DNA of 64,000 nucleotides from Diprion similis (lineage: Eukaryota > Arthropoda > Insecta > Hymenoptera > Diprionidae), in assembly GCF_021155765.1 (NCBI RefSeq), contig NC_060108.1:12125425-12189424 (forward strand), given 5' to 3'. Below are positions 1 through 64,000 of this stretch, in pieces. The position numbers and the translations under genes were made by a program. Below the pieces are notes generated by a model. It worked only from the letters and a program-made list of their open reading frames with translations, ran no database searches and was not told the origin of the DNA. Within the stretch, counting starts at the first letter, position 1. The number at the start of each line of letters is the position of its first letter.

Positions 1-870
1 GTGATGAAATTAGGATCTGTATGGCGCGCGTGAGCCTTCTTACAAACGATCTGGGGCGGAAATAGAGGCTTGCTCTTGTATATACATAATCCGGCATATT
101 TATTCCGTAAAGAACCGAGTGATCCTTAATTGTTTACTATGCTTTGAATATACTTAAATATTACCTGAATATCATAATTTTAAAGATAAGATTTTTACGT
201 TTACATTGATCCTTTAATCACAAGGCACAAGTTAGTCATTAGGACTATCGATACGATACTTACTACGTTTACGCATGCTCTCTACACACCTCACGTGCAT
301 AACTTGTGGTGCACAATATTTTGTTAAATAAAATTGTTAAACTGTACCAGTTATACATATTAATGGCACAAGGTGGGTGCATGAACGTAGTAAAATGATA
401 ATTTCTTGCCATGTTTAGCATAATATGTGCACATTACCGGATATAATTATATTAGAAAGTATGTAAATGCCCTAGGGAATTCAATTTTTTTTTATACCAT
501 CAGGTACCGTACTGGTCATTAGATCATCAATCTAACTATCAACTGAACTCTAGTGTCTGCTATTCACAGTCTGCAAGGACAATTTTTTATCTCTCTTGCG
601 CCGCTGAGTTCGTGAATACATCTTCCTCTATTCTAGGGAGTTTTTAGCACTCCCAACTAGTTTAAGAACGTAGCCATCTGTGACGTTTAGGGAGTGTAAG
701 ACTGTGGTCAACCAGTTGCAGCTCTCAACGGTCTCACAACCAACGACTGTCTTCAACTCACCGCAGGCTGTTGCAGGGTATTTACGCCTTTACAGCCACC
801 AGCCATCAGTGAGTAAATAGTGTAAATCAAACGATCGTGTTCTCTAGCTAGAGCATAAAAATATACCAAA
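1..870. other. Upstream flank of CSN6, no gene recognised
   Basis: This AT-rich stretch precedes the CSN6 start codon. I see no convincing exon on either strand. The last 100-200 bases presumably hold the CSN6 promoter and 5' UTR. There is no obvious TATA box at a convincing distance. Confidence 0.6.
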
Positions 871-3565
871 ATGAGCGAGCAGATACCTGTTGAGATGGAA
901 GTAGATGAAAGCAATGTTGTTAGCGCGATGGATACAACCCCAGTCACAGATAACACGAAGAGTGTGATGGCCTCGTCTGGCACTGTCGGCTCAGTGTCAA
1001 TCAGCTTGCATCCCCTCGTCATAATGAATGTTAGCGAACACTGGACGAGGCTTAGGGCGCAGGAAGGCTCCGATCAACTGGGTGAGTCTAAAAGAATACA
1101 GCTTCTTACTTCCGTGTTCTGAAGTCATTTTATGGTGTACTATCATCACAGTGTAGAGTCTACCCTAACCTAACATTATTGGATTATGCCCAAATAAAAT
1201 ACTGTAATTATTACAAGGGAATGATGCATGTTGAAACCTGAATTATTTCCACTCTAAAAAACATGGTGTTCGTGTTGATTATTTATTTATTCTCTCATTA
1301 CAGTTTACGGAGCGCTGATCGGTAAACAAAAGGGACGCAACATAGAGATAATGAATTCTTTCGAACTTTTATTTACGTCTATTGGTGACGAGGTGATCAT
1401 TGATCGAGATTACTACAATACAAAAGAAGAACAGTTTAAGCAGGTGTTTAGTGAAATGGATTTTCTTGGGTGGTACACAACAGGAGATGCCCCAACAGAC
1501 AGAGACATCAGGGTACACAAACAGCTATGCGAAATTAATGAATGTCCTGTCCTACTTAAACTAGATCCAAGGTCTAAACATACAGACGTAAGTGTTTACT
1601 ACGTAATTCAATCTTTTTTCATACATTATCTACCACGAAAAATTTCCATTCCATCACCCTATTACTATAGAGTGTGTATTCATCGATCCAGAAAATGCTG
1701 AAGGTTTTAGAATTATACTGAAATTTATGGCATTGCAGAAAAGCTTTAAAGGTTGTAAATCTGTAAAATCTCATAATATATACTGTGCAAATTTCACGGT
1801 TTGAAAACAGTAGAAATGTTTTGAGGAATTTCTTAGGGTACAATACCTGAAGATATATATCGGGTATTCCACACCAACTCTGCCAATGTCGGACCCTCAC
1901 CATTTGTCATTTTGCTCAAAAACTTTTCATAGAATCATCCCAACTCCAGAACAGTATCCTGAATTTTTGAAAATTTTTCTTGAAACGCATGAAAATATTT
2001 GCCCATAAAAAACTGACAATTGCTTCTATTTTTTCTTCAATTTATTTTTTTCAAAAATCGCGAAAAAAATTAGGAGGGAATGCTGGCCTACTCTAGGTCT
2101 AGGCTTAAAAATTTTTACGTTTGGCACAAGATTTTTGAGAATTTTTTCAGATTTGTAAATTATGGCCAAAGACAAGTTGATTTTCAAAAATCGTAAGTAA
2201 AACAAAAACGAAATTAAAAATTGTAAGGGTCCAACGTTGGTTAAGTTAGCGTCAAATGCCTCGTATATATGAATTCCACAACTGAGCAAAATAATATCGA
2301 ATCTCAGGATTTGGTTCAACAATATCGTATTTAAAAGATTGATTCAAAAACATTAACCTTACAATTCTATTCAGAACCATTGTATTTCAGAATTTAGTTG
2401 AACATCATCGTATCTCTAGTGGGTGAACAAAATTTGTTGTTGTTTGGGCTCAATAATTAATTGTAAATTTTACTGAATACCATAAACAATATGTTTGATG
2501 CTTCTGTGTCCACAATTTTATTGTGTGGAGAATGTAAAAAAATAAAAAAGCTTTTCCTTTTCATAGCAATTATCTGTTGCAATGTACGAGTCTGTGATCG
2601 ATTTAGTAAATGGCGAAGCCACCATGCTATTTGTACCATTAACATATACATTAGCAACAGAAGAAGCCGAAAGAATTGGAGTTGATCACGTAGCACGAAT
2701 GTGTACTAACGATCAGGCTGAAAGTTCATTGGGTGAGAAATAATTTTCCATGTATAGTGGAGCGTTTTTTTAGTCTTGCTGTTGGGACTGCAACAGGACT
2801 GTAATAGTCATCTCTATTCCTTGCCCTTACAAGGCTAGTGCGACCTCTGGGCTCCCTAGTTAGCCTCCGTCATGACAATGCTATGCACGCTAGCTGCTGC
2901 AACCGCATTGGTGAAGAAAGCCTGTTGACATGAATGACAGGGAAAAGTAGGGGAACAGGCTTCTAACAACAAGGCTTATATTAACGCTCCACCATACTGG
3001 TCTTAGAGTGTAAACAGACCTTTACGATATCCTAAGAAGATCAATCACTTCCTGGAATTAATAGTTCATCTATTTCTCAGTGGCGGAGCACTTGACTGCA
3101 CAACACAGTGCAATTAAGATGCTTAATTCAAGGGTTAAACTTGTTCTGAGATACGTTGAAGCTGTTCAAAGCGGAGAACTGAAAGGGAACCATGAAGTAT
3201 TGCGAGCTGCATGCTCACTGGGACATCGATTACCTGTTTTAAATAGTCCAAAGTTCCGAGCAGACTTTTACAACGTAAGTAGAAATTATTTAGAGCATTA
3301 ATAATACGCTTTACAAAAGTGAAAAGTGGCAATCGTTTAAAAAAGAGATAGGAATTCATTGCCCACAGAATTTTTGTTTTTTGTGTGAATTACATTCCAA
3401 TTACAAGATTTTTGTTTTTTTCAGCAATGCAACGATTTTGGTCTAGTGACATATCTTGGAATAATAACAAAAGGATGCAACGATATAAATCAATTTGTGA
3501 ACAAATTCAACATTTTATACGACCGACAAGGAATGGGCCGTCGCATGCGAAGTCTCTTCTTTTAA
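871..3565 (+). CDS. CSN6: COP9 signalosome complex subunit 6 (CSN6), complete
   Basis: Coding exons are 871-1081, 1304-1587, 2567-2732, 3081-3274 and 3425-3565. They join in phase to 332 codons (331 aa; human CSN6 is 327). An acidic N-terminus is followed by an MPN domain from about residue 37, recognised by [53 protein letters not shown] and the C-terminal helical region. CSN6 is a non-catalytic MPN- scaffold of the COP9 signalosome and pairs with the deneddylase CSN5 to act on cullin-RING ligases. The JAMM zinc ligands are absent here: the canonical GWYHSHP segment reads GWYTTGD, as expected for CSN6. The ATG at 871 is chosen because it opens the frame after an A-rich leader (CAAAATGAG). 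Intron 3 carries a MITE. Confidence 0.96.
2753..2996. mobile_element. MITE-like inverted-repeat element in CSN6 intron 3
   Basis: The left end reads TATAGTGGAGCGTT and, with mismatches, continues into TAGTCTTGCTGTTGG. The right end is its reverse complement, ending AACGCTCCACCATA. The element is about 244 bp with terminal inverted repeats of roughly 30 bp and no ORF. The flanking TA suggests a TA target duplication (Tc1/mariner-like insertion), but this is inference. Confidence 0.7.
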
Positions 3566-5435
3566 TAAATAGTTGAATAACACTTTTTTTTACTTCGATT
3601 TATAGTTTCAACTTGCAACTCATAAGCTATTAACATTCAACCTCAGCATTGCGATACGAAGGGCCCGTAAATCTTGTCAATGTTGCTTAGAGACCCCCTT
3701 TAATAATTCAACATTTGCAATATATAAGTAAATGCAATAATGATGAGACACCATGCGCAGATCGTCAATTTACGATCAATAACTGCAGTAATCCTGTACA
3801 GGAAAGATGTAATGTGATATAACTGTTAAATAAAATTATTCGAATATTTATACTTACATGTATACAGTCTGTGTAAATGTATGACACAAGATTTTCAAAG
3901 TCAACTAATATCAATGGTAGCTACAGTTTTGGATAAAATTTGAGTAAAGCTGAAACATAGTTTAGAACTGTAGGCGAACTGATCTACTTACTAAAAGTTA
4001 TTTTTTTCCTTTGTGATTTTTTGTGAGGCATCGACATGGCATCATCATACGACTTAGGTGTGCTTTTTGAACAGTTGCAGCGAATTGACATACATTATAG
4101 ATATTTATATAAACGCAACATTTAAATGCGATACAAATTTATTATTAATTCCTACTATTTACAATGGTAGGTAATAATTAATTTACGATATATAATACAT
4201 TTTTACACGTTACACGTTAAGTATGTCGTTTAAAATTTCTTTAACATTCCGGAAAAACGATTGTCATATCGTTTTATTGTGAGCAGGTAATTATGCTTTT
4301 TAAATATTTATTTATTCATTTTATGTAGAACCGATACTTACACGCACCCGTTTCTTATAATGGAAGACCTTATTTTACTCGGCACGTTTACATGGTGAAA
4401 CACTGCTAATGATCATCATTTAAATTTATTTTTATGTTTTCGATTTTTTATTTCTTCTTCAACGTTTCTATTAATAAACTGTAGAAGAGTGACAAAAATT
4501 TGAGTTATCAGTTTATTATGCCAAGCTTGTGCTTCTGTATAAAAGCTTACGTATATGTTCACAACAGTGAAATACTACAGAGCATGTCTAAAAGTTTTTT
4601 CTAAAAATCCAATCACTTTTATTTATTGTTTTTATAATTTTTTTTTTTTTTTTTGACATTTCGTATTGGTTTATTATAAATATTACTGTACAAAATATAT
4701 GTAGTACTTAGTATGTAATGTATGTGTATGTTGTGCCTCTTTAATTATTGCATTTTACAAGCTTCATACTTTTTCAAATGACCCGCTTCACTTACTGTTC
4801 ACTGAAGAGTTTACTTGTTAATTTAGAAAAAATAATATTATCATTTGATCTTGTCTTGAGATTTCATCTCTCTTCCCTTATTGACCTGTGATATGCTATT
4901 TAGTTTGTGATATAAAAGTGACACTATTTACTTCACACTATTTGCGTTTCGAGTTTTCCCAAACTATCAATTATTTATCTTGCTCATATAATTCTTCATC
5001 ATTATATACAAACACATCAGTTAAAGAGAATCGTTGACACTGTAGCTGTGAATATTTTTCTTAGATCTTAATTTCCATGACCTTATAGACTAGTTAACCA
5101 TTTTTGCAAGTTATATTACCATTGCTTCAACAATTTTTATTCTCGTTTATCAGTAATAATGTGCAATTTTTCACTTTGATTTAAAATACTATGTCATTTG
5201 TAGAACTCATTCTATTTATCGTTGGCATCTTTCAATTTGTAAATTCTACTATATCATTATTGTTAAAGCCTGAGAAAAAAAATTTGAACTGAAAATAATC
5301 AGCCCCTAGTTTGCAACTGGTATTTTAAACCAATGTTTGCTCTTTCTAATCACTTATACCATCTTATTCGATATGTAAGCTGTCCTCGATCATAGTGGCC
5401 AAAATATCCACCAGAACAGACAGCATAGTGTTGGG
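3566..5435. other. Convergent intergenic DNA between CSN6 and PARG-like
   Basis: This is AT-rich sequence with many short T and A runs, including poly-T near 4640. It contains no convincing coding exon. It probably holds the 3' UTRs of CSN6 (+) and the PARG-like gene (-). Confidence 0.6.
3829..3834 (+). terminator. Probable CSN6 polyadenylation signal AATAAA
   Basis: A perfect AATAAA lies about 265 bp downstream of the CSN6 stop codon. Another AATAAA overlaps the stop itself (3564-3569) and could give a very short 3' UTR. Confidence 0.5.
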
Positions 5436-8400
5436 CTAAGGGCTCGGCTTATCCATTCCAATTAATTCTTCAAAAAGGCTATTTCTTCCTTCAATTCTTT
5501 CCTCTATAGTCTTTACTGCAAATCTCAAAGTTGCTGTAGCAAGATCTCCAACTGTCCAGTGTCTATCAACCAATACCCTGCTAACTGTGTCCAACTAAAA
5601 AAAGTTATATTAATCAATAAATTATGTCAAATTTTTAAACTTCAACAATACCTGCCACACTCATTTTTTCATTTCACCTTTGATAAGCTAGAGTGTCCTG
5701 ATGTGTAGTAGATTAGTCGAGGAACACCTGCAAGCGACGCCGCCAGCCATTGTATGACTAGTTTTAGTTGATGATCACCTTTTAATCTTGAACCGCAACC
5801 CCAATTACCAGTAACAACTGGCAATAAGCCACCGGCTTGCGGACTGGTTTCTCTGGGCACCTGAAATTTGAAATAGAGAGAAATTCACGTTTCCACTGGG
5901 ATTTTATGGTGAATGAAACAAGAACACTAAATTAAATTTGGTTGAGCAATTGTTGAAACAGTGATGGAATAATTTCGGAATTTCCTATCAACACAAATTG
6001 AGGTCGCATGCATCAAAATCAGTGAAAATTTTTAAAAAATTTGAGTTCACTCAGAATTGTTTGCATGTATATTGTAAAATGGTAGATCCAATGACTATGT
6101 GTATTTAAAATTTGTTACGAAATAGAGCTTAAGTTCTGTATTTTTAAACCCTACATTGATCATTCCGCTGTAAATTTATTAGCCGTTGTATTTAAAATTT
6201 CACTTAGCAATATTTTACTCTACATGCTTACAATTTGAATACCACCTCGAATAATTTTGAAGAGATTAGCCTGAGAACATCCGTGTAGCAACATGTTCTG
6301 TAGGTATATTAACAAAATAGGCTGTAATATATGATTAATAAACATTGGTAACGCATATCAGTTATCAAAACATCAAGATTTTATGAAAAACGAAGAAAAA
6401 CACATATAAGATAGAATAAGAGACAGATGTTTTAGTTATTGTAAGTTTGTCAAGTCAGCATACAAAAGTGAATTAATTTAAAGTTACGAAGCATAACATC
6501 AATTAGTTATTGATATAGTGTAAAATAAACAGAGTCTAGCAATTTCAGACATTGATTAGTCAATGGGAAAGATATTTATGCTCTAATAGCAATTGCTATT
6601 AAAACAGACTGTTATTTTACCATTATACATAGTACACATTCGTCTATTTTAGCATAAATTAAAAGTCTGGCTGATCGATCATCACTTAACAATCACCACT
6701 CATCGTACATTGATTACTGGTGTCGCAATTTTGCTCTTAGGTAACACCTTCGTGGCTTCCTGTGTGCACGATTCTTGTCCTAAACTTTGTGATACACATT
6801 CGACTCGGTAATTTTCTGCTAATTTATCTTCTTCATTCATCGCTTTGTCCGTATTGATTTCTGCTGCTATATTTAGCGGCAGGGATATTGTTGCCTGGTC
6901 ATCGACCAGGGTCTGTCTCACTTCAGATGTAAAAGAAATCACCCATAGCTTCCTGCGCTGGGATGATCGCACGTCTTTGGCAACACTCGGATCTTCATTC
7001 AGAGCATCTTCGTAATTTGTGTGGTACTCACCTTCGGAAACCTGCAGATTTTTAACTCTGGAAGAATTGCTAGTGGTTTTCTGCGACGTTATATAGTGAT
7101 ATTGATGTGTTAGTAACATACCCTCATCATGTTGATGAATTTATGCATGGAATCTCGTTATGACATAGATTCTTAGTTGGCTCATTTATTCTTTGTTTAT
7201 TCGTAAATCTGTCTCTGATTCTATATTATGTGAAACCAAGCTTTGCTCATGCTTTTTTCATGATTATTTATTCAATTGCACCCAAAACTGTCTCTTTAAT
7301 GTTTACACGAGACTCTAACTCTATAGTCGGAAGCAATAATATATCCCTGGTGAAAAAGTTTCATCTGCAACTCTTCAGAAAGAGAATGTGTCGGATCAGA
7401 TCTTCCAGATTTTCGATAAGATTCTGAGAAATGTTTTCACCAGAGACAGCCACACTAATATAATAATCGTCCTACCGATTGTTGTCTTTTGTGCTTATGA
7501 CGTGCAAGCTCTAAACTCAAGCTTCTGACTGCTAAAGCAAGTTTGTGCCTCTGTTGTACATCTTCGGAACCAACTAAAGCTTGCGGCTCTCCCTCCTGGA
7601 CAGGAACTCCAGCAAATGATTCGCTGAGAGCTCTCTTGAGTAGGGAACCAGCGAATCTCACAACAGCTCTATCTCTGGCATCCAGTTCGCGGTTTTCATC
7701 AGCAACTATTGGATCCTCTAGCCACTTGGACAGTTGTTCATAAACTTCTTCAAGTTCTGATGAAAATTCTGATGGTATGATTTTTGATCAAACGAAGACA
7801 GTGAGATTGGCTGACAAATTTTTTTAGTCGTTAATTTCCTACCTGAGCTATACTCTGTACTGAAACTGTACTTGCTACTGGCATTAGTGTCTCTTCTCTG
7901 CAACATTGGATGTTGACTTTGGCGAAATCTTCCAAGCCACTTTTGCTCAGCCTCCAATGATTCTTTCAAGAAGTCTTCATCCACTGTGTCATCTCTCAGG
8001 ACAAAACCTCTCGATCCGCCTCTTTTGACTCTGAACAAGAAACCATAAAAAGGTGATAAACAATTTTCATCAACAACTCATTACGTCAATAATACAGAAA
8101 GTCTTGTAGCCAAAGCAATCATACTTAATGTCTTCATCGCCAACATGACTCCCAGCCACACTTATACCAACAGCATAACTACTCTCTGCTGATGAAATTG
8201 AAGAAGTTGTTCCCGTTGCTGTACTTTCGCGTCTTAGTGCGTCTTTCAGCCTTTGAGCAAATGTTCCTCTACGCTCCAGTGTGTCTAACTGCGTGCTGTA
8301 TCGCCTTGTTAATTTTTGTTCCTCGTCTTCCTCTGATTAACATTAATCAGCATTTAACTCAGAGTTTTCACGGAATTTTCCTAGTATAGGATTTAAAAAT

Positions 8401-11400
8401 ATTTTCCCTTTACCTTGTTCCTCTTCAATAGTTTCTTTTGCACTGTGAAAACTATCAGTACTCTGGCTGTTGCAACTGCTGTAAACTGACATTTGACCCA
8501 GACACTTTCTCGTCACAGGTAAAACCTCACCGCTTGAACCAAGAACGATAAATCGACCTCTCCTATTGTTGGAGCCTGTTGTTTTAACAGGACTTTGCGA
8601 CCGGATGGATTTACCGTTAGGTCTTGTTCGCACCTCCATCTCATCCGATATGATTGATTCCTTATTTATTGGTGCTAGGAAACATGAATTACGATTGATA
8701 TTTTTTTAACGTTATTAAGACTTATTTCCTGATACTTCAATCAGTGATGATGTTGATTCGATTTTACCTTTTATGTTATTATTACATGTTTCTATGGGCT
8801 TTTCTTCAGCCTCAGGTGGGGTACTGCTGAAACTTTCTCCGATGGGCGACAGCCTTCGTGCTCCTGGATCTGGTTCTAATTTAACAGGATCGGTGGGGCT
8901 TGTGGGAACGTGTCTTTGCCTGAATCCCAACAAAGATTTGTTCATTTCTCGCAAGACATTGTCTTCCTCATACTGCGTCAATGGCATAGTTGAATAGTCC
9001 TCTGCATCCATACAGCATATTGTTACCTATAATAAGTTAACTGAATCATATACACAATTTTTTATGTCAGTTTGCAGTCTTGATTAGCATGTAGTTCGAA
9101 CTTTGATCAATCTATGCCGTGCTTACCGTATTTGGGTTTGGTATACTCTCAAAGGTTGATCTATATTTCGGGTCTCCTATTCTAGAAATATGTCTTGCTC
9201 CTTCTACTATCAGAATTTCATTGTCTTCCAATGCCTCCACTGATAGCAATGTAGCCAAAAGTTCTGGATGCGTTGCCATCTGAGACAGTAATTTCAACCT
9301 TGTTATGTACACACGCAACTTTTACAGCATTGACAACAGGTGAACACAAGCTCTAAAAGCATTCTTGAGGAACTTATCGTTTTGAAGAAATTGCTTACTT
9401 GAACACTTTCTTGATTTACTTCGTTGCTTAGTACTCCGCCGCCAAGTCGTGCGCTGGTGAAGCATACATGTAACAAATTGGCTTCAGCCCTTTCAACTCT
9501 CCCTTCGTGACGAATGGTCAGAGGGCAAAGAGGAACACTGCTCTCTAGCCAGTCTTCAATCGTCAGCCACTGTTTTGAAGTCATCACCTGAAGAGGATTG
9601 CAAGCCGTGAATCATGCGTCATGGATCATGCGTTTCATCGGTGACTCATCCAATTTCTCTATTACAAAACCAAACAGCGTCTTGTGACTTTATTTTACTC
9701 GAATTTTATTAATCACATTTCATTAAAAGGGTAAACCAGTTTTCACTGTTTATTAATCACATAATGAACATCTGATCCTACGGTAAGGCGTCAAACTATT
9801 TTCACCACATTCTTGAGACTTTTTCTGAAGTAGAGCCTAACGAGAAGATAAGTAAAAAGTTCTCGTTCAAACCTGTCTGGAAACTACGAGTTTTCCATCC
9901 AATGCCGATTCCTCATCCAAGAAATCAAAGTATGCAAATATGCTTCTCAATTTCGCCTTCTGACTGTTTCTGATAAACCACAAGAAATAAATTAGTATTA
10001 GCAATTCATTCAAATCCGCATCGCTGTTACAGAAAATATATAAATATTATATGTATATACATACAATTCAACTCACATGTGAAGGTGTTTGAAGAAATTA
10101 GTAAAGTTAAAATCTTGTAATGTGGGGTGAGTTTTTTTTGTCCTTTTCGGGTAAGTTGAAAAAAATGCATTCGCTATAAGTGATGAAACAAACTTGTAAC
10201 TGTACTCAATACTGTCAGCTGAAAAGAGAATATAATATCAGGTCAATATTTATCGGCAAACTACTGGGAAAATTGTTTACAAAAACAGTTTATGCACTTT
10301 TCATGTGAATTGACTCACTTTGTTGCTGTAGGCTGAAATGTAATCCTTGTGGAGGTTTGGTGGACTTGAGAGCCTTTGCAAGTTGGACCAGCCGAGGTAT
10401 TGTTTTGGTGAAAACCTTTTCTCGTTCCTCAAGTGTCAAGTCTTCGTCAATAAATTTCGCCAGTTCACTAAACAAGTTTGGGTCCTGCACATCCTCGTCA
10501 GGATCCAAACTTATGCTAAAAAATTTACAAATTATGCATATTTTTCAACTTGGATTTTCAGCTACAATTTATTGTATCAGGACTATACAGATATTATTTG
10601 CTATAAAAATTGAGAATTTTGTCCTTGACCTGAACAAAGTTTTAAATAGGCATAAGTAACCCACTTTTTTTGGCAGTGGCCTTTGCTGTGCTATACAACA
10701 TTTAGGAGGTTGTTGGGGGCTTGATGAAAAAATCTTCACTTGCGCTGTTTACTTATTTTATCACTTGCATGAGTTAAAATATATTGACTGGACTAACTTT
10801 ATCATGAACCGAATGCAAAATTAGGCATAACATAATACAGAAGCCACAGAAAGTTTACTTTTAATAAGTTCATTGCCAAATATAGTTTAAATACCCTGCT
10901 GGAAAAGTTTCATAGGACATGAAATATTGTGATTGAATATTATAAAACGGGATTCAGAAACACCATAGACATCATTTTGTATCGTGTTTTTAAATCCTAT
11001 TTCATGATATTCTTTAATATCTAGTTGTGAGTTTATTGTGTGGAATCGTATTGAAACTGAAGTGGGAAAGCTGAATATTGAAATTTTTGATCCTCGAAAG
11101 AAAATCCACGATGATAAAACCGGACCTCAATAATCGGTACTGTTTAATCACTGAGCTTATGATTTACTAAATTAAGTAAAAGGCTGCAAACGTGTATAAT
11201 TCGATTCAATTGAAGTTTATTCAAAATGTTGTTATTGATAATAATGTCTACTAATACGCTCGGTGACAAGATTTGCAGTTCCCACGATATCTTGAAAACG
11301 GCCCAATAGGTTGATTTCAAATTATGATGTTGAATATAGTAACTTTATTGAAAACGATTCACGCTGAGGAAAAACCGTTATTACGCAATTTTTGAACTGT

Positions 11401-12058
11401 TTGAAATTACGTGAACAATAAAATAAAAGAAAATATAATCACATTATGAAATCCTAGTTCCTCAAAAATCATTTTAAAAATAAGATAATGGTGATTTTGT
11501 TCTCAACGCATCGTTACGATAACGTCACTTACTTCAACCTCGTTCCAAATTTGTAAACAGTATTCTTAGATAGTCCATTCTCTCCGTCGCGATCCAATTT
11601 TTTCTTCTGTTACTTTTTACAAACAAGGTGGCAACCGTTTGGAGTTGAAATTTAATTCGGCATCAAAAATTTACGACTTTTTAAAATTTAATTGAAAAAA
11701 AGAAAATATGATAATTACAGAAAAAGATGGTTGTGGTGAGGAGAATAGAATACTCAAGAATGTCGTCTTCAAATTTGAAGCGAAATGAATATGAATAATA
11801 CGAGAGCAATAAAGGTAGAGAAAAATCACATTCACTGACATCGCGAACATCAATTATGTGTATATCCAACATTAAAGTCATGGTATTATGTCAACAAACA
11901 TGTAGCTATAAAGCCGATACCACGTACTTGCACATGTCGTGTAGTCGGTGCATCGCATCTAAGAGTTGTTCAGAATTTTTAGCATCTGCAACTCGGTCCA
12001 GCTGTTTAACAACTGCCGCCCACCACGGCAGATCACAAGGTAGCATGACTAGCGCCAT
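5436..12058 (-). CDS. PARG: Poly(ADP-ribose) glycohydrolase homologue, probably catalytically impaired
   Basis: Fourteen minus-strand coding exons: 12058-11928, 10515-10319, 10218-10077, 9969-9873, 9587-9399, 9279-9127, 9026-8768, 8674-8414, 8332-8125, 8030-7843, 7768-7476, 7080-6922, 5860-5678, 5594-5436. They stay in phase throughout and give about 872 aa. PARG landmarks in order: an accessory helical region (SLIANAFFSTYP, near residue 125), ARLGGGVLSNEVNQES (near 240), THPELLATLLSVEALEDNEI, CCMDAEDYS, REMNKSLLGF, then TGNWGCG near 776 and WTVGDL. The family hydrolyses poly(ADP-ribose) after DNA damage. The signature GGG-X6-8-QEE reads GGG...QES here, losing the second Glu that acts as general acid. 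Residues about 339-759 form a Ser/Glu-rich, low-complexity insertion within the catalytic fold. The donor at 6922 is a weak GAA|GTGAGA; reading through it gives an alternative end at 6700. The ATG at 12058 follows a likely acceptor, so a 5' UTR exon lies upstream. Confidence 0.83.
6700..7080 (-). CDS. Alternative 3' terminal exon of the PARG-like gene
   Basis: The exon beginning at 7080 (after the CAG acceptor 7083-7081) stays open to a TGA at 6702-6700. If the internal donor at 6922 is not used, the protein ends ...PVINVR at 832 aa and lacks the GNWGCG and TVGDL segments that complete the PARG macrodomain. Another strong-looking donor inside it (AAG|GTGAGT, in phase 1, near 7036) does not match the phase of the 5860 exon. 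Which isoform is made cannot be settled from sequence. Confidence 0.45.
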   Translation of the reverse strand, partial: KTTSNSSRVKNLQVSEGEYHTNYEDALNEDPSVAKDVRSSQRRKLWVISFTSEVRQTLVDDQATISLPLNIAAEINTDKAMNEEDKLAENYRVECVSQSLGQESCTQEATKVLPKSKIATPVINVR

Positions 12059-12192
12059 GATATTGGCCTTTAAACATAAAATAAAAACAGTAAGTAATTA
12101 ATTGTAATAACTTTTTCACCCATCAGTTTTCTTGCAATTTTATAATCAATTTATTTTGTCAGACCCTTGGTGTCACAGAATTATGTTTAATA

Positions 12193-12752
12193 TATGAATA
12201 AAATCCGAACGCGTCGGACAAATTCAAAAAACTTTATTTTGCTCCAAACTAGAAGAATGAATCTTTTATGTCACGTTTGAGAATCTGAAAAATCTCTAAA
12301 ATCTTCTTTATCACTATCTGGTGGTTGGTGGTTGGTCGTTGACTGAATTAATTTTGGTCAAGTTCTCGACATCATTTACAGCCGAGTTTTTTGATTGTGG
12401 ACTTTCTTCATAATGTCTCTTGAAAACAGAATGTTAACTTTGAAGTCCGCGTTTCAATTATAAATTTACAAGAAACGTTTCATGCCATGTGAATAAAATC
12501 TTGGGCAATTTCTAAAGTGGCAGAATTAATCTTCGAATCACAATTTTAGAAGGAAATTGTATTGAACATTCTTTGATGTTCGTTTTTTTAGTCTCCTAGT
12601 GACTTTTTCAAAACCTGTATTCAAGAGCGTGTGTCTCGAAAACGAAAAAAGATTTTCCAGATTTTCAAACGCAAAATGAAAGATTCGTTCTACTACTTCG
12701 GAGAAAAAAAGTTTCCGAAAATCGGTCAACGCGTTTGGATTTTATTCACGTT
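12193..12752. mobile_element. MITE-like element with long degenerate inverted repeats
   Basis: The left end reads GAATAAAATCCGAACGCGT and continues for about 100 bases through GAATCTTTTATGTCACGTTTGAGAATCTG in broken form. The right end, read in reverse complement, gives GAATAAAATCCAAACGCGT with the same continuation. Length is about 560 bp, with no ORF. The target duplication is not clear. Confidence 0.6.
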
Positions 12753-13927
12753 TCAAATCGATCTCGTTTTCTTATTTCTCACCTGATATATACCAGATTT
12801 TTTTTTTCACTGATAAATGATACAATGAGTGAGGCAAAATAAATCAGAATATCCTCCCTCCTCTCCTTTTTCGATTCCTTAAAAAATATTCATTTTTCTC
12901 TCTAGATCAAAGGCAGAAATTGTTCTCACTACTTCCACTTTGAATACTCGTTTTATTTTCAATGCAACTGAAGGTTTAACGAGTAAAGAATTGACTCCAG
13001 CAAAACCAAATGCGGTTGCACTCTCGTGGTTATTAACATTAAAAATTTTACATAAGGCATATTCTTTTGATTCTGTAATCTTTAAATAAAATGAACATGT
13101 CAAGAAAATTGATCGAAAAGAATAACGCGAATGGTCAAAGCGTCGTATGGAGCTTTGGATTGCCAGCAGACAATCTACAGAAATTAAGGAATGATTTACA
13201 GTCAGATATTAACTTTAATCACGTCGAATTTTATTGATGAAATATTAGTACTCAAGTAATTACAAAACCCGACAGAAACAATCAATTTTGATATTAAATT
13301 TTAATCGGTTTGAATTATTTGTTTTATTCAGTTCATTCAGTTTGAACACATTTCTTGATTCCGATAAAAAATTACTCATTACATGAAACTTTATCGCACT
13401 GATCCCGTGATGGCTCATTGTGATCGGTGTTCACGATCACTCGATCACTTTCATTACTACACTGCAGAGCGAATAAAGTCTCGGGATCAAAAAACTTTTT
13501 TCGATCCTATTAAACCCGTCTTTCACTATCGAAATTCTTGTTTGAATGAAGATACAGTTGATTCTCAGTCAATAATTACAACATCTGTACATCACAGTTG
13601 GACTATATAATAGGAAGCCTGCATTAATAAGTTAACAAGTGGTTTGGCCAAAAAGGTTTGCTTTTTTGCACGCACAGTACCTGGGCTGTTCACTTGCGTA
13701 CTTTACAATTTGGGTGACGATAATAAAAATCATAGAAATTTCAGTAGAGATGTATGTCAAACTTTTTTTATAATCTATTACCTACATAAGAATATATTAC
13801 TCGGCAAATTTCAAAGTTGACGTCGGCAATTTTCAAACGGTAAGTGAGAATAGGTTGAAAAGCTTATTGGAACGTCGTCTTGATAAGAAAAACATACGCC
13901 ACAAATTTTAATCAAATCAATTTACGG

Positions 13928-14343
13928 GGTGTTCAGTTATTTGTGAAAACGTAATTCCCTGAGAATTCCAGGTTTTCCAGACAAGAATCACTATTTATCC
14001 AGTTTGTTCTCATGTACACAATAAATCAAACATACAATAGTCATACGAACAAGAATATTTTATATTTGACTAGAGCACAGTTCATCGTGAGGCGAATTTG
14101 CAAGAATTTGCTAGCACATGCAATTTTTAAGAAATCAGGGCTTGATTCATGAGCATTGCCTCAAAGTTGAAAGAAAAAATTTTTTCTCACTAAATGGTGA
14201 AATTTTTATGAACCTAGGATGAAAATTAATATATTCCGGTGTGACATGAAATTCCCTGAGATTTTTAGGTTTTTTCCAAGGGATATTAAGCTCCCTGCGA
14301 ATTCCCTGATTCTATAGTTTCCATGAATACTGAACACTCTTGA
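13928..14343. mobile_element. Short inverted-repeat element
   Basis: The left end GTGTTCAGTTATTTGTGAAAAC pairs with the reverse complement of the right end, GTGTTCAGTATTCATGGAAAC. The interior repeats GAATTCCCTGA-type segments several times in both orientations. The size of about 415 bp with no ORF fits a degraded MITE. Confidence 0.45.
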
Positions 14344-16821
14344 GTTTTGTGGTTCATCCGAAATCTTGCCTATGAGGAAATCGTACATTGACACATGTGA
14401 TTGACAATTATAGAAAAATTTTCACAGGTGCATTTCAATAATATAAAGTTGTGTTTCGAGGTACAATGCATTGACTTGCAGATACAGAAGTGAAGAATTT
14501 ACGACAAAACATTTCTCCAACGTGTTTTCATAATTTTTTTTCAACCCGACGTTTCTTGCGAAGGCAAACGTACAATGCAGCCCATTTACAAACGTTCATG
14601 CCTGAAAAAGTATTCTAAGTTTCTTTGATTCATTTGCGAATTTGAATAAATAAAACTGCTCATAGTCGATGGGACTCATTTGCAATTTGACTGGAAATAT
14701 GAATTTGTTCGCCGCTGTCTACAATTTTCCGAAATGATGGTACAGCATTTTGCTGAATAATTTATGGGTATTCAATGAAATTTAAGTTTGAATTGAATAA
14801 CTGGGGTTGGCATCATTTGATTTAAGGATTTGTTTGACTGAACCATACATATCAATAATATCCATAACTTCAAGTTCCATTAATTCAACCATTTTATTTA
14901 TACAAATCAACAAAATATTTCGTTCCTTCGATCAATAGCATCCGTTTAAACGCATCTCCAACCTTCTTTAACTAAATGAATTTAAAAACAACCAAATAAG
15001 AGTTGCCACAATTAAATTATTTGATTTGTTTTGTAAAAACGAATATAAATATATAATATAATGTTTTGTAAAAATAGTATCTAAAGAGAGAAGAAAGGTC
15101 TTAGTGAGGAATTTCGGTAACCAGAGTGCCGAAATAATATCCTCAACAATTGTAGTCTCACGTTAAAAAATGAGTGAAAATTATTTTTATAGTCTTTGTA
15201 CAAATATCTCAGACTACACCTCTGCGACGATCCGCAATATGTTCAAAATTTTACGGTAGAAAGATTTGTTTAATAACTTTGCATATGTGTACATGCATAT
15301 GCACAGTCTGCAAAGAGATGTTCGAGATGAGAGGAAGAGAGGAGAAAGAGAAACGCTTTTGCTTTTGGCCTAGTGCCCGAAAGATTCAGCCCGGGGAAAT
15401 AGGGATCCTAAATCCGGAAATATCTTGTTACTTTGACCAGTATTGACATTATAACGAATGAGCTGATTAACGATTAACAAATCGTTACTGAGACAGTTCA
15501 GTAAGGAGATTGTCTTTAATAATTTCCCTCCTATTAATTCAATGATTATTATAGATTTATCTGCATTTTTCAATAGTTATATCTGGAGAATTTACGGTAT
15601 AAAGTGACGGGTTCAGTATATGGATCAGAATTAGTCTGATCCGTTTATCAAAGATCTTGAAATTGGAAGTATGAAAAAAAAAAATATTTTGACGCAGCAT
15701 CAATTCTTTTCAGTTTATTTTAAACCAAATCCTTCAAGAAATCAAACACATTATTATTAACGTATACTAATATACGCTAAATCGTTTGCGATTATTAGCG
15801 AACAAATGTTTCGCTTTCGTTACGTGCTAAATAAAGAAAGTCGAATTGGTTTATGTCTGTTTTTAAGGAATTGTCATTCTTTAATGCTGGTAGTCGTATT
15901 TAACTTTTTGAAAAATCAAGTGACGTTGACCGATTTTATTTTGATGCCATGATCTTTGGTCTATTAATGAAATTATTGGAATATTAAGCGCTGTATTCGA
16001 TTGATAACTGACACGAATAAATCAGGTTCGTACATCGTGGGACCAAAGTTTAGCTGGCGAGACCCGCCAGCGTTTTAATGTAAATTCTATTTTCGCGTTT
16101 GATGCGCGTCTATTATTAAAACCACGTTTCGGAATTAGGGAGTTCCCCCGCGAACCCGCCAGCGCCATTACTCCATCCTATATCGTAAAATTTAAACTTA
16201 AGACGTTCGCGTTTAAAACGCCCACACAAGCAGCATATGCGACCTCGCAGTATCAAATTAGCACAAAGATACCTGTATTACCGACCGAACCACCGGCGGC
16301 AATTCGCAAGCTCACCTTTTTTATTTAATGTCGATAAGTTAAGCCGTATTCTACGAAACAGGGTGAGAATCGACGATAATTGCAGAGAGATTCGTGAGAT
16401 GTTTTATCGCCCCGTAGTCGAGGTTTGAGGAACTTCTCCCGGCTCGTGAGTATTGACGTTTAAGCCCAACGTAACACAGTCTAGCCACCACATATTCAAC
16501 GCTTTTGTAATATAACGAACCTCCACCACTATTTTATCACTGATCTGATTTCAGAGAGGACGGCAGTCTTTAAGCGTTCCACTCGTAGCTTGGCCGACAT
16601 TAATTGTCACATTTTCAAATCAATAACGCCGTAACGATTTTAAACAAAAAAAAAGTCACGGTACTTCTCGCTGGTGATTTTCTCGTTTTCAATGTATTAA
16701 ATGATTCTTTTCCACCCGCTGAATCTGACCGCGGTGCTAACGACGAGTTCTGATAGTGGCGCGGCGGTGTAGCGGATCTTAGTTCAGTTGGGTACCACAA
16801 TCGACGCCGGGCGTCGCGACG

Positions 16822-16831
16822 CTATTTATAG
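16822..16831. promoter_or_regulatory. TATA-like element in a GC-rich patch
   Basis: CTATTTATAG reads as CTATAAATAG on the minus strand, a near-consensus TATA box. It lies in a GC-rich block (about 16730-16860) beside a CRE-like GACGTCAG at about 16835. No downstream coding exon was recognised on either strand, so any transcript would be unknown or noncoding. Confidence 0.3.
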
Positions 16832-18568
16832 AACGACGTCAGCGTCCCAGCCTTACCTATACTATAGAATTTTCTCCTACGTCCGTCCAATGTGACGTTT
16901 TCTTTATTTTACTTACATTATAAACCAACGAATAATTGTATTGCAAGATATATATTGAGGCATAAAACTTTGCCAACATTGATTGATCACGTGTAATCGC
17001 AATATATGTATAACACTTAGTGTCAACGTAAAAAAATACCTTTCAACCTGCTACGACATACTTGTAGAAGAATACCAAATAGTTAAATCTCTGCTGTGTT
17101 TGTATTACAACATCATACATATATCTATGTATAACACAATATTCCAAAATAAATACTGTGTAAACAAACGCATGAGACTATATTAGTTTTGTCTTTGAGC
17201 AACCTAATTTTTTTTTTTAAACTTAGTTCCAAGCTTTGCTACGGATGACTCTACCTATCGATCTAAAGCTGCTGTGTGGCGGGAACTAATTTCTTCGAAT
17301 TCCGCCTCAATGCAGGCAACCGAATATACCTTGCTGTGTAACCCCGTCCTAAATAAGGATTAGCGCGGATATAAAGTGAGAGTGAGAAAAAGAGTGAGTA
17401 GATATTGTATCTTTTATCAACTGCACTGAACTATAACAATGCCAACGAAAATTAATGTTTTGCACGAAAAAATATTTGGTAATTGTAAATAAACTTGATG
17501 GGTATCACCTTCACCCCTACAATTAGACTTAATATTATAATTTTTTCGTCGTTGCGATTATATGAATCAATTACAACATACCTGTGTTTTGGTAATCGAA
17601 GTTCAAAGTACGAAGACGTGGAGTGGGCATTTCTGATTCGGCATCTATAGATCATAAATAATATCTCTGTTTATTAAATATGGAAATAAGCCGATGTAAG
17701 TGTATATCTCTAACGCACAGGTCAAGTTAGTTGCCAAAAAGCCCCTTGAAAGACAAGTTACGACCAATTTTCTTACTTCGAAAATCTATCCACGTTTACA
17801 AGATAGCTTTCGCGAGTTCAAAAACGGCTTATAAGACATCATTTAGATATCGTTTTGACAGTTGCATTCGTGCGTATGTGTGTGTGTGTGTAAAATTACG
17901 AAAAAAAACGCATGATATAGCAAAACTTTGCGACTATTTGGATTCCGTGTCCAGAATTTTCCACCTTGACATTGACGAATAATATTTCAATTGTCAATCC
18001 TGGACGTAAAATGCGACTTTAAGCATTTGTCATCGTTGTCACGGAAAATAGAGTTATAGAATAAGTATAATCTTAAAATATCGAAATATACTTATCTCAA
18101 ACGTAAAAAGGGCTTAACAGCCCTATTCTATACGCAGTTTTGAACAAAAACACTGTAATAAATTTTGATTTAATGCAGAAATAATGAAATGGTATGGATT
18201 CTACAAAATCACAATAATATATTCGTAGAATTCATGCGCAATTTCTTTATATCTGTGTCAAATGAAAATGTTTTTAGCATGAATCTACAATTAAAGACAA
18301 AATTTGTGGAGTATGGGATTGTCGGGATTTTAATTAACAACGAGGTCATTTCGCGGGTAATTTAGTGACTATAACTTGCTCGGGCGTAAAAACCCTCATA
18401 TCATATGAGTGACAGCTTTTCTAGTAATAGAAACAACACGTGGATCAATGTGTGAAGTATTGTGGGAGGTATACCCGCTTAAGCCTGCAACACGGCCCCG
18501 ATTTCTCGCGTCCATCACGTTGCAGGATATTAAGACGAGGTCCCAAAAGGGTGTACCCTGGAGGCGAT

Positions 18569-18605
18569 CGAGGTGATGCACCTCGACTAGCTAGACGAGC
18601 TAGTC
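18569..18605. repeat. Two adjacent perfect hairpins
   Basis: CGAGGTG/CACCTCG (18569-18585, 3-nt loop) shares a base with GACTAGCT/AGCTAGTC (18585-18605, 5-nt loop). A run of A and T follows directly. The hairpins sit in a GC-richer island (18440-18850) inside AT-rich DNA. Confidence 0.6.
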
Positions 18606-18949
18606 AAAATTTTTCTTACTGGCTTTAGTACAGGGGACAGCTGTAGAACAGCCTGATACATGGAATATCCTTGGAATATCCGTAATAGGAGTTGACCAAA
18701 TACAGGGAAACCCGATTGAGAATAAGGCGGTTTACGGAGCACGCACCAAGTAGCGCTCGTCCGCACTCGTTCACTGCCAAAACTGATCTACCAAAATCTG
18801 CGCGCTCGCGATTATCAGATCGTCAAGCGATGACCGCTTGCCCTCTGGTGCTAAGCATGAAAACTACACGATAAAGGCGCGAACAAATTTGTTGGAGCGT
18901 TTTTGTTCAGAATTGCGTATAGAATAGCAGTAATATTTGGAGATATATA

Positions 18950-19659
18950 GGGTGTCACAAAGGTAACGGGACGGTTGAATATTTCCTCAAGTAAGATAGT
19001 TTTCAAAAAGGTCAAGATCATTATTGTAGTAACTTTCAACGAGGAATTCAATGATGACCTTGATTTTGGCTTTGACTTTCAATATTATTTCAAGGTCAAC
19101 GTTTTTTTTATTTATAGAAACCCCCTTTTTTGACATCGGCAATCGATAGAGCGCGAAATTTTACGTTCAAATATGTACTTGGGTCAATTAAAAAAAAATA
19201 TCAACTTGTATTTTTGAGTTCTGAAATCTATAGAACACGTCAACGTTGTTGTTCCCGGGTAATACTAAAAAGAAATCAAACTTATTCCGAAAAAATAAGT
19301 TCATCTTTTCCGAATTTTTTAGTGTAAATGTAAAACTGTTTGTTCTATTGATTTCAGAACTTGAAAATATAAATTTCCATTTTTTTTTTTTTTTTTTTAA
19401 GTTGACCTTGAAATGATCATCAAGGTCAAAATGTACTCATGACCTAAATATATATATTTGAACCTAAAATTTCAAAAAAGTGGGGTTCTATTGAAAAAAA
19501 GTTGACCTTGACTTAACCTTGAAGATCATCGTCAAGGTGAAAATCATAGTCACCAATGAATTCCTCGTTGAAGAATTACTACCAGATTGACCTTAACCTT
19601 TTTGAAAAACATCTTACCTGAGGAAATATTCAGCCGCCCCGTTACTTTTGTGACACCCC
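18950..19659. mobile_element. 710-bp non-autonomous DNA transposon with ~125-bp inverted repeats
   Basis: The left end reads GGGTGTCACAAAGGTAACGGG. The right end in reverse complement reads GGGGTGTCACAAAAGTAACG. Similarity continues inward about 125 bases through TTTCCTCA, TTCAAAAAGGT and CAACGAGGAATTCA. TA-containing sequence flanks both sides. There is no transposase ORF. The interior is rich in TCAAGGTCA motifs in both orientations and has an 18-T run near 19381. Confidence 0.85.
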
Positions 19660-20438
19660 GTATATGTGAACGTTGAAATCGACTAGGGCATTCCTTAAAT
19701 AATATATAAAGAAAGAATTTAAAAAAAATGTACAAATTGCATGCATGTTAGGTTATGTTCTATTGGAATCTCAATCAACGTAACTATTTTTACACTTCCA
19801 AACGTGTGTGAAGTGATTTGTTTTTAACATGTCAACATTCTATTTCTTACAAATAAATTTTTCATACATCATCTAGAATGTTTAAAGCGTGTTTCGTAAT
19901 TTTTTTAACCACTTCGGACGGATAATTTGGACACAATACATTTTTGAAAATCAAATGCATCGACTGATGTATACATCTTCAGTCAATACGTTACATACCG
20001 TTAATGGTCCAAAAACAGTAACCTGCTTTCTGTAACGAATTTTGTTTTCTAAACCTTCGTCAACGTATCCTTTCAGACACCCGGGTATAAAACAATCTGT
20101 ACCTACTAATTTTTTCAGAAACTAGTATTTAAATTTTTAAACGCATTTAGCGCGTTCGAATTTTCAAAATAACAGACGAGACCAGCGCTGCTAGCGGTGC
20201 TACCGATACTACAAACTTCCGACCAGAATGTGTCCCAACGTGGTCCCAATTTGGCCAGATCGAGACATAACCTAAAAAAATATAAGCAGCACGTGTTTAA
20301 CCACCAACAATAACTTGAAGAAGAGTTTAAGAGACGAAAAAGAGGACTCTAAACGCAAACCCTGAATCATGCCTCACGTGAACTGAGATCGATTTGAGAG
20401 TTAAAGAACGTCAAGATATTATATAGTCGAGTTACGCG

Positions 20439-23400
20439 ATGGGTTTGACAAAACAGTATTTGAGGTATGTGCCAGCCGGCAATTTAAATATCATCGCAAG
20501 TCCGAGATGCAATGCCGTATTTGTAACCTTGGAGGGTCAGGAGGGTAGATTCGTTGCCGCTGGTGCTTGCGAGCATGTTATTATCTGGGACCTCCGTCTT
20601 GGAGAAAAGGTACCTATTTACATTGTTTGCGATAGCTGAATGGGATTAAAATGATTTCATGCTCACACTTTCCCGTACCTTTTTACAAGGCCCAAGTTTT
20701 ATTGGGTGAGACTTCAGTTGCCACTCGGCTAGCTGCTTCGCCAAACAAACGACATCTTGCTGTCGGCTATGCGGATGGGGCAGTTAAAACGTTTGATCTC
20801 CGCTCGGGAGAAACGATAAGTATATTTATCGGACATCGATCTGAAGTCACATCGTTAGCTTATGACAATTTAGGCCACCGAGTAGCCTCTGGATCTAAGG
20901 TAAATTATACTGTATTAATAGAACTTATCTTTATCTTGTGAAGAGTATTACAAAACTGTTAAGAAGCAGTGGAATTATAGATTAAAATAACATAATTCTT
21001 CTTGGTAGCTTTCCAGCTGCAGTTAGATATTTGAATTCTTTCAGCCCCCATATTTTGAGCTCTTTTTCTGAATCCCTCCAAGTTGTATCTCAATTTTGGA
21101 AGAATAAATTTACCATAAGTTGTGGTATTGGACGCTTGTATCTTCTCTTCGGAGTGAGATTAGATTGATTTCTCTTTTCAAAGAATAATTAATGATTTCT
21201 ATTTTCTTCATTTCAAAATAGGATACAGACATCATAGTTTGGGACATTGTGGCAGAGACTGGGGTATGCCGTTTGTCTGGTCATAAGGGTAGTGTCACCC
21301 AAGTAATGTTCCTAGCAGAACATGACATAATTATTAGTGCGAGCAAAGATACCTTTGTTAAATTCTGGGATTTAGATACTCAGCACAATTTCAAAACACT
21401 TGTTGGACACAGATCAGAGGTAGTGAACAAAGTCGTCAATATTCTAAATTAAGTCATAGATAATATTGTTTTATTATTCTATACAATTGCACCATCTTAT
21501 GTTGAGTGAAAAAAATTTCATAACTTTTTTATCGATTAGGTCTGGGGCTTGACCCTAGCTAAGGAGGATAAATATTTAATCACAGGATCCAATGAAAACG
21601 AACTGTTCGTATGGAAGATATATTTTGCTGATGTTAGCAAGAATGCTGATGCTCCTGTAAGCTTGATGACGTTGAATACAAGCGAAGAAGGAGATGTAGA
21701 TGACGCGGTATGCGGACAAAATTTTAGTAACTAATCTTTTCGAGATTTGCAATTAGTAAATTCTCCTTGAAGTTTTTTGATGAATTTTTATTATGGGTAA
21801 AAAAGTAGAATTGGATGTTTAAATTTTTCATTTAATACAGAAAAACTATTTGCATCTGTCAAAGTATTTGATTTTTGCTCTGTACTTTTAGAGATATCCA
21901 CTGCGATGCGAAAAAATTGGTAGTATTCTGAGGGTTGGTCGTGGACGAGTAGTTTCTTTGAGTTCTGATGCTACAAGTCGTGTAGTGGCGTGTCATGGAA
22001 CAGATAACACTGTTGAAATATTCCACTTTTTGCCTGACGACCTCGTTCAGACAAGGTTGTTAAAAAGACAAAAAAAGGAAAAAAGAAAGGCTGCCAAGTG
22101 AGTCTCAAAATTTTATGCCCTATTAATACTATTAGAAACATGGTGAATAAAAAATTCTCAGCTAATAAAGTTGATTTATTTTATTACTTTCAAGGGAAGG
22201 AAAGCCAGTCGAAGAAATCGAGACAGAGTCAACATTGTCCTTAAAAAATGAAATTAAGCGTCTCCCAGTGATAAAAGCTTCGAACAAAGCTAAAGGACTT
22301 GATTTGGTTTTGGGCAAAGGAGGAGAACTCAGGGTAGGCTTGTCATGGTTTTATCTGAGCATTATGTATAAACTGTTGCGAATATCACCGATAGATGGAT
22401 GTTCAAAACATTAAAGGTGCTACACTGGTAATAAAGTAATATAGCTCAATCAATATTTCAGATCTGCATTTGTGAAAATAACAACAGTATTGAACTCCAT
22501 TCAGCAACAATTGGTGACACGGATATCGAGTCCAGGCTCCTAAGGTCTCTTACAGCCTACGGTCATCGGACAGATGTCAGAGCATTATGCTTTAGCTCTG
22601 ATAACTTAGCCTTAGCCACGGCTAGTGGTGACTCGGTGAAATTGTGGAATAGGTAAACTTCCTCTTGAAAGTTCTGTAACGAAAATTTTAGCAATCGATA
22701 ATGTTGAATCCAAAGTGAGAAGATTAATTATCCTTGTTCTCCCTCAAGCCAGAATATAGGGACATTTGTTTTTTATTCATGTGACATTGTACTTAATTTT
22801 TGCAGACCTTCACTTGCCTGTTTGAGAACAGTGGAGTGTGGTTACGCTTTGACGGCGTGCTTTGCACCTGGGGATAGGCATCTGATTGTTGGATTGAAGG
22901 ATGGTAAAATGCTGATAATTGACATTGCTGCTGGTGATGTTCTTGAGGAAATTCCAGCTCACAGTAAAGAACTGTGGAGTGTTGTTCTATATCCCGATAT
23001 GGTGAGGATTTCCATTTTTAAATAACATTCGCTTGTATCAATATAGGAGATTATTTTCTTTTCTCTGCTTCGTTATACACTACTAAAATAAAATGTCTGT
23101 ATTGAATTTTTTTTGAAACTTTCTGTTATCTTTTCATCTTGAATGAGACCCATAATATTGTGTTTCTAATCCAAATGCTACCATTTAGAGGGGTGTGGCG
23201 AGTGGAGGCGGCGACGGAACTGTAAAGTTTTGGAACTTTGAGCTGATCGAAGATCCTGAGAGCGAAACTAAAGCTAAGCTTCTCTCTGTCCTGCACACTA
23301 GAACCCTAAAGCTCGAGGAAAGCGTTTTAGCTATCAGAATCAGTCCTAATAGCAGATTTATTGCTGTCGCCTTACTTGATTCCACCGTTAAGATTTTCTT

Positions 23401-25132
23401 TTTGGATTCATTCAAGGTAGATAACTACTTACAAAGTCATTTTCTCTATCATATCGTAATCTGTTGCAATAGAAAATGAAAAAATTTGTTGTATTTTCTT
23501 TCTAGTTCTTCGTATCCTTGTATGGTCACAAGCTTCCAGTGATATGCATGGATATATCGAGTGATTCTACTCTAATTGCAACTGGCTCTGCAGATCGGAA
23601 TGTTAAAATTTGGGGTCTTGACTTTGGGGACTGTCACAAATCGCTATTCGCTCATGACGATTCAGTTACTGGTCTTGCGTTTGTTCCAAAAACACACTAC
23701 TTTTTCACTTGTGGCAAAGATGGAAAGGTCAAACAGTGGGATGCTGATATTTTCCAAAAAATTATCACCTTACAGGTAAGACATTTGTTAAAATACGACT
23801 ATCCTTGACTAAGTCATTTTAAATTCCTCTTGTTACTTTTATGTAGGGTCACTCAGGTGAAGCCTGGAACTGTGCAGTTTCTCCAAATGGCATTTATGTT
23901 TCATCATGTGGATCGGACAAAGTCGTTAGATTATATGAACGTTCGGCAGAACCTTTAGTTCTGGAAGACGAAGCTGAGGAGGAGAGAGAAAAGCTGGACA
24001 ATGATTTAGCTACGGGAGAAACAAGTGCGGTTCAAGGCCAGAAGGCACAATTATTACCCTCAAGGAAAACTGTAAACAGTGAAAAAGCGGTAATAAAAAA
24101 TAACAGTTATTGGCAGTGCGTTTTGCGCAACTGTGGAAAGTGGAAGGGAAAAATTAAAAAAAAAAAAATATTTCAGGCCGAGTTAATACTAGAATGTCTG
24201 GAAGTATCCAAACAGTATGAAGAACAATTGGCAAATGTCGTACCTGAGACTGCTTTACCTCCTGTGCCACCCCTGATGCAGGCTTATTCCTGTTCTACTA
24301 CAGAAGATTTTCTATTGGAAACGGTAAAACGCGTTCGAGCAAGGTAAAGTGCCAGGAAAGTTTTTGTTATAATTATCCCGAAAATTTGTTACTGTTCACA
24401 TTCTGCATATACCCATGCAAGGCAATGGCTTCATGTTATAATATAAATGTTAACATTTGGTACTTATTAGTGAATTTCAAAAGCTGCAAATTATGATTTG
24501 AATAGTTCAACATGCCTCATAAAGTAATAGAACTAACTTGAGTGTAGTTGTCAGAATCTTTTTCCTTATACGAATTGCTTGTAGAAACTAACTAAATCAA
24601 ACTCAGTATTGGAGCTTTTTAGATCAAGGTTTTATATTTAACTCGTTATTTTAATCTCATTTTTAGTGAGTTGGAAGAAGCTTTGTTGCTTTTACCGTAC
24701 TCAGCAGCATGTGAAATTCTAAAGCTCCTGCCAAAACTTTTAGAGGGTGATTATCAGGCTGAGTTAGTATCAAGATTGACTATTAGCCTGGTTCGGGCTC
24801 ATCATGGGCCGATTGTGACAAGTAAAGAATTGTTGACAACGTTGGAGACGATAAAAAATCTGAGTCTCGAAAGGATTACCACGTTAAGGGTATAACTTTC
24901 GCTATTATTGACTATGAAGTGTAAAAGTCTGCATTAGATAAAATTCACTTGTTCTTTATCATTGCAGGATACAGTCGGATACAACTTGTATGGCATGGCG
25001 TACACGCAACGTGCTATCGAAGAACGTGAGGGTGTGCAGTTGTTCAAAGACGCGACAAAGTCGCGGAAACAGAAAAACAAAGTGAGACGAAACAAGGAAA
25101 GGGCCTTGAAAAGGGCAATTATGACTCTATAA
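20439..25132 (+). CDS. WDR3: WD repeat-containing protein 3 (WDR3/Utp12), complete
   Basis: Coding exons: 20439-20609, 20690-20899, 21222-21419, 21540-21707, 21892-22097, 22195-22333, 22462-22652, 22806-23001, 23189-23416, 23506-23775, 23847-24089, 24177-24343, 24667-24889, 24968-25132. They join to 925 codons (924 aa; human 943). The N-terminus [12 protein letters not shown] is diagnostic. WD repeats run through residues about 20-700 as two propellers (for example [47 protein letters not shown]). A Utp12 domain spans about 741-890, and a Lys/Arg-rich tail ([20 protein letters not shown]) fits nucleolar location. The protein belongs to the UTP-B complex of the small-subunit processome and acts in U3-dependent 18S rRNA processing. 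The linker near residue 310 is also strongly basic. Confidence 0.97.
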
Positions 25133-25631
25133 TAGATTTTCTAGTATCACATTTTGTACATATTGACGATACTGTCCTCACAATGAATCACGTTTTCTTT
25201 TCAAATTTATAACTTTACCATTACCTTTCTTTACCCAACTGTAAAAAATAGATGACTTCCTCACACTTACTATACAAGGTATTTACTAGATGTGTAAAGA
25301 TACGAAACGTTTATCACTTTTAATTGCTATTTCTACTTCTTTAATTCTTCTTTTTACTTTTACTTTAATTAACTAGATCACTTTTCTTAATTGAAGTTGT
25401 TAGACGGTAGTAACCGCTCATATTTTAACTGTTTACAACGCCTGTTTTACAACGAATAGCAGCTACAGGAGTTTGAACATTTGAAAACTATTTACATTAA
25501 AGGTTGAAAATTTCATCAAAGTCTCTGTAAGCTGAAAATTCACTGCAATGGGGTCGCATTGCTTTGCACTTTCTTTTTAACATCCCACTCTGCTGTTTTC
25601 GAAGAAAAAAGAAAGACGGGAAGTTATGATA

Positions 25632-25660
25632 ATTACCTCGAAAATAAAAGTCGAGGTAAT
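25632..25660. repeat. Perfect 10-bp stem-loop
   Basis: ATTACCTCGA (25632-25641) and TCGAGGTAAT (25651-25660) are exact inverted repeats around a 9-nt loop. The position, about 500 bp past the WDR3 stop and 570 bp past the FAAH2-like stop, would place it in or near a 3' UTR. Confidence 0.7.
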
Positions 25661-26192
25661 AACGAGGTCTGAAATAAATCTCGACGTCTTGAGGTCTAGA
25701 GAATCACTTCTAACCATTTTCACATGGACACTGGGTGTGCGTGTGTGTGTGTTTAACGAATTTTCTATCCGTCGATATTTTGGGAACGAATGACCGAATT
25801 TGAATGATCTTGGTTTCAATGAACAGGGCTTCGCTTCACCTGGAACTAATTAGATTTTGAGTTTGATCGGTCCAGCAGTTTTGAAGATATTAGAATAAAT
25901 GCATCAAAAAATAAATCAGAGTGATGATACTTTCGAGATGGATTGACGGATTTTGAAGATTTCGGTCTCAATTGACACAGCTTTTCTCAGCTTAGAACTG
26001 AATAAATTTTGGATTTTATCGGTAATTAAAGTTGAGCAAGGGATGAAGTGTTTATGTAATGGATAAATAACGTTTCCCTTGGTTGATGTACAAATTTAAT
26101 TTACTACTTAATGCTATGAATATCCGCTTAAAATGTGGGTAAGAAAGTTCCGTCCAATTTTATCTAAATCCGAGGACTTTGAGGTCCCGAAA

Positions 26193-26198
26193 TTTATT
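26193..26198 (-). terminator. Polyadenylation signal close to FAAH2-like stop
   Basis: On the minus strand AATAAA occurs four bases after the TGA at 26204-26202. Being so near the stop it is probably not the only signal used. Confidence 0.3.
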
Positions 26199-26201
26199 TG
26201 T

Positions 26202-29200
26202 TCAAACTTTCTCTTCTGTTGTTGGTGGTCGCCATCCGCCGAATGCTTTTTCAATTTCCTGCGCTACAGAAATTGTAAGATGATCACATTCGGGATTTGC
26301 AACAATCTGTAGAAGAAAGCGTTTGGAGAAATTAGTTGATAAAAAAACACTTAAATACTGTCACAAATCGACTAAAACGTTTTTCCTCAAATAGCACATG
26401 TGATGAAATTTTGTTTTTGAGAAATTTCTGTACCTGGACACCGATCGGTAACCCGTTTCTGTTCAAACCCAGCGGACATTGCGTTACTGGAAGTCCGAGG
26501 GAGTTGAAAATTGCCAAGTATGATACGTTGCAGATTTTGTGGAATATCTCATAGGGATAATGGGCAGCCGACACGAACGTAGGATAGATTAGAACACCAT
26601 TATCACCGAGTAGGTCCTAAAAGAGTCATAACAATAGGCTACAATGCTTGTTATCATTGTGGGTGATTTAGTTATTGACTTATGAAAACGGACATTTCGA
26701 AGTTTGGTAGACTTCTCACTAGATATTAATACCAACGGCATTTTTTGGCAGATTTGGAATTTGATACATTAATTTCTTTTGTGGTAACTGACAAATTGTG
26801 AAAAAATTCTTACTTGCTAATTAAACAAAGTGTTCCGTTATTTATTCTGATTAACGTACCTCAAACTGCTTCTTCATTGCTGCATTCTTTTCAACCATCT
26901 TGATGTAGTTTTGCGACTTTGCACTATTAGCTTTTTTGAGAACCCCGTACATTACGTTGGGAAACGTATGAGGGGACATGCAGCAGAGGTACTTCAGAAC
27001 CTCTACAGTGACGCTTTTCCACTCCTGCGGATGAACATTTAATTAGTGCCGAATTAATCGTTGGTTTTTTGTGCATCAAATCTGAAACGGAGCATTTATA
27101 AGCCCTGCTGAACACCATTAAACATTCTTACTCGGGGATCCGAATTCTTGGTAAATATGGTCTCAACTCCTTCGATACGCAGAAGAATCGCGGCGATCAG
27201 TTCTAATGCGTACTTCATGTCCTTCAATTTTACCTGTTACATTATTTATCATTAATTTTTACTCGTCAGCTACTATTCTGATTTTACATGATTTCTTATG
27301 TGTTTTACAATTTATTCGGGACTCGTTTAATTTCTCGCAGTTACTTGGTATAATTATTCATACAAATTACCTTCTGCACCGTTACACCGTGTTGGAAATT
27401 GAGGTGTTCAACCAACCTTCGAATTGCTTCTTTTATATCTCGGTCTATAGAGCTTGTCGCTCCAGAACCACAGTCGTCCTCCATGTAGAAGAACTTTATG
27501 TCTCTCAATGGTACCTGCAAATGAGGAAATTACTTATTTTTTCTTAGCCCGTAAGTAACTCATCAAAGTCGTCGTAGTATTAGTCACACGAGTAATTATT
27601 GGTTCACCTTATCGTCCAATTTTAAGTTTAGTCTGCTACTTTGGCACATGGCCTTCAATAGTAGTGGCAAGTCTTCAGCGTATCTGACCATTGGTCCTAA
27701 GGTGAAAAAGTTAGGCCAGGCTTTATCGTCTGATCCTGGCATGTGCCCAATCGTTGAGACCAAACCTGAAATCGGAAAATAATTTTTCAGTCATTTGTTG
27801 ATATTTTTTTCCAGTCCACAAAATATAGCAATACTCAGAGCGATTGGCAGACCAGATTTTCGAGTCCAAGACTAATTTTTGTTAGAAACACCAAGCGTGA
27901 CGTGGTTGCACATGAAAATCAGGTAAGTAATGGCGGAGAGAAGATTGCAGAGACAATCTGCTCAGCTTTAAAATCGTATAAAAAATCACCTGGTGAAGGT
28001 TTGTGACCAAATACTCCGCAAAACATGGCTGGAAGACGAGCTGAGCCGCCAATGTCAGAGGCGAGACTTAAAAGCGATGCTCCTGAGCCGAGCAGGGCAG
28101 CCTGAAAAGCATAAATCAAATTTTAGACATTGACCGACGCGTCCGAAGATCTACTGCGAGTCTTCAACCCAGAGTGTGATCCGGAAGTGAAAAGTACACA
28201 TGACAAACAGTACTATCGCGCTAGACGATGATCTCCACGGTCAAGGCTAGACATTATAATTATACCTGAGGACTTTACATATTTGGCTCTAACAATAAAA
28301 CCAAATCGTTACACCAGCGGTGGCAGCCGTATGCGGACATAATTCATGCGGTATAATGTATGTTGGTATTCATTGTAATACAAACGCTTTAGAATAAGTT
28401 GACAGTCAAAGGTGACTTGGAATATCCTCTCAACGAACTTGAAACAATTGTGAGTGTCTGTTAAACTATTTTAAAAAGACGACAGTACCTCACCCCCTGA
28501 TGAACCACCTGCCGTTCTTCTTGTATCGTAGGGATTCACGGTCATCCCAGTCACATTGTTGTATGTCTCCCAGCACATGCACAATTCTGGTGTGTTGCTC
28601 ACCAGAAGCACAATGCCTCCAGCCGCTCGCACTCTCTGCACCGCATCCGCGTCGCACAAGGCTCTTGGTATCTGTGGCCATTTCCTTCCGGCCGCATGGT
28701 TCATACCTATCGGAATATTATTTTAGAGTATTTTTGATTTCCTTTCTCATGTGGTTGGAAAGTTGTATTGAATACGTGGAATTATTATGTCACACCACAA
28801 GGAGATATATTAAATCCTAAAAAAATATACGTACAACTCTTTAAGAAATTTTGAATCCATGGGTATTCAATGAAGTCTGATAAATCTAGCAGGATAATAA
28901 AGAAATTTGATTCGTTGTATTGTAATCTGTGTGTGAGTGAGTAATCTGTAAGAACTAGTTTACTAAAAAGTTGAATCGATAAATGCATGGAATTCGAGTT
29001 ATTATCTTGTTAGATTGATGAATTGAAAGCTGTCGAAAAATTGAAATCACCGAAACTGTCGACTCCGTTATCACGATACTTTAACGAGTGTCAATGCTAT
29101 TGGCTATTGAAGTATATGCCTTGTACCATTTTGAAAATTGAATGCACATTTTAAAGTTACGAAAATATATTGTTATAGTGATATATGGAATTCGCGAGTA

Positions 29201-30806
29201 GCCAAAAGAGCGTATAATTTTTTTTTAATATAGATATATAGACGTTATATGGTTATACACGTATATGTATATAAATTTAAAGCCAAAAGTTCGTATGTCT
29301 AAATTTAAAGATAAAAGAGTGTATTTATTTTTTCATAATTTAGTTTAAAAATAAGTTGTCGAAATGATTAGCATCAAAAACAAATTATACGCCCGTTTGG
29401 CATTAGCACCGCAATGTATAATACAAGATTGTTTTTCAACGAGAGTGAGTACATGCATAATTTAACAGAGCTGTGAAGCTACAATGACGTGAATGAACAA
29501 ATCTCACTTGCAAACTATTCGCAAATATTTTACAAACATTTTTCAGCGGATTTGGTTTGGCAGTGAATACGAAACTTAGAAGAGACTGAAGTTCCACTTT
29601 GAATCTGGCGTGTAAATGTTTTATTTTGAGAACCAAAAGTTTTTTTTTCCAGCTTTCATAAATATCAATTTGGGTATATTGTTGAGATGGGTTTAAAAAA
29701 TCCCAGGGTAACAACGACTGATTAAAAAAATTTGAAAAGTTTTCGGAATCTTTTCAGAAGTCATACTAACGTAGGAAAAATCCTTGGTGAAATTAAAAAA
29801 ATATCACGGTCAACCGTTCACTGAATTGGCGTGGAATGCCCGATATACATGTACACATATACCTGTTTTCTGCGATGTACGCTGTTCTTCTACTGCTTCG
29901 TAATTAATTCTATTTACAGTTAACTCAAATATTAGTAAAAACAAAAAATAGATTAGCCTTGCGGACGTAACGAAGTACTGCATTATGCATTGATATTACA
30001 ATAAATGCAAATGATTTTTTTATAGTTTAAGAATGATATATTGCAATATTTCTCGACGAAAACTTAATCATCACAAATCACGTAATCAGTTACAATCAAC
30101 GCATGAAAATTTTCGATCAAACTTACCCTGCACAGCTATACTCCCTTTGACAGTAATTGGAACCCCTAGAAGCGGAGTTTCTCGTGCGATTTCGTCGAGG
30201 CTTTTGTGTCCCAAGCGTATCACGTTGTCAGCTTCTCTAGCCTCTTGAATGGCAAGATCGTACCGCGCTTCCACGATTGCATTGATCACGGGATTCACTT
30301 CTATGCATCTTGTGATATAGGACCTCACGACTTCCTCGCTTGTGACCTAGCAGACATGTCCCTTGATTAATTGTAAGATCTAATTGTAAGTAAGTATGAC
30401 TCTTAAGGTTCTGCACTATTGTAATCTGGAGTCTCAAGTCATTGACCACCACTTTAACGAACAATACTCGAATTTTGCTGTATATGGAGAAATTTGCAAA
30501 TTCAAATTGTGACTATCATGATTTCGAAACAATTGAATTCGGGTCATTGATACCAGTGATTTACACTTTCGACCGGCCACGTATACACATACGAATTCAG
30601 TATCGTTGGAATATAAAATTAGAGCTCACCTGTTGCTCGCGAATTTTTCTTGCGAGGTCAGTGGCGGACATAAGTAGCAATTTGTTGCGGATAGGTGAAC
30701 ATCGCTTCCGTGATCTTAGAGCTCGATAGAGTATGACTGGACTCATAAGGCAATAAAGGCAAAACAAGAGTCCACGTATGATTCGTTTTGTCACCGCATT
30801 AAGCAT
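26202..30806 (-). CDS. FAAH2: Fatty-acid amide hydrolase 2-like amidase, complete
   Basis: Ten minus-strand coding exons: 30806-30630, 30346-30127, 28706-28489, 28101-27990, 27765-27608, 27514-27371, 27233-27132, 27024-26860, 26616-26434, 26306-26202. They are in phase and total 528 codons (527 aa; human FAAH2 is 532). An N-terminal membrane segment (about residues 10-30, GLLFCLYCLMSPVILY) precedes an amidase-signature domain. The Ser-Ser-Lys triad is visible: Lys126 in PITVKG, cis-Ser201 in AGGSSGGE and nucleophile Ser225 in SDIGGSARLP. Further family blocks are FGHKPSPG, GLPVTQCPLGLN and FGGWRPP at the C-terminus. The family hydrolyses fatty-acid amides such as N-acylethanolamines at membranes; the insect substrate is not known from sequence. 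Intron 2 is the longest, about 1.4 kb. Confidence 0.94.
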
Positions 30807-31296
30807 CTCCTGGAAAACAAGATGGAATTTCGAATGTTTCCTGCTAGCGATTCATCACTCAAAACACGAACATAAAGAGCAACAGTTGAAGCTGTTTGCT
30901 TTACCATTTTCATGTGTACGCGAAATCTTTGAAGTAATCAGAAATGATGTCTGTGTTTGTGTATAATTTAAAATTCGACACCCTGCGTAGCTTTGTATAC
31001 TATATACTATTTATTTTTGTACATTTCCATTAGCTGTAAGTATAAGTAGTTAGAAATGATTTACCCATTGGCTAGATTTTTCTCAATACGAGATTTATTT
31101 CATTGTACTGCACATCTAGATGTAATATGCTCGTGTAGTTCATACGCTCGAAATATGTAATTGCGATTGTTATATCCGCGGTAAAAATGCTGGATAAGTG
31201 AATCGGTCCAGTTTTTAAAGGGACCGTTTCAGGCCCCATTCTCTTTGCTTGGTACTCGGATATTTATCCACAAGCACAGGATCTGAACGGGTCCCT

Positions 31297-32919
31297 TTAC
31301 GAAGACCAGATCGAACCACCAGTTAATAAAGGGAGTAGAAATTTCGTTTCGTTAGTTGGTACGATGATTGAAAAACGTAAACTTTCCTGCCGAGGAGTAA
31401 ATATTTCAAGTCTGGAAATACAAAAATTTTTAGGTAAATCACAATCGCTTAGTCTCTGAATTTTCCGAAAGTATAGATTACAGTACATATTCGCAAAATG
31501 TGTTTATGAATTCAAAACGACCAACGCTCGTAGTCATAACAGTCGCTGTTTGTGGCTGCGGTATTTATGTTTCCTTGAATTATCATTACATTTGCTATTT
31601 AGCAACGGTTGAATAATGAGGCTCTCAAACACTCGGAAATAGAATATCCCCGGTAGAATATTATACAAACTGCATTACGAGATATGAATTTTAGTGCTAA
31701 GTTATTGAATAGCAGGCTGCAAAGACAATAGAAAATACATGTAAGGCCTTACATACGTGCAGAATTTTTTTTGATATTTTAATTTAAAAATTTTATAAAA
31801 ATAATTAAAGTGTAAAATTTATGACGTAAAACACATACTTTTTCTTCAACTGCCATAAGTTGCTAAATTTTCCGAAATTCGAAATTCTGGCTTGACATAC
31901 CATAACTGAAACTTTATTTGGCAAGAATTTTTTTGAATTTTGCAGATCGATCAACATTTACTGGAGATATGATGTCGACCGTGGAGAAACTTTTTTTTCT
32001 TAGTGTTGTGGATCACCTGATTTTTTATATAGTAATTTTTGTAAAAACAGAGTGAAATGAAACGTGTATTGTTTATTTTCATTAATTTCTATTGTTATCC
32101 TTCCTAAAAATAAAATTTTCTTGTAACGGATTTTTGGCGCTGCTATAGACGTATGTAAGGACTTAAAATGTACCAAGTATGAACGACTCGTGATCAGAAT
32201 TTTACTTTCGTGTATTTTATTTTGCAAAGAATTCGCGATACGTGTAACTGCCTCCCCCCCTCCTGGCCCTCCACCACTTTTTATTTCAAACTTCTCAAAA
32301 TTTTAGGGTTGTGCAGAGTGCGTAAAATATAGATGAAATAAAAAAAAACATGCGCAAATTGATTTTTCACGCTGCGTAATACTTATAAATTGACGATCCA
32401 GACGGTTCTCTCGGTTATTGACGGTTGAGGAATACGTTAAAAATAGAAAAAAAAGTAGAGAAAGAAGCTAAAAGATCAAAGTAATCATTCACTATTTCGT
32501 TAATTACGGATATAAACGAAAAACGTGTTATTCTCGATAGTGACTTCCTTGCATGGGGATAATTGCTTTTTTGATCATTTTCAACTGGCATGCAAGTTTT
32601 TATGGGAACACGAATTGAGGCATATATCATAAAATTCACCGCACATTTATATGCAGCAATACTACAGCGGACAAATTAACGGTGCTTTCCACTTTTGAAT
32701 TTGGGATATATATATATATATATATCCAATCGAACGAAATATATATATATTTATATCCCAAATTCAAAAGCGGAAACCACCGTTAATTTGTCCGCTGTAG
32801 TATTGCTACATATAAATGTGCGGTGAATTTTATGATATATATATATAAATATATAAATATATTTATATGCAGCAATACTACAACGGACAATTTAACGGTG
32901 GTTTCCACATTTGAATTGT

Positions 32920-32960
<41 letters not shown>

Positions 32961-35508
32961 ATAGAACCAGAAAACGTGTCCGTTACATTTCATTACTCTA
33001 GAGTACTCTAGACACCTACAAACCCACATTCCAATCGAACGGAAACCTTCCTGGATATGCATTAAAAATTCATTTGGTCAATAAATAATACGCAATTTTT
33101 AAAATTTATCTGTCGTAGCTATAATACCTTAAGTATACAAAAGTATAATGGTTTCTTCATTGATATTTTTTTTCTAATTCGGATCGTCTAATAATTGTAA
33201 TCGAAAAAAAAAAAAACTGTACAATTTATAAATGTGAATCTTATAAGAAATGAGATTTAGCAAAAACGAAGAGAAAATATACGTCGATTATCTTCACCTA
33301 CGATGCAATTCTGCGAAGTTTCATCAAAATCAGGGAAAACACGAGACGTCAAGCAAAACCGGTCTCCGTATAGTGAAGAAATTATCAATGAATTTCAGAT
33401 CGGTATAAATATTCAGCCAAGGATAACTCGTAATATAAAATCTGCGTAACTTAGCTGCAACTTTTTACACACGAATGGAATATGGCCTGAGAAACGAGAC
33501 TAAATAAATAAACAGCCCTAAGTAAAAGCCGTTCGTCCTTACCTTGACGACGAATATTTACATTGAATGTACGCAATGCGAAGAGTGCAGTTCTGAGTAT
33601 GTTGAAAGTGCAGAATCTGCACTTGCGGTTACGCATTTCTAATGGCGTGTAAATCTGAATAATGTATGTATTTGAAACGATTGTCAGACGGTATAGAGAT
33701 TGGAAAAGTGCCGTAACAAATTAGCACTGCTTAGATGGAAGGCGCACACTAAAACCCCAAATATGTATATTAAACTAACATTATTCTCGCCCATAATTAT
33801 GGGGGCACACTTTCGAGGTTTCAAGGTATGCATAATTTGTTTATTTCAATTCAAACATCGCCAGGTTGCATCGTCACCTTATACTTTCCACATATCATTT
33901 GCAGGTGTAATAAGAAGCAAGTTACTTAAACAGAATAAGTAATTTATCGGAAAATACAAAGTTTTTTGTATTTTTTGAACGCAGTTTTCTTTCAAATGAT
34001 ATAGTGTTCATTAAGGCCTTACATAAGTCTAGAATTTTCAAAAAATCGATATTTCTTTTAACAGATTATTGTTCTCTACAGTTTTAGGCTTATTTCTGTG
34101 AAAATTGATTCCTAAAATTCCTCATAGATTCAAAGTTACGGTAGAAAATGTTACTGTCCGACAAAAGAGGTCAGAAGAGCTCGTCGACTGTAAAAAGATA
34201 AAGAAAAACTACTGACAAGGAAGGCATACAATACGAAACCGGAATAGGGTATTGACCGTAAGTTTACAAAACAAAAGTTCTTGTTGTAGTTGCACGCGAC
34301 TTCGAGAAAAACGCACTTAAAACTGTAAAGGCGTTTTTCTTGAAACTACTTTATTCGACACGGTCAGCATGATAATTTATTCAGTTTTTAATATTTTTTG
34401 ATGCGATTTTTTTTCAAGCATTCGAAATCCGTTTCACTATTGTATGTAGAGCCGGATTTTTGATATTTTGATTTAAAAGTTTTATAAAAATAATAAAAAT
34501 GTAAAACTCATGACGTAAAACGTATACTTTTTCTTAAACTGCCATAAATTGCTAAGTTTTTCGAAATTCGAAATCCCGACTCGACATACTATAACTGCAA
34601 CTTTATTTTACAAGAATTTTTTAAATTTTACTGATCGATCAACATTTACTGGAAATATGATGCCGACCGTGCAGCAACTTGTTTTCCTTAGTGATATGGA
34701 TCACGTGATTTTTTATACAGTAATTTTTGTATAAACAGAGTGAAATAAAATTCTTCATAAAGTTTAAATACCAATAAACAATGTGTATTATTTATTTTTA
34801 TTAATTTCTATTGTTATCCTCACTAAAAAACATTTCTTGTAACGCATTTTTGGCGCTGCTAGATGTATAGTCAATCGGATAATTAGATTTTGAGATTCGA
34901 TTCGTCCCCCGTTGTACCACGCCATAGTCGAATATTTTTTATATTATTAACAATAAATCCGTTTTACATTGTAATTTTTGAATAAAACAAACTGAAACTT
35001 CATAAAGCCTTGCACTAACTGTGTATAAAAATCCGAACTTATTCTTTTTATAACCGGGTAAAAAAAGTGTTAAAAATCGACGTACTTTTTTTTTTTTTTA
35101 GACTGAATCCTCATGACACTGCCTACAACTACAAATTTCTTTACAGGTGTAAAAAATCGTGAAATACCAATCAGACAACATCTATCAGACATTAGGATTC
35201 ATCCGACACGATTAAATTTCTGATTAAGAAACGTGACACACAAGTCGATGAACGCGAGACAATTTACTCGATTAACACAGACATAAGTCGATAAGATACT
35301 TGGATAAGAAAGAAAAAGTAGGCGTTAATAAAATTGTCATTTAATTTGTAAGTAAAATAAATCCAGGCAAAAATCCGTGTCAAAAAAAAATATAAATCTT
35401 TTACTGCATATGAATTATTTGCAAAATATTATATGCAAAAAGACTTACCCCGAGGTCGAACTGCTGTTCGGCGAATAATAACGTAAGAAAACTTAACGCG
35501 AGGTTCAT
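31297..35508 (-). CDS. Candidate three-exon small secreted protein (hypothetical)
   Basis: Three minus-strand segments join in phase. Segment 35508-35449 starts at a good insect context (CAAAATGAAC), encodes the hydrophobic MNLALSFLTLLFAEQQ and ends at GGG|GTAAGT. Segment 33592-33543 lies between a CTCAG acceptor and an AAG|GTAAGG donor and encodes NCTLRIAYIQCKYSSS. Segment 31411-31297 follows a strong TTTTTGTATTTCCAG acceptor and ends in TAA. The product would be 74 aa with a signal-peptide-like start and two cysteines. I recognise no family. Introns of about 1.9 and 2.1 kb contain repeats. Chance assembly of AT-rich ORFs is a serious alternative. Confidence 0.22.
31742..32167. mobile_element. 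MITE copy 1, TTAA-associated family
   Basis: The left end reads TAAGGCCTTACATACGT. The right end, reverse complemented, reads TTAAGTCCTTACATACGTCT followed by ATAGCAGCGCC. The interior shares a long segment with copies at 34.4-34.9 kb and 40.1-40.4 kb (for example GATCGATCAACATTTACTGG and TTTTTGGCGCTGCTA). Length is about 425 bp and there is no ORF. TTAA at the ends suggests a piggyBac-type target, by inference. Confidence 0.75.
32622..32841. repeat. Large near-perfect palindrome with a third direct copy beside it
   Basis: The left arm (about 32622-32725) and right arm (about 32738-32841) are inverted copies of about 100 bases with few mismatches, containing AAATTCACCGCACATTTATA, CTACAGCGGACAAATTAACG and TTTGAATTTGGGATATATAT. 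The spacer is about 12 bases. A third copy in left-arm orientation follows at about 32862-32928, so three units occur within 300 bp. Confidence 0.85.
32923..32958. repeat. (AT)18 microsatellite
   Basis: An uninterrupted AT dinucleotide run at the end of the third copy of the palindrome unit. A similar shorter AT run ends the left palindrome arm (about 32704-32725). Confidence 0.9.
34013..34875. mobile_element. MITE copy 2, longer relative of the TTAA family
   Basis: TTAAGGCCTTACATAAGTCTAG at the left end matches the family terminus. The shared interior starts near 34450 and runs to GGCGCTGCTAGATGTATAG near 34870, where the terminal repeat is degraded. Roughly 430 bp between the left end and the shared core is absent from copy 1, so either copy 1 is an internal deletion or copy 2 carries an insertion. 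Confidence 0.65.
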
Positions 35509-37286
35509 TTTGCTTTTTGTAAAATTGATTGAAAAGCTGATTTCTGCGGGATTCCCGTTATCAATTGGGATCAATAGATTAAACACAGACTTGCAGCAAA
35601 ACTACGCAACAACGTCTTCACGCTATGATCACAGACACGCTATAAGCGTATACATCAGGATACGATTGCATTTTGCGTTATCACCACACTTGCATCGCAA
35701 TTCCGATAACTCGAGTGCCGGTCCGGCGCAGAGGTGAAGCAAAACTGAATCCTCTCAGGAGAAAATGTTTTGGAGAACGGTATTTAGCATACATAACTGT
35801 CGTTGGACCTGACGTCGCGTCGTCGTATTGCCAAGTAACGTATCTACTTGGTGGGAGTAATTGGCGTAAGTACAAATCGAGTATTTAATGCAGGACAAGT
35901 TGGAAAGCAACTATATAGGAGGTAGAAGTAGAACCGATCAAGTGCTGCGCAAATGTTGCTTAAAGGTAATAATTATCGCTGAATAAGGATAAATTACAAT
36001 TTGAAATCTAGACTAAATAATTGTGGATGACTTTGTTTTTTATCGAGCACAATTCGTTTGCTTATTTTTTAATTATGTTGACTTGTAAATGAAAACGACT
36101 TCTATTATAAAACGGTGTCGATTTTCGTTACGTGTTGAAACTTTGCGATCATCGCTCTATTCTGAGACTGTATAATTCATCAAGTATCAGCAGATTTTAT
36201 CTTTACTTTATTTAAATGTAACATTGTTCGACGATGTATTGTAGGGAAATTTTTACACCTAAACAATCCCTACGGCTGTTTTCTTATCGAATATCTATAT
36301 AGCATGCGGGAAGGAATATACTTAGAGAAAAACAAATATAACGCATGGTTATAATCTTTTTTTTTTCCGTTTTGTTGAGTGTCAAATTTACGCTGGTTAG
36401 ACGCTTCTTACGATAACAACAATGAAAGCAGAAGATCATAACTGCCGTTATATATATTGTACATACATTACGTTTATCGGATGTTCGTGAATTCAGGGAT
36501 TGACATTCGTCAATCGTTATACAATTTTTATAAATAAATAATTTCAACAGTTATCCTAATGTTAAGAGTAAACTGAAAATCGTAGATTCTGAATCAAGGA
36601 GGTGAAGTACAATAACTGATTTTACACCCAGCTGTAAATTTGCAGTATGAGTCATGGGAATTAAGACGATATTGCAAACATGCTAAGCGAAAAAGACGAG
36701 TAAATAGCAAAACCTGCAAATGCTACATTGATTGCGCAGCGAATTCAACTGGACACTCTGGCATCAAACTGTATTGCATATATACAGTATTGCGAATCAG
36801 TGAACTGAAACCGTACCGCCAGGTGTTATTCAGTCAGATTGAACAGGTAAATCCTGTTATCAATGACGATAGTGACGAAGACTGAGAGAGACAACATTAC
36901 CACATTCTGATATTCTTTGTATGAAATGTATGGAAGGTTATGAAAATTAAACTATGATGAAGTCAATATAATGACTTTGTTTTCGTGTTACGTAAATCGA
37001 ATGTACAACCTAGAATTCTATCAGAAAATCATCGGATGATGAATATAATGTGTATACTAAATGATTCAATTACTCTTTTATCTGAAAAGTAGATTGAAAA
37101 ATGAGTTTTCTATTATTTTTTTTTTTTTCAATGATGGTGCACGATACCTAAAATTCTTAAAAAAAAAAAAAAAATTACAGAAAATTAAGCCCAATCAGAT
37201 GCTTGTATCGTAAAAAAAAGAAGTTCGTCACTTCGAAAATCTCAACAGAGATCAGGAATATCAATTTTTAAACATTTTTAGCAGAA

Positions 37287-37357
37287 TATACTAGATAAAA
37301 AATCATATAATGAACTACTATACATATAGTGAAGTATATAAATTTTTATCTAGTATA
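37287..37357. repeat. 15-bp perfect inverted repeat, 41-nt spacer
   Basis: TATACTAGATAAAAA (37287-37301) and TTTTTATCTAGTATA (37343-37357) are exact inverted repeats. The spacer is AT-rich. It may be the two ends of a tiny element or a foldback. Confidence 0.8.
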
Positions 37358-37981
37358 TCTAATGACTAGTGCTTTTGTAAATTATTATCTAATTTCTTAT
37401 ATATTTCATCGAATTCGCCGCAGTTAGTAACGTTATCGTGATGGTTGATGCTGAATAGTTGAATCCTCCGCGGTCACCTGGGGTCGATACGACCCCAGAA
37501 ACCAATGTATTTCTTATAATGGTAAGAAAAATAAAAATCTTAACACCGCGAAGGGTCAAGATCCGCAGTAAACCGTAATTAAGCAAAACATAATCATGTT
37601 TTGAAATCTTAATTCCTTCAAAGTTGACGTAGAAAATACAAAAACAATGATTTTTTTCTATAATATTTCGTTACGGTAAGATTAATAATTTCAACCTTGT
37701 ATAAAAAATTAGTATACACTATCACCTGCATATATTATACAAATTGACGGAGCTCACACACGCAACGTAAATTTCCAAATCAACGTCTAACGTTTAGTTT
37801 TGCATAATTTATTATTTCTCAATATGTAAATCGGCTTTCCGTCAGTACTTCGTCAACTTTTAGACTGTCCACGATCTGGTCTTGTTTCGAAAGAAAGATT
37901 GGAAAAAATTTATATACATGTTCCTCGACGAAGATGATTTTTAGGATTTTCTGCGAATTTTTATAGAAATTGGAAAATATC

Positions 37982-38024
37982 TTACAATTTTGTACAAAAA
38001 TATTATATTCGTACAAAATTGTAA
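37982..38024. repeat. 14-bp perfect stem-loop
   Basis: TTACAATTTTGTAC (37982-37995) and GTACAAAATTGTAA (38011-38024) pair perfectly around a 15-nt loop. Confidence 0.8.
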
Positions 38025-40135
38025 ATATATGTATATATATACAAAACAGTTCGATTTTCAAAGAAAATTAACAATCCTCCGTGAAAAACTCTATGCATAT
38101 TTACGATTTCCCACAAAATAATACGAAATCTTCTTATTTCTGTGAAAATTTGTAATAGTTAAAAACTTACCGTTAATCTGCGATTATCTGATCAACGACG
38201 TAATCCACCCACGGATATGGAAAATAACAGGAAATGTTTTACTATAAGTCGCAGAGTTAACAAGAGTACACGTGGACACTGACGAGGAATGCACCTTCTG
38301 TAGGTGAAGGGTCTGTGGGTGCTACGAACGTGAGCGTCTGACTGTTGCAGCGACTGACCTGCAACAGATCTTAGACGTCTTGCCTTGATCATTCATTGTG
38401 GTCAAGGTGGTCGAGCCGGTTCTGAAAAGACTATTTTCGTCCTATCTAAAATTTTAATCAAGATCCGACAGAATATGAGATGGATACTGAAAAAAAGAAA
38501 AACTAAACATGAACGAGAAGGCCAAGCATATATTGGCGCTTGTGAAGAATGAGATTCAAGTCTTATACTGTGAAGTTTTTTAACCGAAACTTTAGCTGTT
38601 ATTTTAAGTACAGGGCAGCACTTATTAGCTCATACCGAACGAAATGGTATTCAAAAAATCGATCGCTAGGAACGTTATTCACGCTTCAAGTTTAGTACAG
38701 TGTAAAAGATATTCCTGCCTTCAAGAGTATCGTTTGGAGTATGTATGTACATTCGATTAGGTGTATTACGTAAAGCGCGTCCGAAAGTGTCAGAAACGTG
38801 AAAATAATTTGAATAATTTTATATACATACATATATATATATATATATAAACCTAGTACGTGTTGTTTTGCATTATAATATATGTATATATTATGTATAC
38901 TTACGTGTATGGTGTACAAAGATGGTTTAACTAGTGTATATTTGAGCGGAATTTTTTGTAGCTTATACATATACACATGAAGCGTTACTCTCAAACGAGT
39001 TAATTACCATCAGAATAAGTTTGCTCTTTGTAAATAAAGAACCACAGTCAAATTTCAGTTTGAACTGCTGTCGAGGCAGCAAAAAAGGCACGTTAGATAC
39101 CAAAAATACGCCAATGGATGCTATCATCTCTCATCTTGTGTAATACTTATGCACAATAAACCGTTGTCAATAAACGCTGTACAATTATAAACAATCAATT
39201 TTGCCATTTGGTGGGAGGAGGATGCGGAGAGAACTTAAAAAGCCGATGCCAAAAAGAATAACCCTTTCATGTCATTTCAGCCAGTTATCACTGAGAGATT
39301 TCAATGCATTCCAATACATAACACGTACATGATATATCAGGTCAGCTGTTTCTAAAGTAATACCAGAAATTGTCTGAATGCATGTCGTGATCATGCTTCG
39401 TTATTAGAATAATGAAGGTGCAGTCACGTCACAGTATTCGAGTTACCGCATCTGAAAATATATTCATGGTTCAATCACGTGTTGTGAATGCATTATGAAT
39501 ATTCAACTTCGGATAACCATTGCACGAGGAAGAAGAAGGTGGCTTATTACACCCCAATTACTGCTCGCCGTATTGATCTTTCACGAAAAGATGATGCTGT
39601 TGTTGGAAGGAACTATCCGGGGAATTATTATTTCCAATGATAGATTTTTCAACTTGAGATTCATTCAAAACCAGTAACATTGATATACGGAAGTAGATGC
39701 CTATACAGGCATGTACATACGTAGCTCCATCGTAACATTTCTTTGGAACCATAAAATCAACGAATACTTATAATTAGTTACATATGGTTATAATTGCCTA
39801 AAATATTTCTCAGAAGTTTAAATTTATGCAAATTATATAATGTGTAGTAATAGGGTGCTTCATTTGAAACGAGCATTTTTTTTTCGCTGACTCATAAAAA
39901 TTTTGTTCCTTCTATCGAAAAAGAAATTTCCTGAAAATTTGAGCCCTTAATCTTAGTTTTAAGTGGTTCCTCTCGATCGATGTATATTTCGAATTTAAAT
40001 AACATGTAATTCATGATTTTTTTAATTTAAATTAACATAGCTCCGTTTGATTTCATGGTATTTCATTGCGATTAGTCAGAATTTGTAGTATATTAGTGAC
40101 TCTTTCAAAGTGCCCACTAACATTTTTTTGTACTT

Positions 40136-40430
40136 AACTGCAACTTTATTATACAAGAATATTTTAAAATTTTGCTGATCGATCAACATTTACTGGAGAT
40201 ATGACGCCGACCGTGAAGGGACTTTTTATCTCAGTGTTGTGGATCACGTGATTTTTTGTACAGTAATTTTTGTAAAAAACAGAGTGAAATGCATTTTTTT
40301 ATGTAGTTCAAGTATCAATAAACAATGCGTACTATTTATTTTATTAATTTCTACTGTTTTCCCTACGTACTAAAAAAATGTTTTCTTGTAGTGCATTTTT
40401 GGCGCTGCTAGACGTATGCAAGGCCTTAAT
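40136..40430. mobile_element. MITE copy 3, left-truncated
   Basis: The core (AACTGCAACTTTATT, GATCGATCAACATTTACTGG, TTTTTGGCGCTGCTAG) is present and the right terminus is well kept (GACGTATGCAAGGCCTTAA). The left terminus is missing or unrecognisable. Confidence 0.7.
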
Positions 40431-41255
40431 TAAGTACACTTCATCCGTGAAGTGACGAGGGCTATGATTCGTCATATGATTTACTATGTATTTTATTATA
40501 TAATGTATACATCATGATTTATTATGTGGTTAGTCATGCATTGAGACGCAGTCACATGTTGAATTACATGATAAAATGCATCGCGATATCGGTCATAACG
40601 TTATGTGATTTATCATAGAATAATTTTCAGTAGATTATACTTACCAGTAGTTGAATACACGTAATACACGTTGCTACACGTTGTAATACTTTTGTCTACG
40701 TGTTACCTTTAAAGACTGAACCCGTATAGTCTGTAATTTGAATATATCGCGCAAACACTTCCTACCAGGATGGCTGCCATGGCTGATTCCCATTCCGTCT
40801 TCCGCCGCACTCCCCGCGCCAATAATGCCACTTTGGGGTTCCGTCCATAAGTCCATGGATAAATAACGTCATGACTGAAATTCGGCTGTTTTTATCTGCA
40901 ATTTGACATATCATTACAAATTCAAACATAACAAATCCCATGGGAAATCATGAAGCATAGATTATGAGATAGAATACATAACAAATCATATGTTACGTAT
41001 TTTATTTTACAATATCTATACGCAACTAGCGCAACAACTTGTCTATGACTCTAATTCAATCTACCCTCCAATAATTTTTCTGCTGAATATAAGTTAGAAT
41101 TGGCATGTATTTGGTCAACGTAGCCGTAAGGCAAAAGAGAGAAAAACAAGTTAGATAAAAAAAGGTAGACGGTTGAGATTTTTAAAGGCTACTGAATGGA
41201 CCGAATTTTACCAGCTCGTTGCATTTCGTGAGTATTTTTATTCCACGGTTTAATA

Positions 41256-41267
41256 TTCCCGCGCAAA
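41256..41267 (+). promoter_or_regulatory. E2F-like site upstream of MCM3
   Basis: TTCCCGCGCAAA matches the core of the E2F/DP consensus (TTTSSCGC, here read from either strand as GCGCGGGAA). It lies 114 bp before the MCM3 start codon. MCM genes are established E2F targets at G1/S, so the placement is meaningful. Occupancy is inference. Confidence 0.55.
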
Positions 41268-41380
41268 CAATTTGCCTCGCTGCGTTTAAGTGTTTACGTT
41301 TATATCATATTTGTTACTTGATATTTTTCGGAAAGATTTGACGCGTATTATTTGTTAGTAAGTAGCGCATAATACGAATA

Positions 41381-46387
<5,007 letters not shown>

Positions 46388-48322
46388 GTAAATGTTACAC
46401 GGCTATTATTATTATTACTTTTTTTTTTTTTTGCATCGTTTCACTGTAATAATTGAACAGATCCAACTTCTTATCCGGTTTAAAATGATTCATGTAAGAA
46501 TATTTTTGTAATTTTCATCCGTTAGATAGTGTTTTTTATACGAAAGTAATATGTCGATTTAAAATAAAAAATATAAAAACAGCAGCAGAATTTATTTACC
46601 TTATAGATGAGACATTAATTATTCCATTTTCCTATTCGTTTTTATATTTTTCATTTTGTGATAAGTTAATCTATAACCGCATGTGAAGAGTATAGTAGAG
46701 AAGACGATGTCATTTCGGAAGGTTTGTTCACATCGTTTGGCAGTAAAAAAACGGATTGAAAATTACAGTAACATTGATCAGCTCTATGTATAATTTCATA
46801 ATACAACACATTGGCACATGAACTAGGCAACAATGATCAACATTTATCACAATAACATGAACGTAATATACTTTAAATCTACATATTCCATTTTCATGTA
46901 AATATATTTTATAATTTACGCGTATATGTATGTATAATATATACATATTTATATAAAATTAACCTACAGTGTACAGATACAGTACTTTTACTGTATCGTC
47001 ATTGAATCTCAAGCTCAAAAAATCGTTTTTAGCTATTATATGAATATTTTTATAATATGTACTAATCTAATATTACCTAATTAAGTATTTTCTACCTCCA
47101 TTGCATTCCGAAACTTCTTTCTGCTCTGCAAGACTTTTCCCAAAGTTTATTCATACCCAAACCATGTGATTTATGTACCAGGTTATTACGTCAATGTAAT
47201 GTTGAAATCATTTAAATGATGTAATTTTATTCATTACCCTTGATTAACTACCCTCTACAAATTGAAATATGTTCAGACCCTTCTGTATCGGGTAGCATGA
47301 TCTTAACTGGCAATTATGTCGAAATTGATGAAATGCAAAGTTCCCTATTTCAAAAACACAAAATGCTAATATGTTTCAGTATAGTAAATAAAGGTTGTGC
47401 GATCAAATAGGAATAATAGAGGCTCAAATAATACTCCTATTATTAATCATAACATTGCTTTGATTTTTCAAAGGGATCCTAGAAGTTTGGTAGATATTTC
47501 TGCTAGGTTCAAATCGAATTTTCATGTGCTCTGGAAATCTGGGTTTAATTACAAGCTTGTCAAGAAGTAAGAGATCTAGGAAACTTTGATAACTTCCCCA
47601 CTTTCCTGGAGAATTGATTGCCTGTTGGAATAAAATATTCTTAAGGGAATAACTGTGCTTTTGCTATATTCCTACATGAAGGGTATAGATGGGTAGAATT
47701 TTTTTTTTAACGATAATCAATTTGCTTACAAATTCGTATCCAACCGACTATCAACAATAACATCAACAATGTCTAATCAACGTATTAAGTAACACATGAT
47801 AATGCCTTAAACTCGTAATAGGAGCCGGATCGTTTCCATCGCTTAATAATTTCTTCGAACGTATCCTTTGCTCATTGTACTAACAGTTGCCCTTTCAATC
47901 TTATCCTTTCACTGACCTATTATTTTATTTTATTATTAACGTTTCGTATAAAATTGTTTACCTAATTATTATTAATATTAATATTAAGTATACGCATGTC
48001 AATTCTAAAGTGACATTTATCTGTACTGTGGTAAATTATTAATTCAATTTTTTCATGTTTTCAATGTAATCCACCCATACTTGTTATGCCAAACAAAGTT
48101 CATTTATCAGTATTCTTATGAATCTGCATCAATTAGCTATCACTCACCCTCACCAATGAATTTACTTCTCTAATTAGTTGAAAGTCAGACAAAAGCTTAG
48201 ATTTTCAATGATTCCCAGAACTAAAAAATGTTCAAATAAAGCCTACTTTCTATTGAAGAACATTTTGGAATCTTAGGAATCAATGAAACTTGTAAGCGCA
48301 AGATGAATAATGCAATGAACTG
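46388..48322. other. Convergent intergenic DNA between MCM3 and na
   Basis: It holds the MCM3 3' UTR on the left and, on the minus strand, probably a long 3' UTR of the sodium-leak channel gene. No coding exon or repeat family was recognised. Confidence 0.6.
46563..46568 (+). terminator. Probable MCM3 polyadenylation signal
   Basis: A perfect AATAAA about 175 bp after the MCM3 stop codon, in an A-rich tract. This distance is typical for an insect 3' UTR. Confidence 0.5.
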
Positions 48323-57200
<8,878 letters not shown>

Positions 57201-59052
57201 AATAGGTATTATATTCGCAATGGTGAAGCCTACAAAACAAATGTTTACATTATTTAGATGCATTGCAAAGCCACCATAACTTGATAAACGACATTCAACA
57301 CTCTGCCCATTTATTATTAGTCAGTGATCATGGATGTCAGTAGATGAGACAATCCGTTTCTGATACTTGACACTTTGCTAGTGGACACTTAATCACATAA
57401 AAAAGGATGATTGATCTATCGTCAATTTGGTGAAGAATTATTTGGAATTTAACTATTCTTTAATAGAATGAGATTGAGGTAGAGTCAGAATTATATCTCA
57501 AATGGATTAGCGTTCAGATTGTTACCTAATGATGGATGAATGTGTATCAACATATTTTATTAAGGAAAAACATAAAGAGAAACATACACAAGCATATTAA
57601 CATCCAGCTTTCAAACACAGTGATTTAACTCCCATACTCACGTGGCGTTCTAATTTCACCGCTATTATGTATTGTCAAAACATTAGCTGAAAATTATTTT
57701 GAAAACATAAGCAGTTTGACATATTTTTTTCTAATAGCTAGCTTTGTTGAATCTACACATTTAGAACGAGTTTGATGATATAACATGTGTAGATATGAAA
57801 CATTTTTCAATGAAATTGAATGGTCAATATGCTTTTTACATGGTAAACGAGAGTTACGTTGATCTTACTGAGGAGAGTTTTTACTATTTTTTGCAATATG
57901 ATTATATAGGGTATTTTAATAAAGCTCAAATACATTTTGATAGATCATTTCGAACTGGGTGCAACTATTGATCAAGATAATTAGTTGAGTCTCGCTAAGT
58001 GATGAAAGAGACAGCTGGTAATTTCAGTATATTTTAAATAATTGTAGTTTCTCTACACAGATGGAAAGAAGTGAACAAATTGTGAATATTAAAAAATTGT
58101 ACATAGTATTGGGTAGAAAAAGAAAATTATGGGATATGAAAAAGCATTCGTAAGATGAAGTTTTTATATAACTTGTTCAATATAATAAAAGTCTTACCGT
58201 TCTTGTAACAATTCTGTCAAGCAATAAACTCTGCCTTCACGGCAATTCGTATAAACTACATTTTGCATAAAATAACAACAAAACTCAACGATTAATAAAC
58301 ATTTTAATAATAACAAGGTAGTGGCATGGTGATCATTTTGTAGGGCAGGTACAGCCAGCTGGGATGCTGGGCATGAGCAGTCAGCACCAATTTGAAAATC
58401 AATATTAGAAGCGCTAAGCTACAGCTTATACGCGATTTCTCTTTACTGAGGAAATTCGTTGAGGTATGCAAAATTAGATGATGAATTGTAATGTGAACTT
58501 GACAGAATGTAACTACAGTAACTGTTACATTAATTTGTTTCATTTACATGCTCGTAACATAACATATAATTCTTGCAGATACGAAAAAAATAGACCAAAC
58601 CCAGGAACAATATAAGAGAAGACAAATTTGAAATTCAGTATGAAAAAATTAAGAAACTTCGATCTATCTTAACTCATTTATTTAAGAATAAAACAAAATA
58701 TTAGAATCCAATTAGAAATTACTTAAACGGTAATGTTGGAACAGCTGAAAATGATTAAATTATTTTGAACGCGTATTTTTTTATCGTAGCGTTTTTTATC
58801 AATTACCCATTTCTATAATGCTAATGCTTTACTTGTAATTAGTTATGCAACCGAAAAGACATTTCCCAGCAATGAGTGATTGATAGACTAGTAACTGTTG
58901 AGTCTTTCGTGGTCAATATCTGTTCTTATTCCAAGCATGCATCAACAGATTCAGGTACAATTCGTTCGGTAGAGATAACTTTGAAATTTATGCTGTATGT
59001 AGATGTAATTGTGTCTAATACTGCCATAAGCTATTGCGAAAAAAATAGCTCT
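57201..59052. other. Intergenic DNA upstream of na and downstream of the ABC transporter
   Basis: Read on the minus strand, this is the 3' flank of the ABC transporter gene followed by the 5' flank of na. An acceptor (TTTTGTAG) about 30 bases before the na start codon implies noncoding exon(s) somewhere here. I could not place the promoter. Confidence 0.5.
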
Positions 59053-63884
<4,832 letters not shown>

Positions 63885-64000
63885 CTAGATAATAATTTTA
63901 TAAAATCATCAAATAGTGTAATTTTTTTTACCCTCAATAGACAACCACACAGAGTTTTAGTAAAACATAGACTACTCATGCTGGTTTATGGGTGAATAAG
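63885..64000 (-). other. Intron of the ABC transporter gene at the window edge
   Basis: Noncoding sequence upstream of the TCTAG acceptor at 63887-63885. The exon before it is not in the window. Confidence 0.7.

Follow-up and report, generated by a model that had tools for sequence, protein, structure and literature searches.

A PARG-like gene of Diprion similis with an altered catalytic centre and a possible relationship to SPHKAP/AKAP11-type scaffolds

What does a PARG-like protein do when the QEE of its catalytic signature reads QES? The question is raised by a gene in a 64,000-nucleotide stretch of Diprion similis DNA (hereafter the window), which is part of contig C4 in the genome that we searched (269 Mb, 60 contigs). 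Judged from sequence, we favour, with some confidence, the reading that its product is a scaffold derived from PARG, without catalysis and akin to vertebrate SPHKAP/AKAP11, proteins that keep protein kinase A (PKA) close to the endoplasmic reticulum (ER).

Gene model and domain architecture

The exon at 9587-9399, to which the original prediction had assigned the QES, is one of 14 exons of a PARG-like gene. It is bordered by AG and GT, it reads ...ARLGGGVLSNEVNQESVQ on the minus strand, and the codons CAA GAA AGT at 9413-9405 agree with that assignment. The gene had also been described as intact and spliced in phase, and this holds: the exons join into a single 943-aa open frame on the minus strand (12058-5436), in which all introns are GT-AG. 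Stops number 58 and 74 in the two remaining frames of the spliced sequence; in 500 shuffles of its bases they averaged 59, with a minimum of 40. The coding sequence has a GC content of 43.6%, compared with 31.3% for the introns, and contains no N. The parts of the gene, and the neighbouring frames scanned, are as follows.

11928..12058, minus strand: exon 1, aa 1-44; predicted start ATG; GT donor, reading frame
10319..10515, minus strand: exon 2, aa 44-110; the PARG_cat_N helical domain begins; AG/GT borders, Pfam
10077..10218, minus strand: exon 3, aa 110-157; PARG_cat_N; borders, Pfam
9873..9969, minus strand: exon 4, aa 157-189; borders, Pfam
9399..9587, minus strand: exon 5, aa 190-252; start of PARG_cat_C, GGG-X7-QES; borders, Pfam, alignment. 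Aligned residues Cys231 (human D737), Ser234 (N740) and Ser250 (E756)
9443-9435, minus strand: GGC GGC GGA, the GGG loop; codons read in exon 5
9405..9407, minus strand: AGT codon, Ser250, at the place of the general acid Glu756; alignment
9127..9279, minus strand: exon 6, aa 253-303; macro fold, with ISRIGDPKYR for the Tyr-clasp loop; alignment
8768..9026, minus strand: exon 7, aa 304-390; the first macro part ends (Pfam to aa 346) and the insert begins
8414..8674, minus strand: exon 8, aa 390-477; insert; splice borders
8433..8453, minus strand: phospho-FFAT-like motif SFHSAKE, aa 464-470, with an acidic stretch after it; comparison with motifs in the available part of PMC3261905
8125..8332, minus strand: exon 9, aa 477-546; insert; splice borders
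7843..8030, minus strand: exon 10, aa 546-609; insert; splice borders
7476..7768, minus strand: exon 11, aa 609-706; insert with the candidate PKA-anchoring helix
7614..7664, minus strand: candidate amphipathic helix for binding PKA R subunits, VVRFAGSLLKRALSESF, aa 644-660; a motif match only
6709..7080, minus strand: exon 12, aa 707-830; the insert ends; splice borders
5678..5860, minus strand: exon 13, aa 831-891; second macro part, GNWGCG; F875 replaced by Leu, F902 by Ser
5436..5594, minus strand: exon 14, aa 892-943 and stop; part of the AKAP_110-like stretch (aa 859-917), tail NSLFEELIGMD
1279-1698 plus, 23847-24344 plus, 44189-44677 plus, 51989-52549 minus, 63138-63605 minus: neighbouring open frames scanned, five of the nine listed

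Pfam places PARG_cat_N at aa 72-175 (62.3 bits, E 6.4e-17) and PARG_cat_C in two stretches (139 bits, E 2.2e-40), both over their cut-offs, and by these scores the match to the PARG family far exceeds chance. The PARG_cat_C match is interrupted by a 484-aa insert, aa 347-830, whose boundaries were set in this analysis. When aa 190-342 were used to scan genome-contig and viral-contig collections, no relative came up.

Exon 12 (7080-6700, minus strand) stays open past its donor for two codons before a stop (V R stop). A transcript retaining this intron would encode a protein lacking the final PARG strands and the tail that resembles AKAP_110. The five neighbouring frames are ordinary and comprise a JAB/MPN protein, a WDR3-like protein (31 bits, below its cut-off), an MCM helicase, an ion-transport channel and an ABC transporter.

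Active-site positions and a canonical PARG in the same genome

A search for a second, canonical PARG, proposed along with the original prediction, found a QEE gene on contig C1 (7865000-7874900). Its model has 10 exons, at 6226-3073 within that stretch, and encodes 816 aa, with one weak donor. The protein carries GGG-X7-QEE, YSNYEGYS and NWGCGAF, and reaches 296 and 130 bits against the PARG models. A long, charged C-terminal extension continues for more than 200 aa past its PARG domain and ends in KKISDFFT. Searched with two parts of the window protein, the genome yielded, among the best candidates listed, no PARG-fold gene besides that of the window and the one on C1.

We aligned the window protein, with its insert removed, to the C1 PARG and to a human-type PARG sequence, which we take to be human PARG. 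The human numbering was fixed by setting QEE as 754-756. The window protein is identical to the human sequence at 114 of 337 aligned positions, and the C1 PARG at 190 of 360. Its signature reads GGG-X7-QES rather than GGG-X6-8-QEE. Relative to human PARG, six active-site residues are replaced: D737C, N740S and E756S in exon 5, Y792I in exon 6, and F875L and F902S in exon 13. Kept are E727, the glycines 744-746, Q754, E755, N869 and GNWGCG. Y795 aligns with a tyrosine that adjoins a two-residue insertion, where the alignment is uncertain. The second glutamate of QEE is thus Ser250, encoded by AGT, and the Tyr-clasp loop, YSEYTGYA in the human-type sequence and YSNYEGYS in the C1 PARG, reads ISRIGDPKYR; the original prediction had noted a change at both places.

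With this numbering, D737, N740, Y792, Y795, N869, F875 and F902 match the residue types given in the available part of PMC3519477. There, E756 is the catalytic acid/base and E755 holds the 2''-OH, N740 contacts the 3''-OH, F902 stacks on the adenine, and D737 is structural and possibly a proton-relay residue; mutating E755, E756 or D737 abolished activity. Given these roles of the replaced residues, loss of hydrolysis is well supported, and hydrolysis by the window protein is very unlikely. The pseudoenzyme reading of the original prediction stands as the best one, with the correction that the active-site positions changed number six rather than one.

Resemblance to SPHKAP and AKAP11

In the C-terminus, aa 859-917 align to positions 607-665 of 690 in the AKAP_110 profile. 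Searched as a piece, the C-terminus gives 18.4 and 18.7 bits (E 5.9e-4) for this match, and a search with the whole protein gives 13.9 bits; all lie below the Pfam cut-off of 25 bits. None of four canonical PARG queries (one full-length, three C-terminal pieces) matched AKAP_110 up to E 10, within HMMER's filters. Searching the genome with AKAP_110 returned nothing and missed the window gene too, so it is uninformative on other AKAPs.

For direct comparison we used provisional letters of the human SPHKAP C-terminus and of other parts of SPHKAP and AKAP11, which serve as a lead rather than a record. This provisional SPHKAP C-terminus scores 41.9 bits with AKAP_110 and only 12.2 bits with PARG_cat_C. 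In local alignments to it, the window protein scored 120, the C1 PARG 59 and human PARG 58, and none of 300 shuffles reached any of these scores; by these provisional letters, the C-terminus is nearer to SPHKAP in the window protein than in the two canonical PARGs. Against the C1 and human PARGs themselves, the window C-terminus scored 126 and 121. Taken with the 120 for provisional SPHKAP, these values place it between the two groups. Among solved structures, the C-terminus matched 15 PARG sequences with E values up to 0.0086; the four other matches had E values of 0.35 or more.

We also considered a link between the N-terminal half of the macro fold and the vertebrate AKAPs. The first macro half aligned pairwise to the provisional SPHKAP N-terminus with z 7.3 (0 of 300 shuffles), compared with z 2.2 (14 of 300) for the C1 PARG and z 0.9 (49 of 300) for human PARG. 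Profiles built from the window protein and PARGs ranked the provisional SPHKAP and AKAP11 N-termini no better than shuffles. This link, a hypothesis of our own, has the pairwise score in its favour but failed the profile test, and is tentative at best. With AKAP_110 below its cut-off and the N-terminal profile result null, the protein is filed neither as a PARG enzyme nor as an AKAP_110 member.

Pfam found no match better than E 2.5 for the whole insert, within which SFHSAKE (aa 464-470) is followed by EEE-rich sequence. The phospho-FFAT-like motif occurred in 38 of 5000 shuffled inserts, and in 3 of 5000 together with the acidic tail, the patterns having been set after seeing the sequence. 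The candidate helix at aa 644-660 fits the PKA-anchoring pattern. The loose form of this pattern turned up in 1855 of 5000 shuffles of the insert and twice within the PARG domains; being frequent by chance, it makes the match weak. A strict form, written after seeing the sequence, occurred in 35 of 5000. Among 270 proline-free windows of the insert, the one at aa 644 ranks 27th by hydrophobic moment and an overlapping one at aa 642 ranks 5th. Against solved structures, the helix region matched just a designed helix bundle (E 0.01) and one other chain (E 1.9).

The available part of PMC3261905 describes the FFAT-like motifs DFVTA-E in AKAP220 and DFLTASE in AKAP110, the latter giving weak VAP targeting in yeast, and that of PMC10460453 reports that SPHKAP F212 and T214 are needed for co-localisation with VAP. 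The order of a phospho-FFAT-like motif (F-x-[ST]-A-x-E), a candidate anchoring part and a PARG-like C-terminus equals that of SPHKAP, whose phospho-FFAT lies at F212/T214 and whose RI anchoring lies within aa 820-1658 (PMC11377751, PMC10460453, as far as available). The 484-aa insert and the SPHKAP/AKAP11 resemblance, both missed by the original prediction, together suggest a PKA/ER scaffold. In such a scaffold, the macro fold would act as a structural or ligand-binding platform, and the insert would contact VAP on the ER through the phospho-FFAT motif and PKA regulatory subunits through the amphipathic helix. PKA may thus be held at ER contact sites, with ADP-ribose or PAR possibly as the regulating ligand. 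Profile matches in the genome number two for RIIa-type D/D, two for MSP domains and three for PARP, so the partners needed exist in principle. The PARP catalytic-domain matches lie on contigs C3, C12 and C10, and poly(ADP-ribose) machinery is probably present.

Alternative readings and significance

Two readings concern the catalytic change itself. A single codon separates QES from QEE, and the change could stem from pseudogene decay or from a mistake in sequencing or assembly at that codon. Besides this codon, however, five more active-site residues are changed, of which two share its exon and three lie in two further exons, and a one-base error cannot explain QES in a protein with six such replacements. 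The 943 open codons, 14 exons and GT-AG borders also argue against decay, as do the coding and intron GC contents and the lack of N. With multiple active-site changes in an intact frame, we set both error and pseudogene aside as hardly credible. Macro folds can be active in the absence of a QEE motif, and E755 is kept, which would be compatible with a hydrolase of changed chemistry or substrate that uses another residue as its general acid. We regard this as highly improbable: E756, D737 and N740 are all replaced, as is the Tyr-clasp loop, and glycine at the last signature glutamate blocks the activity of Arabidopsis PARG1 (PMC4287526, available part).

The idea of the original prediction, a PARG-derived reader of ADP-ribose or PAR, would leave the insert with a role unrelated to PKA or VAP. 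The fold is kept, along with E727, Q754, E755, N869 and the glycine loop, and two of four aligned PARG sequences carry QEN, indicating that proteins with a changed general acid have been crystallised. In bovine PARG, the equivalents of D737N and E755N kill catalysis with no significant loss of ligand-analogue binding (PMC3519477, available part), and the PARG domains of human AKAPs have been proposed to have evolved to bind PAR-modified proteins (PMC11377751, available part). Set against this are the replacements of N740, Y792, F875 and F902, which contact ribose or adenine or belong to the phosphate loop, and the weaker binding of ADP-ribose by TcPARG with alanine at the first glutamate, so the pocket can be sensitive (residue roles and the TcPARG result from the same part of PMC3519477). 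This reading also leaves the AKAP_110 resemblance unexplained, and we consider it rather unlikely. The most likely reading remains that the window protein works like an SPHKAP/AKAP11-type scaffold on a dead PARG fold.

Known systems share parts of this architecture. In the available part of PMC11377751 (2024), the C-termini of human SPHKAP, AKAP3, AKAP4 and AKAP11 (AKAP220) are PARG macro-domain homologues, and these AKAPs seem to have lost the N-terminal part of the PARG catalytic domain. The window protein resembles this group in its PARG-fold C-terminus with a weak AKAP_110 match, and possibly in the phospho-FFAT-like motif upstream and the candidate helix between motif and C-terminus. Unlike them, it retains the helical domain of PARG and, of the macro fold, the half with GGG...QE; its AKAP_110 score is under the cut-off, its PKA binding is putative, and its 943 aa compare with 1658 in mouse SPHKAP (PMC10460453, available part). 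With canonical PARGs, human and C1, it shares both Pfam PARG domains and the kept residues listed above, and it differs from them in the six replacements and the insert. Arabidopsis PARG2 is likewise an inactive paralogue beside an active PARG, with a broken signature (GGL-X7-QEE) and no detected activity. It comes from a plant, however, and has a different signature residue changed, and the available part of PMC4287526 mentions no AKAP-like insert. PARG_cat and AKAP_110 occur in one gene in the 'PARG_homolog' g7740, apparently from a cyclostome and known from one table row alone (CGG08 of PMC11788884). PARG has often been duplicated, and an imperfect signature is seen in many of the bacterial-type PARGs that eukaryotes carry (PMC4245714, available part). 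The open-licence literature searched, judged mostly from listings, named neither an animal pseudo-PARG nor an invertebrate SPHKAP/AKAP11, nor did our searches of it turn up a complete PARG fold carrying both QES and an AKAP-like insert. Inactive PARGs and PARG-derived AKAPs are each already known, and their combination looks new.

The only link between PARG and SPHKAP/AKAP11 that we found in print is the remote C-terminal similarity in PMC11377751. A protein that combines a complete PARG fold with a resemblance to AKAP_110 would connect the two families by sequence, offer a path by which an enzyme became a kinase scaffold, and make ADP-ribose binding by these AKAPs testable. In a possible, though doubtful, extension, the gene would preserve the form from which SPHKAP, AKAP11, AKAP3 and AKAP4 all descend: an entire PARG paralogue in which catalysis was lost, a long insert in the macro fold brought contacts to VAP and PKA, and binding of ADP-ribose or PAR was retained. 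If so, PAR signalling and cAMP/PKA anchoring would meet in one protein.
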